The notes below the pieces were generated by a model. It was not told where the DNA came from. It worked only from the letters and a program-made list of their open reading frames with translations, and made no database searches. This document shows positions 1 to 64,000 of a stretch of DNA of 64,000 bases, in pieces. A program made the position numbers and the translations under genes. The number at the start of each line of letters is the position of its first letter. The first letter of the stretch is position 1. This stretch comes from Micromonospora profundi (lineage in GTDB: Bacteria; Actinomycetota; Actinomycetes; Mycobacteriales; Micromonosporaceae): assembly GCF_011927785.1 (NCBI RefSeq), contig NZ_JAATJK010000001.1, positions 744,001-808,000 on the forward strand, written 5' to 3'.

Positions 1-259
1 TACGCGTGATGAGCCCGTCGCGCTGGAGCGCTGACACCTGCCGGGTGACTGTCGAGCCGTCCAGGTTGAGCTGGGCGGCGAGCGCGGAGACGTTCTGCGG
101 GCCGGCGGCGTCCAGGTGGCGCAGGATCACGTACGCCGCCCGGTCGAGCACCCGGTGCTCGGCGGTGCCGGTGGCCCGCCGGGTCGCCTCGCCGAACCGC
201 ATCAGGAGTGCGACCTCGGTTTCGATCCGGCCGAGGGTGCGCTCGTCGTCGTCGCTCAT
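1..259 (-). CDS. MarR-family transcriptional regulator (partial, cut by left edge)
   Basis: The reading frame starts at an ATG at 259 and runs off the left end, so only the first 86 residues are visible. It shows the start of a MarR winged helix: a helical dimerisation stretch (residues 1-45), then a helix-turn-helix around NVSALAAQLNLDGSTVTRQV. MarR proteins bind palindromic operators as dimers and usually repress a divergent transporter until a ligand binds. The divergent neighbour is an MFS exporter and a near-perfect palindrome lies between them, which fits that role. The ligand cannot be told from sequence. Confidence 0.88.
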   Translation of the reverse strand, partial: MSDDDERTLGRIETEVALLMRFGEATRRATGTAEHRVLDRAAYVILRHLDAAGPQNVSALAAQLNLDGSTVTRQVSALQRDGLITR

Positions 260-298
260 AGCTGTACGATACAGGATAAGTGTCTGTATCATACAGCT
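260..298. promoter_or_regulatory. Palindromic operator between marR and MFS gene
   Basis: Two 15-base arms, AGCTGTACGATACAG (260-274) and CTGTATCATACAGCT (284-298), form an inverted repeat with one mismatch and a 9-base spacer. The repeat fills the gap between the two divergent starts (259 and 314), so a regulator bound here would cover both promoters. It is the obvious MarR binding site, by inference. Confidence 0.75.
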
Positions 299-313
299 AT
301 CTGGGGAGTCGTA

Positions 314-1546
314 GTGGATCGGCGCACCGAACCGAACCGCAGTGCCATCTACGCCACCACACTGGTGGCCTTCCTCGCCATCGCCGGCATCGCCGTCGTC
401 GACCCGATCCTGCCGGCCATCGGCGAGGCGATCGGAGTCACCGCCTGGCAGGTCGAGCTGCTGTTCACCGCGTACATCGCGGTCATGGCTCTCGGCATGA
501 TCCCGGCGACGCTCGCCAGCGGCCGGTTCGGGTTCAAGCCGGTGCTGATCACCGGCGTCTCCGTGGTCGGCGTCGCCGCGATCCTCGCCTCGCTCAACGA
601 CAACATCGTGCAGCTCTCCGTGCTGCGCGGCGTCTGGGGGCTCGGCAACGCGATGTTCTTCGCCACCGCAATGGTGGTGCTCGTCAACCTGGCCGTCGAC
701 AGGGAATGGGCGGTCAGCCTCTTCGAAACCGCACTCGGTCTCGGCTTCGCCGTCGGCCCGCTGATCGGCGGCCTGCTCGGCCAGGTCAGCTGGCGGCTGC
801 CGTTCTTCGTCTGCGGCGTGTTCATGGTCCTCGCCCTCGGCGTGGCAGCCCGCAAGCTGCGCGAGCCGACCACCCGCCAACCCTCGGTACGGCTCGGCCA
901 GATCTTCGCCACCTACCGCCGTCCGGCGTTCATCGTGCTCTGCGTGGTGACCGGCACGTACAACTTCGTGTTCTTCGTGGTGCTCGGCTACACGCCGCTC
1001 TTCCTCGGCCTCGACGTGATCCCGCTGGGGTTGGCGTTCACCGGCTGGGGCCTCGGCCTGGCCGCCGGCATCCTCGTGATCGGCCACCGGCTCGCCCACC
1101 GGATCGGGGCTGTGCAGACCGTCGGCGTGGCCATCGTCGGGCTGCTGGTCTGCATGGTCCTCTTCGCCACCTCGACAAGCACCGCCGAAGCGCTCGTGGT
1201 GCTGGTGCTCTCCGGGCTCTGCATGGGCCTGGCCAACGCCAACCTCACCGACCTGGCGCTCGGCCTCGGCTCCAGCGACCGCCGGGTCGCCACCGGCGCG
1301 TTCAACCTCGTCCGCTGGGGTGCCGCCGCGCCCGCGCCGATCATCTCCGGCAAGCTCGCCGAGCACTCGCTGTCGCTGCCGTACTGGGTCGGTTTCGGGG
1401 TGCTCGCCGTCGGCGTGCTCGTCTACCTGGCCTTCGCGCACGTGATGGCCGCCGGCTACGGCGAGCGGGTGCTCTGGGCCCGCTGGAACCGAGCCGCCGC
1501 CGACAGCGAGCACGCCCCAGAAGAGCCGGTAGGCGAGGCGTACTGA
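314..1546 (+). CDS. MFS drug/metabolite exporter
   Basis: The 410-residue protein has about 12 hydrophobic segments and the layout of a major facilitator superfamily permease of the DHA1/Bmr-CmlR type: an acidic-ended first helix (GIAVVDPILPAIGEAIG), a loop-2/3 region ending ASGRFGFKPV, and a helix-5 stretch FETALGLGFAVGPLIGGLLG that matches motif C of drug/proton antiporters. The frame is open further upstream, but GTG 314 is chosen because GGGGAG lies 7 bases before it and because it respects the operator. It is divergent from the MarR gene and probably controlled by it. Substrate unknown. Confidence 0.85.
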   Translation: MDRRTEPNRSAIYATTLVAFLAIAGIAVVDPILPAIGEAIGVTAWQVELLFTAYIAVMALGMIPATLASGRFGFKPVLITGVSVVGVAAILASLNDNIVQLSVLRGVWGLGNAMFFATAMVVLVNLAVDREWAVSLFETALGLGFAVGPLIGGLLGQVSWRLPFFVCGVFMVLALGVAARKLREPTTRQPSVRLGQIFATYRRPAFIVLCVVTGTYNFVFFVVLGYTPLFLGLDVIPLGLAFTGWGLGLAAGILVIGHRLAHRIGAVQTVGVAIVGLLVCMVLFATSTSTAEALVVLVLSGLCMGLANANLTDLALGLGSSDRRVATGAFNLVRWGAAAPAPIISGKLAEHSLSLPYWVGFGVLAVGVLVYLAFAHVMAAGYGERVLWARWNRAAADSEHAPEEPVGEAY

Positions 1547-1558
1547 AGGCGCCCCGGG

Positions 1559-2320
1559 TCAGCTCAGGGCGCGCCACAGCAGGTAGAGGCCGATCGCCGT
1601 ACCGAACACCACGATCAGCGTCTTGAGCACCACCGGCGGCAGCCGGCGGACGAGCCGCGCGCCGACGTACCCACCAATCAACGTGGCTGGCGCGACCACC
1701 GCGACGGCCGTCCAGTTCACCGGGCCGAACAGGGCGAAAACCACTAGCGTCGTGAGGCCGACCACCGCGGAGAGCAGATTCTTGATCGCGCTCACCCGTG
1801 CCAGGGTCGCGTCCAGCACCAGGGCCAGGCCGGCGACGAGCATCACTCCCAATGCCGCGCCGAAGTACCCGCCGTACACCGCGCCGACAGCGACCATCGT
1901 CTGCACCGCGACCGTCCGGCGGCGCGGCGACAAATCGCGGGGGTGACCGACCAGGCGGCGCAGCGGATCCTGGAAGGCCAGCACCGCTGTCGCGCCGAGG
2001 ACCAGGAAGGGTACGACGACCTCGAACGCGCGGGCAGGCGTGGCCAGCAGCAGCAACGCCCCGGCGATCGTGCCGACCAGGGCGGTGGGTACGAGGGTCG
2101 CCAGCGCCCGAGGACGTGGCAGATCGGCCTTGCTGCCCGCCACGGCGGCCACGTAGCCGGGGAACACGGCCACCGAGTTGCTGACGTTCGCCGGCACCGG
2201 CGGCAAGCCGGCCGCGATCATCGCCGGAAAGGTGATCAAAGAACCGCCACCGGCCACCGCGTTGACAGTGCCAGCGGCGAGACCGGCGGCGAGCAGCAGC
2301 GCGGCGTGAGGGAGATCCAT
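1559..2320 (-). CDS. TauE/SafE-family sulfite exporter-like permease
   Basis: A 253-residue integral membrane protein with about eight hydrophobic segments. It opens with the family signature GTVNAVAGGGSLITFP (residues 17-32), repeated in weaker form near the middle (AALGVMLVAGLALV), as expected of the two-fold TauE/SafE (DUF81) architecture. Characterised members move sulfite, sulfoacetate or related anions; substrate cannot be assigned here. It converges on the MFS gene with 12 bases between stops and is transcribed away from rnpB. Confidence 0.85.
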   Translation of the reverse strand: MDLPHAALLLAAGLAAGTVNAVAGGGSLITFPAMIAAGLPPVPANVSNSVAVFPGYVAAVAGSKADLPRPRALATLVPTALVGTIAGALLLLATPARAFEVVVPFLVLGATAVLAFQDPLRRLVGHPRDLSPRRRTVAVQTMVAVGAVYGGYFGAALGVMLVAGLALVLDATLARVSAIKNLLSAVVGLTTLVVFALFGPVNWTAVAVVAPATLIGGYVGARLVRRLPPVVLKTLIVVFGTAIGLYLLWRALS

Positions 2321-2431
2321 AGCCCTCTGAGGCTAGTCCTTGCCCCCGGCGACCGAGTCCCCGGACCGTCGGCCCCTGAGCTGCGCGATCTTGCCCAGGC
2401 GGGGCGGCAATACTGGCCGACCGCGCGTCGT

Positions 2432-2437
2432 TAGGAT
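2432..2437 (+). promoter_or_regulatory. Probable -10 box of rnpB
   Basis: TAGGAT (TANNNT type) ends 9 bases before the predicted 5' end of RNase P RNA at 2446, the right distance for a housekeeping sigma start. No convincing -35 was seen at 17 bases upstream. Confidence 0.45.
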
Positions 2438-2445
2438 GAGAGCGC

Positions 2446-2870
<425 letters not shown>

Positions 2871-2972
2871 GCCCACCAGCTCAGAAGCCGCGATCAAGGC
2901 AATGCCCCGGGCCGTGGCGATCTCGGGCGAGTGGCTCGATGATGCGTCGATCAGGGTCGACGGCAACAGTCC

Positions 2973-2993
2973 TGACTACTGACTACTGACTAC
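2973..2993 (+). repeat. Tandem heptamer repeat (TGACTAC x3)
   Basis: Three perfect head-to-tail copies of TGACTAC, followed by a degenerate fourth start (TGCCTGC). It lies about 100 bases past the end of rnpB, with no evident function. Confidence 0.7.
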
Positions 2994-3096
2994 TGCCTGC
3001 GCCATGCGATCGCGGCGGGCTTCGTGAGCGATTCCCGGACGAACTCGCGCTGTGCTGAGTTCCGCACCGACGTGGGCGCGGTGTCCGGCGACTGTC

Positions 3097-3145
3097 GGTG
3101 GCTCACCGCCCCGGCACTGTAGGCGGGCCGAGGCGGTGAGCCACC
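3097..3145. terminator. Strong inverted repeat, probable bidirectional terminator
   Basis: GGTGGCTCACCGCC (3097-3110) pairs perfectly with GGCGGTGAGCCACC (3132-3145), a 14-bp stem with a 21-base loop. It lies between rnpB and the 3' end of the caspase-kinase gene, so it could stop transcription from either side. No U-tract, as is common in actinomycetes. Confidence 0.5.
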
Positions 3146-3241
3146 CCTGCACCGCCCGGAGCGCGGTGCCTTGATCTAAACAGAGTAGTTCGACAGTAAG
3201 CGCTCCCGCCTGCACCGCCAGTGCTTAATCTATCAAGATAA

Positions 3242-5464
3242 TTAGCGCTCGATTGAGTCTAGAACTCGTCGCAGAACCTTCTGTGCATACTTTACACCTA
3301 CCCGATCCACCGAAGCATTGGAAATGTGGATCGACGTGGAGAAGATCCCCTGCGTTCCCGGAATTCTTTTCGTGTTCGGGAACTTGCTCAGGATCTCGTT
3401 GATCCTATTGTTAAGGATGCTTCGCGCGCGTTCGTTGGAGCTTGTCTCGATTGGTATCTCATGAAGCCTGAGCTCGACCTCAATATTCGTTCTGGGTGAC
3501 TTTTCTGATCCGAACGTCTCCTCGGCGGTGATGACAATGCTCGTTCGGCCAGACGTGCTTGAGAATGCTCCCGCCGACTTGAGTCCGATCGAGGAAAAGC
3601 CGGATAATGCGAACGCGAGCTCTCTAGTGAATTGCGAGAGAGTGAGCTGCTGCTGCTCCTCGGTGCGCAGAATGGATTCGACTGAAAACAGCTCGTCCAT
3701 AACTTCTAAAAAGTCTGGGTATCGGTCACGAATTTCCGCCGTGCACTTTTCGTACCATGCGAGAAATCGTTCTGCAGCCTCGGCGGATGGCCACTTCTCC
3801 AATCTCTCACGCAGCGCCCTTGAGTTGTCTGCACGTCCGATTGGCGTTGGATCCGAGCCTGCAACGGCAAAGAATGCGACCTGGCCAAAGGCGTAGATGT
3901 CGACGGCTTTCTTTCGTGCGACAGGCGACCTAGGGTTTCCCAATTGTTCAGGTGCGGCATAAGAGAGATTGCCCCAGGCCTGCTTAGTTACTTGCGTTGC
4001 CTGGCTAAACCATGCCAGATCGAAATCGGTCAGAAATGGTAGCCAATGCTCTTTTTCCTGGTCGTAAACGGCGAGGATGTTCTCCGGCTTGATGTCCCTA
4101 TGGATCACCCTCCTGCTATGGGCATGAGATATGGTCTCACCAATCAGAATCATGAATCTTAGAAGCGCTGCCGGGTCATCAATTACTGCCGGCATGTCCC
4201 TAAGGGTGGGGCCTTCGATGTAGTCCATAAAAAAGCCAACCGGGCAATCCGAATAGCCATGAACCTTGACCACCCTGGGGTGGTCGAGCTGCTGCATGGC
4301 TCGGTATCCTCGATGGAAAAGACCCCGCTTTTCGAGTACGCCGTAGTCGGCGGGGTGATAGATTTTGTAGGCGAGTGGCGGTAGGCCTTGCTCGTCTCTG
4401 GTGACCTTCCAGACAGTGCCGAATCCACCGCCACCCAGACGTTCGGAAATAACTCCTTCAGAAATCTTCGTGCCCCGATCAACTTCCGCAAGCTGCTTCA
4501 CGCGATTCGTTACGGCCTCATGGAGCTTTGCAAATTCTGGGTCAGTGGCAAGGTCTCTGTGGGAAGCTGCTTTCTTGGCAAACCATGCGGCGGTAGGGGC
4601 CAACGCTTGTGATGCCGTGCGATACCCTTTCGATTTCCAGTCATCCAGATTCAGCATCAACTGCGAAGTGTAATCGTCGATGAACTGGCGGCCCTCTCCG
4701 AGGATCGCTTTCCTTTCCTCAGTGGGTAGCTTAGCTCTAGAGATAGGCGGCAGTCCTGTCGCCAGAACTACACGGCCAGCGTGGTCACCCTTGCTTACCA
4801 TTATCTGTTCGCAGTCAAGCTCCTCAAGTCTCCGACCTACGAACTCAGAGAGACTGCCGACGGTCACAGATCCCTTAATGTCTGCTGCTTGGCCGTCTAG
4901 CCCTTCGACTAGGGCGAAAGTGAAGACTCCGTGACCCAGCTCGCTGTTCTCTTCAGCGGTCTGTTCCGGCCTGCATGCCGCAAGGAGAGTTTTTGATTCC
5001 GATCGGCTGCTTATTCCACGTTCGACATCAGCAACGGAAATTGACCTCGCTTGAGGAATGAGTGGAGTGGCACCCGAGTGGCAGCAATCTAGAACGACAA
5101 GGCAGTGCGGCACTAACTGTGAAATGCGATCTACATATACGCTGAGCATTTCGACCGCTATGCCTAGCTCGAACTCTCTGCCATCGTGAGTTACTAGGGA
5201 GGACCCAAAATCTGTTGCCATCCCGTGTCCTGCAAAGTAGAATATGAAGAACTTGGGGGGATCGCGCTGCATTAGTTGCAGCAGTTCAAGGATGTTGTAC
5301 CGCGTTGCCTCTTCATTTATCAGCCGGTAAGTGGAGAAGGAGTATTCCGGCAACTCCAGGTAGTCAGCTACTATGGCAGCGTCCGCAGCGCAGAAATCTA
5401 ACTCGTGACCTGGAAAGTGCTTATACTCGTCGATTCCGACACAAATTGCAACCCGGTCAGCCAA
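3242..5464 (-). CDS. Caspase-like protease fused to Ser/Thr protein kinase
   Basis: A 740-residue fusion. Residues 1-240 form a caspase (C14) domain with the catalytic His in YFAGHG (His80) and Cys in LDCCHSGAT (Cys128). A helical linker follows, then a Hanks-type kinase at about 335-620: Gly loop LGGGGFGTVW (343-352), Lys367, HRDIKPEN (455-462), and DFD (480-482) in place of DFG. The last 110 residues are an alpha/beta region I do not recognise. No signal peptide or membrane segment. Caspase-kinase proteins belong to prokaryotic conflict/cell-death systems, so I infer a stress- or phage-triggered effector controlled by phosphorylation or proteolysis. The start is a TTG after AAAGG. Base composition is much richer in A/T than all neighbours, which points to recent transfer. 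It stands alone. Confidence 0.85.
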   Translation of the reverse strand: MADRVAICVGIDEYKHFPGHELDFCAADAAIVADYLELPEYSFSTYRLINEEATRYNILELLQLMQRDPPKFFIFYFAGHGMATDFGSSLVTHDGREFELGIAVEMLSVYVDRISQLVPHCLVVLDCCHSGATPLIPQARSISVADVERGISSRSESKTLLAACRPEQTAEENSELGHGVFTFALVEGLDGQAADIKGSVTVGSLSEFVGRRLEELDCEQIMVSKGDHAGRVVLATGLPPISRAKLPTEERKAILGEGRQFIDDYTSQLMLNLDDWKSKGYRTASQALAPTAAWFAKKAASHRDLATDPEFAKLHEAVTNRVKQLAEVDRGTKISEGVISERLGGGGFGTVWKVTRDEQGLPPLAYKIYHPADYGVLEKRGLFHRGYRAMQQLDHPRVVKVHGYSDCPVGFFMDYIEGPTLRDMPAVIDDPAALLRFMILIGETISHAHSRRVIHRDIKPENILAVYDQEKEHWLPFLTDFDLAWFSQATQVTKQAWGNLSYAAPEQLGNPRSPVARKKAVDIYAFGQVAFFAVAGSDPTPIGRADNSRALRERLEKWPSAEAAERFLAWYEKCTAEIRDRYPDFLEVMDELFSVESILRTEEQQQLTLSQFTRELAFALSGFSSIGLKSAGAFSSTSGRTSIVITAEETFGSEKSPRTNIEVELRLHEIPIETSSNERARSILNNRINEILSKFPNTKRIPGTQGIFSTSIHISNASVDRVGVKYAQKVLRRVLDSIER

Positions 5465-5501
5465 TGATGCAACCTTTCATTATCCAATTAAGGGGTGATT
5501 T

Positions 5502-5555
5502 GAATCCAGCCTGGCGGGTATTTCTCCTTGCGTCTCAAGGTTGCCGGCTGGATTC
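5502..5555. promoter_or_regulatory. Inverted repeat in the caspase-kinase leader
   Basis: GAATCCAGCC (5502-5511) and GGCTGGATTC (5546-5555) are perfect 10-base arms about 40 bases upstream of the TTG start, with a 34-base loop that itself holds part-complementary GC stretches. It could be an operator or a leader hairpin. Confidence 0.4.
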
Positions 5556-5702
5556 GGGGGCGGCAGGAAGGATACCGCCTCTATCATGAGGAATTTGCCC
5601 GCGTGTCGATGTAGGTCGGTTGAGCGAGATGGCAACCACGAGTATTTGCTGCTCGTGGGCATATCGCTGCTTGTGTGACAGATCAAGGACACTAAAGTGA
5701 TC

Positions 5703-5885
5703 TTAGCTACTTTTCGGCAGGTATTTGTACTCTAAGTGGGTCAGGTGTAGCGCGACGGCGACGATGTCGCCGATCCGGCTTGGGTTGATCGTCGTGGCGT
5801 AACGTCTTTCAGTGTCCGATCAGGATCGCGAAGCCGCGTTCTCCTTGCCAGCGCAGGCCGCGTAGCAGTCGGTGTAGACGCGGTC
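5703..5885 (-). pseudogene. Transposase C-terminal remnant (IS5-like DDE family), frameshifted
   Basis: Reading the minus strand, one frame gives RLHRLLRGLRWQGERGFAIL and then a stop. After a frame change the reading continues NPSRIGDIVAVALHLTHLEYKYL and ends at a TAA (5705-5703). Together they match the usual end of IS5/DDE_Tnp_4-type transposases (...LRWQGERGFAIL...PSRIG.IV.AAL.LTH.E). Only the last 60 or so codons survive and no terminal inverted repeats were found, so the element is dead. It marks past insertion next to the caspase-kinase gene. Confidence 0.65.
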
Positions 5886-5890
5886 ACTGG

Positions 5891-6058
5891 ATGCGAGTTG
5901 GCTGCATCGCCGGGCTGCTTGACCGGGTTCTCGACGCATTGTCGGCCTTGCTGGAAGCGCTGCCGAGCCTCTACGCGAACCGGGGTGACAGTCTGCCCGA
6001 CCAGCCCAACTGGACGATTTTCGCCGAACTGCTGGTCATGGCGAGCGGCTACGAGTAG
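5891..6058 (+). CDS. Small orphan ORF, hypothetical (55 aa)
   Basis: The frame begins ATG CGA GTT and gives a helical peptide with an amphipathic Leu-rich first half (LLDRVLDALSALLEAL) and ends ...WTIFAELLVMASGYE. Codon use and residue pattern look coding, but there is no good ribosome binding site and it directly abuts the transposase scar. It may be the tail of a larger lost gene. I do not recognise a family. Confidence 0.3.
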   Translation: MRVGCIAGLLDRVLDALSALLEALPSLYANRGDSLPDQPNWTIFAELLVMASGYE

Positions 6059-6263
6059 GGCTCGACGGCCATCGGCTTCTGCGTGCCCATCAGGTCAGGG
6101 ACTGATCAACGCTCCGAGGTGGGCTTTTGTTGACGCTGTTGGCTGACGCAGACGTTGGCTCAGGCGAGGTGAAGGCCAGCCGGCTCTAGGCTCCCGTTCC
6201 GGCCTCGACTGTCCTGACGACCGGTGGCAGGTGAGCGCCGACCGGCTTCCCTGTCCCGTGGCG

Positions 6264-6455
6264 TTACGGCCGCTCGGCGACCTTGGCGACGAACGCGGCC
6301 CAGGCTGTCGAGGCGAAGGTCAGTGCCGGTCCGGTGACATCTTTCGAGTCACGGACGGCCACAACACCGGGCAGGTTGCTCGCCACCTCGACGCAGTTGC
6401 CACCGCTCGCGCCGCTGCGGGTGGACTTGCGCCACCGGGCGTTACTGAGGTCCAT
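6264..6455 (-). CDS. DUF397 domain protein
   Basis: A 63-residue protein that is a complete DUF397 domain: WRKSTRSGASGGNCVEVA, then VAVRDSKD and FTSxAWxAFV-type ending (FASTAWAAFVAKV). DUF397 proteins are small actinobacterial partners encoded beside XRE/DUF5753 regulators and linked to morphological or antibiotic regulation in Streptomyces. The ATG at 6455 is preferred to the one four codons earlier because the family starts MDLSNARWRKS. It overlaps the upstream regulator gene by 14 bases, implying translational coupling. Confidence 0.88.
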   Translation of the reverse strand: MDLSNARWRKSTRSGASGGNCVEVASNLPGVVAVRDSKDVTGPALTFASTAWAAFVAKVAERP

Positions 6456-7248
6456 GATGGCTCTCAACTTCCTTCAGCAGGTCGATGGACTGCCGGCGTG
6501 GTAGCGCCTCGTTCCGTACGCTTCCCCACCTTGCCTGAAGCGTAGCCACCTCATCGTCCTTGTCGACGACGTCCCCGCCAAGCTGGTTTTCGAGGTGTCC
6601 GACCCACACGCCCGCGCTGGACCGGGCCAGTGCGAACGGCCCGGACAGCCCGATGTGTAGGCCGCTGGCTATCGGAATGATGTGGACGTGCACGTGCGGT
6701 AGCTCGGCCATCGCGACCAGGTGGGCGACCTGTTGGGCCATGATCCCGCCGAGTCCGTCACCGGTGCGCCGTATCGCGGCTTCGTCCAGCACGGCGACGA
6801 ACTGCGGCCTGCGCTCTCCGGTCAGGATCGCTTGTCGGCTCATGCGGCTCTCGACGCGCTGCTCGACCTCGTCATCGGTGAGGCTTTCGACTGTTCGCAG
6901 GACGGTGCGGGCGTAGTGCTCCACCTGTAGTAGGCCGGGGATCAGGTTCGGCTCGAAGTAGCGGAGCTGCGTCGCCCCGCGCTCCGCGTCCAACCAGGGC
7001 AGGAACCACGACGGGGCGCCGAACTTCGTCGCCAGGCGTTCGAACAGTCCGCCGTTGGTCAACGCTCGATCAGCGCTCTTGATGAAGTCCATCGTCAACG
7101 CTCGCGTGCCGCCTTCAACGGCGCTGACGTGGGAGGCGCTGAAGCCGGCAGCGCGGCCAAACGCCTCTTGCGTCATCCCGGAAGCGCCACGGGCGCGGCG
7201 GATCTCGCCAACGATGAACGCCGACAAGGGACCTGGGACATCAGCCAC
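6442..7248 (-). CDS. XRE-family regulator with DUF5753 domain
   Basis: 268 residues. An N-terminal helix-turn-helix of the XRE/Cro type (about residues 10-65: GMTQEAFGRAAGFSASHVSAVEGG) is followed by a DUF5753 domain (about 80-262), whose signature runs ERGATQLRYFEPNLIPGLLQ, YARTVL and, near the end, the PFALARSSAGVWVGHLEN block. These proteins act with small DUF397 partners, and the partner lies immediately downstream, overlapping. Start is GTG 7248. Target genes are unknown. Confidence 0.9.
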   Translation of the reverse strand: MADVPGPLSAFIVGEIRRARGASGMTQEAFGRAAGFSASHVSAVEGGTRALTMDFIKSADRALTNGGLFERLATKFGAPSWFLPWLDAERGATQLRYFEPNLIPGLLQVEHYARTVLRTVESLTDDEVEQRVESRMSRQAILTGERRPQFVAVLDEAAIRRTGDGLGGIMAQQVAHLVAMAELPHVHVHIIPIASGLHIGLSGPFALARSSAGVWVGHLENQLGGDVVDKDDEVATLQARWGSVRNEALPRRQSIDLLKEVESHHGPQ

Positions 7249-7557
7249 GCAACGCTCCTCAAATCAGAGATCGACTACCCGTGGCGCCACACGTCGGGTG
7301 CCTGTTCTGCCAGCTCAGCCCGGACCTCGCGAGCACCTTCCGAGCGTAGTGGCCTCCACAGCAGAGTGTCACCAGGCGGCGTCCGGCGGGTACCACGACA
7401 CCGGCGACCGCGTCCGTAGCGAAGCCGCACAGCACTCGCGGTTGCGGCCCTTTCCCAACGGCACCAGGGGGAGCACTGTGCCCGGCGACGAGCATGAGAG
7501 CAGAAGACCAACATCCGCGACTGATGAGTCCGGAAGCCCCGAGCAGTGATCGGGACG
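7249..7557. other. Divergent intergenic region
   Basis: About 310 bases between the XRE gene and the small two-gene operon on the plus strand. It should contain both promoters. I see no strong palindrome or recognised box. Confidence 0.4.
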
Positions 7558-7833
7558 ATGAAGGCCGGCGACGTGGTCTACCTGACCACCGCCGCGAGCG
7601 TGCAGTTCCTGCGCCCGATCTTCGTACGCGTCATCCGTGAGCTGCCCGAGCGGCACACGTACGACGGATGGGTATGGGTTGAGGGCTACGAGCTGGACGC
7701 GGCCGGCGACGCGGTGGCGCGGCGGGAGTTGTTCGTGATGCGCGCGGGCGTGCGGTTGCTGGCCCTGCCCGTCGTACCGTCGGGGTCTGTGAAGCGTCGG
7801 CCCGCCCGGCGGGGTCCGGTGCGGGTCGGATGA
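7558..7833 (+). CDS. Small hypothetical protein (91 aa)
   Basis: Starts MKAGDVVYLTTAASVQFLRP and looks like one small beta-rich domain (VIRELPERHTYDGWVWVEGYEL), ending in a basic Arg/Pro-rich tail. ATG 7558 is preferred to the in-frame GTG 7546 because GGGAC precedes it. Similar small proteins occur beside XRE/DUF397 genes in Micromonosporaceae, from memory. Its stop overlaps the next start (ATGA), so the two are coupled. No function can be given. Confidence 0.6.
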   Translation: MKAGDVVYLTTAASVQFLRPIFVRVIRELPERHTYDGWVWVEGYELDAAGDAVARRELFVMRAGVRLLALPVVPSGSVKRRPARRGPVRVG

Positions 7834-8204
7834 CCCGGCCTCGTCCGCACCTGCCGATGCGCCCGGCGTGGTTGTGCCGCACCTGCGCCGCGCCCTGGCC
7901 GTGCGGCCCGGCTCAACTCGACCTCATGATCGAGTTCCACGGCCACTCGATCGCGCTGAGGTTCTATCTGGCCGCGTCGATGCGCGAGGCGATCGACGAT
8001 GTGTACGGCCTGGGGCTGCGGCCGGACCTGCCCGCCATGCACGCCAGGTTCCTCGGGTGGTTGTCTCTGGCCCGACGGCCTCGCCGGTCAGCAGCGGGGG
8101 ACGTTGAGGGGAGCGGCACCGGCGAGCGCTTCGACGGCCGCTGTTGGTGCGACCGGTTCGGACGGGGTCGGCGAGGGCGCGATGCTGGGGGACGGCGGAG
8201 CTGA
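7830..8204 (+). CDS. Small Cys-containing hypothetical protein with extended C-terminus
   Basis: The first 75 residues look genuine: a CxxC-type start (WLCRTCAAPWPCGPAQ) and a helical part (HSIALRFYLAASMREAIDDVYGLGL...MHARFLGWL). The pattern matches a small Micromonosporaceae protein that usually ends soon after FLGW. Here the frame runs on for about 45 more codons of Arg/Gly-rich sequence, antisense to the end of the expansin gene, and overlaps it by 117 bases. The natural stop was probably lost. Coupled to the upstream gene. Confidence 0.55.
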   Translation: MTRPRPHLPMRPAWLCRTCAAPWPCGPAQLDLMIEFHGHSIALRFYLAASMREAIDDVYGLGLRPDLPAMHARFLGWLSLARRPRRSAAGDVEGSGTGERFDGRCWCDRFGRGRRGRDAGGRRS

Positions 8205-9014
8205 AGGTAAAGGTGAACTGCTGGGGGTGGGGGAGGCGAGCACGGCCGTGCTGCGTTGGACCTGTTTCGTGACCATCCGGATGGTGGTGGCTGTCGCCTG
8301 GAGTCCGTACACGTCGGTGACCCTGATGCTGTAGGGCCCGGGGCCGAGCCCGCCCTCGACGGTCCAGTAGTTGTCGCTCTGGCGGGCGGCCTTGCGGAAG
8401 CCGCCGCCCGGCCCCTTCGCCTCGACCGAGCGGAGCGGGTTGCCGTGGTTGCCTACCTGCACCGCGAACCACCACTGGGAGGCGCCGCCCTTGATCCGGA
8501 AGGTGAGCCCTCCGTCGAGCGGCGGGTTCACCACCGCCCGGTACGTCACCTGCGCGATGCCCTGCGCCCGGTCGGCTATCTTCGCGAACGCCTCGTCGGA
8601 GAGGTCGATCTTGCCGGGCCCGCATCCGCCGCACTGGTCCATCACCATGACCCGGACGGTGCCCTTCGGGCCGGTCACGTCCAGGTAGCTGCCGCAGGCC
8701 GCGGCCCCGGAGTACGCCGACGAGCCGAGGGCCACGTAGAGCCGGTCCGCGGGTGGGGCCGGGAAGGAGCAGTTGCCGCCCGAGCGGCCGGCGTCGTAGA
8801 AGCTGGCCTTTGCCTTGTGGACGGTGTTTCCGGTGGGTGGCGCGGCGCAGGCCGGGGTGGCGCCGCCACGTACGACGAGGGTGATGCCGAGTACGGCCGC
8901 CAAGGCGGTGATTCCGGCTCCGGCCAACAAGTGTCTGGCCCGCCGACGCCACCGGCGCGTGCCGTTGATGCCGGCCGGGATGTCGTCGTTGGGGTCCGGG
9001 TCTGGCACCGTCAT
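8088..9014 (-). CDS. Expansin-like exported protein
   Basis: 308 residues from the ATG at 9014. A short cytoplasmic tail (residues 1-25) precedes a signal-anchor helix (HLLAGAGITALAAVLGITLVV). Then comes a double-psi beta-barrel of the RlpA/expansin D1 type (KASFYDAGRSGGNCSF, CGSYLDVTGPKGTVRVMVMDQCGGCGPGKIDLS) and a D2/CBM63-like beta domain (VNPPLDGGLTFRIKGGASQ, WFAVQVGNHGNPLRSVE). A Pro/Ser-rich tail follows. Bacterial expansins loosen cellulose or bind peptidoglycan without hydrolysis. The DQCGGC..G...LS stretch keeps the D1 Asp. It starts back to back with a small ORF on the other strand. Confidence 0.85.
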   Translation of the reverse strand: MTVPDPDPNDDIPAGINGTRRWRRRARHLLAGAGITALAAVLGITLVVRGGATPACAAPPTGNTVHKAKASFYDAGRSGGNCSFPAPPADRLYVALGSSAYSGAAACGSYLDVTGPKGTVRVMVMDQCGGCGPGKIDLSDEAFAKIADRAQGIAQVTYRAVVNPPLDGGLTFRIKGGASQWWFAVQVGNHGNPLRSVEAKGPGGGFRKAARQSDNYWTVEGGLGPGPYSIRVTDVYGLQATATTIRMVTKQVQRSTAVLASPTPSSSPLPSAPPSPSIAPSPTPSEPVAPTAAVEALAGAAPLNVPRC

Positions 9015-9219
9015 GACGCCTGATGCTGCCGCAGTGCCCTGCGGCAGCGCAAGATCATCGAGCGGACCGTCACCTGCCGCGCCGACGGGATCGCAGCTTC
9101 GACCTCGCGTTCGCAGCATCGTCGCCGCTGCTGCCGTCTCCAGCGGTCTGGTGCTCGGTCTGGCAGCGTCCGCGCACGCGGACTACAGCAGCCCGCTCTG
9201 CTTGACCTTGACACAGTGA
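9013..9219 (+). CDS. Possible small exported peptide (68 aa)
   Basis: This frame ends with a plausible signal peptide and a very short mature part: RVRSIVAAAAVSSGLVLGL then an A-S-A-H-A cleavage site and ADYSSPLCLTLTQ. It may begin at ATG 9013, which overlaps the divergent expansin ATG by two bases, or at GTG 9034 inside an 8-bp stem-loop (9026-9047). It could instead be the start of a truncated exported protein. Confidence 0.3.
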   Translation: MTPDAAAVPCGSARSSSGPSPAAPTGSQLRPRVRSIVAAAAVSSGLVLGLAASAHADYSSPLCLTLTQ

Positions 9220-9250
9220 CAAGGGCTGGACTGTGGTCAAGGAGGTGGCG

Positions 9251-9919
9251 ATGACCATGCCGGAAGAGGACGCGAACGCGGTGCGAGCCCTTCAGTCGCT
9301 GGCGAACAGCAATCCCTCGGTGCGGCTGCGGGCGGCGCTGGCGGTCGGCACGGACCCGCATGCGCGGTTCGTCGACGGGCTGATAGAACGATGCGCGGTG
9401 GAGCCGGAGTTCCCTGTGCGCGAAGCGCTCACCTGGGCACTGACGCGCCACCCATCGTCACTGACGGTCCCGAAGCTCGTCGACGAACTCCGCTCGGAGC
9501 GTGTGCAGGCGCGTAGCCAGGCCCTGCACACGCTGTCCAAGATCGGAGATCGGCAGGCGTGGCCGGCGATCACGCGGGCGCTGTTGACCGACGCCGACGA
9601 CGAGGTGGCGCGGAGCGCCTGGCGAGCGGCGCTCGTACTCGTGCCCGAGGGGGAGGAACATGCGTTGGCCAAGGTGTTGGCGACGCAGCTCGGGCGCGGT
9701 GAGCCTGCGACGCAGTTGAGTCTGAGCAGGGCGCTGGTCGCGCTCGGCGAGGTGGTCATGCCGATCCTGCGCGCCGCGATGACGGATCCCGATCCGCGCG
9801 TACGTCGGCATGCGACCGCCACGGAACGGCTGTGGCGCGACCCGGATGCCGGATTCGAGCTGGCGATCGGGGAGGCGACCCGCATCGTCGCGCTCGGCGC
9901 GACCAGACAGGAGGAGTGA
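9251..9919 (+). CDS. HEAT-repeat protein
   Basis: 222 residues made of about six HEAT/PBS-lyase-type helical repeats (for example NPSVRLRAALAVGTDPHARFVDGLIER, EFPVREALTWALTRHP, ERVQARSQALHTLSKIGD, DDEVARSAWRAALVLV, PDPRVRRHATATERLWRD). Such solenoids bind proteins. ATG 9251 is chosen for the GGAGGT 5 bases upstream. The next gene, 6 bases downstream, encodes a MerR regulator fused to the same sort of repeats, so they are co-transcribed and the two proteins may pair. Confidence 0.8.
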   Translation: MTMPEEDANAVRALQSLANSNPSVRLRAALAVGTDPHARFVDGLIERCAVEPEFPVREALTWALTRHPSSLTVPKLVDELRSERVQARSQALHTLSKIGDRQAWPAITRALLTDADDEVARSAWRAALVLVPEGEEHALAKVLATQLGRGEPATQLSLSRALVALGEVVMPILRAAMTDPDPRVRRHATATERLWRDPDAGFELAIGEATRIVALGATRQEE

Positions 9920-9925
9920 CCGGCG

Positions 9926-10927
9926 GTGTTGATCGGCGACGTGGCACGACGGTCCGGAGTAAGCGCCCGCATGCTCCGGCACTACGAGTCGCTCGGCCTG
10001 GTGCGGCCAACGGGCCGCACCAGAGCTGGCTATCGGGAGTACTCCAGCGAGGACATCCGGCGGATCTTCCATATCGAAATGCTGCGGTCGCTGGGCCTGT
10101 CGCTGCGTGAGGTCGGGCGCGCATTGGACGATCCCGGGTTCACGCCGTCGGCGCTCGTCGACGACCTCGTCAACCGGACGCGGGAACGCATTGCGGCCGA
10201 GACGGAGCTGCTCACGCGACTTCGTCGGATCGACGCAGTGGAGCCCGCCAGGTGGGAGGACGTCCTCCAGGCCGTCGCACTCCTTCAGGCACTGGGTTCG
10301 GACAGAGCCGGGGAGCGCCAGCGCGCGGCCCTGTCCTTCGTCGACGAGGCGCCGGCACCGCTGGATGCTCTGGTCGAGGCGGCGCTCAGCGAGACGGACC
10401 CGAATGTCGCGGGAGCAATCCGTTGGGCTCTCGCGCAGTCGGGCGTCGGCGTGCCGGTACTGCTCGCGGACGGCCTCGCCTCGCCGGTGGCCGAGGTGCG
10501 GCAGCGTGCCGTCCAGTGCATCGCCGAGATTCCGGACGGCGCGGTGCCTGTGCTGCGGGACGCACTCACGAACCCCGATGTCGTGGTCCGCAGGAGTGCG
10601 GCCCTGGCGCTTGGGGCGCGTGGAATGGCCGACGCGATCCCGGTGCTCATGGACATGATCGTCGAGGGGGCGAACGACGTCGATGCAGCCGACGCGCTGT
10701 GCACGCTGGCGGGGAACCCCGGGCTGGTGGACGAGATCGCCATCGGACTCGTCGACCGCCTCGCCGACGGCACCGTTGAACCGTCCGCGCGGCGGCGGCT
10801 GACACAGGCGCTCGCGGACGTCCCAGGGACGAGGGCGTCACGTGCCCTCACCGATCTTTCCCAGGACGACGACCGTGTCGTTGCGCAGACCGCGACCTAC
10901 ATCCTCAGGTTGCGCGCCGCACGATAA
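9926..10927 (+). CDS. MerR regulator fused to HEAT repeats
   Basis: 333 residues. Residues 1-70 are a MerR winged helix (LIGDVARRSGVSARMLRHYESLGLV, then RAGYREYSSEDIRRI). A coiled helix follows (to about 115). The rest is a HEAT solenoid (ETDPNVAGAIRWALAQSG, SPVAEVRQRAVQCIAEI, NPDVVVRRSAALALGARG, DDRVVAQTATYILRL). A HEAT array replaces the usual small-molecule or metal effector domain. MerR proteins twist promoters with long spacers, and here the trigger is probably a protein. GTG start, GGAG upstream inside the end of the previous gene. Confidence 0.85.
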   Translation: MLIGDVARRSGVSARMLRHYESLGLVRPTGRTRAGYREYSSEDIRRIFHIEMLRSLGLSLREVGRALDDPGFTPSALVDDLVNRTRERIAAETELLTRLRRIDAVEPARWEDVLQAVALLQALGSDRAGERQRAALSFVDEAPAPLDALVEAALSETDPNVAGAIRWALAQSGVGVPVLLADGLASPVAEVRQRAVQCIAEIPDGAVPVLRDALTNPDVVVRRSAALALGARGMADAIPVLMDMIVEGANDVDAADALCTLAGNPGLVDEIAIGLVDRLADGTVEPSARRRLTQALADVPGTRASRALTDLSQDDDRVVAQTATYILRLRAAR

Positions 10928-10987
10928 CGACCATCGCTCGCCCAGCCAGCGCAGGAGTTCGTTGCTGAGCGCAGCTACCCTCCGACC

Positions 10988-11608
10988 ATGCGGCATGGGC
11001 GGAGGTCACGAGCCCGCCGTCCGCGACTGAAACATCTGCCCGCGGCGATCAGGGAAGCCGACTGGCTGGACCGTCTCGTGTCCGGTGGCCTGGTTGCGTG
11101 CGCTCTCGCGATCGTGCTGGCCTGGTGGCACCTCGTGTTGCCCGACGCCTGGGACGGCGTCCGGGCCACCATCTGGGGTGTGCCCGGTTCGGTCGCCGTG
11201 GCGTGTGAAGAGAGCACAGCGGCGGAAGACCCGCAGTTCTGGACGCTCGGCTGGAGCTGCACCGGCCCGTTCACCTCGAATGCGGGTGATCTGCACATCG
11301 ACTCGGTCCGGTTGTTCATGCATGGCGACGAGCCGCCCGGGCCTACCGTGGCCGGTCGGGTCAGCGGTCCGGGAGCGACGTGGATGTGGCCCGACGGCGA
11401 GATCGAGTGGGTGTTCGCGGTGGCGCTGGCGGTCGGTGTGCCGGTTCTCCCCGGCTATCTCCTGTTCGTGGCAGTCACTGTGCTGGAGCCCTCGAACGGC
11501 TGGCCTCGACCGCGCCGGAAACCGAGCGTCGGTCCTGCTCAGATGGGTAATCGTGCGCGTCGTCGTCGTAAACGTCGACAACGGCGTACGGCCGACCCGA
11601 TGGCGTGA
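10988..11608 (+). CDS. Hypothetical membrane protein with extracytoplasmic loop
   Basis: 206 residues. A very basic N-terminus precedes a transmembrane helix (LVSGGLVACALAIVLAWW), an extracytoplasmic stretch with two Cys (VACEESTAAEDPQFWTLGWSC) of about 90 residues, a second helix (EWVFAVALAVGVPVLPGYLLFVAV), and an Arg-rich cytoplasmic tail. I do not recognise the family. It stands between the MerR-HEAT gene and an epoxide hydrolase, not clearly in an operon with either. Confidence 0.6.
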   Translation: MRHGRRSRARRPRLKHLPAAIREADWLDRLVSGGLVACALAIVLAWWHLVLPDAWDGVRATIWGVPGSVAVACEESTAAEDPQFWTLGWSCTGPFTSNAGDLHIDSVRLFMHGDEPPGPTVAGRVSGPGATWMWPDGEIEWVFAVALAVGVPVLPGYLLFVAVTVLEPSNGWPRPRRKPSVGPAQMGNRARRRRKRRQRRTADPMA

Positions 11609-11841
11609 CGACGGCCTGGCCGGCCGTCGAACGCTGGTCCCGGACGGACCTTGCTGGTATGCCCGCGATGACGGGCAGGCCGTCTTACGCTTCGAGATGT
11701 GGCGGCGGGCGTGCCCTGGTTCGACGGGCACCGGAGCCCGGCAGTGGCCTGAGGAACAGGTTCGCGGCGGCCTCTTTCCCGCCCGCCCCGGCCCAGCAGA
11801 CGGCACCCTCCAGTGAACTCGAACGGGAGAGGACGGCACGC

Positions 11842-13068
11842 ATGGCGGTCAAGACCAAGACACGTCCCGGCACCACGGAGATCCGGCCGTTCACGGTGGA
11901 AATCCCCCAGGCCGACCTTGACGACCTACGTAGGCGCATCGCCGCCACCCGCTGGCCGGACAAGGAGACTGTCGACGACCAGTCGCAGGGCGTGCCGCTC
12001 GCGACGATCCAGGCCGTCGCCCGCTACTGGGAGAAGGAGTACGACTGGCGCACTGTCGAGGCGAGGCTGAACTCCGTGCCGCAGTTTCTGACCACCATCG
12101 ACGGGGTGGACATCCACTTCATCCACGTCCGTTCCAAGCACGAGAACGCGTTGCCGCTCATCGTCACGCACGGGTGGCCCGGTTCGGTGATCGAGCAGCT
12201 GAAGATCATCGAGCCGCTTACCGACCCCACTGCCCACGGCGGGAGCCCATCGGACGCCTTCCACCTGGTGATCCCGTCGCTGCCCGGCCACGGCTTCTCC
12301 GGCAAGCCCACCTCGTCGGGCTGGAGCCCGGAGAAGATCGCCAGCGCCTGGACCGAGTTGATGAAGCGCCTCGGCTACGACCGGTTCGTGGCGCAGGGCG
12401 GCGACTGGGGGGCTGTCGTCGTGGATCAGATGGGTGTCCAGGCGCCCCCGGAACTGCTCGGCATCCACACGAACATGCCGGGAGCGGTGCCGCCCGAGAT
12501 CGACCTGCTGTTCCAGGGCGACACCACCGGGGCGAACAACGCCATGGGTTCGCTGCCGTCCGGTCTGTCCGACGACGAGATGCGCGCCGCCACCGAGCTG
12601 GACTACGTGTGGAAGCACGTGGCGTACGCCCTCATGATGGCGACGCGCCCACAGACCCTGACCGGGCTCGCCGACTCTCCGGTGGGGCTGGCGTCGTTCC
12701 TGCTCGACCACGACGCGAAGAGCCTGGCCCTGATCGCGCAGGTCTTCGACGGCGCCGCAGCCGGCCTCACCCGCGACGACATCCTGGACAACATCTCGCT
12801 CTACTGGCTGACCAACACGGCGATCTCCGCGTCCCGCCTGTACGCGGAGAACAAGCTCTCGTTCTTCGCCACGAAGGGCGTCAACGTCCCCGTTGCCGTG
12901 AGCGTCTTTCCCGATGAGCTGTACGAGGCGCCGCAGAGTTGGGCCGAGCAGGCGTACCCCAACCTCATCTACTACAACAAGCTCGACACCGGCGGGCACT
13001 TCGCGGCCTGGGAGCAGCCGAAACTGTTCTCCGAGGAGATCCGTACCGCCTTCCGGTCGCTGCGCTAG
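11842..13068 (+). CDS. Epoxide hydrolase (EHN-type alpha/beta hydrolase)
   Basis: 408 residues. The N-terminal EHN domain (residues 14-125, starting IRPFTVEIPQADLDDLRRRI) is that of microsomal/juvenile-hormone-type epoxide hydrolases. The hydrolase core has the oxyanion segment HGWPG (110-114), nucleophile Asp188 in GGDWG and the catalytic His386 in TGGHFAAWEQP. Such enzymes add water across epoxides through an alkyl-enzyme ester. The frame is open far upstream, but ATG 11842 has GGAGAGGA before it and gives the family start. Substrate unknown. Confidence 0.9.
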   Translation: MAVKTKTRPGTTEIRPFTVEIPQADLDDLRRRIAATRWPDKETVDDQSQGVPLATIQAVARYWEKEYDWRTVEARLNSVPQFLTTIDGVDIHFIHVRSKHENALPLIVTHGWPGSVIEQLKIIEPLTDPTAHGGSPSDAFHLVIPSLPGHGFSGKPTSSGWSPEKIASAWTELMKRLGYDRFVAQGGDWGAVVVDQMGVQAPPELLGIHTNMPGAVPPEIDLLFQGDTTGANNAMGSLPSGLSDDEMRAATELDYVWKHVAYALMMATRPQTLTGLADSPVGLASFLLDHDAKSLALIAQVFDGAAAGLTRDDILDNISLYWLTNTAISASRLYAENKLSFFATKGVNVPVAVSVFPDELYEAPQSWAEQAYPNLIYYNKLDTGGHFAAWEQPKLFSEEIRTAFRSLR

Positions 13069-13200
13069 ATGACCACGCCCGGCCGGGTGCATCTGCCGCC
13101 GTTGGGCGGGGCGGTCGAGTGGCTCAACTCCGAGCCACTCGACCCCGCCGGGCTGCGGGGCCGCGTCGCGCACGGACACCCGCGTCGCTCGGCCGCGATA
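13069..13200 (+). pseudogene. N-terminal remnant of a thioredoxin-like (redoxin) gene
   Basis: Directly after the epoxide hydrolase stop, an ATG opens a frame reading GRVHLPPLGGAVEWLNSEPL...GLRGRV. This is how TlpA/DipZ-type redoxins begin (...WLNSEPL...LRG.VVLVNFWT). The thiol-active core is missing: after LRGRV the frame passes straight into an acetyltransferase. I infer a deletion that fused a redoxin start to the GNAT gene in frame. Confidence 0.5.
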
Positions 13201-13827
13201 GTGTCGGCGGCTGTGACAGCGCCAGAGATCACGATCGCCACCCCAGCGGACCGTCCGGCGGTCGTCGGTTCGCTCGTCGCCGCGTTCGTCAAGGATCCCG
13301 TCCTGCGGTACCTGTTCCCTGACGAGGAGACCTACCCGCGGTACGCCGCCGCCTTCTTCGGGAACCTCTTCGACAAGCGCGTGCACAGGTCGTCGATCTG
13401 GACGATCGGCGGCGGCGCGTCGGTCGCCATCTGGGAGCCACCGGCCGACGGTTCCCTCGCGCCCGAGGGCAGTCTCGCCGCTCACTACCCTGCCGATGTG
13501 CTGGGCCGGGTCGAGGGTTACGACGCGGCCGTGCACGCCGCGCTGCCGGAGTTCCCGTACTGGTATCTCGGCGTCCTGGGCACGCACCCCGACAGCGCCG
13601 GGCGTGGTTGGGGTCGCGCCGTCATGCGGGCCGGGCTGGATCGGGCCGCCGCCGATGGCCTGCCGGCGATCCTGGAGACCAGCAAACCGGCCAACGTCGA
13701 GCTGTACCGCCGCGCCGGCTGGGAGGTCGTGCGGTACGTGGCAGAGCCGCTGCCGACCTGGATCATGCAGCAGCCCGGCGCGGCTCAGTCGGGTACGTCG
13801 TCCCACGTCGTGCCCGGCGGCAGGTAG
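13201..13827 (+). CDS. GNAT-family N-acetyltransferase
   Basis: About 208 residues from GTG 13201 (GTG 13213 is equally possible; the fused start at 13069 would add a redoxin scrap). The acetyl-CoA site is present as LGVLGTHPDSAGRGWGRAV (motif A, R/Q-x-x-G-x-G/A in the form AGRGWG), and NVELYRRAGWEVV is the usual motif B. The N-terminus ITIATPADRPAVVGSLVAAF is a normal GNAT opening. The acceptor is unknown. The 3' end overlaps the convergent Nudix gene by 43 bases. Confidence 0.8.
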   Translation: MSAAVTAPEITIATPADRPAVVGSLVAAFVKDPVLRYLFPDEETYPRYAAAFFGNLFDKRVHRSSIWTIGGGASVAIWEPPADGSLAPEGSLAAHYPADVLGRVEGYDAAVHAALPEFPYWYLGVLGTHPDSAGRGWGRAVMRAGLDRAAADGLPAILETSKPANVELYRRAGWEVVRYVAEPLPTWIMQQPGAAQSGTSSHVVPGGR

Positions 13828-14282
13828 CCGGCCGTGGTGTTCTCGCGCAGCGCGTACGCGATGACAAGCAGCGCGTGCTTGTCCAGCGCGGGCAGTCGGT
13901 CCATCGGGAACCACCGCACGGCCAGCGACTCGTCGTCGTTGACCCGTGCGGTGCCGGCCACCACCCGGCACAGGAAGCCCAGGTTCAGGTACTCGCACCG
14001 GTCCCCGTTGGGGTAGGTGTGCGGGTGCGAGACGGCACTGGACATCCGCACCGGAGCCACGTCCAGGCCGGTCTCCTCGCGGACCTCGCGGACCAGCGCG
14101 GTCGCCGGCTGCTCGCCCGGCTCGACGAACCCGCTGATCACCGACCAGCGCCCGTCGTCGGAGCGCTGGCCGAGCAACAGCTCACCGGCGTCGTTGCGGA
14201 TGACGGCACTGACGCTCGGCAGCGAGAGCAGATCGTGGCCGACGTGCTTGCGCATCCCCACGATGTAGTCCGGTGTCCCCAT
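13785..14282 (-). CDS. Nudix hydrolase
   Basis: 165 residues with a complete Nudix box at 51-73 (GFVEPGEQPATALVREVREE plus TGL), where the REVREE glutamates bind the metal. Nudix enzymes cleave nucleoside diphosphates linked to another moiety. The flanking strands VSAVIRNDAGELLLGQRSDDGRWSVIS are typical for nucleotide-sugar or mutT-like members. Substrate cannot be assigned. Start ATG 14282. Confidence 0.88.
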   Translation of the reverse strand: MGTPDYIVGMRKHVGHDLLSLPSVSAVIRNDAGELLLGQRSDDGRWSVISGFVEPGEQPATALVREVREETGLDVAPVRMSSAVSHPHTYPNGDRCEYLNLGFLCRVVAGTARVNDDESLAVRWFPMDRLPALDKHALLVIAYALRENTTAGYLPPGTTWDDVPD

Positions 14283-14340
14283 CCGGCGATCATAGGCACG
14301 ACCCGACCGGCCAGCGTCGTCCCGTCACGCCACGTCGGCG

Positions 14341-15615
14341 TCAGGCCGACCAGCTGACGGTACGGCGGAAGCGCTCGTACTCCTTGGTGAGTTCCGCGTC
14401 GATCCGCTCCATACGGGCCTCGGTGAGCACCACCGTCGGATCCTGCCACTGCCGTTCGGCGAGCATCCGGCGGCGCAGTCCCGTCGGCGGGTGGGCAGCG
14501 AACAGCGACACCTCGTCATGGACCGACAGCTGGCGCAGCAGCGGCAGCCGATCGGAGCTCGCGGCGCGGGCCTCGGCCAATGCCGAACGCCACCGGTCCG
14601 GGCCATGTCCTGCCCGGGTCTCCCGACGCACCGCCAGCGCCATCGACTCGGCGCCGAGCGTCGCGTCGAGCAGATCGGTAGCGGCAGTCGAGCCAGCCAC
14701 CCGCGCGGCCAGCTCGTCGGCGAGGTACTCGGCACGTTGGCTGTCCCGCAGCGCCACGCTCACCAACACCAGGTGGGCGCCGAACAACAGCCGGGACACC
14801 ACCCACTGAAACGCCCGACCCAGCGCGTCGCCCACCATCTCCACGATCCCGCCGCCGCGGACGGTGTCCACCGGCCGGAACAGGTCGGCCGCCGATCCGA
14901 GCATGGTGAACGCGGGCTGGGTGAGCAGCCCCCGGCGCGGGTCACCGTTGACGAAGTGGCCGAGTTCGTGGCCGAGCAACGCCACCCGCTCGCCGGCGGT
15001 GAGGGAACCCCACAACGGCAGCCCGAGGCACAGCACCTTCCGGCGCCGCAAACCGACCGCACCCGCGTACGCGTTGATGTCGTCGCTCACGCCGACCACG
15101 TCCGGCACCGGGGCTCCGACCGCCGTGGACACCTCGCCGATCAGCGCGAACAACTCCGGTGCCTGGTCCCGGGAGAGCACCTCCAGCTCCGGGTCGAGCC
15201 GACCGAACCGGGGCCGCAGCGCGACCGCCAGGCAGACCATCGCGACGCCCGGCAGGATCGCCAGGTTGGGAAACGGGAACGCCACGATCAGCCAGACGCC
15301 GGTGATCGCGAGCGCGAGGACCGCCGCGACCAGTACCAGCGACGCCACCGCTGTCAGCGCCCGGGCGCGACCGGAGCCGTTCGCGCCCAGCGGTCGCCCG
15401 ACCAGCTGGGCGAACTGCCGTCCGGTCGTTCGGAACGCCATCCGATAGGTCCACCGGTCGACCCAGGTCCAGCCGAACTCGCGTTCGCGCCGCACCGGGT
15501 CGTACGTGTCCAGATTCCACTCGCAGCGGGGACACCAGGGCACCGCGTCTCGTACGGACGCCGTCGTTGCCCCACACCCCGGGCACGCCCCCGTGCCGGT
15601 CACCGTATTGATCAC
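14341..15615 (-). CDS. M48-family membrane metalloprotease with zinc ribbon
   Basis: 424 residues. An N-terminal zinc ribbon (Cys11, Cys14, Cys28, Cys31) precedes two transmembrane helices (about 86-135) and an HtpX/Ste24-type M48 peptidase domain with HELGH at 216-220 and the third-ligand region SQRAEYLADELAAR. The active site faces the cytoplasm in relatives that degrade misfolded membrane proteins. The zinc ribbon on the front is a common actinobacterial variant. GTG start. Confidence 0.88.
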   Translation of the reverse strand: MINTVTGTGACPGCGATTASVRDAVPWCPRCEWNLDTYDPVRREREFGWTWVDRWTYRMAFRTTGRQFAQLVGRPLGANGSGRARALTAVASLVLVAAVLALAITGVWLIVAFPFPNLAILPGVAMVCLAVALRPRFGRLDPELEVLSRDQAPELFALIGEVSTAVGAPVPDVVGVSDDINAYAGAVGLRRRKVLCLGLPLWGSLTAGERVALLGHELGHFVNGDPRRGLLTQPAFTMLGSAADLFRPVDTVRGGGIVEMVGDALGRAFQWVVSRLLFGAHLVLVSVALRDSQRAEYLADELAARVAGSTAATDLLDATLGAESMALAVRRETRAGHGPDRWRSALAEARAASSDRLPLLRQLSVHDEVSLFAAHPPTGLRRRMLAERQWQDPTVVLTEARMERIDAELTKEYERFRRTVSWSA

Positions 15616-15813
15616 GGCGACCGATGCTGCCCCAGCCTTCTGTGGGGCGGAACCGGCCGTTCGGCTGACTGCCGCTGGCGGGAGGAAGTATCCCGACTTG
15701 GGCTTCTTTCGCTGTTCCGGCCCAAGAGGCTTAAACCAGCTCTACTGTGGAGAAGGTCGGCGACTTGCGCGATCCGGTGGCGGCCGGTTGGTTCCCGGTG
15801 CACAGTGATTCCC

Positions 15814-16017
15814 ATGAGCGACAGCGGACGTGGTGGGCAGTTCTACTGGTGCACCCGGCATCACCGGGTCGAGACGGACGCCGACGTGTGCCCGGCGAAG
15901 CACGTTCTCGGCCCGTACAACTCGGCGGCCGATGCGGAGAACGCACTGCAACGGGTGCAGGAGCGCAACGAGGCGTGGGATGCCGAGGACGCCCGTTGGG
16001 CCGGGGAGGACAAGTAG
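15814..16017 (+). CDS. Small conserved actinobacterial protein (67 aa)
   Basis: Reads MSDSGRGGQFYWCTRHHRVE...CPAKHVLGPYNSAADAENAL then a charged helix. The FYWC...H..VE...CPA..RLGPY pattern followed by an aaDAE.AL helix is a recurring SPOR-like small domain beside histone-like or DNA-associated genes in this group. Two Cys and two His could bind a metal, but I cannot show it. Not clearly in an operon with the next gene. Confidence 0.65.
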   Translation: MSDSGRGGQFYWCTRHHRVETDADVCPAKHVLGPYNSAADAENALQRVQERNEAWDAEDARWAGEDK

Positions 16018-16098
16018 ACGGCGCGGGACGGCCCGCGTCGCGGTGATTCGTGCTCCGCGAGGACGCACGCGAGAGCACGTCCCCAAGGAGGAACCACG

Positions 16099-16935
16099 AT
16101 GGCCGAAGCACAGCAGGCCACCACCCGCCCGGCTGCCCGGCGCACCACCGCGAAGAAGACCGCAGCGGCGGAGCGGAACACGGGAGCGAGCCGGACCACG
16201 CCCGTGCGCAAGTCCACCACGGCGAAGGCGCCAGCCCGCAAGGCAGCCGGCGGCGCGGGCCGCGCCCCGGCCACGAAGACCACCACGGCCGCCAAGAAGG
16301 CGCCGGCGAAGAAGACCACGACGGCGAAGACCACCGCAGCGGCGAAGAAGACCGCGACGGCGAAGAAGACCTCAGCGGCGCGGAAGACCACCGCGGCGGC
16401 CAAGAAGGCGCCGGCCAAGAAGACCACGACGGCGGCCGCGAAGGCCCCGGCGAAGAAGACCACCACCCGCAAGACGACCACCGCGGCCAAGCGGACCCCG
16501 GCCTCCGCGGCGCGCAAGACCACCGCCGCCGCGAGCAAGACCACGTCGTCGGCGGCGAAGAAGACCACCGCCGCCGCGCGCAAGACCACCTCGTCGGCGG
16601 TGAAGACCGCGGCCAAGAAGGCGCCGGCCACGAAGACGGCCGCCAAGAAGGCCCCGGCGAAGAAGACGACGGCGGCGAAGAAGACCGCGTCCACCCGCCC
16701 GAGCGGCGGCGCCCGCAAGGCCGCGGCGAAGAAGGCCCCCGCCGCGAAGTCGACAAGCACCTCGTCGGCCACCACCCGCAAGGCGGCAGCCAAGAAGGCA
16801 CCCGCCAAGAAGACCACAGCGGCCAAGGCGCCCGCCCGCAAGGTGACCGCCCGTAAGTCACCGGCCCGCCCGGTCGCCGCACGAGCCACAGCCCCCCGGA
16901 GTACGCGCAGCACCGCCCGGAAGGCGACCGGCTGA
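16099..16935 (+). CDS. Histone H1-like Lys/Ala/Thr-rich basic protein
   Basis: 278 residues, almost wholly repeats of KKTT, KKAPAKK and ARKTT with no ordered domain, no acidic patch and no aromatic core. Such proteins resemble eukaryotic linker-histone tails and coat DNA. Because it lacks the HU fold found in HupS it is a pure tail protein. Start ATG 16099 after AAGGAGGAA. The repeats are low-complexity coding sequence, so length probably varies between strains. Confidence 0.8.
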   Translation: MAEAQQATTRPAARRTTAKKTAAAERNTGASRTTPVRKSTTAKAPARKAAGGAGRAPATKTTTAAKKAPAKKTTTAKTTAAAKKTATAKKTSAARKTTAAAKKAPAKKTTTAAAKAPAKKTTTRKTTTAAKRTPASAARKTTAAASKTTSSAAKKTTAAARKTTSSAVKTAAKKAPATKTAAKKAPAKKTTAAKKTASTRPSGGARKAAAKKAPAAKSTSTSSATTRKAAAKKAPAKKTTAAKAPARKVTARKSPARPVAARATAPRSTRSTARKATG

Positions 16936-16962
16936 GCGCACGCCGCCGGATCCGAGGAGTGA

Positions 16963-16986
16963 ACCGGCCGGGAGATCTCGGCCGGT
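16963..16986 (+). terminator. Hairpin after the histone-like gene
   Basis: ACCGGCCG (16963-16970) and CGGCCGGT (16979-16986) form an 8-bp stem with an 8-base loop, 27 bases past the stop. Confidence 0.45.
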
Positions 16987-17028
16987 CACCGGAAGCGGAT
17001 CACCGGCGGCGCTGTCAGGATTGACCCC

Positions 17029-18459
17029 GTGGTGATCCGACGCGTACTCGCCCCCCGCATCGACTTCGGCGCGCTGCGCCGCGAGCTCGGCCTGCCCGAG
17101 GAGTTTCCGGCAGACGCCCAGCGGGAGGCCGACGCGGCTGCCTCCGCGCCGCCCCGGCCGGCCGTCGACCGCACCGACGTACCGTTCGTCACTGTCGACC
17201 CTGCCACCTCCCGCGACCTGGACCAGGCGATGCACCTCGCCCGCCGTCCAGGCGGCGGCTACCGCGTGCGGTACGCGATAGCGGACGTCGCCGCCCACGT
17301 CCGTCCCGGCGGCGCGCTGGAGGAGGAGACCTGGCGGCGGGGGCAGACCGTCTACCTGCCCGACGGGCACGTACCGCTGCACCCGCTGACCCTCAGCGAG
17401 GGCGCGGCGAGCCTGCTGCCCGACGACGACCGGGCCGCAGTGGTCTGGACCATCGACCTGGACGCCGACGGCGGCACCGTGGCCGTCGAGCTGGAACGCG
17501 CCATGGTCCGCAGCCGCGCCAAGCTCGACTACACAGGGGTGCAGGCGGCAGCCGACGCCGGCACGCTGCCCGACCCGATCGCGCTGCTGCCCGAGATCGG
17601 CGACCGGCTGACCGCCCGAGGCCTGCGTCGGGGCGCCATCAACCTGCCGCTGCCAGAACAGGACGTGGAGCCCGACGGCGACGGCTGGCGGCTGGTGCTG
17701 CGTGGGCCGGCGCCCATGGAGGAACACAACGCGCAGATCTCCCTGCTGACCGGGATGACCGCTGCCGACATCATGCTGGCCGGCGGCATCGGCCTGCTGC
17801 GCACCATGCCCGGACCCAAGCCGGAGGCGGTGCAGCGGCTGCGGGCCGCCGCCGCGCCGCTGGGCGTGCACTGGCCCGACGGCGCTGCCCCGGGCGAGGT
17901 GATCGCGCGGCTGGACCCGGCCGAACCGCGCTGTGCCGCCTTCATCGACCAGGCAGCCGAGTTGATGCGCGGCGCGGCGTACACCGCATTCGACGGGGCA
18001 ACGCCCGAACAACCCGAACACGGGGGCGTCGCCGCCGCGTACGCCCACGTCACGGCGCCGCTGCGGCGCCTGGCCGACAGGTACGCCACAGAGGTCTGCC
18101 TGGCCCTGCACGAGGGCCGGGCGGTGCCCGACTGGGCGCGCGCCGCGCTGCCCCGGCTGCCCGAGGTGATGGCCAGCACCGACCGGACCGCCTCGGCGGC
18201 CAGCCGGGGCGCCGTGGAACTTGCCGAAGCAGTGCTGCTCGCGGACCGGTTGGGGGAGACCTTCGACGCGGCGGTCCTCGACGTCGACTCCCCTCCCAAC
18301 GGTAAGTCTCGCCCCCGCCCACCCGGCGGGACGGTGGCCCTGGACGCACCGCCGGTCCGCGCCCGCTGCCTCGGCGAACTGCCGCTCGGCGAACGGGTCC
18401 GGGTCCGCCTCGTCACCGCCGACCCGACGACCCGTACCGTCCTGTTCGAGCTGGCCTGA
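17029..18459 (+). CDS. RNB-domain 3'-5' exoribonuclease (RNase II/R family)
   Basis: 476 residues: a compact RNase II-type protein without cold-shock or S1 domains recognisable at the ends. The catalytic RNB signature VDPATSRDLDQAMHL (residues 56-70; metal-binding Asp57, Asp63, Asp65) is intact, followed by YRVRYAIADVAAHVRPG. Further in are RRGAINLPLPE and AYAHVTAPLRRLADR, both standard RNB segments. It would degrade RNA processively from the 3' end. Starts at GTG 17029 as in actinobacterial homologues. Confidence 0.9.
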   Translation: MVIRRVLAPRIDFGALRRELGLPEEFPADAQREADAAASAPPRPAVDRTDVPFVTVDPATSRDLDQAMHLARRPGGGYRVRYAIADVAAHVRPGGALEEETWRRGQTVYLPDGHVPLHPLTLSEGAASLLPDDDRAAVVWTIDLDADGGTVAVELERAMVRSRAKLDYTGVQAAADAGTLPDPIALLPEIGDRLTARGLRRGAINLPLPEQDVEPDGDGWRLVLRGPAPMEEHNAQISLLTGMTAADIMLAGGIGLLRTMPGPKPEAVQRLRAAAAPLGVHWPDGAAPGEVIARLDPAEPRCAAFIDQAAELMRGAAYTAFDGATPEQPEHGGVAAAYAHVTAPLRRLADRYATEVCLALHEGRAVPDWARAALPRLPEVMASTDRTASAASRGAVELAEAVLLADRLGETFDAAVLDVDSPPNGKSRPRPPGGTVALDAPPVRARCLGELPLGERVRVRLVTADPTTRTVLFELA

Positions 18460-18575
18460 GCCTTCTGGCTCGGGCGTCCGGCGTGCCTTTGGCGGGGCGT
18501 TCGGCGCGTGCGTAGCGGGGATTGTCACAGTGCCCGCCGCTGCTGCCGGACCAGGCGGTTTGCGAGGATGAACCC

Positions 18576-19274
18576 ATGGCATACGACGCGAGCACGCTGC
18601 CCGACGTGTCCGGGCTGACGGTCGGCATCATCGGTGGCACCGGCGATCAGGGGCGGGGTCTCGCCTACCGGTTCGCGCGGGCGGGGCAGACGGTGTTGAT
18701 CGGCTCCCGGTCAGCGGAGCGGGCCTCCGAGTCCGCCGCCGAGATCGCCGCACTGCCAGGCATGCCCGCCGACGCCACCATCACCGGCGCGGCAAACGAC
18801 GAGGTGGCCCGCCGCAGCGACGTGGTGATCATCGCGGTGCCGTGGGACGGACACGCCGCGACCATCGCCGCCCTCGCCGAGCCGCTCGCCGGCACGATCG
18901 TCGTCGACTGCGTCAACCCGCTCGGCTTCGACAAGCAGGGCCCGTACGCGCTCACCGTTCCCGAGGGCAGCGCCGTCCAGCAGGCCGCAGCGCTGCTGCC
19001 CAACTCCCGCGTCTGTGCCGCGTTCAACCACGTCAGCGCCCCGCTGCTGGCCGACCCCGAGGTCGACCGGATCGACCTGGACGTGCTGATCTGCACCGAA
19101 GACCGCGAACTGGTCGGCGTTGTCGGCGCGCTCGCCGCCCGGATTCCCGGCATGCGCGGCATCTACGCTGGCCGCCTGCGGAACGCCCACCAGATCGAGG
19201 CGTTCACCGCCAACCTGATCGCCATCAACAAGCGCTACAAGGCGCACGCCGGCATCCGCGTCACCGACCTGTAG
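18576..19274 (+). CDS. npdG: NADPH-dependent F420 reductase
   Basis: 232 residues. A Rossmann GxGxxG variant VGIIGGTGDQGRGLA (16-30), the NADP phosphate-binding IGSRSAERA segment, VVIIAVPWDGH and the family's VDCVNPLGFD and AFNHVSA blocks identify F420H2:NADP oxidoreductase (Fno/NpdG). It moves hydride between NADPH and cofactor F420, feeding F420-dependent enzymes in actinomycetes. ATG 18576 gives the standard start; upstream codons are noise. Its 3' end overlaps the reading frame of the decayed DUF222 gene. Confidence 0.9.
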   Translation: MAYDASTLPDVSGLTVGIIGGTGDQGRGLAYRFARAGQTVLIGSRSAERASESAAEIAALPGMPADATITGAANDEVARRSDVVIIAVPWDGHAATIAALAEPLAGTIVVDCVNPLGFDKQGPYALTVPEGSAVQQAAALLPNSRVCAAFNHVSAPLLADPEVDRIDLDVLICTEDRELVGVVGALAARIPGMRGIYAGRLRNAHQIEAFTANLIAINKRYKAHAGIRVTDL

Positions 19275-19999
19275 ACGGCCTGCGGCGGCGGTCCGCGTGG
19301 ACTCGCCGTAGGTCTCCGGTCTGCCTCAATCGCGCCGACTGAACGAGCGCGAGGCGGCTGGCTGTTGGGCGGCTGCCGCTGCGTCGCTGTCCGGCTGCGT
19401 CGCTGTCCGCTGGCTGCGGTCCGTTGCCGGGTGCCTGTTCGCTGGGTGTTGCCCGCTGCCGCCTCCTGCGCTCTCAACGCCGCCTCGGCGGCGGCGTCAG
19501 CCACCTCCGGCGCCACGTGGTCAAGGATCCGGGCACCCATCCGGCGTAACAACGTGGCGTCGAACTGGCCAGCCCATCCGAGGAGCACGTCGACCGCCTT
19601 GCCGGCTGCCGAGGTGTCGGCGGCGGCGTGGACCGTGGCGACGGTGTCGCCGATGATGCGGGCCTGCTCCACGCTGATGGCGCCCTCGGCGAGGGCTTGG
19701 CGGATCTCCGCAGGGCCGTTGTCGAGGGTGGCGGCGAGCTCGACCAGTCGGCGGGCGGCGGGGATGGTGAGTCGAAGCCGCTCGCGCAGCCACACCGGCG
19801 TGCAGGACGCGCCCTGGCGGCGGGCCGTGCCGCGACCGTCCACCTCCCGCACCAGCGCCAGCTTGACCGCCGCCACACGTTGTTCGAGGCGGTGCGCCGC
19901 ATCCAACGCGGCGACGAGATCGTGCTCGGAAGCTGCCCAGGTTGCCGCGTCAGAGCAGGCCGCCACTGCGGCCTCGGCCTGCTCCAACGCATCAATCAC
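19235..19999 (-). pseudogene. DUF222 (13E12-repeat family) protein, truncated before the HNH domain
   Basis: Starting at GTG 19999, the first 190 or so residues are a DUF222 domain (LEQRVAAVKLALVREVDGRGTARRQGA, WLRERLRLTIPAARRLVELA, AEGAISVEQARIIGDTV, HVAPEVADAAAEAALRAQE). Relatives carry on to a C-terminal HNH nuclease. Here the sequence turns into low-complexity Gln/Arg/Thr stretches made of short DNA repeats (19360-19440), and the frame ends inside the npdG 3' end. The nuclease is absent, so this is a broken copy. A LexA-like box sits just upstream. Confidence 0.7.
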
Positions 20000-20011
20000 A
20001 GGCAAATCTTA

Positions 20012-20023
20012 GAACAGGTGTAC
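20012..20023 (-). promoter_or_regulatory. LexA-like SOS box upstream of the DUF222 gene
   Basis: GAACAGGTGTAC matches the actinobacterial SOS box GAACNNNNGTTC with one mismatch and lies 13 bases upstream of the GTG. DUF222/13E12 genes are SOS-induced in mycobacteria, so the context supports the call. Confidence 0.5.
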
Positions 20024-20080
20024 GACATTCTCGGTCGCCATGATCGATCCGCTCCAGCCGCCAGATGGGCGCGCTGGCGA

Positions 20081-20127
20081 CGGCGGGACCGGCAGGTGCC
20101 CGAGGACCTGAGCCGGCGGTCCCGCCG
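20081..20127 (-). terminator. Terminator hairpin of panB
   Basis: CGGCGGGACC (20081-20090) pairs with GGTCCCGCCG (20118-20127). Further partial pairing inside the loop (GGCAGGT/ACCTGAGCC) strengthens the stem. It lies 55 bases past the panB stop. Confidence 0.55.
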
Positions 20128-20181
20128 CCACTCTGAGTGCCGCGCCAGCGCTGGAACACCGCGCCGGAGCACCTGGCAGAG

Positions 20182-21027
20182 CTAGAAGGTGTGTTCCGCT
20201 GCCGGAAACTCGCCGCCGCGGACCTCGTCGGCGAAGCGGCGGGTGGCTTCGGTCAGGGTGCCGGCCAGGTCGGCGTACCGCTTCACGAAGCGTGGGGCCT
20301 TGCCGGTACGCAGGCCGGCCATGTCCTGCCAGACCAACACCTGGGCGTCGGTGTCCGGGCCGGCGCCGATGCCGACTGTGGGGATGGGCAGTTCGTGGGT
20401 GATCTGCTTGGCCACCTCGCCGGGCACCATCTCCAGGACCACAGCGAAGGCGCCCGCATCGGCCACCGCCCGCGCGTCGGCGAGCACCTCGTCGGCTGTG
20501 TCGCCTCGCCCCTGCACCCGGTAGCCGCCCAGCGTGTGCTCACTCTGCGGGGTGAAGCCGATGTGCGCCATCACCGGAATGCCGGCACCGACGATCGCGG
20601 CGATCTGCGCGGCGCAGCGGCGGCCACCCTCCAGCTTCACCGCGTGGCAGCCGCCCTCTTTCATGAACCGTACGGCGGTGCGCAGCGCCTGGGTCGGACC
20701 TTCCTCGTACGAGCCGAAGGGCAGGTCACCGACGATCAGGGCCTGCCGGGTCGAGCGCACCACGGCCCGTACCAGGGGGAGCAGGTCGTCGGTGGTGACC
20801 GGCAGGGTGGTCTCGTAGCCGAACACGTTGTTCGCCGCCGAGTCGCCGACAAGCAGCACCGGTACGCCGGCCTGGTCGAAGATCCCCGCGGTGTACTGGT
20901 CGTACGACGTGAGCATCGGCCACCGTTCGCCGCGTTCCTTGGCGGCGATCAGGTCGCGGGTGCGGACCCTACGGGTGGCCGGGCCGCCGTACAGCGCGGT
21001 CACCTCGTTGGGAGTGGACTCCACCAT
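20182..21027 (-). CDS. panB: 3-methyl-2-oxobutanoate hydroxymethyltransferase (ketopantoate hydroxymethyltransferase)
   Basis: 281 residues. It transfers a hydroxymethyl group from 5,10-methylene-tetrahydrofolate to ketoisovalerate, the first step of pantothenate and so CoA synthesis. The TIM-barrel signatures are intact: [38 protein letters not shown] (Mg-binding Asp), [18 protein letters not shown] and VLEMVP with its catalytic Glu, then [20 protein letters not shown] 21027 is chosen because GAAGGAGA lies before it. CoA supply also serves carrier-protein activation in the NRPS cluster, though that link is general. Confidence 0.95.
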
Positions 21028-21213
21028 CGTTGTCTCCTTCCTCGAGGCCGCCTGCGCGGTCCCCGGGTTCCGTCGCGATCGTCGCACCGGCGGACGGGGT
21101 GACGGCAGTGCGCAGTGGAAGATGTCACTCACGGAGCCACGAGGCCACCGAGCCAACGAGGGCCACCGGGCCACGGGGCGCCGGGCTGGTGACCCGGCGC
21201 CCACCTGGACGAC

Positions 21214-22971
21214 TCAGCCGTCCTCGCGCCACCGGTTGGTGATGGGGAGTCGACGGTCCCGGCCGAACGCCTTCATCGAGATCTTCGCGCCGGGGGCGGA
21301 CTGCCGTCGCTTGTACTCGGCGGTATCCACCAGCCGGAGCACCCGGTCCACCACCGCCGGGTCGTGGCCGGACTCGACCAGCCCGTCCCGGCCGAGGTCG
21401 CCGTCGACGTAGCCGATGAGGATCGGGTCCAGTACGTCGTAGTCGGGCAGGCTGTCGCTGTCCAGCTGACCTGGGCTCAACTCGGCGCTCGGCGGCTTGC
21501 CGATCGAGTTCTCCGGGATCGGGGCGGTCTCGCCTCGGCGGGCCGCGTCGGCGTTGCGCCACTTCGCCAGCCGCCAGACCAGCGTCTTCCAGACGTCCTT
21601 GATCGGGTTGAAGCCACCGACCGAGTCGCCGTACAGGGTGGAGTAACCGACGGCCAGCTCGCTCTTGTTGCCGGTGGTCAGCACCAGGTGGCCCTCCTGG
21701 TTCGACAGCGCCATCAGGATGACGCCGCGCACCCGGGCCTGGAGGTTCTCCACAGCGATACCGGACAGCGACAGGTTGGCCAGGAAGCTGTCCACCATCG
21801 GCTGGATCGGCTCGACGCGGTAGTCCAGGCCGGTGCGCTTGGCCAGGTCGGCGGCGTCCTCGCGGGAGTGCTCGGAGGAGTGCTGGCTGGGCAGCGACAC
21901 CCCCACCACGCGGTCGGGGCCGAGCGCGTCGACGGCCAGGGCGGCCACCACCGCCGAGTCGATGCCGCCGGAGAGGCCGAGCACCACGGACGGGAAACCG
22001 TTCTTGTTGACGTAGTCGCGCAGGCCCAGCACCAGCGCCTGCCACACCTCGGCCTCGTCGGCCACCGGCTCGATCAGCCCGCCGGAGGCGGCCGGGCCGG
22101 TCGGTGCGGGCGGGATCGTCTCCACGATGCTGTGTACGACCCGCATGTCGTCCGCGACGCTCTGGCTGCCCGGCGCCGTGGTGGCGGCCGGCAGGTCGAC
22201 GTCGTGTACGAGCAGGTGCTCGACGAACTGCGGGGCACGGGTGAGCAGTTCGCCGTCGGCCGTGACGATCATCGAGTCGCCCTCGAAGACCAGCTCGTCC
22301 TGGCCGCCGATCATGTTGACGTACGCGACGGTGGCACCCGCCTCGGCGGCCCGGCGCCGGACCAGCGGCAGCCGGACGTCGTCCTTGTTCAGCTCGTACG
22401 GCGAGCCGTTGATGTTGACCACGAGGCCGACGCCGGCCTGCCGGGCGGCGGCGAACGGACCGCCGGCCTGCCACAGGTCCTCGCAGATGGTCAGCGCGGT
22501 GTCGACGCCGCCGATGCGGACCACTGTCAGCTCGTCGCCGGGGATGAAGTAGCGGTCCTCGTCGAAGACGCCGTAGTTGGGCAGGTGGTGCTTGAAGTAG
22601 CGGGCGACAACAGTGCCCCGGTGCAGCAGCGCGGCGGCGTTGCGGGCACCCCGGCCCGGCTCGGCGTCCCCGCTGACCTGTGGTGGGCCGTCGGCGTCGA
22701 GGTAGCCGACCACGACCGGCAGGTCACCGAGGCCGTCGGCGGCGAGGTCCGCGGCGAGCCGCTCCAGGGCGGCGCGGGACGCGGCGATGAAGGAGCGCCG
22801 GAAGACGAGATCCTCGACCGGATATCCGGTAAGCATCATCTCGGGAAAGAGGACCAGTTGGGCGCCAGCGTCGGCGGCCCGGCGGGTCCAGCTGCGGACC
22901 TGGCCGGCGTTGCCGGAGAGGTCGCCGACTCTCGGGTTGACCTGGGACAGGGCGAGACGCAGGGTGGGCAT
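21214..22971 (-). CDS. nadE: Glutamine-dependent NAD+ synthetase
   Basis: 585 residues. The N-terminal nitrilase-fold glutaminase (1-270) has its triad Glu44 (LFPE), Lys127 (YFKHHLPN) and Cys163 (TICEDLW). The C-terminal synthetase (about 300-585) has the PP-loop SGGIDS at 334-339. The enzyme amidates nicotinate adenine dinucleotide with ammonia tunnelled from glutamine, the last step of NAD synthesis. ATG 22971 matches family starts (MPTLRLALSQVNPRVGD); the frame stays open further upstream into non-coding sequence. Confidence 0.95.
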   Translation of the reverse strand: MPTLRLALSQVNPRVGDLSGNAGQVRSWTRRAADAGAQLVLFPEMMLTGYPVEDLVFRRSFIAASRAALERLAADLAADGLGDLPVVVGYLDADGPPQVSGDAEPGRGARNAAALLHRGTVVARYFKHHLPNYGVFDEDRYFIPGDELTVVRIGGVDTALTICEDLWQAGGPFAAARQAGVGLVVNINGSPYELNKDDVRLPLVRRRAAEAGATVAYVNMIGGQDELVFEGDSMIVTADGELLTRAPQFVEHLLVHDVDLPAATTAPGSQSVADDMRVVHSIVETIPPAPTGPAASGGLIEPVADEAEVWQALVLGLRDYVNKNGFPSVVLGLSGGIDSAVVAALAVDALGPDRVVGVSLPSQHSSEHSREDAADLAKRTGLDYRVEPIQPMVDSFLANLSLSGIAVENLQARVRGVILMALSNQEGHLVLTTGNKSELAVGYSTLYGDSVGGFNPIKDVWKTLVWRLAKWRNADAARRGETAPIPENSIGKPPSAELSPGQLDSDSLPDYDVLDPILIGYVDGDLGRDGLVESGHDPAVVDRVLRLVDTAEYKRRQSAPGAKISMKAFGRDRRLPITNRWREDG

Positions 22972-23136
22972 GTGTTCATCTTGCCCCAGCTCCGCCCGGC
23001 CAATCCGTACCCTCGGACGAGATGGCGGCCACGCCACGGCGCGCCCGGCGGGCGGCCCTCGGCGGCGGCCGGGCCAGCGTGCGGCACGGTACGGCCCGGC
23101 GGACGGGACACGAGGGGACGGGCGGCTGTGGTTCGC

Positions 23137-23152
23137 GTAACGTCTGCGTAAC
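23137..23152 (+). promoter_or_regulatory. GlnR-box-like repeat upstream of glnA2
   Basis: GTAAC-N6-GTAAC lies about 85 bases before the glnA2 start. The actinobacterial GlnR/PhoP-type motif is gTnAC-N6-GaAAC, so it fits with one mismatch in the second half-site. Confidence 0.35.
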
Positions 23153-23233
23153 CAGGCCCGGGAACACTGGGCGGGCAGGTCGGGTACAGCCCGACCAAGG
23201 CGGACAAAAAGAGTGTCGCGAGGGGTTGGGGAA

Positions 23234-24583
23234 GTGGACCGTCAGCAGGAGTTCGTCCTCCGCACGCTGGAAGAGCGGGACATCCGGTTCGTCCGGCTGT
23301 GGTTCACGGACGTGTTGGGCACGCTCAAGAGCGTCTCGGTGGCACCCGCGGAGCTGGAGTCTGCCTTCGAGGAGGGCATCGGCTTCGACGGCTCGGCGAT
23401 CGAGGGCTTCGCCCGGGTCTTCGAGTCGGACATGGTGGCCATGCCCGACCCGACCACCTTCCAGGTCTTCCCGTTCGAGGGCGGGGTCAGCGGCGAGAGC
23501 GCGCGGATGTTCTGCGACATCCTGCTGCCCGACGGCGGCCCGTCCTGGGCCGACCCGCGGCACGTGCTGCGCCGCGCGCTGTCCAAGGCGGCCGAGAAGG
23601 GCTTTACCTTCTACACCCACCCCGAGATCGAGTTCTTCCTGCTGGAGAACGGTCCGCAGGACGGCTCGGTGCCCACCCCGGTCGACACCGGCGGCTACTT
23701 CGAGCACACCACCCACGCGGTGGCCCGCGACTTCCGCCGTCAGGGCGTACTGGCGCTGGAGCGGATCGGCATCTCGGTGGAGTTCAGCCACCACGAGGTC
23801 GCCCCCGGCCAGCAGGAGATCGACCTGCGCTACGCCGACGCGCTCACCACCGCCGACAACATCATGACCTTCCGGCACGTGGTCAAGGAGGTGGCGCTCT
23901 CCACCGGCGTGCAGGCAAGCTTCATGCCGAAGCCGTTCACCGACCAGCCGGGCAGCGGCATGCACACCCACCTGTCGCTGTTCGAGGGCGAACGCAACGC
24001 CTTCCACGACAGTGGCGACCCGATGAAGCTCTCCAAGGTGGCGAAGTCGTTCATCGCCGGCCTGCTGGTGCACGCCCGGGAGTACACGGCCGTCACCAAC
24101 CAGTGGGTCAACTCCTACAAGCGGCTGTTCCCGCAGGCACTGCCGGACCGCATCACCGAGAGCCCGGCGTACGTCTGCTGGGGTCACCTGAACCGGTCCG
24201 CGCTGGTCCGGGTGCCCGCGTACGGCAAGCCCAACTCGGCTCGTGTCGAGGTCCGTTCACCGGACTCGGCGGCCAACCCGTACCTCGCCTTCGCGGTGCT
24301 GCTCGGCGCCGGCCTCAAGGGCATCGAGGAGGGCTACGAACTGCCGCCGGGCGCCGAGGACGACGTCTGGTCGCTGAGCAGCGCCGAACGGCGTGCCATG
24401 GGCTACGAGGCGCTGCCGGAGAACCTCTCCGAGGCGATCGACGTGATGGCCGAGTCCGAACTGGTCGCCGAGGTGCTCGGGGAGCACGTCTTCGACTTCT
24501 TCCTGCGCAACAAGCGGGCCGAGTGGGAGCAGTACCGCCGCGAGGTCACGCCGTACGAGCGGCAGCGTTACCTGGCGCTGTAG
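23234..24583 (+). CDS. glnA2: Glutamine synthetase type I, GlnA2 group
   Basis: 449 residues, whose start MDRQQEFVLRTLEERDIRFVRLWFTDVLG... and spacing match mycobacterial and streptomycete GlnA2. The glutamine synthetase core is complete: GFDGSAIEGFARV, the Mg-binding EIEFFLLE, the ATP-binding FMPKPF and GSGMHTHLSLF, and RVEVRSPDSAANPYLAFAV. It lacks the NLYDLPPE adenylylation loop, so unlike the GlnA1 in this window it should escape GlnE control. GTG 23234 is chosen; a GTG at 23213 is possible. Confidence 0.9.
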   Translation: MDRQQEFVLRTLEERDIRFVRLWFTDVLGTLKSVSVAPAELESAFEEGIGFDGSAIEGFARVFESDMVAMPDPTTFQVFPFEGGVSGESARMFCDILLPDGGPSWADPRHVLRRALSKAAEKGFTFYTHPEIEFFLLENGPQDGSVPTPVDTGGYFEHTTHAVARDFRRQGVLALERIGISVEFSHHEVAPGQQEIDLRYADALTTADNIMTFRHVVKEVALSTGVQASFMPKPFTDQPGSGMHTHLSLFEGERNAFHDSGDPMKLSKVAKSFIAGLLVHAREYTAVTNQWVNSYKRLFPQALPDRITESPAYVCWGHLNRSALVRVPAYGKPNSARVEVRSPDSAANPYLAFAVLLGAGLKGIEEGYELPPGAEDDVWSLSSAERRAMGYEALPENLSEAIDVMAESELVAEVLGEHVFDFFLRNKRAEWEQYRREVTPYERQRYLAL

Positions 24584-24670
24584 AGCCGGGGATGACGCGT
24601 TGGCGCACTGCCGCTATCGTCTCGATCACCGCGCCGGTACCCCTCCGGGCGGAGATTCGGGAGGCAGTCC

Positions 24671-25096
24671 GTGCTGGAGGATCTGTTCAGCGGTGCCTGG
24701 CAGAGCATCGTGTTCGGTGTCGTGGGTGTCGGGCTCATGGCGGCCGGATTCGGCCTGGTCGACCTGCTGACCCCCGGGCGACTGCGGGACCTGATCTGGG
24801 TCGACCGCAACGCCAACGCGGGGCTGCTGCTCGCCGCCAACCAGCTCGGCATCGCCGGGATCGTCTTCACGGCGATCCTGACCAGCTACAGCGACTTCGG
24901 TAAGGGGCTCGCCTCCACAGTGGTCTTCGGGCTGGTCGGGCTCGCCATCATGGCGTTGGCATTCGTGGTGCTCGACCTGCTCACCCCGGGCAAGCTCGGT
25001 GAGGTCATCTGCTCGCCCGAGCCGCACCCGGCTGCCCGGATCAGCGCCGCCACGCACTTCGGCGCGGCTCTGATCGTCTGCGCCTGCATCGCCTGA
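24671..25096 (+). CDS. DUF350 integral membrane protein
   Basis: 141 residues with four hydrophobic helices and the repeated DUF350 signature FGLVDLLTPGRLRDLIW and FVVLDLLTPGKLGEVI. The two halves are related by internal duplication. Function unknown. Between the halves, ANAGLLLAANQLGIAGIVFTAI is typical of the family. It follows glnA2 by 87 bases, in the same direction. Confidence 0.85.
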   Translation: MLEDLFSGAWQSIVFGVVGVGLMAAGFGLVDLLTPGRLRDLIWVDRNANAGLLLAANQLGIAGIVFTAILTSYSDFGKGLASTVVFGLVGLAIMALAFVVLDLLTPGKLGEVICSPEPHPAARISAATHFGAALIVCACIA

Positions 25097-25127
25097 GGCT
25101 GTCGTACCTCGGATCTAGGTTCCGGGG

Positions 25128-25820
25128 GTGAACCGTACCGACCGCCTCTACGCCCTTGTCGAAGAGCTGCGCGCAATATCGCCGCGTCCGCGCAGCGCGC
25201 GCTGGCTGGCCCACCACTTCGAGGTCAGCACCCGCACCGTGGAGCGGGACATCACCGCGTTGCAGGGCGCCGGGGTGCCCATCTGGGCCGAGCCGGGCCG
25301 GGCTGGCGGCTACGTGGTCGACCGGGCGCGCACCCTGCCCCCGGTCAACCTGACGCCGGGCGAGGCGGTGGCAATGGCCGTCGCGCTGCACCGGCTGGGC
25401 GGCTCGCCGTTCGCCCCGGCCGCCGGCGTCGCGCTGCGCAAACTGGTCGCCGTGATGCCACCCGCCGCGGTGGCCGAGGCGCACCGGCTCGCCGGGCGGG
25501 TGCACCTGGTCGGTGGCGGGCCGGGCACTGCCGTCCCGGCCGCCGTGGCCGACGCGGTCGCCGCCGGTCGGGTGCTTCGGCTGCGGTACGCCGACCGCGA
25601 CGGCGCCGACTCGGCACGCGACGTGGAACCGCTCGGCTATCTGGGCAACGAGACGCACTGGTACCTGGTGGCCTGGTGCCGGTTGCGCGACGCTGTCCGC
25701 TGCTTCCGCACCGACCGGATCAGGTCGGTGCACCCGCTGGCCGAGCCGGTGACCCGGGAGTTGCGTCCCGGTGACCTCGACGTTCCGGCCGACCGGGTAC
25801 GCCCGCTGAGCCTGGTCTGA
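25128..25820 (+). CDS. HTH-WYL transcriptional regulator (YafY type)
   Basis: 230 residues. An N-terminal DeoR-like helix-turn-helix (LVEELRAISPRPRSARWLAHHFEVSTRTVERDITALQGAGVPI) precedes a WYL-type domain. The normal Trp-Tyr-Leu triplet appears as HWYLVAWCRLRDAVRCFRTDRI. WYL domains sense nucleic acids or small ligands in DNA-damage and phage-defence regulators. GTG start. A VOC protein gene follows 92 bases downstream. Confidence 0.85.
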   Translation: MNRTDRLYALVEELRAISPRPRSARWLAHHFEVSTRTVERDITALQGAGVPIWAEPGRAGGYVVDRARTLPPVNLTPGEAVAMAVALHRLGGSPFAPAAGVALRKLVAVMPPAAVAEAHRLAGRVHLVGGGPGTAVPAAVADAVAAGRVLRLRYADRDGADSARDVEPLGYLGNETHWYLVAWCRLRDAVRCFRTDRIRSVHPLAEPVTRELRPGDLDVPADRVRPLSLV

Positions 25821-25912
25821 TTGTCTGCGAAACACCGACAGGACGCTGTCGCGGGCCGCGACGATGCTGTTTTCCGACGCCGGCCGTCCGGCCGGCGCAG
25901 CGAGGAGGCAGC

Positions 25913-26284
25913 ATGTCCAGCACGCCCGTGACCTGGTTCGAGATCGGCTCCGACCGGCCGGACGAGGCGCAACGCTTCTACACCGACCTGTTCGGTTGGA
26001 GTTTCGAGGAGCAGGGCGGCCCGGGTGGGTCGTACCGGCAGACGACGGCCGGCGGTGGGCGGGGGATCGGCGGCGCGATCCGGGGCCTCGGTGGGGACGA
26101 GGCGAACTACGCGATCTTCTACGCCGAGGTGGCGGACGTGGCGGAGACCTGCCGGCGGGCCGAGTCGGCCGGCGGCACGGTGCTCGTGGCGCCGGTGACA
26201 ACGCCGGCCGGTCTGGTGCGCGCCTGGCTGCGTGACCCGTCCGGCAACAGGTTCGGCGTCTTCACGCCACCGGCCGGCGGCTGA
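25913..26284 (+). CDS. VOC-superfamily (glyoxalase/dioxygenase-fold) protein
   Basis: 123 residues: one VOC domain of two beta-alpha-beta-beta-beta modules. VTWFEIGSDRPDEAQRFYTDLFGWSF and NYAIFYAEVADVAETCRRAESAGGTVL, ending DPSGNRFGVF. Similar small actinobacterial proteins were described as possible lyases or antibiotic-binding proteins, but no metal triad is clear. ATG start after GAGGAGG. Its own terminator follows. Confidence 0.85.
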   Translation: MSSTPVTWFEIGSDRPDEAQRFYTDLFGWSFEEQGGPGGSYRQTTAGGGRGIGGAIRGLGGDEANYAIFYAEVADVAETCRRAESAGGTVLVAPVTTPAGLVRAWLRDPSGNRFGVFTPPAGG

Positions 26285-26294
26285 CCTCGACGGA

Positions 26295-26333
26295 GGTGCG
26301 TTCGTCGTCGGCTCGGACGGCGACGAACGCACC
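26295..26333 (+). terminator. Terminator hairpin of the VOC gene
   Basis: A perfect 13-bp stem: GGTGCGTTCGTCG (26295-26307) and CGACGAACGCACC (26321-26333), starting 11 bases after the stop. Confidence 0.65.
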
Positions 26334-26582
26334 CGAATCGGGCTGCCGCGTCGCGGCGTTTCTGGGAGTCGACGCCCGCGTTGTGGGATGGCGCGGATAT
26401 CGGGTTGCCTGACATCAGTGGAATATGTCACGAGTGCTTTTCGGCGTGTCGGGCGTAAACGGCCCGGCAGAGGTGATCAAGGCGGGCAAATCGTCGGGGA
26501 CTGCCCCTACCAGGGAGTATGCGCTGGTCCGCCTGGTGGAACGAGGTGGCTGCCTGCTCTCCGACGACCGTCCGAACAGATC

Positions 26583-26611
26583 TTGGAGGCCGGCCCGGAG
26601 GTGGATAGGTT
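26583..26611 (+). promoter_or_regulatory. Sigma70-like promoter of the M28 peptidase gene
   Basis: TTGGAG (26583-26588), a 17-base spacer, then TAGGTT (26606-26611), about 62 bases upstream of the TTG start. The predicted transcript would begin near 26618 and open with the GCCTGCTC/GAGCAGGC hairpin. Confidence 0.5.
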
Positions 26612-26673
26612 CGACTTTCCTCGGGCCTGCTCAGTCAATCATCGAGCAGGCTCGGCAAAGTAAGGAGAAGCAC

Positions 26674-28107
26674 TTGACCAACGGCGGTCACCCCATTACC
26701 CCCGTTACTGATTCAGCGTCGTCCTCCAATGTGAACCGACGCCGCATGCTGACCATTGCTCTCGGTGGCGCCGCCACCGTGGCTCTTCCGGCCCCGGCCT
26801 GGGCGGCAAACGACAAGCGCCCCGGTGCCAGCCGGAAGCCGGCCCTCACGTCGGACGATCGCAAGATCATCGCTCAGGTCTCGGCCGAGCGGGCCGTGAA
26901 GCACCTGCGTTACCTCAGTGAGGACATCGGTCCGCGCATCGGCGGCACCTCTTCCGAGCGCCGCGCCGCCGACTACATCGCCAAGGAACTGGCCCACCAC
27001 GGCTACCGCGTCGAGCTGGAGCCGTTCGCGGTGGCGGACAAGTTCCTCGCCCAACTCTCCTCGCCGGCCGGACTGCCCACCGACCTGAACTGGCAGGCCG
27101 GCGCCTCGGCGCACGCCGCGCTGGACACCACGGTCAGCGGCGACGTGGTCGACGTGGGCGCGGGCGCACCCGAGAACTACCCCGCGAGCGTTGCCGGCCA
27201 GATCGTGCTGATCGACTACGTGGCGGCCCGGCGTGAGCAGCTGGTCGCCACCGCGCTGGCCCGTGGGGCGGCCGCCGTGGTGTTCCTGGCCGCCGACGGC
27301 GTGCCGCCGCGGCGCAGTGGGACGTTCACGCCGACCCTGCCGGGCTCGGCCAACTCGCCGGTGCCGATCCCGGTGGTCGGTGTCGCGCAGGCGCAGAAGG
27401 AGCGGCTGCGTGCCCTCGTCGCCTCCGGGCGGCGGCTCACGCTCGTCATCTCCACCGCCGCGCACCGCAACCTGACGTCCCACAACGTCATCGCCGAGCG
27501 GGTCGGACGCGCCGGCGCCAACGGGCCGGTCGTGATGGTCAGCGCCCACTACGACACGGTCATCGGCGCTCCTGGCGCCAACGACGACGGCTCCGGCACG
27601 GTGCTCTGCCTCGAGCTGGCCCGCGTCATGAAGGCCATCCCGGTCAACGCCACTCTCCGCTTCGCCCTGTGGGGCTCGGAGGAGCAGGGGCTGCTCGGCT
27701 CGCGCTACCACGTCCGGCAGCTGCCGCAGGCGGAGCGGGACCGGTTCCTCGCCGTGTACCAGAACGACATGGTCGCCACCAGCTGGGACCCGGCAACCCG
27801 GTACTGGCAGCTGTCCTTCGACGGGCAGGCCAACCGGGCCACCGACGAGGTGACGGCCGCTGGCCTGCGCCTCGGCTACGACCCGCGCATGTCACCGGTG
27901 ACGCAGCGCGGCTCCAGCGACCACCAGTCCTTCCAGGAGGTCGGCATCGCCAGCGCCAACTTCTCCTGGCGGGGCGAGGAGAGCCCGGCACTGCTGGAGC
28001 CTCCGTACCACACCCCCGAGGACACCATCGCCAAGAACATCAGCCTTGAGCGGCTTCAGGTCTCGCTCGAGCTGATCGGCTGCGCCGCGTACGCGACCGC
28101 TCGCTGA
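26674..28107 (+). CDS. Tat-exported M28-family aminopeptidase
   Basis: 477 residues. A Tat signal is plain: NRRRMLTIALGGAATVALPAPAWA (residues about 20-43). The peptidase domain follows with a PA-domain insertion (about 165-270) between halves. Two-zinc motifs are present: SAHYDTV, then ANDDGSG, FALWGSEEQGLLGSR with the catalytic Glu pair, and SDHQSF with its His. Such enzymes cleave N-terminal residues from extracellular peptides. The start is TTG 26674 with GGAG 7 bases before it. Strong terminator after. Confidence 0.88.
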   Translation: MTNGGHPITPVTDSASSSNVNRRRMLTIALGGAATVALPAPAWAANDKRPGASRKPALTSDDRKIIAQVSAERAVKHLRYLSEDIGPRIGGTSSERRAADYIAKELAHHGYRVELEPFAVADKFLAQLSSPAGLPTDLNWQAGASAHAALDTTVSGDVVDVGAGAPENYPASVAGQIVLIDYVAARREQLVATALARGAAAVVFLAADGVPPRRSGTFTPTLPGSANSPVPIPVVGVAQAQKERLRALVASGRRLTLVISTAAHRNLTSHNVIAERVGRAGANGPVVMVSAHYDTVIGAPGANDDGSGTVLCLELARVMKAIPVNATLRFALWGSEEQGLLGSRYHVRQLPQAERDRFLAVYQNDMVATSWDPATRYWQLSFDGQANRATDEVTAAGLRLGYDPRMSPVTQRGSSDHQSFQEVGIASANFSWRGEESPALLEPPYHTPEDTIAKNISLERLQVSLELIGCAAYATAR

Positions 28108-28161
28108 GGACTGTCCCGCCCCTGGTGACAGCGTTGGTGCCACGGGGTCGGGACAGAACGA

Positions 28162-28200
28162 CGGGCGCCGCATCCGGGTACGTCCCGGGTGCGGCGCCCG
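28162..28200 (+). terminator. Rho-independent-type hairpin after the M28 gene
   Basis: CGGGCGCCGCATCCGGG (28162-28178) pairs with CCCGGGTGCGGCGCCCG (28184-28200): 17 bp with one G-T wobble and a 5-base loop. TTCCTGTGTG follows. Confidence 0.75.
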
Positions 28201-28264
28201 TTCCTGTGTGCGGTTATGCGGCGCGTTCGGGCAGCGAGCGGGGGGCGAGCACAGCGCCTTGATC

Positions 28265-28331
28265 GACTCGGTTTCTTGGAAATCGCGGTGTCCGGGCCTG
28301 GTTGATGCCCCGGTTTCCAGGAAGCCGAGTG
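28265..28331. repeat. Imperfect inverted-repeat element, intergenic
   Basis: Two 28-base arms (28265-28292 and 28304-28331) centred on GACTCGGTTTCTTGG... and ...CCAGGAAGCCGAGTG pair with a handful of mismatches. From memory, sequences of the type ACTCGGTTTCCTGGAAATCG recur between genes in Micromonosporaceae, so this is probably a dispersed palindromic unit. The gap 28108-28440 otherwise holds only the terminator. Confidence 0.5.
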
Positions 28332-28440
28332 TTCGTTGCCGTCACGACAGCCGCGAACCCGCAGGGTGCGGTGGGCGCGGAGTGGTGGCCCGCCGGTGCC
28401 AGCCAGGAGGAGGTGCGGCCAGCACCGGCGGGGCCACCGG

Positions 28441-28998
28441 TCACTTGCCGGTCTGGCCGGACTCGTCGTCCTGAGTGGGCTCGCCCTTCGGGCCGTCCTG
28501 GCCGGGCTTGCCGTGCGGACCGTCCTGGCCAGGCTTGCCGTGCGGGCCGCCCTTGCCGTGCGGACCACCCTTGCCGTCCGGACCACCCTTGCCCGGGAAC
28601 ACGCCTGCTTCGGCTGCCTTGAGCACCGCGTCGGCCTGCTCCTGGGTCAGCTTGCCGTCCTTGACGGCCTGGTCCAGCCGCTCCTTCAAGGCGTCCTGCC
28701 GGTCCTGCGCCGACGGCCGCTCCGGCCGGTCGCCCTGCCGCTGCTCGTGCAGCTTCTCCAGCGCGGCGGTGACCTTGTCGGTCGACACGCCCAGCTCCTT
28801 GGCGAGCGCCTCGGCGAACTCGGCCTGCCGGTCGGCGTGCCGCTGCTGGCGGTCGCCGCCCTGGTCGGTGGTGCTGGCGCTCGGGGACGGGGTCTTGTCG
28901 TCGGCGAGAGCCACCGTCGGGGCGGCGATCCCGACGCCGAGCACTCCAGCGGCGGCGACGCCGGCCAGCAGGTGCTTCTTCGACATCTTGCGGATCAT
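28441..28998 (-). CDS. Exported protein with collagen-like Gly-rich tail
   Basis: 185 residues. The signal peptide KKHLLAGVAAAGVLGVGIAAPTVALA (residues 6-31) precedes a charged helical middle (EFAEALAKELGVSTDKVTAALEKL, LDQAVKDGKLTQEQADAVLKA, an up-and-down helix pair seen in small exported calcium-free chaperone-like proteins). The last 45 residues are Gly-x-y repeats (GKGGPHGKPGQDG) encoded by imperfect 27-base DNA repeats. ATG 28998 has AGGAG upstream. I do not recognise a family; the tail suggests surface or matrix contact. Confidence 0.7.
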   Translation of the reverse strand: MIRKMSKKHLLAGVAAAGVLGVGIAAPTVALADDKTPSPSASTTDQGGDRQQRHADRQAEFAEALAKELGVSTDKVTAALEKLHEQRQGDRPERPSAQDRQDALKERLDQAVKDGKLTQEQADAVLKAAEAGVFPGKGGPDGKGGPHGKGGPHGKPGQDGPHGKPGQDGPKGEPTQDDESGQTGK

Positions 28999-29177
28999 GC
29001 GAATCTCCTGTCGGTGGTGATGCGATGACGTCACCGACAGTGACCGCCGGAGCTGGGCGCAACCCATGACGAACCTGTCAGCGGGCTGGCAATCCGGGGG
29101 AAAGGGCCGGTCTTATTCGGGTTGCGTCACACCGGGGCGGCCGGAAGGCTGGGCGAAACCCGACGAAAGGGCATCGC

Positions 29178-30068
29178 ATGACACAGGCAGTCATCCGCGA
29201 GGTCGCGCTCACCGGGCCGGGCTCCGGCCCGTACTCGATCACTGTTGGTCCCGACGGCGCGCTCTGGCTGACGCTCGCCGGCTCCGGCGGCATCGCCCGG
29301 CTCGGCCTCGACGGCGAGGTACGGACCTACCGGGACGACCCGCCGGACAGCCGTCCTCTGATCATCGTCGCCGGCCCGGACGACGCGCTCTGGTACACCC
29401 GCTCGGGAGACGACCGGCTCGGCCGGATCACCGTCGACGGCAATGTCGACTCGGTGGCGCTGCCGCCGGGCAGCGCTCCCTGCGGCCTGGCCGCCGGTGC
29501 GGACGGAGCACTCTGGTACGCCGGCATGGGCGACGACACCGTCGGTCGGGTGACCGTCGACGGGGTGGTCACCACGTATCCGCTGCCGGTCGCCAAGGGC
29601 TTCCCGTCGATGCTTGCCGCCGGCCCGGACGACGCGCTGTGGCTCACGCTCAACCAGGGCAACGCCATCGCCCGGGTTGATCTCGACGGTGCGGTGACTG
29701 TGCACCCGCTGCCCACCGAGGCCGCCGGGCCGGTCGGCATCACTGCCGGCGGCGACGGCGCGCTCTGGTTCGTCGAGATCGTCGCCGGGCAACTCGGCCG
29801 GATCACGCCCGACGGTCGGATCGACGAGTTCCCGCTGCCGGACCGTGCGGCCCGCCCGCACGCGATCGTCGCCGACCCGGGAGGCGGTTGCTGGTTCACC
29901 GAGTGGGGCGCCAACCGGATCGGCCACATCGACGCCCAGGGCCGGATCACCGGCCACGACCTGCCGACGCCCGCCTCGGAACCGCACGGCCTCACTGTCA
30001 CCTCCGACGGCGCGGTCTGGGCCGCCCTGGAAATCGGAGCCGTAGCCCACCTCGGGGTGACCAGGTGA
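29178..30068 (+). CDS. vgb: Virginiamycin B lyase (streptogramin B lyase) homologue
   Basis: 296 residues, the same length as Staphylococcus Vgb, and a seven-bladed propeller throughout (blades repeat GPDGALWLT.....IARL). Vgb opens the streptogramin B ring by beta-elimination at the ester bond. The residues known to matter in Vgb are kept: Tyr in GPYSI (19), His in RPHAI (228), His in EPHGL (270) and a Glu in the following strand (285), with FTEWGANRIG intact. An active lyase is therefore likely, giving resistance, though other lactone or ester lyases cannot be excluded. ATG 29178. Confidence 0.82.
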   Translation: MTQAVIREVALTGPGSGPYSITVGPDGALWLTLAGSGGIARLGLDGEVRTYRDDPPDSRPLIIVAGPDDALWYTRSGDDRLGRITVDGNVDSVALPPGSAPCGLAAGADGALWYAGMGDDTVGRVTVDGVVTTYPLPVAKGFPSMLAAGPDDALWLTLNQGNAIARVDLDGAVTVHPLPTEAAGPVGITAGGDGALWFVEIVAGQLGRITPDGRIDEFPLPDRAARPHAIVADPGGGCWFTEWGANRIGHIDAQGRITGHDLPTPASEPHGLTVTSDGAVWAALEIGAVAHLGVTR

Positions 30069-30071
30069 GGA

Positions 30072-31007
30072 TCAGCGCACCGCCGAGGTGACAGTCAGGG
30101 TGCCCTCGTCGGCGTCCAGGTGCGCTTCGGTGCCGACCGGCACTGTGAGCTGCCCGGGGCCGTGGCCGATCGGCAGGCCGCCGAGCACCGGTACGCCGAG
30201 GTCGCCGAGCCGTTCGCCGAGCACGTCGGCGACAGTGGTGTCCCAGCCGTCGGCGCAGCCGGTGAACTGTCCCACCGCCACCCCGGCCAGCCCGTCGAGC
30301 ACGCCGGCCCGGCGTAGTTGGGTGAGCATCCGGTCGACCTTGTACGGGGGTTCCTGGACGTCCTCGATGAGCAGCACCGCCCCGGTCAGGTCCGGCAGGT
30401 CCGGGGTGCCCACCGACGCGACGATCATGCACAGGTTGCCGCCGAGCAGGGTGCCGGTGGCCCGGCCCGCGACGCGTACGCCAAAGGTGTCCTCTTCCGG
30501 CGCCGCCGTGACCGTCACCGGTTCGGTGGTCATCAGCGCGGCGTGCAGCGACTCGGCCGACCGCAGCGGGGTGCGTTCGTCCCGCCAGGCGGCGCCCGGG
30601 CCGTGTACGCCGGCCAGCCGGGCGCCCCGCCACAGCGCGAGCTGCAACGCGGTGATGTCGGAGAAGCCGGCCACCACCTTCGGGTCGCGGCGGACGGCGG
30701 CCATGTCGATCGCGTCCACGATCCGCTGCGCGCCGTACCCGCCGCGGGTGCAGATGACCCCGCGTACCTGCGGGTCGGTGAACGCGGCGTTCAGGTCGGC
30801 CGCGCGCAGCTCGTCGGTGCCGGCCAGGTAGCCGTGCCGGGCGTACGCGTTCGCCGCCAACACCGGCCGCAACCCCCAACCGGTGAGCAGCTCCACACCA
30901 CGCGCCACCCGCTCCGGCGAGGTCGGCCCGGACGGCGACACCAGCGCCACAGTGTCGCCGGGGCGCAGCACGGGCGGGCGTACGGCAGCGGTGTCCTCGC
31001 TGATCAC
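30072..31007 (-). CDS. Muramoyltetrapeptide LD-carboxypeptidase (peptidase S66)
   Basis: 311 residues. The S66 pattern is complete: the opening LRPGDTVALVSPSGPTS, the nucleophile Ser116 in VAGFSDITAL, the GNL segment, and the acid-base pair IEDV.E and PIGHG. LdcA-type enzymes trim the terminal D-alanine from murein tetrapeptides in the cytoplasm during recycling; relatives resist the Trojan-horse antibiotic microcin C. GTG 31007 gives the usual start; the longer frame is not supported. It is convergent with the vgb gene, 3 bases apart. Confidence 0.88.
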   Translation of the reverse strand: MISEDTAAVRPPVLRPGDTVALVSPSGPTSPERVARGVELLTGWGLRPVLAANAYARHGYLAGTDELRAADLNAAFTDPQVRGVICTRGGYGAQRIVDAIDMAAVRRDPKVVAGFSDITALQLALWRGARLAGVHGPGAAWRDERTPLRSAESLHAALMTTEPVTVTAAPEEDTFGVRVAGRATGTLLGGNLCMIVASVGTPDLPDLTGAVLLIEDVQEPPYKVDRMLTQLRRAGVLDGLAGVAVGQFTGCADGWDTTVADVLGERLGDLGVPVLGGLPIGHGPGQLTVPVGTEAHLDADEGTLTVTSAVR

Positions 31008-31092
31008 AACCGCAGAGCCTAACGAGCGGCGACCACGGCGCGTGCCCGTGCCGGGGAGTGGCACCACTGGGCGCACCGGATAGCCTCGACGG

Positions 31093-31860
31093 GTGGCAAC
31101 CGCGCTGGTTATCGAGAACGACCCGACGGACGACGCGCGCCGGCTGGGTGAGTGGCTGACCGAGGCAGGGCTGGAACTGGAGGTGGTCCGCCCGCACGCC
31201 GGTGACGAGCTACCCGCCGACCTGGAGGGGTACGCGGCGCTCGTGGTGCTCGGCGGCGACCAGCAGGCGTACCCGCTTGCGGACGGCTCGCCCGGCGCAC
31301 CCTGGTTTCCCGCGGTGGAGGGCCTGCTGCGCAAGGCGGTCCGCTACCGGGTGCCCACCCTTGCCGTCTGCCTGGGCGCGCAACTGCTCGCCACCGCGCA
31401 CGCAGGCCTCGTCGAACGGAGTCCGTCCGGGCCGGAGATCGGCCCCGGCGTGGTCGGCCGGCGCGACGCCGCCGAGGGTGACCCGCTGTTCCGGTACGTC
31501 CCGCTGATCCCGGACGTCCTCCAGTGGCACTCCGACGAGATCACCGAGCTGCCCCGGGGCGCCACCCTGCTGGCCGCGTCGACCCGCTACCCGCATCAGG
31601 CGTTCCGGCTCGGTGACCGGGCCTGGGGCCTCCAGTTCCACATCGAATGCGACACCGCGATGATCGCCGACTGGGCGGCCGACTCGGCCCTTCTCGCCGA
31701 GCTGGGCTACGACCCGGAGCTTGTGGTGGCGGCCTGCGACGCGGTGATGGTCGACGTCGAGGAGGTCTGGCAGCCGTTCGCCGCCCGGTTCGCCGCACTG
31801 GCCCTCGGCGAGCTGGACGACAGCACGACGCGGCGCGGCCTGCCGCTGCTCGGGCACTGA
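31093..31860 (+). CDS. Class I glutamine amidotransferase domain protein
   Basis: 255 residues. A complete GATase1 triad: Cys93 in AVCLGAQLLA, His183 and Glu185 in LQFHIECD. It resembles the stand-alone GATases that hydrolyse a gamma-glutamyl substrate or work with an unlinked synthase. It overlaps glnE by one base (ATGA), so they are coupled in translation. That pairing, and the nearby glnA genes, suggests a glutamine or gamma-glutamyl metabolism role. GTG start. Confidence 0.85.
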   Translation: MATALVIENDPTDDARRLGEWLTEAGLELEVVRPHAGDELPADLEGYAALVVLGGDQQAYPLADGSPGAPWFPAVEGLLRKAVRYRVPTLAVCLGAQLLATAHAGLVERSPSGPEIGPGVVGRRDAAEGDPLFRYVPLIPDVLQWHSDEITELPRGATLLAASTRYPHQAFRLGDRAWGLQFHIECDTAMIADWAADSALLAELGYDPELVVAACDAVMVDVEEVWQPFAARFAALALGELDDSTTRRGLPLLGH

Positions 31861-34800
31861 TGAGCCGGCCGACCAGGACGCCGGGCCGGCTCGCGCGCTA
31901 CGGCTTCGGCGCCGCCGAGGGCGACGGCGGGGCACGCGCCGCCGACCTGCTCGGCCCGGACGGGCTGCGCCTGTGGCTGCCGGTCGAACAGGAGCCTGTC
32001 GACGAGCGGGCCGGTGAACTGCTCGCCGCGCTGTCCCGGGCCGCCGATCCGGATCTGGCGCTGCGCCAACTGCACCGCATCGTGGAGGCCGAAGGCCGCA
32101 CCACCGACGGCACCGAGTCGCCACTCCTCGCCGAGCTGCACACCGACCCCGGGCTGCGGCGACGGCTGATCGCGGTGCTCGGCGCCTCGTCGGCGCTCGG
32201 CGACCACCTGGTGGCCCATCCCGAGCACTCCGCGGCGCTGCGGACCGCACCGGACGGGCTCGCACCGCTGGCCGAGGGCCGGCTGGAGCCTACCGACGGT
32301 GGCAACCCCGTTGCGGCGCTGCGGACCGCGTACCGGCTGGCTCTGCTGCGGATCGCGGCGGCCGACCTGACCGGCGGGCGCGCCCTGGAACAGACGATGG
32401 CGGCGCTGTCCGCGCTTGCCGACGCGACGCTCGCCGCGGCGTACGAGATCGCCGTCACGGAGCTGGCCGACGGCACCGAACGGCCCCGCCTCGCGGTGGT
32501 GGCGATGGGCAAGTGCGGTGGCGGCGAGCTGAACTACGTCTCCGACGTGGACGTCATCTTCGTGGCCGCCGAGGACGCCGACCTGCCCGCCGCGACACTT
32601 GTGGCGACCCGGCTGATCAACATCTGTGGGCTTGTCGCCTGGCCGGTGGACGCCGCGCTGCGTCCCGAGGGCAACCGTGGCCCCCTGGTGCGTACCCTCG
32701 CGAGCCACCTTGCCTACTACCGGCGGTGGGCGCGCACCTGGGAGTTCCAGGCGCTGCTCAAGGCCCGTCCGGCCGCCGGTGACCTGCCGCTGGCCCAGGA
32801 GTGGATCGACCAGCTCGCGCCGCTGGTCTGGCGGGCTGCCGAACGCCCCGAGGCGGTCGAGGACGTCCGCGCGATGCGCCGCCGGATCATCGACCACATC
32901 CCGCCGAAGGAGCTGGAACGCGAGATCAAGCGTGGCCCGGGTGGGCTGCGTGACATCGAGTTCGCCGTCCAGTTGCTGCAACTCGTACACGGTCGCGGCG
33001 ACGAGACGCTGCGGGCGCCCGGCACGATCCCGGCGCTGCGCGCGCTCGTCGCCGGTGGCTACGTCGGTCGGGCCGACGGCGAGGCGCTGCTGCGCGGCTA
33101 CCGCTTCCTGCGCAGCGTCGAGCACCGCCTCCAACTGCAGGCCCTGCGCCGCACCCACACCGTACCCACCGAGCCGGGCGCGCTGCGCTGGCTCGCCGCC
33201 GCGCTGGGCTTCACGGCCACGCCGGGGCGCAGCGCCGTGGAGAGCTTCCGGGCCGAATGGGTCACCCACGCTGCCGAGGTACGCAGGCTGCACGCCAAAC
33301 TGCTCTACCGGCCGCTGCTGGAGTCGGTGGCCCGGGTGCCGGCCGACGGGCTGCGGCTGACCCCGGAGGCGGCGAGGAACCGGCTGGAGATCCTCGGCTT
33401 CGCCGACCCGGCCGGGGCGCTGCGTCACCTCCAGGCGCTCACCGGCGGGGTGAGCCGTACGGCAGCCATCCAGCGGACCCTGCTGCCGGTGCTGCTCAGC
33501 GAGTTCGCCGACGCGCCGGAACCGGACCGGGGGCTGCTCAACTACCGCCTGGTCTCCGACAAGCTGGGCAGCACCCCCTGGTATCTGCGGCTGCTGCGCG
33601 ACGGCGGCCCGGTCGCCCGGCGGCTCGCCCGGGTCCTGGCCCTGTCCCGGTACGCCGCCGACCTGCTCGCCCGCGACCCGGAGGCACTGCGGCTGCTGGC
33701 CGAAGAGAACGAGCTGGCGCCGCGCTCCCGTGAGGTGCTCCGGGAGGGGTTCGTCGCGGCGGCGGCCCGGCACAACGACCCCGTCGAGGCGACCCGAGCG
33801 GTACGGGCGCTGCGACGGCGGGAACTGGTCCGGGTGGCCTGCGCCGACGTGCTCAGTCGGGCCGGCGCGCTCGCACCCAGCCCCACCCGTCCGGACGGCG
33901 CGAAACGCCCACCAGCCGGGCTCGCCGACATCACCGAGGTCGGCACGGCGCTTTCCGACGTCACCGACGCCACCCTCGCCGCCGCGCTGCGCGCCGCCCG
34001 GGCCAGCCAGCCGACGCCGGAAGGGCTGCGGTTCGCCGTGATCGGCATGGGACGGCTCGGCGGGTGCGAGTCGAACTACCTCTCCGACGCCGACGTGCTC
34101 TTCGTCTACGACCAACCCGCCGGCACCGGCGAGGCAGCCGCCAGAACCGCCGCACAGACGATCGCCGAGGAACTGCGCCGGCTGCTCGGCGTACCCGCAC
34201 CCGACCCGCCGCTCGGCGTCGACGCCGACCTGCGCCCGGAGGGCCGGCAGGGTCCGCTGGTCCGCAGCCTCGCCGCGTACGCCCAGTACTACGCCCGCTG
34301 GTCGCGCGTGTGGGAGGCGCAGGCACTGCTGCGCGCCCGGTTCGTGTGCGGCGACGCCGACCTGGGCGCCGAGTTCGAGGCGATGATCGACCCGGTGCGG
34401 TACCCGGCCGGTGGGCTCACCCGCGAACAGATCGTCGAGATCCGCCGGATCAAGGCCCGCGTGGAGAACGAGCGACTGCCCCGGGGCGCCGACCCGGCCA
34501 CCCACACGAAGCTGGGACGCGGTGCGCTCGCCGACGTGGAGTGGGCGGTACAGCTCGTCCAGCTCAGGCACGCCGGCGACGTACCGGAGCTGCGCGGCAC
34601 GCGTACCCTCGATGCCCTCGCGGCGGCCGAGCGGGCCGGCCTTATCGACCCGGCGGACGCCGCGGAGATGGCCGCCGGGTGGTCCCTGGCCGCGCAGGTC
34701 CGCAACGCGCTGATGCTGGTCCGCGGCCGGGCCGGCGACCAACTGCCCCGGCACGGGGTGGAGCTGGCCGGGGTGGTGCGGCTGCTCGGCCGCGACGACC

Positions 34801-34877
34801 CGGGGGAGTTCCTCGACGAGTACCTGCGGGTCGGCCGCCGCTCCCGCGCCGCCACCGAACGGGTCCTCAATGCCTGA
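31860..34877 (+). CDS. glnE: Bifunctional glutamine synthetase adenylyltransferase/adenylyl-removing enzyme
   Basis: 1005 residues, full length for GlnE. Two nucleotidyltransferase domains are visible. The first, adenylyl-removing, has GKCGGGELNYVSDVDVIFV (about 215-235). The second, adenylylating, has GMGRLGGCESNYLSDADVLFVY (about 730-750). The order fits E. coli GlnE. It adds AMP to a Tyr of GlnA1 under nitrogen sufficiency. The target GlnA1, with its adenylylation Tyr, is encoded 5 kb downstream. The true start is ATG 31860, inside the TGA of the gene before; upstream codons belong to shadow sequence. Confidence 0.95.
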   Translation: MSRPTRTPGRLARYGFGAAEGDGGARAADLLGPDGLRLWLPVEQEPVDERAGELLAALSRAADPDLALRQLHRIVEAEGRTTDGTESPLLAELHTDPGLRRRLIAVLGASSALGDHLVAHPEHSAALRTAPDGLAPLAEGRLEPTDGGNPVAALRTAYRLALLRIAAADLTGGRALEQTMAALSALADATLAAAYEIAVTELADGTERPRLAVVAMGKCGGGELNYVSDVDVIFVAAEDADLPAATLVATRLINICGLVAWPVDAALRPEGNRGPLVRTLASHLAYYRRWARTWEFQALLKARPAAGDLPLAQEWIDQLAPLVWRAAERPEAVEDVRAMRRRIIDHIPPKELEREIKRGPGGLRDIEFAVQLLQLVHGRGDETLRAPGTIPALRALVAGGYVGRADGEALLRGYRFLRSVEHRLQLQALRRTHTVPTEPGALRWLAAALGFTATPGRSAVESFRAEWVTHAAEVRRLHAKLLYRPLLESVARVPADGLRLTPEAARNRLEILGFADPAGALRHLQALTGGVSRTAAIQRTLLPVLLSEFADAPEPDRGLLNYRLVSDKLGSTPWYLRLLRDGGPVARRLARVLALSRYAADLLARDPEALRLLAEENELAPRSREVLREGFVAAAARHNDPVEATRAVRALRRRELVRVACADVLSRAGALAPSPTRPDGAKRPPAGLADITEVGTALSDVTDATLAAALRAARASQPTPEGLRFAVIGMGRLGGCESNYLSDADVLFVYDQPAGTGEAAARTAAQTIAEELRRLLGVPAPDPPLGVDADLRPEGRQGPLVRSLAAYAQYYARWSRVWEAQALLRARFVCGDADLGAEFEAMIDPVRYPAGGLTREQIVEIRRIKARVENERLPRGADPATHTKLGRGALADVEWAVQLVQLRHAGDVPELRGTRTLDALAAAERAGLIDPADAAEMAAGWSLAAQVRNALMLVRGRAGDQLPRHGVELAGVVRLLGRDDPGEFLDEYLRVGRRSRAATERVLNA

Positions 34878-36510
34878 TGCGGTGACCCGCCCCGCCGGGC
34901 AGCGCACCGGAAACGACCGCTCACCGCACGCGGTCTGGGCGCTGGTCACCGGGGCAGCGGTGGCACTCGCCGCCGCGTTCCTCGTCGCGCCACGGATGGG
35001 CACCGACCTCGCCGCCCAGGTGGCGCGTGCCGAGTTCGCCGACAGCTACGGTGGCGCGCCGCTGGACCTCGGTTGGTACGGCGGCGTCAACCAGTACGGG
35101 TACAGCCTGTTCACGGCCAGGTTGGGCGCACTGGTCGGGATGCGTCCGCTGGGGGCGATCGCCGCTGTGGTCGGTGCGGCGGCGCTGGGCTGGCTGTTCA
35201 TCCGGAACCGGGCGCGGCGGCCGCTGCTGGCCGGCCTCCTCGGTGCCGTGGTGCTTGTCGGCAACCTGGCGAGCGGCCGGATCACCTTCGCCGTCGGGTT
35301 GGCGTTCGGGCTGCTGGCGCTGTGCGCGGTAAGCGCGGACCGTCCACCACGTCCGGTTCGGCTGGCGCTCGCGGCTGCCTGCGCTGCCCTCGCCACGGCG
35401 GCGAGCCCTGTCGCCGGCCTGTTCACCGGGCTGGCGGGCGCGGCGTTGCTGCTTGTCGCAGTGCGTCGCGGGGACGGGCCGGGGCGCCCACTGCCGGGTG
35501 GTTGGCGGGTAGAGCGACCCCTCGCCGAAGGGCTCGTCCTGGCTGTCGCGCCCGCTGTCACCCTGGCGCCGATCGCTGTCCTCTTCGGCAACGGAGGCAC
35601 CCAGCCGTACTCGGCCGAATCGATGCGGATAAACGTCGCGCTCGCCGTGCTGGTGGCCGTGGTGCTGCCACGGCGGCGCCGGGTGTTGCGCGTCGGCGCG
35701 TTGCTCACCGTGCTGCTTCTGGTCGGGGCCTACTACGTGCCCAGCCCTATCGGTTCCAACGCGCTGCGACTGCCGATGCTCTTCGCGCTGCCCGTGCTTG
35801 CCGGCTACGCCGCGCTGCCGGGGCCCTGGCTGGCCGGGCTGCTCGCCGCGACAGTCTGGTGGCAGTCGCCGGTGATGACCAGCGACGTCACCCGTGCCGG
35901 CTCCCCGGAGAGCGCCCCGGCGTTCTACCGGCCGCTCGTCGCCGAACTGGAACGGCGGCAGCCCATCGGGCGGGTCGAGGTCGTGCCGCTGCGTGACCAC
36001 TGGGAATCCGCGTACGTGCCACCGACAGTGCCGCTGGCCCGGGGCTGGGAACGCCAGGTGGACAGCGATCGCAACGCGCTGTTCTACGACGGCACCCTGA
36101 ACGAGGCCACCTACGAGCAGTGGCTGCGCGACGAGGCGGTGACCTACGTGGCGATCGCCCCGGACGCCCCCGCCGACCGGTGGGGGCGCGACGAGGCAAC
36201 GCTGATCCGCACCGGTCTGCCGTACCTGCGGGAGGTCTGGAGCGATTCGACCTGGCGCATGTACGCCGTTGTCGATCCGACGCCGCTGGTCGGAGCGCCG
36301 GGCCAACTCGTCACCGCCGACCGGGGCGCGGTCCGGCTCACCGCCACGCCCGGTGACGTGGAGGTACGGGTGCGGTGGTCCCGCTGGCTGTCGCTGACCG
36401 GCCCGGACGGCTGCGTACGGCCCGGTGCGGACGGGTGGACCGAGGTGCGCGTCCGCACCCCCGGTGACTACACGATCTCCAGCAGCCTCACGCCAACGGG
36501 CCACTGCTGA
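34870..36510 (+). CDS. Polytopic membrane protein, GT-C-like
   Basis: 546 residues with about ten transmembrane helices in the first 330 (from VWALVTGAAVALAAAFLVAPR to LAGLLAATVWWQ) and an extracytoplasmic C-terminal domain (about 335-546) of beta type. An early loop has acidic-aromatic residues (GGAPLDLGWYGGVNQYGYS), as in GT-C glycosyltransferases. It overlaps glnE by 8 bases. It precedes two MptB-like mannosyltransferase genes, so a cell-envelope lipoglycan role is plausible. The family is not certain. Confidence 0.6.
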   Translation: MPDAVTRPAGQRTGNDRSPHAVWALVTGAAVALAAAFLVAPRMGTDLAAQVARAEFADSYGGAPLDLGWYGGVNQYGYSLFTARLGALVGMRPLGAIAAVVGAAALGWLFIRNRARRPLLAGLLGAVVLVGNLASGRITFAVGLAFGLLALCAVSADRPPRPVRLALAAACAALATAASPVAGLFTGLAGAALLLVAVRRGDGPGRPLPGGWRVERPLAEGLVLAVAPAVTLAPIAVLFGNGGTQPYSAESMRINVALAVLVAVVLPRRRRVLRVGALLTVLLLVGAYYVPSPIGSNALRLPMLFALPVLAGYAALPGPWLAGLLAATVWWQSPVMTSDVTRAGSPESAPAFYRPLVAELERRQPIGRVEVVPLRDHWESAYVPPTVPLARGWERQVDSDRNALFYDGTLNEATYEQWLRDEAVTYVAIAPDAPADRWGRDEATLIRTGLPYLREVWSDSTWRMYAVVDPTPLVGAPGQLVTADRGAVRLTATPGDVEVRVRWSRWLSLTGPDGCVRPGADGWTEVRVRTPGDYTISSSLTPTGHC

Positions 36511-36549
36511 CGGTGCCTGCCGTCGGGCACCTACCCGGGTGCTGGCAGC

Positions 36550-37959
36550 ATGTCGGACGTGCCTTCCCACCTCGCGCGCTGGACCGGCCTGGCCGGCGCG
36601 ACGCTGCTCGCGCTGTCCGCCTTCCTCGGCGGCGCGTTCCCCGGCGGCCCCCTGCGCAGCACCCCGGTCAGCATCTGGCAGGGCACCAACGGCCCGCTGA
36701 TCCTGGCCGCCTGGCTGGTCGGCACCGGCCTCATGGCGTACGCCTGGTGGGCTCTGCGTGACGGGGGGCCGTCGACCCGCTGGGCTCTGATCACGGTGGG
36801 GCTGTGGATGCTGCCGCTGCTGATCGCACCGCCCTTCGGCAGCCGGGACGTGTACGCGTACACCTGCCAGGGCGCCAGCTTCGCCGGCGGCATCAGTCCG
36901 TACGAGCAGGGGGTCTCCGCCCTGCCCTGCCCCTGGCTGGAGACGGTTTCCCCCATCTGGCGGGACACCCCGGCGCCGTACGGACCGCTGTTCGTGCTCA
37001 TCGCCGGCGCCGTCGTCAAGGCGACCGGTTCGCTTACCGCCAGCATCGTGCTGTTCCGGGCGTTGTCGCTTGTCGGCGTGGTGCTGAGCGCGTGGGCGCT
37101 GCCGGTGCTGGCGCGTCGGGCCGGCGTGCCGGCCAAGCGGGCCGTGTGGCTGGCGCTGGGCTCCCCGCTGATCGCCGCGCACCTGATCGGTGGTCCACAC
37201 AACGACGTGCTGATGCTCGCCGCGCTTGTCGGTGGGCTCGCAGTGGTGGCGTCCCACCCGGGTCGGCCCGGCATGCTGCTGGTCGGCGGCCTACTGCTCG
37301 GCGTCGCCGTGGCGATCAAGAGCACCGCCGTGGTGGTGGTGCCGTTCGCCGCGCTGGCGGCCACCGCCGGACCGTACCGGATCCGCACGCTGATCCGCGA
37401 CGGCGGCTGGGTGGTCGGTGGGGCGGTCGCCGCCGTCGTGGCAGTGACAGTCGCGGGCGGGCTGGACTTCGGCTGGGTCGGCGGGCTGTCCCAGGGCGGT
37501 GCCGCCGTCGCCTGGACGTCCCCGCCGACTGCCGTCGGGCAGACCATCGGCTACATCGCGGCACTGTTCGGCGGCCACGTCGACGCGCTGCCGGTGACCC
37601 GCGGGATCGCCGTCGTGCTGCTGGCCGTCCTCCTCGTCTGGCTCTGGTGGCGGGCACGAACCCGCGACCCGCTGTACTACGCCGGCCTCGCGCTCGCCGT
37701 CACTGTCGCACTCTCACCCGTGGTGCATCCCTGGTACTGGACGTGGCCGCTCTTCGTACTGGCTGCCACCGCCCGGCGTACCGGCTGGTTCGTCGTGGTC
37801 GCGCTCGTCGCGTCGTTCCTGGTGCTGCCCAACGGCATCGGGCTGCCCCGGTTTACCAAGACGGTCGGTGCGCCGCTGATGACGCTGTTGGTGATCGTGG
37901 TGGTCATCTGGTTGGTACGGTCGGCTCGGGCGGCCCGGCAGCCGGTCGCCACCGACTGA
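36550..37959 (+). CDS. Polyprenol-phosphomannose-dependent alpha-1,6-mannosyltransferase, MptB-like
   Basis: 469 residues with about 13 membrane helices. Signatures of the GT-C/MptB family are visible: PPFGSRDVYAYTCQGASFAGG (SRDVY motif), SPIWRDTPAPYGPLFV and GGPHNDVLMLAALVGGLAVV. MptB builds the alpha-1,6-mannan core of lipomannan from polyprenol-phosphate mannose. The gene is adjacent to a paralogue (next feature) sharing the same motifs. Confidence 0.85.
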   Translation: MSDVPSHLARWTGLAGATLLALSAFLGGAFPGGPLRSTPVSIWQGTNGPLILAAWLVGTGLMAYAWWALRDGGPSTRWALITVGLWMLPLLIAPPFGSRDVYAYTCQGASFAGGISPYEQGVSALPCPWLETVSPIWRDTPAPYGPLFVLIAGAVVKATGSLTASIVLFRALSLVGVVLSAWALPVLARRAGVPAKRAVWLALGSPLIAAHLIGGPHNDVLMLAALVGGLAVVASHPGRPGMLLVGGLLLGVAVAIKSTAVVVVPFAALAATAGPYRIRTLIRDGGWVVGGAVAAVVAVTVAGGLDFGWVGGLSQGGAAVAWTSPPTAVGQTIGYIAALFGGHVDALPVTRGIAVVLLAVLLVWLWWRARTRDPLYYAGLALAVTVALSPVVHPWYWTWPLFVLAATARRTGWFVVVALVASFLVLPNGIGLPRFTKTVGAPLMTLLVIVVVIWLVRSARAARQPVATD

Positions 37960-37973
37960 GGGAAGGTGCGCCG

Positions 37974-39506
37974 GTGACCGCTCCCGGTGCACCTCCGCCG
38001 TCCGACCGGCCCTCCGGGCCGCCGCCTGATCCGCCGTCGTCTGTTTCGTCGGGGGTGGCTTTGGCTGTCCGGTACGGCGGGCTGGCCGGTGCCGCTCTGC
38101 TCGCCGTGGCCGGGTATCTCGGCGGGGCGCTGCCCGACTCCCCGCTCGGCGCCACACCCGCGTCGATCTGGCGAGCCCCGGGCGGCCCCGCCACGCTGAT
38201 CTGCTGGCTCGCCGGCACCGCGCTGCTGGTCGGCGCGTGGTGGTCGTTGCGCGCAGGTGCGCCGTCGACCCGCTGGGCGTACGTCACCGCCGGGCTGTGG
38301 GCACTGCCGCTGCTTGTCGCGCCGCCGCTGGGCAGCCGGGACGTCTACTCGTACGCCTGCCAGGGCTGGACGTACGCGCACGGCGTCGACCCGTACACAG
38401 TGGGGGTGGCGGCGGCGGGCTGCCCCTGGGTGGACACGGTGGCGCCGATCTGGCGGGACACCCCGGCACCGTACGGGCCGGTGTTCGTGCTGCTCGCGGC
38501 GCTCGCGGTCAGCCTCGGCGGTGGGCTCACCGGCACTGTCGTGCTGCTACGCGTGATCGCCGTGGCGGGGCTGCTGCTTGCCGCGTTCTGCCTGCCCGGG
38601 TTGGCGCGCGCAGTCGGGGTGCCGACCCGGCGGGCGGCCTGGCTGACGCTGGCCGGACCGCTGGTCGGCGTACACCTGGTGGCTGGCGCGCACAACGACG
38701 CGGTGATGCTCGGACTGCTGCTGTGCGGGCTGCTGGTGGTGGTCCGTCAACCCGGCCGGCCGTCGGCGCTGCTGTTCGCCGGGGTGCTGCTCGGGCTGGC
38801 CGTGACGGTGAAGGCCAGCGCCGTGGTGGTGGTGCCGTTCGCCGTACTGGCCGGCGTGCACGGCCGGTACACAGTGCGGGCGCTGCTGCGCGACGGTGGC
38901 TGGCTGGCCGGCGGGCTGCTCGGCGCGGTGCTGGTCACGTCTGCGTTGTCCGGCCTCGGGTTCGGCTGGGTGGGCGGGCTGACCCACAGCGGGGACTCCG
39001 AGCAGTGGACGTCGCCGCCCACAGCCGTCGGGCTGGTCGTTGACTACGCGGGCGCGCTGGTCAGCCGGGACCCCCAGGCCGTGCCGGTGGCCCGGGCGGT
39101 CGCGTTGCTGCTGCTCGCCGGAGTGCTCGTGGTGCTGTGGTGGCGGGCCTGGCAGGCGCTGCGCGGGTTGAACGACGTACGGCGGCGGGTGACCCGGATC
39201 GAGGCGGCTCGCCCCCGGGTGGCGCTGAGCGGTGCGGCGCTGGCGCTGGTCGCCACCGTGGTGCTGTCCCCGGTCTTCCACCCCTGGTACGCGACCTGGC
39301 CGCTGGCGCTGCTGGCGCTCACCGCAACACGGACGACGTGGTTCCTGGTGCCGGCCGCGGTGGCGGCGTTCCTGGCCCTGCCGGACGGCACCAACCTGGC
39401 CCGCTTCACAAAGGCCCCTGGCGCGCTGGCGATGACGGCGCTGCTCGTGGTGGTGGTCGTGCGGCGCGTACGCCCCGGCGCCCGCCCCGCCGAACACGCT
39501 CCGTGA
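37974..39506 (+). CDS. MptB-like mannosyltransferase, tandem paralogue
   Basis: 510 residues from GTG 37974, found 14 bases after the previous gene. All MptB motifs recur: PPLGSRDVYSYACQGWTYA, APIWRDTPAPYGPVFV, and AGAHNDAVMLGLLLCGLLVV. A Pro/Ser-rich N-terminal extension and a cytoplasmic loop insertion (LRGLNDVRRRVTRIEAARP) set it apart. The duplication is old given the divergence outside motifs. The two copies could add mannose at initiation and elongation or to different acceptors. Confidence 0.85.
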   Translation: MTAPGAPPPSDRPSGPPPDPPSSVSSGVALAVRYGGLAGAALLAVAGYLGGALPDSPLGATPASIWRAPGGPATLICWLAGTALLVGAWWSLRAGAPSTRWAYVTAGLWALPLLVAPPLGSRDVYSYACQGWTYAHGVDPYTVGVAAAGCPWVDTVAPIWRDTPAPYGPVFVLLAALAVSLGGGLTGTVVLLRVIAVAGLLLAAFCLPGLARAVGVPTRRAAWLTLAGPLVGVHLVAGAHNDAVMLGLLLCGLLVVVRQPGRPSALLFAGVLLGLAVTVKASAVVVVPFAVLAGVHGRYTVRALLRDGGWLAGGLLGAVLVTSALSGLGFGWVGGLTHSGDSEQWTSPPTAVGLVVDYAGALVSRDPQAVPVARAVALLLLAGVLVVLWWRAWQALRGLNDVRRRVTRIEAARPRVALSGAALALVATVVLSPVFHPWYATWPLALLALTATRTTWFLVPAAVAAFLALPDGTNLARFTKAPGALAMTALLVVVVVRRVRPGARPAEHAP

Positions 39507-39512
39507 CACGCG

Positions 39513-39563
39513 CGCGCCGCCAAGATCGTGCAACATCCAGGATCGAGCACGATCTTCGGCGCG
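39513..39563. repeat. Intergenic palindrome
   Basis: CGCGCCGCCAAGATCGTGC (39513-39531) and GCACGATCTTCGGCGCG (39547-39563) pair with a two-base bulge. The core AAGATCGTGC...GCACGATCTT looks like other palindromic units in this group of genomes. Confidence 0.5.
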
Positions 39564-39575
39564 GGGCGTTGCAAA

Positions 39576-39616
39576 CGGCCGGGCCGGCTCCGCGAGGTGC
39601 GGAGCCGGCCCGGCCG
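39576..39616. terminator. Bidirectional terminator between the mannosyltransferase and glnA
   Basis: An uninterrupted 18-bp GC-rich stem (39576-39593 with 39599-39616) and a 5-base loop. Both convergent genes end next to it. Confidence 0.8.
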
Positions 39617-39632
39617 GTGCTGTAGCGACTAC

Positions 39633-41057
39633 TCAGCAGTCGTAGTACATGGCGAACTCGTGCGGGGTCGGGCGCAGACGCACCGGGTCGACCTCGTTGG
39701 CGCGCTTCCAGTCGACCCAGGTGGAGATCAGGTCGGGGGTGAAGACGCCACCGTCGAGCAGGTAGTCGTGGTCGGCCTCCAGCGAGTCGAGCACGGCCGG
39801 CAGCGAGCCCGGCACCTGCTTGACGTCGCCCCACTCCTCCGGCGGGAGGTCGTAGAGGTCCTTGTCGATCGGCGTCGGCGGCTCGATCTTGCTCTTGATG
39901 CCGTCCAGGCCGGCCATCATCATCGCCGAGAAGGCGAGGTAGACGTTGGCCGACGGGTCCGGCACGCGGAACTCGACGCGCTTGGCCTTCGGGTTGCTGC
40001 CGGTCACCGGGATGCGGGTGCAGGCGGAGCGGTTGCGCTGCGAGTAGACCAGGTTGACCGGCGCCTCGAAGCCCGGCACCAGGCGACGGTACGAGTTGAC
40101 CGTCGGGTTGGTGAAGGCCAGCAGCGACGGCGCGTGGTGCAGCAGACCGCCGATGTACCAGCGGGCGGTGTCGGACAGGCCCGCGTAGCCGGTCTCGTCG
40201 TAGAAGAGCGGCTCACCGTTGAGCCAGAGGCTCTGGTGGGTGTGCATGCCGGAGCCGTTGTCACCGAACAGCGGCTTGGGCATGAAGGTGGCGGTCTTGC
40301 CGTTGGCCCAGGCCTCGTTCTTCACGATGTACTTGAAGAGCTGGAGCTGGTCGGCGGCGTGCAGCAGCGTCGAGAACCGGTAGTTGATCTCGGACTGGCC
40401 GGCGGTGCCCACCTCGTGGTGCGAGCGCTCCACGGTGAAGCCGGTGTCGACGAGCCGGCGCACGATCGAGTCGCGCAGGTCGGCGTAGTGGTCGACCGGC
40501 GGCACCGGGAAGTAGCCGCCCTTGTACGCGGTCTTGTAGCCGCGGTTGCCGCCCGGCTCCTCGCGGCCGGTGTTCCACGCGCCCTCGACCGAGTCGATGT
40601 AGTAGAACGACTGGTGCGCCGAGGTCTCGTGGCGGATCGAGTCGAAGATGTAGAACTCCGCCTCGGCGCCGAAGTAGGCGGTGTCGGCGATGCCGCTCGC
40701 GGCCAGGTACGCCTCGGCCTTCTTCGCGACGTTGCGGGGGTCGCGGGTGTAGGCCTCACGGGTGAACGGGTCGTGGATGAAGAAGTTGAGCGCGAGGGTC
40801 TTCTGCGCACGGAAGGGGTCGATGAATGCGGATGCGACGTCCGGGAGCAGGAGCATGTCCGACTCGTGGATCGCCTGGAATCCGCGGATCGACGAACCGT
40901 CGAACGCAAGGCCATCGGTGAAGAGGTCGTCGTTGACAGACTCGACCGGCAGGTTGAAGTGCTGCATCACGCCGGGCAGGTCACAGAAACGAACGTCGAC
41001 GAACTTCACGTCCTCGTTCTTGAGGTATCGCAGCAGTTCCTCGGGGTTGGCGAACAC
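39633..41057 (-). CDS. glnA: Glutamine synthetase type I, adenylylatable
   Basis: 474 residues, the main ammonium-assimilating GlnA1. Complete core: [18 protein letters not shown], the Mg-binding [42 protein letters not shown] and [17 protein letters not shown]. The adenylylation loop DLYDLPPEE has its Tyr at about 402, so it is a substrate for GlnE. The start is GTG 41057, with AGGAGG right before it. A GlnR-type box lies about 90 bases upstream on the same strand. Confidence 0.96.
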
Positions 41058-41138
41058 ACATCCTCCTGGCACGTCCAACGGGGTGGCTAGGCTTTCGGCG
41101 ACGCTATGGCCGGGGGGTTGCCCGGCCATGTCTCCTGT

Positions 41139-41154
41139 GTTTCTGCCGTGTTAC
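41139..41154 (-). promoter_or_regulatory. GlnR-binding site upstream of glnA
   Basis: On the glnA strand the sequence is GTAAC-ACGGCA-GAAAC. It fits the actinobacterial GlnR half-site pair gTnAC-N6-GaAAC exactly. The position, 82-97 bases before the start, suits activation or repression by nitrogen status. Confidence 0.65.
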
Positions 41155-41320
41155 GTCACTCCCGGAGCGTCAGCAACGCTCCTGTTCACGTACTCAGACC
41201 GCGTGATCCACGATACCGGCTGGGGCAGTGTAATGACATCTGATGCCAATAGCCCGATTCGGCACGCGGTGCTGGCGGTACTCGTGGCCCTGATTTCTGA
41301 CACGGATACCCTTGATCACT

Positions 41321-41719
41321 GTGACCAATCCGCACGCCCCGGCAGCGCCGGCCACCGACCCCACCTTCACCCCGCCGACCCTGGGACGGCGGTTCGGAGC
41401 GCTGATCATCGACTGGGTGCTCTGCCTGCTGGTGGCAAACATCTTCGCCGACCCGGTGCGCGACGGCTGGGCGCCGGTGCTGGTGCTGATCCTGGAGTAC
41501 GGCATCTTCCTCGGCCTGTTCGCCCAGACACCAGGCATGTACATCACGAAGATCCGCTGCGTGAACTGGCTCGACGGCGGTCGGATCGGCCTGCTCCGGG
41601 CGTTGGGCCGCGGAGTGCTGCTGGCCCTGGTCGTACCCGCACTGATCATGGACGAGCACCGTCGCGGCCTGCACGACCGGCTCACCGGCTCGGTCATCGT
41701 CGACGCGCCCCGGTCCTGA
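41321..41719 (+). CDS. RDD-family membrane protein
   Basis: 132 residues with three transmembrane helices and the RDD signature: TLGRRFGALIIDWVLCLLVA (the R..D helix), TPGMYITKIRCVNWLDGGRIGLLRALGR, and RRGLHDRLTGSVIV. Function unknown; some relatives are Na+/H+ antiporters. GTG 41321 is preferred; a TTG three codons earlier is possible. It faces glnA from the other direction. Confidence 0.85.
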   Translation: MTNPHAPAAPATDPTFTPPTLGRRFGALIIDWVLCLLVANIFADPVRDGWAPVLVLILEYGIFLGLFAQTPGMYITKIRCVNWLDGGRIGLLRALGRGVLLALVVPALIMDEHRRGLHDRLTGSVIVDAPRS

Positions 41720-41788
41720 CCTCACAGGGCGGGTCCGGCGCAGACTGACCACCGCCGCGGCGCCCGGACAGCGCCGGCACAACGCGCG

Positions 41789-41817
41789 GGAGCCGGGCCC
41801 GTGGTGGGCCCGGCTCC
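41789..41817. terminator. Bidirectional terminator between RDD and DUF4191 genes
   Basis: A perfect 12-bp stem, GGAGCCGGGCCC (41789-41800) and GGGCCCGGCTCC (41806-41817), with the 5-base loop GTGGT between convergent genes. Confidence 0.8.
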
Positions 41818-41840
41818 TCACACGGTGTACGTCGGAGGTG

Positions 41841-42530
41841 TCAGCGCCCCCGCGACTGGCGGAACGCGCCGCCCTGCGGCCGCATGTTCTTCGGGATCGC
41901 GCCCTTGGGCATCTGTGGCCGGGCGGTGAGTGCCTTGAGCCGCTTGTCCAGCGCGTTGACGTCCTTGCCGCTGAGCGCGCGGGGCAGCCGCAGCAGGGTC
42001 GTGCGCAGCTTGCGGACCGGCAGCTCGCCCTCCTCCTGCCCGATCACGTAGTCGTGCAGGGGAGCGGAGCCGATCACCTTGGCCAGCCGCCGCTTCTCCT
42101 GCCCGAGCAGGCCGCGTACCCGCTGCGGGTTGCCCTCGGCCAGCAGGATCACGCCGGGCCGGCCGATCACCAGGTGCACCATGTCCATCTGGGTCGTGGA
42201 GCTGACGGCCGGGGTCACCCGCCAGTCGCCGCGCATGTTCTCCATGATCTGCGCCGCCGCGCCGGGCTGCCCCTCGGCGGCGTTCATCATCGCCTTGTTG
42301 GACCGCAGGTTCAGCACGATCAGCACCGCGAGCAGGGTGAACAGGATGCCCACCGGCAGCCAGATCCAGCTCCAGAGGATGACCGCGGCCACGGTGAGGG
42401 CGAGGGGGATGAGCACCGCGGCGGCGACCAGAGGCGTGAACCACCGGTCCTGCTTGGCGGTGAACTTGAACACCATCCCGATCTGCTTCAGCCGCTGGCC
42501 GAACGAGACCTTCTCCTGGGGCTTTGCCAT
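41841..42530 (-). CDS. DUF4191 domain membrane protein
   Basis: 229 residues from ATG 42530. Two hydrophobic helices (FTPLVAAAVLIPLALTVAAVILWSW and LPVGILFTLLAVLIVL) early on, then a soluble domain that keeps the DUF4191 pattern (MMNAAEGQPGAAAQIMENMRGDWRVTPAV, LVIGRPGVILLAEG). Function unknown; it is a conserved actinobacterial gene usually near lipoate or glutamine synthetase genes, as here. The frame before the ATG is not coding. Confidence 0.85.
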   Translation of the reverse strand: MAKPQEKVSFGQRLKQIGMVFKFTAKQDRWFTPLVAAAVLIPLALTVAAVILWSWIWLPVGILFTLLAVLIVLNLRSNKAMMNAAEGQPGAAAQIMENMRGDWRVTPAVSSTTQMDMVHLVIGRPGVILLAEGNPQRVRGLLGQEKRRLAKVIGSAPLHDYVIGQEEGELPVRKLRTTLLRLPRALSGKDVNALDKRLKALTARPQMPKGAIPKNMRPQGGAFRQSRGR

Positions 42531-42745
42531 GCCGCAGAGTCTAGTGGGCGCCGCCGACCCTGTTGATCCGCGTCCGGGTGCTCGTCGGCTGAGCACCGTA
42601 CGTCCCCTCGGACGCCGGGGCTGCCCGCGTGCGTGGCCGGGCTAGGGGAGGGTGCGGTCCCGGTACGCCGGGATGTCAGGTGTCCCCGGAAAGGGGTACA
42701 CCGGGCCGGCCGGGTTGCCGGGTGTGATGCCTCGCGGGTCCGAGA

Positions 42746-45661
42746 TCACTTGCCGTCAAGCCGGGCCAGCCGGCTCCGGGTGTCGTCGGCGGCGGGGTCG
42801 CCGAGGCTGTCGTAGATCTCGGTGGCCCGGCGCCACGCCTTCCCTGCCGCGGCCAGGTCGCCCATCGTCGCCCGGACGTCGCCGAGCCGGACCAGCGTCT
42901 CCGCCTCGTGGTACCGGTCGGCGGAGTCCCGGAACAGCCGGATCGACCGTTCGTAGAGGTCCACGGCGTGCTCGTGCGCGCCGAGCCGCTCGTGGGCGAA
43001 GCCGAGGCTGTCCAGGGTGGCTGCCTGACCGTTGCGGTCGTCGATCTTCTCCTGGAGGGCCAGCGCCTCGGTGCAACTGGCGATGGCGAGTTCGTATTCG
43101 CCCGTCGTGGCGTAGATGTACCCGATCGCGTTCAAGGTGCGCCCCTCACCGGCGGCGCTGTTGGCCAGGCGGTGCAGCCGCAACGCCTGGCGGCCGTAGA
43201 CGAGCGCGTCCTGCGGCTTGCCGACCTCGTACGCCAGTTCCGTGCGACTGTGCAGCGTCTGCGCCTGGCCGGTCAGGTCGCCGATCCGCTCGTACAACTT
43301 CAGCGCGCACTCCAGTCGACGCTCGGCCACGTCGTGCCGGTTGAGCCGCAGTGCGGCGCGTGCCAGCATCCGGTTGGCCATTGCCTGTCCGCCCAGGTCG
43401 CCGGCCGTCTCCGCCGAGGCCACCGCGATCTGCTGCACCGTGAGCTGGTCCTGCCACAGACCATGCGGTGCCAGGAACGCGGTCAGCGCCCAGGCGAGCT
43501 GCCAGGCGTAGGTGCCGAAACCGGTGTCGGCGGCCTGCCGGACGATGCGCACCAGCACCCGGCGTTCGGCCGCGAACCAGTCCAGCGCGGCCTGCCGGCC
43601 GGCGAGCGGGGTGGCGAGGCTGTCCGGCAGCTGGGGCATCGGCGGGATCGGCGCCCACTGCGGCTGCAGCAGTCGCGCCGCCGGATAGGCCTGGTGCAGG
43701 TAGTGGTCGTAGAGGCGCTGGTAGGCGGCGCGGCGATGGTCGTCGCGCGTACGGGACGCGGCCAGTTCCGCGGCGTAGGTGCGGAGCAGGTCATGCAGGA
43801 CGTACCGGCCTGGCTGGTGCTCGGTCAACAAGTGCAGCCGGGTCAGCTCCCGCAGTGGCGCTATGACGGCGGCCGGCGTCTGCCCGCTCAGGGCGGCCGC
43901 GACTCCAGCTGTGAGATCCGGCCCGGGATGCAGGCCGAGCAGTCGGAACAGCTCCGCCGCCTGCTCGCTGAGCGCCCGGTACGACCAGGAGAAGACGCGC
44001 CGGACGTCACCGTCGTCGAGTGCGTCCAGTAGCGCCTCGTGTCGGCGCAGCTCGGTGGCGAAGGCGGTCAGCGGAAGTGTGGGTTTCGCCGCCATTCGAG
44101 CCGCCACGATCGACAGGGCGAGGGGCAGGCGCCCGGCGGCGTCGATGATGCCGGTCACGGCGTCCGGCTCTCCGTCGATCCGTTCGGCCCCCAGCCAGTT
44201 GCCCAGGAGATTCCGCGACTCCTGCTCGGTCAGGACGTTCAGTGTCAGCGGCTTCGCCCCCTCCACCCTGATCAGGCCGTTGAGCTGGTCACGACTGGTG
44301 ATCACGACCGCGCAGAAGCCGGTGCCCGGCAGCAGTGGGCGTACCTGGTCGGAGTCGCGGGCGTTGTCGAGCAGGATCAGCATGCGGCGGGTGGCCAGCA
44401 GGCTCCGGTACAGCCCGATGCGGGCGTCCGTGGTGGTCGGTATGCGGGCGTCCGACACGCCGAGGGTCTCCAGGAAACTGCGCAGCGCCTCCGCAGCGGA
44501 CACGGCGTCGACGTCGTCGTAGCCGCGCAGGTTCAGGTACAGCTGGCCGTCGGGGAAGCGATCGGCCACCCGGTGTGCCCAGCGCAGCGCCAGTGCCGTC
44601 TTGCCGACGCCGGCCATGCCGCTCACCGCGGAGATGACCACGGTGGTCGGCCCGGCCGTACCGTCGTCCAGCCAGTGATCGAGTCGGGACAGTTCCGGCT
44701 CGCGCCCGATGAAACGGGGCAGGGCCAGTGGCAGCTGGGCGGGCCTGCGGTCGTCCCGTTGCCGGGCCGCCGGATTGCCGGTGACCGGACCTCCGGTCGC
44801 CGGGCCTCCAGCGGCCGGACCTCCGATCGCAGGACCGGGGGCGCCGGAGGCGAGCCGGTGGTGCAGGATGCCGTCGCGCAGCCGGACCAGTTCCGGTCCC
44901 GGATCCAGCCCGGTCTGCTCGGCCAGCGCGCCCCGGGCCTGCTGGAAGGCGTCCAGCGCGCCGGACACGTCGCCCGTGTGGTAGAGCGCGGTCATCAGGT
45001 GCGCCCACGCCCGCTGCCGCAGCGGATGCTGTTCGACGAGCGCGCGGAGCCGCTCGATGACCCCCGCCGCCGCGCCCGCGGCCAGCCGTGCCGCGGCGTG
45101 GTCCTCCTCGGCGAGCAGTCGCCGCTCCACCAGCCGCCGGATCCTGCGCGCCAGCAGCGGGCTGTGCGGCAGGTCCGACAGCGGCGCGCCGCGCCACATG
45201 TCCAGCGCGTCGGCGAGGTGCATGGCTGCCTGTTCCGGTTCGCCGGCGGCCAGCGACGCCCGGCCGCGCGCCACCGCCGCGTCGAACCGGTCGAGGTCGC
45301 GCTCACCCGGCGACAGCCGGATCAGGTAGCCGCCGGCGGTCGCGGTGATCCGTTCCCGTCCGCTGGGGCCCAGCGCCCGCCGCAACCCGTGCACGTACGT
45401 CCGAAGGTTCGCCGTGGCCGACGCGGGCGGCTCGTCCGACCACAGGACGGCGAGCAGTTCGTCGGTGCCGACCACCTCGTTCGGCCGCAGCAGCAGCCCG
45501 GCCAGCAACAGCCGCTGCTTGACCGACGGGAGTGGCACCTCGACGCCGTCACGCGACACCCGCAGGGGGCCGAGGAGATCCAAATTGACGATGATCGAGG
45601 AGCATAGCCCGTCCCGGAAACCGGGGAAAGTCGAGCGATGTGCGTCCGATGTATCCAGCAT
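42746..45661 (-). CDS. SARP-type regulator with NB-ARC and TPR domains (AfsR-like)
   Basis: 971 residues from ATG 45661. An OmpR-like DNA-binding domain (VNLDLLGPLRVSRDG..., about 25-120) and BTAD (about 120-270) are followed by an NB-ARC ATPase with a P-loop SGMAGVGKTALA and LILLDNA Walker B. The last 300 residues are TPR repeats. AfsR/SARP proteins activate antibiotic gene clusters in Streptomyces. It borders the NRPS cluster, divergent from a LuxR gene, and is its likely activator. Start is uncertain: no clear ribosome site, and the TTG near 45583 would also preserve the domain. Confidence 0.85.
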   Translation of the reverse strand: MLDTSDAHRSTFPGFRDGLCSSIIVNLDLLGPLRVSRDGVEVPLPSVKQRLLLAGLLLRPNEVVGTDELLAVLWSDEPPASATANLRTYVHGLRRALGPSGRERITATAGGYLIRLSPGERDLDRFDAAVARGRASLAAGEPEQAAMHLADALDMWRGAPLSDLPHSPLLARRIRRLVERRLLAEEDHAAARLAAGAAAGVIERLRALVEQHPLRQRAWAHLMTALYHTGDVSGALDAFQQARGALAEQTGLDPGPELVRLRDGILHHRLASGAPGPAIGGPAAGGPATGGPVTGNPAARQRDDRRPAQLPLALPRFIGREPELSRLDHWLDDGTAGPTTVVISAVSGMAGVGKTALALRWAHRVADRFPDGQLYLNLRGYDDVDAVSAAEALRSFLETLGVSDARIPTTTDARIGLYRSLLATRRMLILLDNARDSDQVRPLLPGTGFCAVVITSRDQLNGLIRVEGAKPLTLNVLTEQESRNLLGNWLGAERIDGEPDAVTGIIDAAGRLPLALSIVAARMAAKPTLPLTAFATELRRHEALLDALDDGDVRRVFSWSYRALSEQAAELFRLLGLHPGPDLTAGVAAALSGQTPAAVIAPLRELTRLHLLTEHQPGRYVLHDLLRTYAAELAASRTRDDHRRAAYQRLYDHYLHQAYPAARLLQPQWAPIPPMPQLPDSLATPLAGRQAALDWFAAERRVLVRIVRQAADTGFGTYAWQLAWALTAFLAPHGLWQDQLTVQQIAVASAETAGDLGGQAMANRMLARAALRLNRHDVAERRLECALKLYERIGDLTGQAQTLHSRTELAYEVGKPQDALVYGRQALRLHRLANSAAGEGRTLNAIGYIYATTGEYELAIASCTEALALQEKIDDRNGQAATLDSLGFAHERLGAHEHAVDLYERSIRLFRDSADRYHEAETLVRLGDVRATMGDLAAAGKAWRRATEIYDSLGDPAADDTRSRLARLDGK

Positions 45662-46052
45662 GTGCGCGCGCCGTTGTAGCGTCTGCCGGCCGGCGCTCAA
45701 GGATCGCACACAGCGCCGAAATACGACACATCCTATTCGAACGGTCCCAGGGGGGTCGTCCGTCATGGGGATATCCAAATAGGACAAATCAGTGCCGGGC
45801 GGTGAAGGGAGGGGCCGGTCAGGCGGCGTACGGCAGGACGCGTCCCCCAAAGCAGGGACCTGTGCCGGACACGCCCATTGCTAGCGTCGATAGGGCCTCA
45901 TAGATCACTTGTTGCAGGCCGACGATGCCGTTTCCGGCGGCAGTCGCTCGACCGAATACGCGATTCTGCCCTATGGCGATAAATGAGGAGACCGAACCCA
46001 ACCCGGATGGCAAAACCGTATAAACGGTAACCATGTGATTGCGGGGACATGC
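45662..46052. other. Divergent regulatory region at the cluster edge
   Basis: 391 bases, richer in A/T than the flanks, between the divergent SARP and LuxR starts. A small palindrome ACCGT-ATAA-ACGGT (46015-46028) is 24 bases from the LuxR start. A 71-codon minus-strand frame across 45819-46034 lacks a ribosome site and was not called. I could not see heptamer repeats of the SARP type clearly. Confidence 0.4.
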
Positions 46053-46700
46053 GTGATTCGCACCGATCTAGTGGTCAGCTCACCCATTTTCCTTGTTGGC
46101 CTCGTACAGACCCTGACAAACGCCGGAATCAAGATCGTCGCAGTTCGCACGTCGCCGGACGAGGATCCGAACTGGCTTGCCGACGCCGTACTCATCGACG
46201 TCGACGCATTGTCGCCGCCGAACGAATTGGATCAGATCACCGTCGCCGCGAAGAGTACGGCTGTCCTGGTCCTGGCCAATTACGAGGACGACGGCGCGAG
46301 CTACCTCGAGGCGGGCGCATCCGGAGTGATCTGCAAGCGCGAGTCGATCGAACGACTCGTCGAGGCCATCCGGGCCGTCACATCGGGGTACTGCGTGTCG
46401 TCCGGCGCGACCGACGCGCCGTCGGCCGCGCGGCGGGCCGATCCGCCCGCCCACCACCTGTCGGAGCGAGAGGAGCAGGTCCTCCGGCAGATTTCCTGCG
46501 GACTGACCCACAGCCAGATCGCCACCCGGCTCGGAATCAGTCCGCACACCGTGGATACCTACGTCAAACGAATCCGCGCAAAGATCGGCGCCGGCAACAA
46601 GGCCGAACTCACGCGGGCCGCCCTGCTCGGCGGCATGATTCGCGACGCGCCCCCGCCTCCCGAAGGGCGTCCGCCCAGGCCCGTGGAGCCCGCCGCCTGA
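46053..46700 (+). CDS. LuxR-family response-regulator-like activator
   Basis: 215 residues from GTG 46053, which has GGGGA 7 bases upstream (GTG 46035 is less likely). A pseudo-receiver fold (about 1-115) has DVDAL in place of the phosphorylated Asp region and no clear Lys, so phosphorylation is doubtful. The C-terminal LuxR helix-turn-helix (LSEREEQVLRQISCGLTHSQIATRLGISPHTVDTYVKRI) is intact. Such orphan regulators are commonly cluster-situated. Followed by a terminator. Confidence 0.8.
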   Translation: MIRTDLVVSSPIFLVGLVQTLTNAGIKIVAVRTSPDEDPNWLADAVLIDVDALSPPNELDQITVAAKSTAVLVLANYEDDGASYLEAGASGVICKRESIERLVEAIRAVTSGYCVSSGATDAPSAARRADPPAHHLSEREEQVLRQISCGLTHSQIATRLGISPHTVDTYVKRIRAKIGAGNKAELTRAALLGGMIRDAPPPPEGRPPRPVEPAA

Positions 46701-46701
46701 A

Positions 46702-46727
46702 CCCTGTCCCGCCTTCACGGGACAGGG
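46702..46727 (+). terminator. Hairpin after the LuxR gene
   Basis: CCCTGTCCCG (46702-46711) and CGGGACAGGG (46718-46727), 10 bp with a 6-base loop, directly past the stop. The aminotransferase operon is probably transcribed separately. Confidence 0.65.
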
Positions 46728-46775
46728 CACGCGGATAGCGCGGTCCGTACGTTCCGGGCGACCTGAGGAGACGCC

Positions 46776-47870
46776 GTGGTCCAGTTCGAGATCTGCCCGA
46801 ACGGCGAGTGCCTGTCCGACGATCAACGCGCCGCCGCCCTGGCCCAGCCCAGCTTCGGCCGGCAGTTCACCGACCACATGGTCACGGTGCGCTGGACCGA
46901 GGAACGCGGCTGGCACGACGGGCGGCTGGAGCCGTACGGCCCGTTCACGCTCCCGCCGGCCACCTCGGTGTTCCACTACGGGCAGGCGGTCTTCGAGGGC
47001 ATGAAGGCGTACCGGCACGACAGCGGCTCGATCGCCCTGTTCCGGCCGATGGCGAACGCGGAACGGTTCAACCGCTCCGCGCGTCGGCTGGCGATGCCCG
47101 AACTGCCGGTGGACACCTTCGTGCGGGCCGTCGAGCTGCTCGTCACGCAGGACCGCGACTGGGTGCCGCCGGGCGACGGCAACAGCCTCTACCTGCGGCC
47201 CTTCATGATCGCGACGCAGCCCGGACTGGGCTTCACCCATCCGTCGAGCAGCTACCTCTTCTGCGTTATCGCGTCCCCGGCGGCGCCGTACTTCGGCCCG
47301 TCCGGTCCCCGGGCGCTGACCGTGTGGCTGTGCGACGACTACGTGCGCGCCGCGCCGGGCGGCACCGGCGACGCCAAGGCGGCGGGCAACTACGCCGGCG
47401 CGTTCCTCGCCACCCGGCAGGCCACCGCACAGGGATGCGACCAGGTGGTGTGGCTCGACGCCGCCGAGCACAGGTGGGTCGAGGAGATGGGCGGGATGAA
47501 CCTGTTCTTCGTGTACGGGGGGTCCCGCCCGCGGATCGTGACACCGAAGCTGACCGGCGCCCTGCTGCCCGGCATCACCCGCGACTCGCTGCTGACCCTG
47601 GCCGGAGAGCTGGGCATGGCCGCCGAGGAGGACCGGATGAGCACGTCGCGGTGGCAGTCCGACTGCGCGTCCGGCGCGCTCACCGAAACCTTCGCCTGTG
47701 GCACCGCGGCAGTGATCTCGCCGGTGGGTACGGTGCGGTCCACCACCGGCGACTGGCAGATCGGCGACGGCCAGCCCGGTCCGGTGACGCACCGGCTCCG
47801 GACCGCGTTGCTGGACATCCAGTACGGCCGAGGGCCCGATCCGCACCACTGGGTGCACAAGGTCTGCTGA
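46776..47870 (+). CDS. Branched-chain-type (class IV) aminotransferase
   Basis: 364 residues. Fold-type IV PLP enzyme of the IlvE group: VFHYGQAVFEGMKAYR (substrate loop), YLRPFMIATQP, PLP Lys201 in GDAKAAGNYAG, EEMGGMNLFFVY with the Glu that binds the pyridine nitrogen, and TRDSLLTLA. It interconverts branched-chain amino acids and 2-oxo acids. A second housekeeping IlvE presumably exists, so this copy is probably a cluster enzyme, re-aminating or making a precursor. GTG start with GAGGAG upstream. It is the first gene of a two-gene set. Confidence 0.88.
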   Translation: MVQFEICPNGECLSDDQRAAALAQPSFGRQFTDHMVTVRWTEERGWHDGRLEPYGPFTLPPATSVFHYGQAVFEGMKAYRHDSGSIALFRPMANAERFNRSARRLAMPELPVDTFVRAVELLVTQDRDWVPPGDGNSLYLRPFMIATQPGLGFTHPSSSYLFCVIASPAAPYFGPSGPRALTVWLCDDYVRAAPGGTGDAKAAGNYAGAFLATRQATAQGCDQVVWLDAAEHRWVEEMGGMNLFFVYGGSRPRIVTPKLTGALLPGITRDSLLTLAGELGMAAEEDRMSTSRWQSDCASGALTETFACGTAAVISPVGTVRSTTGDWQIGDGQPGPVTHRLRTALLDIQYGRGPDPHHWVHKVC

Positions 47871-47899
47871 CACCGACGTCGCGAACAGGAGCGCCGGTC

Positions 47900-49057
47900 G
47901 TGCGATTCAACAGCCGGACACGGAACACGATCGACTCGCCGATCAGCGCGGCCTACGACCTTGTGGACCTGCGGGAGAACGACGGGGCACTGCTCGACGT
48001 CGCGCAGGCGGCGCCGCAGTACCCGCCGGCGCGGGTCGTCGTCGAGCACATCGTGCGGACGGCACGTGCCACGGACGGTGGCGCGTACACCGAGGTGCCC
48101 GGTCTGCCCCGGCTGCGTCGTGCGTTCGCGGCCGAGCTGAGCCGCGACTACGGAGGGACCGTAGGGGCCGACAACGTGGTCGTCACGGCCGGCTGCAACC
48201 AGGCGTTCAGCCTGGTCGCCGCCGCCCTGGCCGGGCCCGGTCACGAGATCGTGCTGCCGCTGCCGTACTACTTCAACCACGACATGTGGCTGCGGCTGAA
48301 CGGCATCAGGCCTGTCTACCTGGAGCCCGGGCCGGACCTCGTGCCACGCGCCGCCGACGCCGAACGGCTCGTCACGCCCCGTACCCGCGCGATCGTGCTG
48401 GTGACGCCGGGCAACCCGAGCGGGGTCACTGTCGACCCGGACGGCATCGCGGCGTTCGCCGCGGTGGCCGAGCGGCACGGCATCGCGCTGATCCTCGACG
48501 AGACGTACCGGTCGTTCCGCGACACCGACGCGCCGGCGCACCGGTTGTTCGCCGGCCCGCACTGGGAACGCACAGTCGTCAGCCTGCACTCGTTCTCCAA
48601 GGACCTGGCCATTCCCGGCTACCGCGTCGGCGCCGTGGTCGCCTCCCCGGAACTCAACCGCGAGGTGTGCAAGCTGCTGGACTGCGTCGCGGTCTGCGCG
48701 CCGCGCATCGGGCAGGAGGCCGCCTGGGCGGGCCTGACGTACGCCCGAGGGTGGCGTTCCGTCCGGGCCCGGGAACTCGCCGATCGGCGGGCCTGGTTCA
48801 CCGACACGATGGCCGCCCGGCCCGGCGGCTTCGAGCTGCTCTCCTGCGGTGGCTTCTTCGCCTGGCTGCGGCATCCGTTCCCGGGCCGCTCCACCGACGA
48901 CGTGGTGCGCGAGCTGGTGGTCAAGCACGACACGCTCGTCATGCCGGGCACTGCCTTCCTTCCGGACGACCGCCGCACCGTCCGGGTGAGCGTGGGCAAC
49001 CTCGACCGGGACGCGATAGCGGCCCTCGCCCGCCGGTTCGCCGACGCGGGCCGCTGA
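47900..49057 (+). CDS. Class I/II PLP aminotransferase, candidate MppQ-like
   Basis: 385 residues from GTG 47900, preceded by AGGAG. Fold-type I: TAGCNQAFSLVAAAL (PLP phosphate cup), LVTPGNPSGV, ILDETY, PLP Lys234 in SFSKDLAIPGYRVG. It belongs to the large AspC-like group that includes the amino-transferring partner of MppP in enduracididine synthesis. In this context, I infer re-amination of the 2-oxo product of the MppP-like enzyme. It follows the class IV enzyme by 29 bases in one operon. True substrate unknown. Confidence 0.8.
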   Translation: MRFNSRTRNTIDSPISAAYDLVDLRENDGALLDVAQAAPQYPPARVVVEHIVRTARATDGGAYTEVPGLPRLRRAFAAELSRDYGGTVGADNVVVTAGCNQAFSLVAAALAGPGHEIVLPLPYYFNHDMWLRLNGIRPVYLEPGPDLVPRAADAERLVTPRTRAIVLVTPGNPSGVTVDPDGIAAFAAVAERHGIALILDETYRSFRDTDAPAHRLFAGPHWERTVVSLHSFSKDLAIPGYRVGAVVASPELNREVCKLLDCVAVCAPRIGQEAAWAGLTYARGWRSVRARELADRRAWFTDTMAARPGGFELLSCGGFFAWLRHPFPGRSTDDVVRELVVKHDTLVMPGTAFLPDDRRTVRVSVGNLDRDAIAALARRFADAGR

Positions 49058-49066
49058 ACCGTCGGG

Positions 49067-50095
49067 TCAGTAGATGATCCGGTCGTCCGCCGCAGGCCGC
49101 CACGCCCGGGAACCGCGCAGGTTACGGGTGATGTTGAGGCGCTTCAGCCAGCGGTCGGAGCCGTCGTAGCGCGCCCGGAACGACTTGCGCCCGTGCACCG
49201 CCCGGAAGTTGTCGACGAACAGGCAGTCGCCGGGGCGCAGGCGGACGTCCTGCATGTGCGCCTCGATCTGGTCGCACAACGCCTGGAACGCGCCGAGCGA
49301 CCGCTCGGACCAGCCGTCGGTCTTCATGTGGTACGGATCGAGCGCCATGTACGGATCGGTGCGGTCGCCGAAGAGCACCGGCCGCTTGACCGGGTCGTCG
49401 TTCCACGACTGGATGAGCGCGAAACTGCGCCGACGCAGCCGGTCGACGACCGGGTCGCCGGTGGACTCGGAAGCGTTCTCCGGACGGTGCGAGTTGTCCG
49501 GCATCTGGGTGAACTCCGACTCGAACAGGGCCTCCACGTCCAGCGCGGACCAGTCGAGGTCACCGGCGTCGCACGCGACGGTCTCCACCAGGTCCGGGTT
49601 CTTGAGGCACATCAGCGCCACGTAGTCGCCCCGGCAGGGATGGAACGCGTCCTCGGTGTGCCAGGACAGGTGCTGGAGACTGTTGGAGCCGATCTCGTAG
49701 TGCTCGTGCCCCTCGATCGGGAGCACGTCGTGCATGATGCGGCCGTCCTGCTGGGTCGCCCAGCCGAACACGTCGCCCAGCACGGAGCCGCACAGCAGGA
49801 AGAAGATCTCCTGCGGCAGGGCGGGGGAGTCGTACTGGCTGTTGCGCCAGTGCGGCGGCGTCGGGCCGAGCTGCTCCAGCTCGATCTCGAGGCCCGAGAT
49901 CAGGCAGAGGGCGGACGGCTCGCCGAGGCGGTACTCCTCAAGGAACTCCAGCACATGCGTCGGCAGAAGCCGCGCGAGAACCGGTGCCCGCCGGATCAAC
50001 CCCGGCTCCTCGATGGTCTTGTACGCCCTCGCGAGCTCGCTGAGCATCGGTGTCAATGCCGCGTTGTCCGCCGGAGTGAGCGTCAGGTGATGCAC
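49067..50095 (-). CDS. VioC/OrfP-type Fe(II)/2-oxoglutarate-dependent arginine hydroxylase
   Basis: 342 residues. It matches VioC (viomycin arginine 3-hydroxylase) over GDVFGWATQQDGR (108-119 here), DVLPI.G.EH, LSWHTEDAFHPCRGDYVAL and DRWLKRLNITR. The iron triad is His146, Glu148 (WHTED) and His301 (AVHGRK). VioC makes 3-hydroxyarginine; OrfP makes 3,4-dihydroxyarginine; MppO acts on enduracididine, and which reaction occurs here is open. The gene lies convergent to the aminotransferase and divergent from the MppP-like gene. Confidence 0.9.
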   Translation of the reverse strand: MHHLTLTPADNAALTPMLSELARAYKTIEEPGLIRRAPVLARLLPTHVLEFLEEYRLGEPSALCLISGLEIELEQLGPTPPHWRNSQYDSPALPQEIFFLLCGSVLGDVFGWATQQDGRIMHDVLPIEGHEHYEIGSNSLQHLSWHTEDAFHPCRGDYVALMCLKNPDLVETVACDAGDLDWSALDVEALFESEFTQMPDNSHRPENASESTGDPVVDRLRRRSFALIQSWNDDPVKRPVLFGDRTDPYMALDPYHMKTDGWSERSLGAFQALCDQIEAHMQDVRLRPGDCLFVDNFRAVHGRKSFRARYDGSDRWLKRLNITRNLRGSRAWRPAADDRIIY

Positions 50096-50295
50096 GCGTG
50101 GCCTCCCGCTGGCCGAGGTGGTCCGCCGACGGCGACCTGCCGTTGCAGCCTATGGTCGCGGGCTGCGGCCCTGCGGTCCCCGGTAGAGGGGACAGGTGCA
50201 CCGACCCCGGCGACCCTAGGTTCGTCCTAGAAATCATCTGCTGGGTCCACGCCGTAGCCCGTCAGCCGGCGTGCCGACACCCTCGGGACTGACAT

Positions 50296-51426
50296 ATGAC
50301 CGAGCTTGCCAATCTGACCACGATGGAAGTCGACGCACTGTCCGACGTCGACGGTGGCCTCAACCTGACCGACGGGCACGCCCGGCTGGATCTCTCCACC
50401 GAGCAGGCCGCGATCGTGGCTCGGCTCCCCGAGATGTTCACGACGGCGACCCGTCGGTCCTTCCCGTCGATCGAGACGGCGGCCCACCGCGCGTTCCTGG
50501 ACGCGATCGGGCAGCACACCGCACCGGTGGGTACCGGCCGGATCCTGAGCTGCTACTCCTCCACGCTTGCCACCGATATCGTGGCCCGCGCGCTGCCGGC
50601 CGGCGCCACGATCGCCGTGTTGCACCCGACGTTCGACAACATCGCCGACCTGTTCACCACGCGCGGCCTCAAGCTGGTGCCGCTGAGCGAGGAGGCGATG
50701 CTGGACCAGTCCTGGCCCGGCGCCCCGGTGCAGGCGATCGTCCTCACCCATCCCAACAACCCCACCGGTCTGGTCACGCCGGAAGGTCACCTGCGCTCGC
50801 TCGCCGAGCATGCCGTCGAGCACGGGCAGACCGTCATCATCGACGCCAGCTTCCGGGGCCAGGTCCGCGACGCGCAGTACGACACGTACGCGGTCCTCGA
50901 CGCGGCCGGCGCGGACTGGATCACGATCGAGGACACCGGCAAACTGTGGCCGATGCACGAGCTGAAGATCGGGCTGCTGGCCTACAGCGAGCGGACCGAT
51001 CTGCCCCTGGAGCGGGCCTTCTCCGAGTCGCTGCTCGCCGCTTCGCCTGTCGTGTTGCAGCTGGTCGAGGCGCTCGCCTCCGACTGGGTGAACGGTGGCT
51101 ACGAGCGTGCGCGCGATCTCGTGGAGCGCAACCGGGCGGCGGTACGGGAGGCGATCGAGCCGGCCGGCCTGCGACTGGCCGACCCGACCTCACAGATCAG
51201 CGTGGCCCGCATCGGCCTGCCGCAGAACGGGCCTGACTCGTCGCTGCTGTACAAGGACATGCGCGAGCGGGGCGTGCACGTGCTCCCGTGCGCGCCGTTC
51301 CACTGGGCCGACCCGGATGGCGGCCTGCGCCTGATCCGGCTGTCCCTGGCCCGGCCGTTCGAGACCGTCCAGACGGCCGCCCAGACGCTCGTCCGCGCCT
51401 ACCGCGAACTGGCCGCCGCCAACTGA
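50296..51426 (+). CDS. MppP/RohP-type PLP- and O2-dependent L-arginine hydroxylase-oxidase
   Basis: 376 residues. It aligns with MppP over the whole length: LNLTDGHARLDLS (with the His of DGHAR, His28, that is essential in MppP), GRILSCYSST, HPTFDNIADLF, HPNNPTGLV, IDASFRGQV, and IEDTGKLWP with PLP Lys216. MppP and RohP convert L-arginine and O2 into 4-hydroxy-2-oxoarginine; they do not transaminate. Those are the entry enzymes of enduracididine and azomycin synthesis. This is the strongest assignment in the cluster. ATG start. It faces the VioC-like gene across 200 bases of shared upstream DNA. Confidence 0.9.
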   Translation: MTELANLTTMEVDALSDVDGGLNLTDGHARLDLSTEQAAIVARLPEMFTTATRRSFPSIETAAHRAFLDAIGQHTAPVGTGRILSCYSSTLATDIVARALPAGATIAVLHPTFDNIADLFTTRGLKLVPLSEEAMLDQSWPGAPVQAIVLTHPNNPTGLVTPEGHLRSLAEHAVEHGQTVIIDASFRGQVRDAQYDTYAVLDAAGADWITIEDTGKLWPMHELKIGLLAYSERTDLPLERAFSESLLAASPVVLQLVEALASDWVNGGYERARDLVERNRAAVREAIEPAGLRLADPTSQISVARIGLPQNGPDSSLLYKDMRERGVHVLPCAPFHWADPDGGLRLIRLSLARPFETVQTAAQTLVRAYRELAAAN

Positions 51427-51429
51427 GGA

Positions 51430-51476
51430 GCCGCCGCGCGCCCGGGGACGGGAAACCGCCTCAGGCGCGCGGCGGC
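51430..51476. terminator. Bidirectional terminator between MppP-like and VioD-like genes
   Basis: A perfect 13-bp stem, GCCGCCGCGCGCC (51430-51442) and GGCGCGCGGCGGC (51464-51476), between convergent genes; the second arm includes the last codons of the VioD-like gene. Confidence 0.7.
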
Positions 51477-52591
51477 CGAACGTCTTCCCGCAGCACCCGG
51501 TCGAGCAGCGCGAGACCCGCGGTGAGCTCGGCGGTGCTACCGCCGAATCCGAGCCGGACGTGGTTGCGGTAGGCCTCGCCGAAGCACACGCCTGGTACGA
51601 GCAGCACCCGGTGCTGCTCGGCCAGCCGGCGGCAGGAGGCGACGACATCCGGTTGGCCGAGCAACTCGACGAACGCGGCCACCCCGCCGGCGGGCGGGCT
51701 GAGCCGCACCAGTTCCGGCCGGTCCGCCGCCCAGTCGATGAGCAACTGCCGGTTGGCGCGGGCGTGCTCCCGCTGCATGGCCACGATCCGGTCCGCGTGC
51801 CGGACCGCCTGCTCGGCGAAGAACTCCAGGACCGGCGAGACGTACAACGCGATGTAGTCGCGCAGCACCGCCATCCGGGCCAGCAGCTCCGGGGGCGCGA
51901 CACACCAGCCGACTCGCAGCCCGGCCAGGCCGTAGCTCTTGGAGAACGTGCCCCACACGATCGACCGCTCGTACTCGACAGGGATCGGCAGCGGGTCGGC
52001 AGTGTAGGTGAGTTCGCCGAACGCGTGGTCCCACACCAGCCAGGCACCCGCATCGGCGGCGATCGCTACCAGTTCCTTCTGCTGCTCGGCAGTGATGGAC
52101 ACACCTGTCGGGTTGTGCGGGAAGTTCACGACGATCATCCGCGGCCCGTGCGCCGCCAGCTCGCGCAGCACGGACAGGTCGGCGGCGAACCCGGCGTCCG
52201 GGTCCAGCTGCCACCGGGTCACCCGGCAACCCCGGGACGCCGCGATGTCGTACAGCTGCTGGTAGGCGGGGTCGAGCACGATGATCTCGTCACCCGGATC
52301 CAGAGCCAGGTGCATGACCAGGTAGATCGCCTCGCTGGAGCCGTGGGTGACCATCATCCGGTCGACGTCGCCGCCGGTCCACCGGTCGGCCAGCGCGGCA
52401 CGCAGCCGGTTGCCGCCGTAGCTCTCGCTGTCGTGGAACACCATCTCGTCGAGCTCGGACAGCTCGAACCCGCACAGGGCGCGGAACTCGTGCATGGACA
52501 GGTCGCGTACCCCGCTGCTGCCGATGTCGTGGTCAACCTTGTGGTAGTAGTCGCGCATCCAGGCTTCGAGGTGGGCAACGGCGATTTCCAT
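51461..52591 (-). CDS. VioD/OrfR-type PLP enzyme (capreomycidine- or streptolidine-synthase-like)
   Basis: 376 residues. Aligns with VioD at DIGSSGVRD, THGSSEAIYLV, IVVNFPHNPTGV, WDHAFGELTY, GTFSKSYGLAGLRVGWCV (PLP Lys218) and RDYIALYVSPVLEF. VioD cyclises 3-hydroxyarginine to capreomycidine; OrfR cyclises dihydroxyarginine to streptolidine. With the VioC-like hydroxylase 1.4 kb away it completes that pathway. The start ATG 52591 gives the family N-terminus; the open frame upstream is not coding. Confidence 0.88.
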   Translation of the reverse strand: MEIAVAHLEAWMRDYYHKVDHDIGSSGVRDLSMHEFRALCGFELSELDEMVFHDSESYGGNRLRAALADRWTGGDVDRMMVTHGSSEAIYLVMHLALDPGDEIIVLDPAYQQLYDIAASRGCRVTRWQLDPDAGFAADLSVLRELAAHGPRMIVVNFPHNPTGVSITAEQQKELVAIAADAGAWLVWDHAFGELTYTADPLPIPVEYERSIVWGTFSKSYGLAGLRVGWCVAPPELLARMAVLRDYIALYVSPVLEFFAEQAVRHADRIVAMQREHARANRQLLIDWAADRPELVRLSPPAGGVAAFVELLGQPDVVASCRRLAEQHRVLLVPGVCFGEAYRNHVRLGFGGSTAELTAGLALLDRVLREDVRPPRA

Positions 52592-52690
52592 GTCGAAGTC
52601 CGTCCCAATCGGTGACGCTGGCGCGGTGCGACCAGGCGACCGGATCCGTCGCCCGCCCACGGTATGCAGGCGGACACCGCAGCGCATGTC

Positions 52691-52725
52691 GCGGGAAGCC
52701 GGGACGACCGGTCCCGGCTTCCCGC
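52691..52725 (-). terminator. Terminator after the FhuF-like gene
   Basis: A perfect 15-bp stem (52691-52705 and 52711-52725, GCGGGAAGCCGGGAC and its complement) with a 5-base loop, between the FhuF-like and VioD-like genes. It suggests they are separate transcription units. Confidence 0.75.
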
Positions 52726-52767
52726 CTGCGGTGTCAGGGTTGCGGTGTCGCCCGTGATGCGCGCCCG

Positions 52768-53583
52768 TCAGCCGCCCGGCGGGCGGGCTAGTCGGATGCA
52801 GCAACCGGCGCAGATCTTCGCCTCCGGCAGAGTGAAGGCCAGGCAGCAGGTGTGGCGCTGGACTGTCGCGCCGCCGTCCGGCCCGGGAAGCAGGTCCACG
52901 AGATCCCGTACGCGGAGCGCGGTGAGCAGCGTGTCGACGTGGTCGACGGCATTGCCGGGCAGCGTGTGGGCGGCCCTCAGCACGGCGTGCGCCACGCCCG
53001 AGGCGAGCGACCCGCGCAACGAACGGGAGCTGACGCGGGCCACCGTCCGGATGTGCGTCAGCATCGGGCCGAGGTGCGCGTCCACAAGGGCTCCGCGTAG
53101 CGCGGTGAGCAGACCGGCCTCGTCAGTGGCCACCTCGACCCCGCCCCCGCGCGCCGTCGGATCCCACGGCAGCACCGCCACGCGTACCGACGGGCGGAGG
53201 GCGACGGTGAGCACCGAGTCGGGCGAGTCCAGACGTACCACCACATCGGTCGCACGGACCAGCGGAACCCGCCGGGCCGACGCCCAGCCGAGCACTGCGG
53301 GCAACGCCACCGCGTAGGTGTACGCCTTCCACGCCAGTGTCGCGGCGGCGTGCGGTGTGGCCTGGCGGCGACGCGCCACGACGTCGAGCAGTTCCGGCAG
53401 CCGGGTGCCGTCGGCGATGCTGCCGGCGCAGATCCAGTCCGGCCCGTCGCCGACCACCAGCTCAGGCGCCAGGCCTCCGGGCGGCTTGTCGCGGAAAGCC
53501 GCGGCCAGCGTCGCGCGCAACGGCCCCAGCGGATCGGCGCCGGGGAGCCGAACCGGCGACTCCACCCCGTCGATGCGGTGCAC
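52768..53583 (-). CDS. FhuF-like [2Fe-2S] ferric reductase family protein
   Basis: 271 residues. The C-terminus has the FhuF-type cluster motif CC-X10-C-X2-C (Cys246, Cys247, Cys258, Cys261 in RHTCCLAFTLPEAKICAGCC). The N-terminal part is helical and of the IucA/FhuF-associated kind. Characterised relatives reduce ferric siderophores. Here, within an NRPS cluster, it could reduce an iron-chelated product or serve in electron transfer. It is followed by a terminator and precedes the Rieske gene on the same strand by about 100 bases. Confidence 0.7.
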   Translation of the reverse strand: MHRIDGVESPVRLPGADPLGPLRATLAAAFRDKPPGGLAPELVVGDGPDWICAGSIADGTRLPELLDVVARRRQATPHAAATLAWKAYTYAVALPAVLGWASARRVPLVRATDVVVRLDSPDSVLTVALRPSVRVAVLPWDPTARGGGVEVATDEAGLLTALRGALVDAHLGPMLTHIRTVARVSSRSLRGSLASGVAHAVLRAAHTLPGNAVDHVDTLLTALRVRDLVDLLPGPDGGATVQRHTCCLAFTLPEAKICAGCCIRLARPPGG

Positions 53584-53685
53584 GTCGCATCCCGCCCTCC
53601 GGTCGTCGCGGTAGCAGCCGTTCGCAGCACGACGCTAGGACCGGGGCCGGCGGCCGGGGCAGTCACGGAAAGCGGCGACGGGCTC

Positions 53686-54030
53686 TCACAGCGCCAGCCA
53701 CAGGCACCCGTCGGCCTCCCGTACACCGATGATCTGCGCGTCCGGCGAGCGCCGGAAGTTGACACAGCGGCCGTCGGCGCCGAAGCGGTAACCGTGCAGC
53801 GGGCACTCGACGGCGTCGCGCACGAGTCGCGCGTCCACCATCAGGTACGCGCGGTGCGGGCAGTGGGCGTCGGTCGCGACCGGCGTGCCGCTCCGGGTGC
53901 GCCAGAGCAGGACGGTCCGCGCCGGGGCCGTGGACCGCCACACCAGCACGGTGCGGCCGACGTCGGCGCTGCGAGGGCCGCGTACCCACACCTGGGCGCC
54001 GCCGGAGTTCGCCTCGCCGGCAGGGGACAT
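53686..54030 (-). CDS. Small Rieske [2Fe-2S] ferredoxin
   Basis: 114 residues. A Rieske domain with CPH (Cys57, His59) and CPLH (Cys76, His79), spaced 16 residues apart, and little else. This resembles ferredoxins of Rieske oxygenases rather than the oxygenase itself, as no catalytic iron domain follows. It may feed one of the two P450s or the FhuF-like protein. The start is the ATG at 54030, for which the upstream GGGGGGG run serves as ribosome site; ATG 54039 is possible. Confidence 0.8.
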   Translation of the reverse strand: MSPAGEANSGGAQVWVRGPRSADVGRTVLVWRSTAPARTVLLWRTRSGTPVATDAHCPHRAYLMVDARLVRDAVECPLHGYRFGADGRCVNFRRSPDAQIIGVREADGCLWLAL

Positions 54031-54267
54031 GGCCGACATTCCCCCCCTCGTGCGACGTCGGCCGCCGGGTGCCCGGCGGCGGATTGTCGCCGAGGCTACC
54101 GGCGCGGGCCGCCGGCGGGCCGTCGCCCGAAGCGGGGACCGACACCGCGCACCGGTGACCCGACCGGAGCGCGATGTCCGGTGAACGCGGGACAGCAGAC
54201 CATGTTGACCGCCGTGGCCCCGCTCCGTTGACTTGGGATCCGACCGCCCCGCATCGGAGGAGCGTCC

Positions 54268-57200
54268 GTGATCGGCATCCACGATTCCGCTAAAAGCCTC
54301 GTCGCCGTACCGGATTCCGCTCGTCCCGGCCCCGGCGCCGGGACCACCGTGCCGGACCTGATCCGGGCCGTGGCGCACAGGCTGCCGGACGCGGTGGCTG
54401 TGGAGTCGGCAGGCAACCGTCTCACGTACGGTCAGCTGCTAGCGGAAGCCTCCGGGGTGGCCGAGGCGCTGCGCCACGCGGGCGTCGGGCCAGGCGAGCT
54501 CGTCGCGGTGGCGGTACCCCGCGGAGTCGACCTGGTGCCGGCGCTGCTCGGTGTCCAGCTCGCCGGCGCGGCGTACGTGCCGCTCGATCCCGAGCACCCG
54601 GCCGACCGGCTGAACCACGTCATCGCGGACTCCGGGGCGCGGATCCTGTTGACGGCCGACGCGGCCGGCGCACCCGGCCTGCGCGTACCGACCCGCATCC
54701 AGCTGACCGACGTCGCGGTGTGCCGCAGCCCGGTGCACCCCGCGCCGCTGCACCCGGACGCCACCGCGTACGTCATCTACACCTCCGGCTCGACCGGCCG
54801 GCCCAAGGGCGTCGTGGTGACACACGGCGCCTTCGCCAACTTCATCGAGTCGATGCGCGAGCGCCCCGGTCTGCCCGACGCGGTGGTGCTTCCCGCCGTG
54901 AGCACCGTCTCCTTCGACATCGCCGGCCTGGAGCTGTTCCTGCCGTTGACCACCGGCGGCCGGGTGGTCGTCGCCCGGCACGGCGAGACGAGCGACCCGC
55001 GCCGGCTGGCGGCGCTGCTCGCCGACACGGGCGCACGGGTCATGCAGGCGACACCGATCACCTGGCGGCTCCTGCTGGAGGCCGGCTGGTCGCCGCCGCC
55101 AGGCTTCACAGTGCTGTGTGGCGGGGAGCGGCTGCCGGCCGAGCTCGCCGAGCGGTTGCTCGGCGAGGGGGTCGTGCTCTGGGACCTGTACGGGCCGACG
55201 GAGACGACAGTGTGGTCGGCCGTCACCCGCCACGAGCGGGGCACTCCGGCCCGGTTCCACCCGGTCCGGGGGACCTCGCTCCGGGTGCTCGACGCGGGGC
55301 TGCGGCCGGTCCCGCTGGCCGAGGAGGGCGAGCTCTACATCGGTGGCGCCGGCGTCGCCACCGGCTACCTGGGCCGCCCGGCCCTGACCGCCACGCGGTT
55401 CGTCGCCGACCCGGACGACGCCGGAGCCCGGCTCTACCGCACCGGTGACATCGCCCGACGACACCTGGACGGGCGGATCGAGATCCTCGGCCGCAGCGAC
55501 GACCAGATCAAGATCCGTGGGTTCCGGATCGAGCCCGGCGAGGTAGAGCACCTGCTGGCTGGCCATCCCGGTGTGGCCGAGGCCGCGGTACGGGCGTTCG
55601 GCGGGAACGACGAGAACGCCCGGCTGGTGGCCTACATCCGGCCTGTCGATCCGGCCGACCCGCCCGACGCCCGGCACCTGCGGCAGCACCTCGCCCGCTG
55701 CGCGCCGGCCTACCTGGTACCGGCCCAGTTCGTCGTCCTGGACGAGCTGCCCCGTACGCCGAACGGCAAGCTGAACCGCTCCGCCCTGCCCCGGCCCGCC
55801 GAGCCGACCGGACCGGCCGCGACCACCGGCCGTACGTCCCCGGACGAGCCGGCCGGCGGCACCACCGAGCAGCGGATCGCGGCGATCGTGGCCGAGGTGC
55901 TCCAACGACCCGAGGTCGACCCGCACGAGGACTTCTTCGCCCTCGGCGGCGACTCGCTGCGCGCCGTCCAGATCGTGCTCCGGCTCAACGAGGAACTGCA
56001 GACCGAGGTGCCGATCAACGCGCTGTTCGAGGCCCGCACCGTCTACGGAATCGCGGCGCTGCTGGACGGCGACCGCACGGCCGGGACGCCGGCCGGAGCG
56101 CCGCGCGACGCGGGCGACGCCCGGCTCTCCGCAGCGCAGTGGCGGCTCTGGCTGCATCAGCTGGCGGCACCGGACAGCACCGTCGACAACACACCGGTGG
56201 TCGTCCGGCTGCCCGGCCCGGTCGACAGCACAGCCCTGGAGCGGGCAGTGACCGGCCTGCTGGAACGCCACGCGATCCTGCGTACCCGCTACGAACCGGA
56301 CCCGTCCGGCCTGCCGGTCCCGGTCGTTCAGCCGGCGTCGCCGCAGCGCCTCGCCGTCGAGGACGGCGACCCCGCGGCGATCCTGGCCGAGGAACTGGAC
56401 CGCCCCTTCGACCTCGCGGCCGCACCCCCGGTCCGGGTCCGCCTGGTGAGCCGGCCGGCCGACGAGTACGCGTACCTGCTGATGGTGGTCCACCGCATCG
56501 CCGCCGACGACCGGTCCCGGGAACTGATCGCCGATCAGGTACGGGCCGCGTACCGGGGTCGCACGGTGCCCGCCCCGCTGCTCGGCTACGCCGACGTCGC
56601 GCGGTCGCAGCGCGAGCATTCGGCGGGCCCGGCCGCGCGACGGCACCTCGACTTCTGGCGGGCCACGCTGTCCGGGGCCGCCGCGGTCGAACTGCCAGCC
56701 GACCGGCCACGGCCGGAGGTGCGGGACTGGCGCGGCGGCCGGGTGTGCTTCGACCTGCCGGCGGCCGTCGTGCGGGCACTCGACGACGTCGCGGCGGACC
56801 GGGACGCGACACGGGGCACGGCCCTGCTGGCAGGGCTGTCCGCCCTCCTGGCCCGTCGCACCGGCGGGACGGACGTGACCGTGGGCGTGCCCGTGGCCGG
56901 CCGCGACCGCCCCGGACTGGAGCACGTCGTGGGCATGCTGGAGGAGACGGCCGTGATCCGCGTCGACATCGCCGGCGGCATCGGCTTCCGGGACCTGCTC
57001 GGCCGCGTGCGCGCGGCAACTGTCGCCGCCGCGGAGCACGCCGTACTGCCGTTCGAGGACATCGTCGGCGCGGTGCCCACGACGGCGCAGGCCGAAGGCC
57101 GCAACCCCCTGTTCGACGTCTTCTTCGCCGACCACGGCATCCCCGCCCACCCGGCGGGCTTTCCACTGCCACATCCGCCCGCATCCCGGTACGACCTGTC

Positions 57201-57357
57201 CTGCGACCTCACCGCACGTGCCGACGGCGGCGTCGACGGCGGCCTGGTGTACGCCACCCAGTTGTTCGACGAAACAACTGTCGCCCGCCTCGCCGGCGAC
57301 TACGTGGCCCTGCTGGCGGAGGTCGCCGCGAACCCCGACGCTCCGGTGGTGTCCTGA
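54268..57357 (+). CDS. NRPS, A-PCP-C, predicted to activate glycine
   Basis: 1029 residues. Adenylation domain (about 30-510) with A3 YTSGSTGRPKG (171-181), A5 LYGPTETT, A7 LYRTGD, and A10 Lys501. The specificity residues by alignment to GrsA are D-I-L-Q-L-G-L-V-W, nearly the glycine code DILQLGLIW. Carrier domain (535-600) with Ser563 in LGGDS. Condensation domain (615-1025) whose HHxxxDG motif is HRIAADD (742-748), so the catalytic His is replaced by Arg. No MbtH gene is in view. GTG start after GGAGGAG. It overlaps the P450 gene by one base. Confidence 0.92.
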   Translation: MIGIHDSAKSLVAVPDSARPGPGAGTTVPDLIRAVAHRLPDAVAVESAGNRLTYGQLLAEASGVAEALRHAGVGPGELVAVAVPRGVDLVPALLGVQLAGAAYVPLDPEHPADRLNHVIADSGARILLTADAAGAPGLRVPTRIQLTDVAVCRSPVHPAPLHPDATAYVIYTSGSTGRPKGVVVTHGAFANFIESMRERPGLPDAVVLPAVSTVSFDIAGLELFLPLTTGGRVVVARHGETSDPRRLAALLADTGARVMQATPITWRLLLEAGWSPPPGFTVLCGGERLPAELAERLLGEGVVLWDLYGPTETTVWSAVTRHERGTPARFHPVRGTSLRVLDAGLRPVPLAEEGELYIGGAGVATGYLGRPALTATRFVADPDDAGARLYRTGDIARRHLDGRIEILGRSDDQIKIRGFRIEPGEVEHLLAGHPGVAEAAVRAFGGNDENARLVAYIRPVDPADPPDARHLRQHLARCAPAYLVPAQFVVLDELPRTPNGKLNRSALPRPAEPTGPAATTGRTSPDEPAGGTTEQRIAAIVAEVLQRPEVDPHEDFFALGGDSLRAVQIVLRLNEELQTEVPINALFEARTVYGIAALLDGDRTAGTPAGAPRDAGDARLSAAQWRLWLHQLAAPDSTVDNTPVVVRLPGPVDSTALERAVTGLLERHAILRTRYEPDPSGLPVPVVQPASPQRLAVEDGDPAAILAEELDRPFDLAAAPPVRVRLVSRPADEYAYLLMVVHRIAADDRSRELIADQVRAAYRGRTVPAPLLGYADVARSQREHSAGPAARRHLDFWRATLSGAAAVELPADRPRPEVRDWRGGRVCFDLPAAVVRALDDVAADRDATRGTALLAGLSALLARRTGGTDVTVGVPVAGRDRPGLEHVVGMLEETAVIRVDIAGGIGFRDLLGRVRAATVAAAEHAVLPFEDIVGAVPTTAQAEGRNPLFDVFFADHGIPAHPAGFPLPHPPASRYDLSCDLTARADGGVDGGLVYATQLFDETTVARLAGDYVALLAEVAANPDAPVVS

Positions 57358-58628
57358 TGAGCAGCACGTCGCCCGGCCCGGTCCTCGACCGCACGGACCC
57401 GATCCCGGACATCGACCTCGCCGACCCGGATCCGGCCCGTACGCCGGACCTGGAGCGGATCCTCGCGACCCTGCGGCCCGTCCACCCGGTCTTCTGGCAC
57501 GGCCCGAAGAGCCGACCGGGCTTCTGGGCGGTGATCCGCTACGCGGAGACGATGCGGGTCTACCGGGACCCGACCACATTCTCGGCCACGAACGGCATGA
57601 CGCTCGACAGCCTACGGCCCGGCCCGGACCCGGCCAGCGGCATGATGGTCGAGGTCACCGACCCGCCGGAGCACCGCCGCCTGCGGCGCAGCATCGGCGC
57701 CCTGTTCGCCGACGGCGTGGTCACCGACCTGGAGCCGGAGATCGACAGGTACGTCCGGAGGCTGCTCGTCGCCGTACGCGACCGCGGCGGGACGGTCGAC
57801 GTCGTCGAGGCCGTCGCCTCCCGCGTTCCGACCCACGCCGCGGGCCTGCTGCTGGGGCTGCCACCTGCCGACCTCGACTGGATCACCAGCCGGACGTCGC
57901 GGGTGTTCCTGTCCCGGGCGGCCGCGGATGACGGCGGGGACCTCCGCCAGGAAGCGGAACAGGCCAACGGCGAACTGCTCGGCTACTTCTCCCGGCTGCT
58001 GCGCACGAGCCGGCACCGGTCCGACGTCGACGGTCTCGTCCAGCGGCTCGCGGCGGGCACCGCCGACCGGGACGCCCTGACCACCGGCGAAGTGGTCCTC
58101 AACGCGCTCAACCTGGCGATCGGCGGCACCACGACGACCCGCGCGGCGCTTACCAACCTGCTGGACGCGCTGTCCCGGATGCCCGACGTGTTCGCGTCGC
58201 TGCGGGCCAACCCGTCCGCCGTACCGACGGCTGTCGAGGAGGCCGTGCGGTGGGGCAACCCGGTGCGGCACCTGGCCCGGGTCGCCACCTGCGACGTCGA
58301 GCTGGCGGGCCAGGCCATCAAGGAAGGCGACCCGGTCGTCGTGTGGCCCCGCTCCGCCAACCGCGACGAGGCAGTCTTCGCGCAGCCGGACACGTTCGAC
58401 GCCGGCCGGCATCCGAACCCGCACATCGGCTTCGCGGCTGGCCCGCACAGTTGCCCCGGCACCGCACTGGGCCGAGCCCAGCTGCGCGCGGTGCTGCGGC
58501 ACACAGTGGACCTGTTCACCGCCTGCGAACCTGCCGAGGGCGCCCGGCTGATGCAGTCGAACTTCCTGCACGGCTACGAACGGCTGCCGATGCGGTTCAC
58601 CGCCGCCGGCGACCACCTGTTTACGTGA
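57357..58628 (+). CDS. Cytochrome P450
   Basis: 423 residues from an ATG that overlaps the NRPS stop (TGATGA). Heme loop FAAGPHSCPGTALG with Cys366; K-helix EEAVRW (ExxR). The I-helix reads LAIGGTTTTRA: the acid residue before the conserved Thr is replaced by Thr, as in some P450s acting on carrier-bound amino acids or with unusual proton relays. Co-translated with NRPS genes, it probably oxidises a PCP-bound residue. A Rieske or other ferredoxin must supply electrons. Confidence 0.9.
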   Translation: MSSTSPGPVLDRTDPIPDIDLADPDPARTPDLERILATLRPVHPVFWHGPKSRPGFWAVIRYAETMRVYRDPTTFSATNGMTLDSLRPGPDPASGMMVEVTDPPEHRRLRRSIGALFADGVVTDLEPEIDRYVRRLLVAVRDRGGTVDVVEAVASRVPTHAAGLLLGLPPADLDWITSRTSRVFLSRAAADDGGDLRQEAEQANGELLGYFSRLLRTSRHRSDVDGLVQRLAAGTADRDALTTGEVVLNALNLAIGGTTTTRAALTNLLDALSRMPDVFASLRANPSAVPTAVEEAVRWGNPVRHLARVATCDVELAGQAIKEGDPVVVWPRSANRDEAVFAQPDTFDAGRHPNPHIGFAAGPHSCPGTALGRAQLRAVLRHTVDLFTACEPAEGARLMQSNFLHGYERLPMRFTAAGDHLFT

Positions 58629-58664
58629 CAACCGCCCCGGGCCGGGCGACCGTAGGTTTCCGGC

Positions 58665-61600
58665 ATGGCGCGTCCCATTGCGGAGACATCCCCGGCTGAG
58701 CCCGTTCACTTCCAGGAGGAGCCGTTCGGCGTGGACGGCGAGCGGTCGTTGCCGCCCCGTACCCCGTACGAGGACGCGCTCGTCGGCATCCTGCACGAGG
58801 TCCTCGGTTGCACCGACGTCGACGTGCAGGACCCCCTGCTCACGCTGGGCAACGTGGCCCAGGTGCCCCGGGTGGTCGCGCAGATCCGGCGTACGTTCGG
58901 CGTGGACATCCCGGTGGCGGACTACATCGAGTCACGTACGGTCGCCGGCCTGGCGTCCGTCGTGGCCGCGAAGTCGTTCGCCGCCCGCGCGGCGACCCGG
59001 CCGCAGGCGCTGCTGCGCCGGCCCTCCGGTGCCCGGCCGGTGCTGTCCTTCGACCAGCAGCGGCTGTGGATGGAGAACCAGCTGCTGCCCGGCGTCATCT
59101 ACAACGTGCACGGGCGGCGGCGCATTCTCGGGTCGCTGGACGTCGAGGTCCTCGAGCGCAGCATCAGCGCGATCATCGCCCGGCACGAGACGCTACGCAC
59201 CCGGTTCCCGGCCACCGACGGTGAGCCGGTGCAGGTGGTGGACGACCCGGACGACGACTGGCACATCCGGATCAGCGACCTCACAGGCCTGCGCGAGCAG
59301 GGCGGTGACGCGTCCGTCGAGGCGGCGGCCTGGCGCCTGCTCGACGAGGAACTCACGACGCCGTTCGACCTGACCACCGGCCCACTGATCCGCTGCCTGC
59401 TCGTCAAGCTCGGGGAACGGGAGCACGCGCTCGGCGTCACGATGCACCACATCGTGTCCGATGCCTGGTCGATCGGCATGTTCATCCGCGAACTGACAAC
59501 TCTGTACCGGGCCGGCGGCGACCCGCAGCGGGCCGGCCTGTCCGCGCTGCCCGTGCAGTACCGCGACTACGCGGTGTGGCAGCGCGGCTGGCTCTCCGGC
59601 GACGCCCTGGAGCACCAGGTCGGCCACTGGCGGCAGCACCTGCAGGGCGCACCACGGGTCCTCGCGCTGCCGACGGTGCAGCGGCGGACGAACGCGTTGC
59701 GGGCCGAGGCCGGCCAGGTCGTCGACGCGCTGTCGCCGGCGGAGACGGCGGCGCTGCACGAGCTGTGCCGTACCCACGGCGTCACCTCGTTCATGGTGCT
59801 CTACGCGATCCTGGCGACCATCTTCAGCCGGTGGGCCGGGCAGACCGACGTCGTCATCGGGGTCCCCGTCGCGGGCCGGACCAACAGCGTCACCGACCGG
59901 CTCATCGGGTTCTTCGTCAACATGCTGCCGCTGCGCGTCGACCTGTCCGGCGACCCGGACTTCGCCAACCTGCTCCAGCGCGTGCGGCGAGCAGCCCTGG
60001 ACGGCTACGCCCACGCCGAGGCCCCCATGGACGAGTTGGTCCGCGACCTCGACATCGTCCGCGACCCGCGCCGTACGCCGCTGTTCGAGGTTGTCCTCAA
60101 CGTGGTGGCGAGCCCGGAGGCCGAGCAGGTCACCGACCTGGCCATCGAGCCGATGGACACGCCGTCGCTGTTCAGCCGCTACGACCTGACGTTCACCGCG
60201 CAGGAGTCCGGCGGGGTGCTGCGGTTCAAGCTCGACTTCCCGGCCGACCGCTGCGACCCGGAGACCGGCCGGGTGCTGCTCCGGCAACTGCGCACGCTGC
60301 TGGGTCGGGCTGTCCAGGACCCCACCGTTCGGCTGCTCGACGAGCCCGCCGAGCCTCCGGTCGCCGCCGAACCGGCGTACACCCTGGCGCCCCTCGACCT
60401 CCGTCGGCCCGACGGCGCCGACCTGGTCGCCGTGGTGGACGGCGAAGGGGAGTGGAGCTACGCGTGGATGTCGGTGGCCGCGGAGCGGATCGCCGAGGTG
60501 CTGGCCGAGCGCGGAGTCCGGGCCGGCGACCGCGTCGGCGTGGTGCGCCGGCCGAGTGCCGCATTCGTCGCCAGCCTGCTCGGTGCGGCCGGGGCCGGGG
60601 CGGTGGGCATGGTTATCGAAACCGACGACCCGGCGCTGACCGGACCTCTCGAACTCACGACGGTGCTGGACGGCAACCCCGCAGGTGCGCCGGCCGCCGG
60701 CACTGTGGACCTGCGGACGGTCCTGCCGGCTGCCGCAGGCCCGCTCCCCGCGCCGAGCGGCGGTCCCGCCGCGACGGCGCCGGACGACTGGGCGGCCCAG
60801 CGCTTCGAGTTCGGTCCCGGCGACCGGTTCGTTGTGCTGTCCAGCCGACCCGGTCACCTGATGTCGGCGATGCGCACCGCCTTCGCCGCCGGCGGCACCC
60901 TGTTGGTTCCGGACCGTGCGTTCGGCGCCGACGCCGGGGCGCTGACCACCTGGCTGCGCGAGAAGGCCGTCACTGTGGCGTACGTCGACGCGCCGATCCT
61001 GCGGGCGATGACGGCGCAGACGCCGGTGCCCGACCTGCCGGCGCTGCGCTACGTGCTGATGGACAACGCCGGTGACCTGCTGCCGCACGACGTCGAGGCG
61101 GTGCGGGAGATGGCACCGGGGTGCCGTTGCGTGGCGGTGTACCGGGTGACGGCGGACGGCCGCCCGCTCTGCTGCTACGAGGCGCCGCAGGACATGGAGG
61201 TGCGCAACGCGCCGCTGCGTGTCCCGCTGGGCACCCCGCTGCCCGGCATGCCTGTCACGCTGCGGCGGGCCTCCGGACAGCCGGCCGCGACCGGGGAACT
61301 CGCCGAGATCTGGTTCGGCGACGAACGTACCGGTGACCACGGTCGCCGGCGTGCCGACGGGTCCGTGGAGTACGCCGTCGTGTCGTCCGGCGGCGAGTAC
61401 GTCGACGCTGCCGAGACACTCTCCGGCCTGCGCGACGTCCCAGGGGTCCGGGATGCTGTCGTGCTGACGCAGACCGACGCCGACGGGGCGACCACGCTGT
61501 CGGGCTATGTGGCAGGGCCGGATCCGGAGCGGGGTGCCGCCGCGATCCAGAGCCATCTCAAGGCGCGCCTGCCCGACTACCTGGTGCCGCGGCACCTGCT

Positions 61601-61985
61601 CGTGCTTGACGCTCTTCCGCGCACCCCGTGGGGTGAGTACGACCTGCGCGCACTGCCCCGGCCCAGCGGCGACGCCGGGCTCGGCGACGACTACGCGGCG
61701 CCGCGTACGCCGATGGAGCGGCAGCTCGCCGAGTTGCTGGCGGAACTGCTCGGCATCGAACGGGTAGGCATCTACGACAGCTTCTTCGAGCTGGGCGGCT
61801 TCTCGATGCTCGCGACCCGGCTGATCACCCGGGTACGCGACGTCTTCGGGGTCCAGCTCGCGGTGCGTGACGTGTTCGAGTCGCCGACAGTCGACGAACT
61901 GGCGCGGCTCGTCGTCCGCGCGCAGGGGGAGCAGTCCGGCCTGGACGAGTTCGAGGCGCTGCTGGACGAGGTCGAGCGGGCCTGA
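58665..61985 (+). CDS. NRPS with inactive carrier and adenylation-like domains (PCP*-C-A*-PCP)
   Basis: 1106 residues. Residues 33-100 look like a carrier domain but the Ser site reads LGNVA (Ala65). A condensation domain (125-555) has intact HHIVSDAWS (His261-262, Asp266). The next 430 residues (about 560-985) have the size and secondary pattern of an adenylation domain but lack A3 (no SGSTG), A5 (no GPTE), A7 TGD and the A10 Lys (PRTPWGEYDLRAL replaces PNGK). A final carrier (1005-1080) keeps Ser1047 in LGGFS. It cannot load itself, so it must be charged in trans. No thioesterase follows. Confidence 0.85.
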   Translation: MARPIAETSPAEPVHFQEEPFGVDGERSLPPRTPYEDALVGILHEVLGCTDVDVQDPLLTLGNVAQVPRVVAQIRRTFGVDIPVADYIESRTVAGLASVVAAKSFAARAATRPQALLRRPSGARPVLSFDQQRLWMENQLLPGVIYNVHGRRRILGSLDVEVLERSISAIIARHETLRTRFPATDGEPVQVVDDPDDDWHIRISDLTGLREQGGDASVEAAAWRLLDEELTTPFDLTTGPLIRCLLVKLGEREHALGVTMHHIVSDAWSIGMFIRELTTLYRAGGDPQRAGLSALPVQYRDYAVWQRGWLSGDALEHQVGHWRQHLQGAPRVLALPTVQRRTNALRAEAGQVVDALSPAETAALHELCRTHGVTSFMVLYAILATIFSRWAGQTDVVIGVPVAGRTNSVTDRLIGFFVNMLPLRVDLSGDPDFANLLQRVRRAALDGYAHAEAPMDELVRDLDIVRDPRRTPLFEVVLNVVASPEAEQVTDLAIEPMDTPSLFSRYDLTFTAQESGGVLRFKLDFPADRCDPETGRVLLRQLRTLLGRAVQDPTVRLLDEPAEPPVAAEPAYTLAPLDLRRPDGADLVAVVDGEGEWSYAWMSVAAERIAEVLAERGVRAGDRVGVVRRPSAAFVASLLGAAGAGAVGMVIETDDPALTGPLELTTVLDGNPAGAPAAGTVDLRTVLPAAAGPLPAPSGGPAATAPDDWAAQRFEFGPGDRFVVLSSRPGHLMSAMRTAFAAGGTLLVPDRAFGADAGALTTWLREKAVTVAYVDAPILRAMTAQTPVPDLPALRYVLMDNAGDLLPHDVEAVREMAPGCRCVAVYRVTADGRPLCCYEAPQDMEVRNAPLRVPLGTPLPGMPVTLRRASGQPAATGELAEIWFGDERTGDHGRRRADGSVEYAVVSSGGEYVDAAETLSGLRDVPGVRDAVVLTQTDADGATTLSGYVAGPDPERGAAAIQSHLKARLPDYLVPRHLLVLDALPRTPWGEYDLRALPRPSGDAGLGDDYAAPRTPMERQLAELLAELLGIERVGIYDSFFELGGFSMLATRLITRVRDVFGVQLAVRDVFESPTVDELARLVVRAQGEQSGLDEFEALLDEVERA

Positions 61986-62059
61986 TCCGCTGTCCTGTCA
62001 CGCCGTGAGAAACGCGCGGTCGCGCCGGGGTCGGCCCGGAAAGCCCTAGAGTGCCGGCT

Positions 62060-63247
62060 ATGACAGGGGCCGGAGCGGACTGGCGGGTGGTCGACGGTGT
62101 CACGACGGCATGGTTCGACGCGCCGTCGCTCATCGAGGGGGCCGCGCTGGCCGGGCGCGTCGTGCAGCTGTCGGCGGAGACCCTGGTCGACCTTCGCGCG
62201 ACGGGTACGCGGGTGCGCCTGGACGCGGACCGCCACGCCGAGGCGGTGTCGGCGGCCGCGCGGGACCTCGGGCTGACCGCGAACCCGGCGGTGTCGCAGC
62301 ACCTGAGCGTCGTTGTCGAATCCGCGAACCCGTCAGCGGTGCGGCGGTTCTGGCAGCGCGCGTTGGACTACGCGCCCGCCCGCGACGGCGGATTGGCGGA
62401 TCCGTTGCGGCGCGACCCCGCGATACGGATAGGGCAGTCGTCCGAGCCGCGGCCGTGGCGCAACCGCATCCACCTCGACGTGGCGCGGCCGGCCGCGGCG
62501 GTCGAGCGGGCGGGCCTGGGTGAGGCGTCGGGAGCGTTCGAGGCCTGCCACGCCGATCCCGACGGCAACGAGGTCGACCTGCTGCCGGGCGACGCCCTCG
62601 GCGACGGGCCCGGCACAGCCGACTGGCAGGAGGTGTTCAGCGCCATGGCGTGCTACCGCGTCACCTCGCCGGCGGGGCAGCGGGACCTGGCCGCCGCAGC
62701 GGCCACGCTTGCCGACGACGCGGGCTTCCCGCTGCTGATCGACATGCGCCCCGGACTCGTCATCCTGGACAGCGGCAAGGACCAGTGGGACGACGACGTC
62801 CACGGCCTGGAACTCGACTTCACCGATCTCGCCGCACAGCTCCAGGCCGCCGCCCGCGACCTCGGTGCCACAGCGGATCCGGGGCTGCCGCGTTTCGCCC
62901 AGGTCTTCCTCGACGCCGCCGACGTCGAAGTGCTGCGCGCGTTCTGGGCCGCCGCGCTCGGATACACCTACGACCGGCGAGCCGACGTCACCGACATCCA
63001 CGATCCACGGCGGCTGAACCCGGTGCTGGTGTTCCAGGAGCTCGACGCCTCGGAGGTGGAGCGACGCCGGCAACGCAACCGCATCCACGTCGAGCTCGCC
63101 GTACCGCCGGATCTCGCGCAGACGCGCCTCGCCGCCACCGTCGCAGCCGGTGGCCGGCTCCTCGACGAGGCGGCGGGCCGGTGGCGGGTCGCCGACCCCG
63201 AGGGCAACGAGATGGTGATCGTCAGTGGGTCCGGGGGGCCGACCTGA
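62060..63247 (+). CDS. Double VOC-fold (glyoxalase-like) protein
   Basis: 395 residues from ATG 62060 (GTG 62051 possible). Two similar VOC halves: LSVVVESANPSAVRRFWQRALDY...RIHLDVA...DPDGNEVDLLPG and AQVFLDAADVEVLRAFWAAALGYTYD...RIHVELAV...DPEGNEMVIV. A pterin-4a-carbinolamine dehydratase-like N-terminal region may also be present (residues 5-80, DWRVVDGVTTAWF). Related proteins bind antibiotics or catalyse isomerisation. It follows the second NRPS by 74 bases in the same direction, so it may confer self-resistance or tailor the product. Confidence 0.75.
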   Translation: MTGAGADWRVVDGVTTAWFDAPSLIEGAALAGRVVQLSAETLVDLRATGTRVRLDADRHAEAVSAAARDLGLTANPAVSQHLSVVVESANPSAVRRFWQRALDYAPARDGGLADPLRRDPAIRIGQSSEPRPWRNRIHLDVARPAAAVERAGLGEASGAFEACHADPDGNEVDLLPGDALGDGPGTADWQEVFSAMACYRVTSPAGQRDLAAAAATLADDAGFPLLIDMRPGLVILDSGKDQWDDDVHGLELDFTDLAAQLQAAARDLGATADPGLPRFAQVFLDAADVEVLRAFWAAALGYTYDRRADVTDIHDPRRLNPVLVFQELDASEVERRRQRNRIHVELAVPPDLAQTRLAATVAAGGRLLDEAAGRWRVADPEGNEMVIVSGSGGPT

Positions 63248-63262
63248 CGGCCTGGCGGGCGC

Positions 63263-64000
63263 TCAACCGGTACGCCACCGCACGGCGCACGGCATCGACG
63301 TGAAGCCGTGCTGGTGCGGTGAGTGGCAGCGCCGGGCCCGGGTCATGTCGACGTCGTACTCCGAGACGAGCGCCCCGATCTCCTCCAGCGCGATCCGCAT
63401 CTCGAGGCGGGCCAGCCCGGCACCCAGGCAGAAGTGCGGCCCGTTGCCGAAGCTGATCAACCGTCCCGTGTCCCGGTCGAGATCGAAGCGGTCCGGGTCC
63501 TCGAACACACGCCGGTCCCGGTTGGCCGAGGCGTGCAGGATCACCATGCGGGCGCCCTCGGGCACCCAGGTGCCATGGATCAGCGTGTCAGTCGTGAGGA
63601 CGCGGGCGACCATCTGGCTCGCCGAGTCGTAGCGCAGTGTCTCGCCCGCCCAGTCGTCGGCGCGTCCGTTCAGCCCCGCCCGTTGCACGTCACGGTGCAG
63701 GTGGCCGTAGTACCAGGCGTTGCCGATCGTCTTGCCCGTGGACTCGTTGCCGCCGACAAGCATGATGAACATGAACCCGACGATCTGCGCGTCGGTGAGC
63801 TTCGCGCCGTCGACCTCCGCCTGGGTCAGCCCTGAAGTCAGATCGTCTCCGGGCCGGCGGCGCAGGGTCCGGACGACGTCGAGCAGGTACTCGGCGAGCC
63901 GGAGCGCGGCAGCCGTCGAGGTCGCGCTGCGACCGTCCGACAGGTCGTCGCGGTGGTTGAGCTCGTCGGTGTCGGCGCGGACCTGATCCCAGTCCGCGGC
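63263..64000 (-). CDS. Cytochrome P450 (partial, cut by right edge)
   Basis: The frame is open from the right edge to the stop at 63263, giving the last 245 residues. I-helix MLVGGNESTGKTIG with the normal Glu-Ser/Thr pair, K-helix ETLRYDS, the PERF-like DPDRFDLDRD, and heme loop SFGNGPHFCLGAGLARLE. It belongs to the bacterial CYP107/CYP105-like group. Opposite in direction to the NRPS genes; whether it belongs to the cluster depends on what lies beyond the edge. Confidence 0.9.
   Translation of the reverse strand, partial: AADWDQVRADTDELNHRDDLSDGRSATSTAAALRLAEYLLDVVRTLRRRPGDDLTSGLTQAEVDGAKLTDAQIVGFMFIMLVGGNESTGKTIGNAWYYGHLHRDVQRAGLNGRADDWAGETLRYDSASQMVARVLTTDTLIHGTWVPEGARMVILHASANRDRRVFEDPDRFDLDRDTGRLISFGNGPHFCLGAGLARLEMRIALEEIGALVSEYDVDMTRARRCHSPHQHGFTSMPCAVRWRTG

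What the first reader, a model, noticed from the sequence alone, without database searches (positions are those of the whole stretch)
46776..52591. Arginine-tailoring set that combines VioC/VioD-type and MppP-type chemistry
Seen: a VioC-type hydroxylase (His146/Glu148/His301), a VioD-type PLP cyclase (Lys218) and an MppP/RohP-type PLP oxidase (Lys216, His28) within 3.6 kb. Known: VioC then VioD gives capreomycidine, or via OrfP/OrfR streptolidine, while MppP gives 4-hydroxy-2-oxoarginine for enduracididine or azomycin. I know of no characterised cluster that uses both. Inference: MppP-like plus the neighbouring aminotransferase supplies 4-hydroxyarginine, which the VioC-like enzyme hydroxylates at C3 and the VioD-like enzyme cyclises, giving streptolidine or a hydroxycapreomycidine by a new route. 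Alternatively, two guanidino amino acids are made.
Basis: partly seen in the sequence, partly recalled or inferred. Interest (0 to 1): 0.92.

Follow-up and report, generated by a model that had tools for sequence, protein, structure and literature searches.

The report
Hybrid four-enzyme cyclic-arginine building-block cassette
Four arginine-modifying genes in a Micromonospora genome, of kinds known from two separate antibiotic pathways, are inherited together in other actinobacteria and probably make an extra-hydroxylated ring-shaped arginine for peptide antibiotics by a new route.

Summary
A VioC-type Fe/2OG hydroxylase (49067-50095 -), an MppP-type PLP oxidase (50296-51426 +) and a VioD-type PLP cyclase (51461-52591 -) lie within 3.6 kb, beside a class I/II aminotransferase, AT (47900-49057 +). 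It is no chance neighbourhood: of 20 genomes with this MppP clade, 20 have the AT and 16 have all four, from at least four families. Each of the 16 also has an adenylation domain with an unusual code (DVEEIG...). At >=60% identity it was found in 6 of 552 Micromonospora and Streptomyces genomes, the six with all four genes. Relatives beside three ordinary VioC/VioD pairs read DVEEAGVCTK. MppR, the enduracididine cyclase, is not near the set in the five genomes searched. Best reading: MppP plus AT put OH on C4, the VioC-type enzyme on C3, the VioD-type enzyme closes a six-membered ring, and an NRPS loads the product, a hydroxycapreomycidine. Every chemical step is inferred. 'No characterised cluster uses both' is too broad: mannopeptimycin joins a VioC homologue (MppO) with MppP. 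I saw no paper with VioD and MppP in one cluster.

The parts
46035..46700 (+). LuxR-type regulator, often close to the set
   Evidence: GerE domain; homologues at 48-71% in 12 of the 19 other genomes, in the stretches read
46776..47870 (+). branched-chain aminotransferase (IlvE II); accessory
   Evidence: NF009897 475 bits over 307; homologues in 10 of the 19 other genomes, in the stretches read
47900..49057 (+). class I/II aminotransferase, proposed to turn 4-hydroxy-2-oxoarginine into 4-hydroxy-L-arginine
   Evidence: PRK07550 458 bits over 366; 62-77% homologue in 19 of 19 other genomes with this MppP clade, including two that lack VioC and VioD of this kind
49067..50095 (-). VioC-type Fe(II)/2-oxoglutarate hydroxylase, proposed C3 hydroxylase; triad H146/E148/H301, pocket E134/G136/Y255
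   Evidence: TIGR03946 503.7 over 418.6; tree; pocket residues
50296..51426 (+). MppP-type PLP oxidase, K216, H28; proposed L-arginine C4-hydroxylase/deaminase
   Evidence: phmmer to 5dj1 1.5e-84; trees; of 26 columns that I picked, all equal MppP except T25
51461..52591 (-). VioD/OrfR-type PLP cyclase with E9, S25, S26, K218
   Evidence: TIGR03947 535.3 over 390.9; cyclase residues (PMC10367076); tree
54268..57357 (+). NRPS A-T-C, code DILQLGLVWK (glycine-type, as I recall): first of the NRPS genes that probably use the building block
   Evidence: Pfam, code

Best explanation
The four genes are one pathway to one NRPS building block, a hydroxylated six-membered cyclic arginine (4-hydroxycapreomycidine or a C4 epimer). 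Proposed order: (1) the MppP-type oxidase turns L-arginine into 4-hydroxy-2-oxoarginine; (2) the neighbouring aminotransferase re-aminates it to 4-hydroxy-L-arginine and could salvage the 2-oxoarginine side product; (3) the VioC-type enzyme hydroxylates C3; (4) the VioD-type enzyme eliminates the C3 hydroxyl and closes the guanidine on C3; (5) an NRPS A domain with code DVEEIG... loads the product. Streptothricin's OrfP does both hydroxylations alone; here they would be split between a PLP enzyme pair and an iron enzyme. Shown: presence, open frames, co-inheritance, clades, signature residues, the co-occurring A domain, no MppR near the set in five genomes. Inferred: every reaction, the order, the stereochemistry and the product.
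For: Co-inheritance: of 20 genomes with this MppP clade, AT in 20, VioC-type of this clade in 18, VioD-type in 16, all four in 16. Gap to other family members among the loci held: VioC 65-91% inside versus at most 47% outside; VioD 62-94 versus 49; MppP 72-96 (two further members at 68) versus 52. Six distance correlations r 0.59-0.64, each reached by 0 of 2000 permutations. MppP+AT without VioC/VioD of this kind in G169 and G174, so this pair can serve by itself. A domain DVEEIG[VC][VC][ST] in 16 of 16 complete genomes; at >=60% identity in 4 of 160 Micromonospora and 2 of 392 Streptomyces genomes, the six with all four genes, everything else listed at most 49%. DVEEAGVCTK lies beside VioC/VioD pairs in G478, G522, G445. 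VioC model above GntD model for the window enzyme, as in OrfP-like and VioC-like controls, reversed in the MppO control. Cyclase residues E/S/S/K present. Glu134 in the substrate pocket in 19 of 19 clade rows (18 genomes) and 0 of 36 others (Leu in VioC, Gln in OrfP).
Against: No biochemistry and no known product. The MppP-type protein scores under the TIGR04462 cut-off (247 versus 450). The aminotransferase is only a generic family match. OrfP does both hydroxylations, so an MppP pair is not logically needed. The A domain in the window's genome lies 66 kb from mppP, so its membership in the same cluster is inferred. The VioC/GntD score order is not diagnostic: L175, beside a VioD gene, has the MppO-like order. 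Other VioC/VioD loci lack the DVEE code: G302 (viomycin-like) and G268 in the 15 and 12 kb read; G202 has SAEEVGVATK. G162 and G170 have VioC-type + AT + MppP without a VioD found (7 kb contig; broken-up locus).
Confidence: 0.58

Rival explanations
1. Two guanidino amino acids: VioC/VioD make capreomycidine (or OrfP-like hydroxycapreomycidine) on their own, while MppP plus the aminotransferase make free 4-hydroxyarginine for another position or product.
For: MppP+AT occur without VioC/VioD of this kind in G169 and G174; VioC/VioD pairs without this MppP occur in Streptomyces; three genomes hold a second arginine-like code (G161 DAEDVGTVVK, G173 DAEDIGTIVK, G033 DAEHVGTITK).
Against: Among the 16 VioC and 22 VioD matches over cut-off in 392 Streptomyces genomes, members of this clade were only in G163 and G172, both with MppP+AT; the VioC-type pocket differs at Glu134 from the 36 other rows; in the stretch of the window's genome that was scanned only one A domain has acidic residues at 239/278.
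Confidence: 0.17
2. Beta-hydroxyenduracididine by guanitoxin logic: MppP+AT give 4-hydroxyarginine, the VioD-type enzyme acts like GntC and closes a five-membered ring, and the VioC-type enzyme acts like GntD/MppO and hydroxylates C3 afterwards.
For: The GntD model is also above its cut-off (421 over 345); GntC works on 4-hydroxyarginine without MppR (PMC10367076, named sections); no MppR near the set in five genomes.
Against: GntC model 240, under its 415 cut-off; VioD model 535 over 391. The MppO control scores GntD 485 > VioC 381, the window enzyme 421 < 504. GntC N52/T84/H250 read D/S/L in the window protein as in OrfR, by my reading of the alignment. The A-domain code is like that beside three VioC/VioD pairs, not the enduracididine code DAEDVAAMIK given in PMC12283262.
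Confidence: 0.13
3. The MppP-type enzyme is a desaturase like Ind4, so the pathway gives a dehydro-arginine and in the end a dehydro-capreomycidine.
For: Ind4, a related PLP enzyme, forms a C=C bond (PMC7497351, passages); clade-specific T25 beside D26/H28.
Against: The clade is in a starred set with MppP (100/100) apart from 6c3a (Ind4 itself was not in the tree); the other 25 of 26 columns that I picked equal MppP.
Confidence: 0.08

Closest known systems
Streptolidine pathway of streptothricin (OrfP, OrfR)
   Same: Fe/2OG arginine hydroxylase plus PLP cyclase with E/S/S/K signature giving a hydroxylated six-membered cyclic arginine; pocket Gly136 and Tyr255 as in OrfP (and in most other rows)
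   Different: OrfP does both hydroxylations alone; here MppP and an aminotransferase are added, Gln142 of OrfP is Glu134, and both proteins fall in clades of their own
Viomycin/capreomycin capreomycidine pathway (VioC, VioD)
   Same: family models VioC and VioD both met; an A domain of the DVEE type is seen beside three VioC/VioD pairs of other clusters
   Different: extra MppP and aminotransferase; pocket residues E-G-Y instead of L-S-D
Mannopeptimycin enduracididine pathway (MppO, MppP, MppQ, MppR)
   Same: VioC homologue and MppP-type oxidase side by side
   Different: no MppR near the set in five genomes searched, a different aminotransferase (best PDB match is not MppQ), a VioD-type cyclase present
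Guanitoxin steps GntB, GntC, GntD
   Same: C4 hydroxylation, PLP ring closure and C3 hydroxylation as a set
   Different: GntB is a membrane hydroxylase; GntC model under cut-off here; ring size predicted to differ
Faulknamycin (fau/flk) clusters
   Same: VioC homologue feeding a capreomycidine residue in an NRPS peptide
   Different: no VioD-type gene in that cluster (PMC8399532, passages) and no MppP mentioned in the passages seen

Membership tests
VioC arginine C3-hydroxylases (TIGR03946) | family score above curated cut-off | tested here: met
   503.7 over 418.6
VioC arginine C3-hydroxylases (TIGR03946) | His-X-Glu...His iron triad, substrate Asp and Arg | tested here: met
   H146, E148, H301, D253, Arg of RWLKR
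VioC proper | pocket Leu156/Ser158/Asp270 and grouping with viomycin VioC | tested here: not met
   Glu/Gly/Tyr; separate starred clade
OrfP dihydroxylase | pocket Gln142/Gly144/Tyr257 and grouping with OrfP | tested here: not met
   two of three residues shared, Glu instead of Gln; separate clade
MppO/GntD enduracididine hydroxylases (NF041363) | family score above cut-off and above the VioC model | tested here: inconclusive
   421 over 345 but below its VioC score; the MppO control has the opposite order, and so do L175 and L177
VioD/OrfR capreomycidine cyclases (TIGR03947) | family score above cut-off | tested here: met
   535.3 over 390.9
VioD/OrfR capreomycidine cyclases (TIGR03947) | Glu, Ser-Ser and PLP Lys of OrfR (E15, S31, S32, K225) | tested here: met
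   E9, S25, S26, K218
VioD/OrfR capreomycidine cyclases (TIGR03947) | six-membered ring formation | not testable with these tools
   needs an enzyme assay
GntC (NF041364) | family score above cut-off | tested here: not met
   239.8 under 415
MppP arginine oxidases (TIGR04462) | family score above cut-off | tested here: not met
   247.1 under 450
MppP arginine oxidases (TIGR04462) | grouping with solved MppP and catalytic Lys/His | tested here: met
   starred set of 20 rows with 5dj1, 6c3a outside; K216, H28
MppP/Q/R enduracididine pathway | MppR present in the cluster | tested here: not met
   five genomes searched: sub-cut-off matches away from the set in G000 and G018, none in G091, G033, G068; the other 16 genomes were not searched for MppR

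The most novel reading that the evidence does not exclude
A dedicated five-part cassette, PLP oxidase + aminotransferase + a VioC-type enzyme specialised for 4-hydroxyarginine through Glu134 + VioD-type cyclase + its own A domain, makes a hydroxycapreomycidine (possibly the C4 epimer of the OrfP/OrfR product) by splitting the two hydroxylations between two unrelated oxidation chemistries, and is spread through at least four actinobacterial families in differing NRPS clusters.
Probability: 0.5. Interest if true: 0.72.

Novelty: new variant of a known kind. Interest (0 to 1): 0.62.

Why it matters
Cyclic arginines are rare and sit in several important peptide antibiotics. A further route, found by a simple gene signature and tied to one A-domain code, would give a genome-mining hook for the 16 clusters seen here, none of which I could match to a product, a source of an unusual amino acid, and a clear test of how a VioC-type pocket is retuned for an already hydroxylated substrate.

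Tried and rejected
The BCAT as the partner aminotransferase: not found in the stretches read of 9 of 19 other genomes, whereas the PRK07550-type one is in 20 of 20. The aminotransferase as a GntC-like cyclase: GntC model 223 under 415, and by eye it lacks the Ser-Ser pair. Papers naming the product: searches listed nothing on it. Rows dropped: HSPs with a stop or under 80% query cover were left out, so the VioD tree (36 rows) lacks the VioD-type proteins of G165 and G172; one search took them back for the tallies (39 sequences) but the VioD tree was not rebuilt. No tree was built for the aminotransferase, and its distant relatives were not gathered, so its clade is not tested. The 'P450b' query was cut in a wrong frame (4 stops) and its rows are not used. 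The A-domain searches scored only 9 and 3 candidates per genome, so copies could be missed. A-domain codes come from an alignment to one reference domain, with position 517 assumed Lys. The columns compared in MppP were picked from recall.
Full report
What is there. The window is G000:C1:744001-808000 of a 6.93 Mb genome. The set is: AT 47900-49057 (+), VioC-type 49067-50095 (-), MppP-type 50296-51426 (+), VioD-type 51461-52591 (-), with a LuxR regulator and a BCAT upstream and NRPS genes downstream.

Is it more than a neighbourhood? A protein search of 160 genomes of the genus found this MppP clade in 4 (own, G091 84%, G033 79%, G018 75%) and a distant 33% relative in G068. A scan of GTDB contigs gave 17 loci, in Asanoa, Planomonospora, Pseudonocardia, Streptomyces, Nocardia, Phytohabitans, Herbihabitans, Nonomuraea, Streptosporangium, Micromonospora and an unplaced actinobacterial MAG; one is G018. 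That makes 20 genomes. Whole-genome searches and tblastn give: AT 20, VioC-type of this clade 18, VioD-type of this clade 16, all four 16. The 16 lie in Micromonosporaceae, Streptosporangiaceae, Streptomycetaceae, Nocardiaceae and the MAG. The four that lack some: G162 (7 kb contig, no VioD found), G170 (broken-up locus, no VioD; its MppP matched over 239 residues only), G169 and G174 (MppP and AT side by side, no VioC or VioD of this kind). G068 has none of the partners. Gene order varies: the VioD gene is up to 31 kb from mppP (G160) and one AT is 93 kb from it (G166), so the linkage is not that of one fixed block.

Clades. Within the set VioC-type proteins are 65-91% identical, VioD 62-94, MppP 72-96, AT 60-87 (16 genomes). 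The nearest family members outside, among the loci held, are at 47% (VioC), 49% (VioD) and 52% (MppP) to the window protein; for the AT no outside relatives were gathered. Trees: the VioC clade (19 rows, 100/100) is apart from viomycin VioC, OrfP and the MppO rows of mannopeptimycin-like loci L124-L126, with the deep order open (55 rows). The VioD clade (15 rows, 82/88, not starred) is apart from VioD and OrfR (36 rows). The MppP clade lies in a starred set with solved MppP, sister to L129-L131, while 6c3a (RohP, as I recall it) lies elsewhere. Distances of the four families correlate (r 0.59-0.64; 0 of 2000 permutations each); shared species descent contributes to this.

A fifth member. Each of the 16 complete genomes has an NRPS A domain with code DVEEIG[VC][VC][ST] (positions 235-331); G168 shows a second, partial copy (L032, 59%). 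In the window's genome it is at G000:C1:860014-861573, outside the window, 66 kb from mppP. At >=60% identity it was found in 4 of 160 Micromonospora and 2 of 392 Streptomyces genomes, the six with all four genes; the others listed reached at most 49% (Fisher p 2.6e-14, which treats genomes as independent; only 9 and 3 candidates per genome were scored). The best of those others include G478, G522 and G445, where the domain stands beside a VioC/VioD pair and reads DVEEAGVCTK. Arginine domains are reported to cluster as D-A/V-E-D-I/V/L-G-A-V/I-T/D and enduracididine as DAEDVAAMIK (PMC12283262, passages). So the A domain points to a capreomycidine-like guanidine. Counter-evidence: the viomycin-like locus G302 showed no such code in the 15 kb fetched, G268 with a VioC/VioD pair showed DSALIAEVWK only in 12 kb, G202 and G385 (VioD carriers) read SAEEVGVATK, and G194 and G218, not among the VioD carriers, have fairly similar domains with DVENVGAVTK and SVEQVGEVSK.

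Which side of the families? The window VioC-type scores VioC 504 > GntD 421, like the OrfP-like (543 > 416) and VioC-like (565 > 397) controls; the MppO control is reversed (485 GntD > 381 VioC), as are L175 and L177. L175 stands beside a VioD gene, so this score order is a hint and not proof. VioD-type scores VioD 535, GntC 240; OrfR-like control 536 and 197. The cyclase residues described for OrfR and GntC (PMC10367076, sections 3, 9 and part of 10) are all present. In CmnC/VioC/OrfP three pocket positions affect substrate orientation: L/S/D in CmnC and VioC, Q/G/Y in OrfP (PMC9513391, passages). The window clade reads E/G/Y in 19 of 19 rows (18 genomes); Glu at the first position occurs in 0 of 36 other rows. 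A new acidic group in the pocket fits a changed substrate such as 4-hydroxyarginine; that is inference.

How it most likely works. MppP converts L-arginine with O2 into a 4-hydroxylated 2-oxo acid, with 2-oxoarginine as side product (PMC10367076 section 3; PMC7497351 passages). In the enduracididine pathway MppR then closes the ring on the oxo acid and MppQ re-aminates. Here, of five genomes searched for MppR, G000 and G018 have sub-cut-off matches away from the set, and G091, G033, G068 none. The constant partner of this MppP is instead an aminotransferase, also in the two genomes without VioC/VioD of this kind; there the pair stands near a LysA-like decarboxylase and, in G169, SbnA/SbnB-like genes, and the A-domain scan found no NRPS in the 40 kb read. 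The simplest reading is re-amination of the open-chain oxo acid to 4-hydroxy-L-arginine. VioC-type C3 hydroxylation and VioD-type elimination and ring closure then give a hydroxycapreomycidine, the compound that OrfP/OrfR give in streptothricin (PMC9513391), perhaps with another C4 configuration.

Known or not. A VioC homologue with MppP is known from mannopeptimycin (MppO; PMC11496134, passages), and loci L124-L126 show the pair; MppQ- and MppR-like frames beside it in L126 I recognised by eye only. VioD and MppP in one cluster was not met in searches of the held open-access library, where most papers were seen as listings; I saw passages or sections of eight papers (PMC10367076, PMC8399532, PMC13285481, PMC6710260, PMC11496134, PMC12283262, PMC9513391, PMC7497351). 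Most subscription papers are not held, and no MIBiG comparison was possible. I therefore file it as a new variant of a known kind: known enzyme families in a new, conserved combination.

Noticed in passing
L001:3826-6572 (G000:C1:811826-814572), just after the window: A chlorinating enzyme (TIGR01762, 304 over 226), a haem-oxygenase-like diiron protein and a fatty-acid-desaturase-like protein follow an A-T-TE NRPS; the same block with 62-80% identity is in Streptosporangium L040.
   Followed up: partly
window 58665-61985 (+): C-A-T NRPS whose A domain looks degenerate (AMP-binding match in two pieces, 68 bits, no normal core motif seen), with homologues at 40-58% in five related clusters: possibly loaded in trans.
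   Followed up: no
L003:10460-15097, C-terminal part: The domain after the DVEEIG A and T (motif GGDSI) looks by eye like an epimerisation domain with altered motifs (HRLVADAW here, HHLVADVTS in L216, no GHGRE).
   Followed up: partly
L149:1-7900 and L147:1-8450: MppP + aminotransferase without VioC/VioD of this kind, near a LysA-like decarboxylase and, in L149, SbnA/SbnB-like genes and a MATE exporter: a possible small non-NRPS product.
   Followed up: partly
G491:C1:2121237 and G465:C12:107434 (L177, L178): A VioC/GntD-type hydroxylase lies 27 kb from an MppP over the TIGR04462 cut-off in two Streptomyces genomes.
   Followed up: no
L129-L131: A sister clade of MppP (49-52%) occurs in 20 kb stretches without AT, VioC or VioD matches, beside genes I did not identify.
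   Followed up: no
window 46776-47870 and related loci: BCAT homologues often stand near an A domain with code DVFWLGGT[FY]K in related clusters (L025, L029, L035, L037, L038, L040, L143).
   Followed up: no
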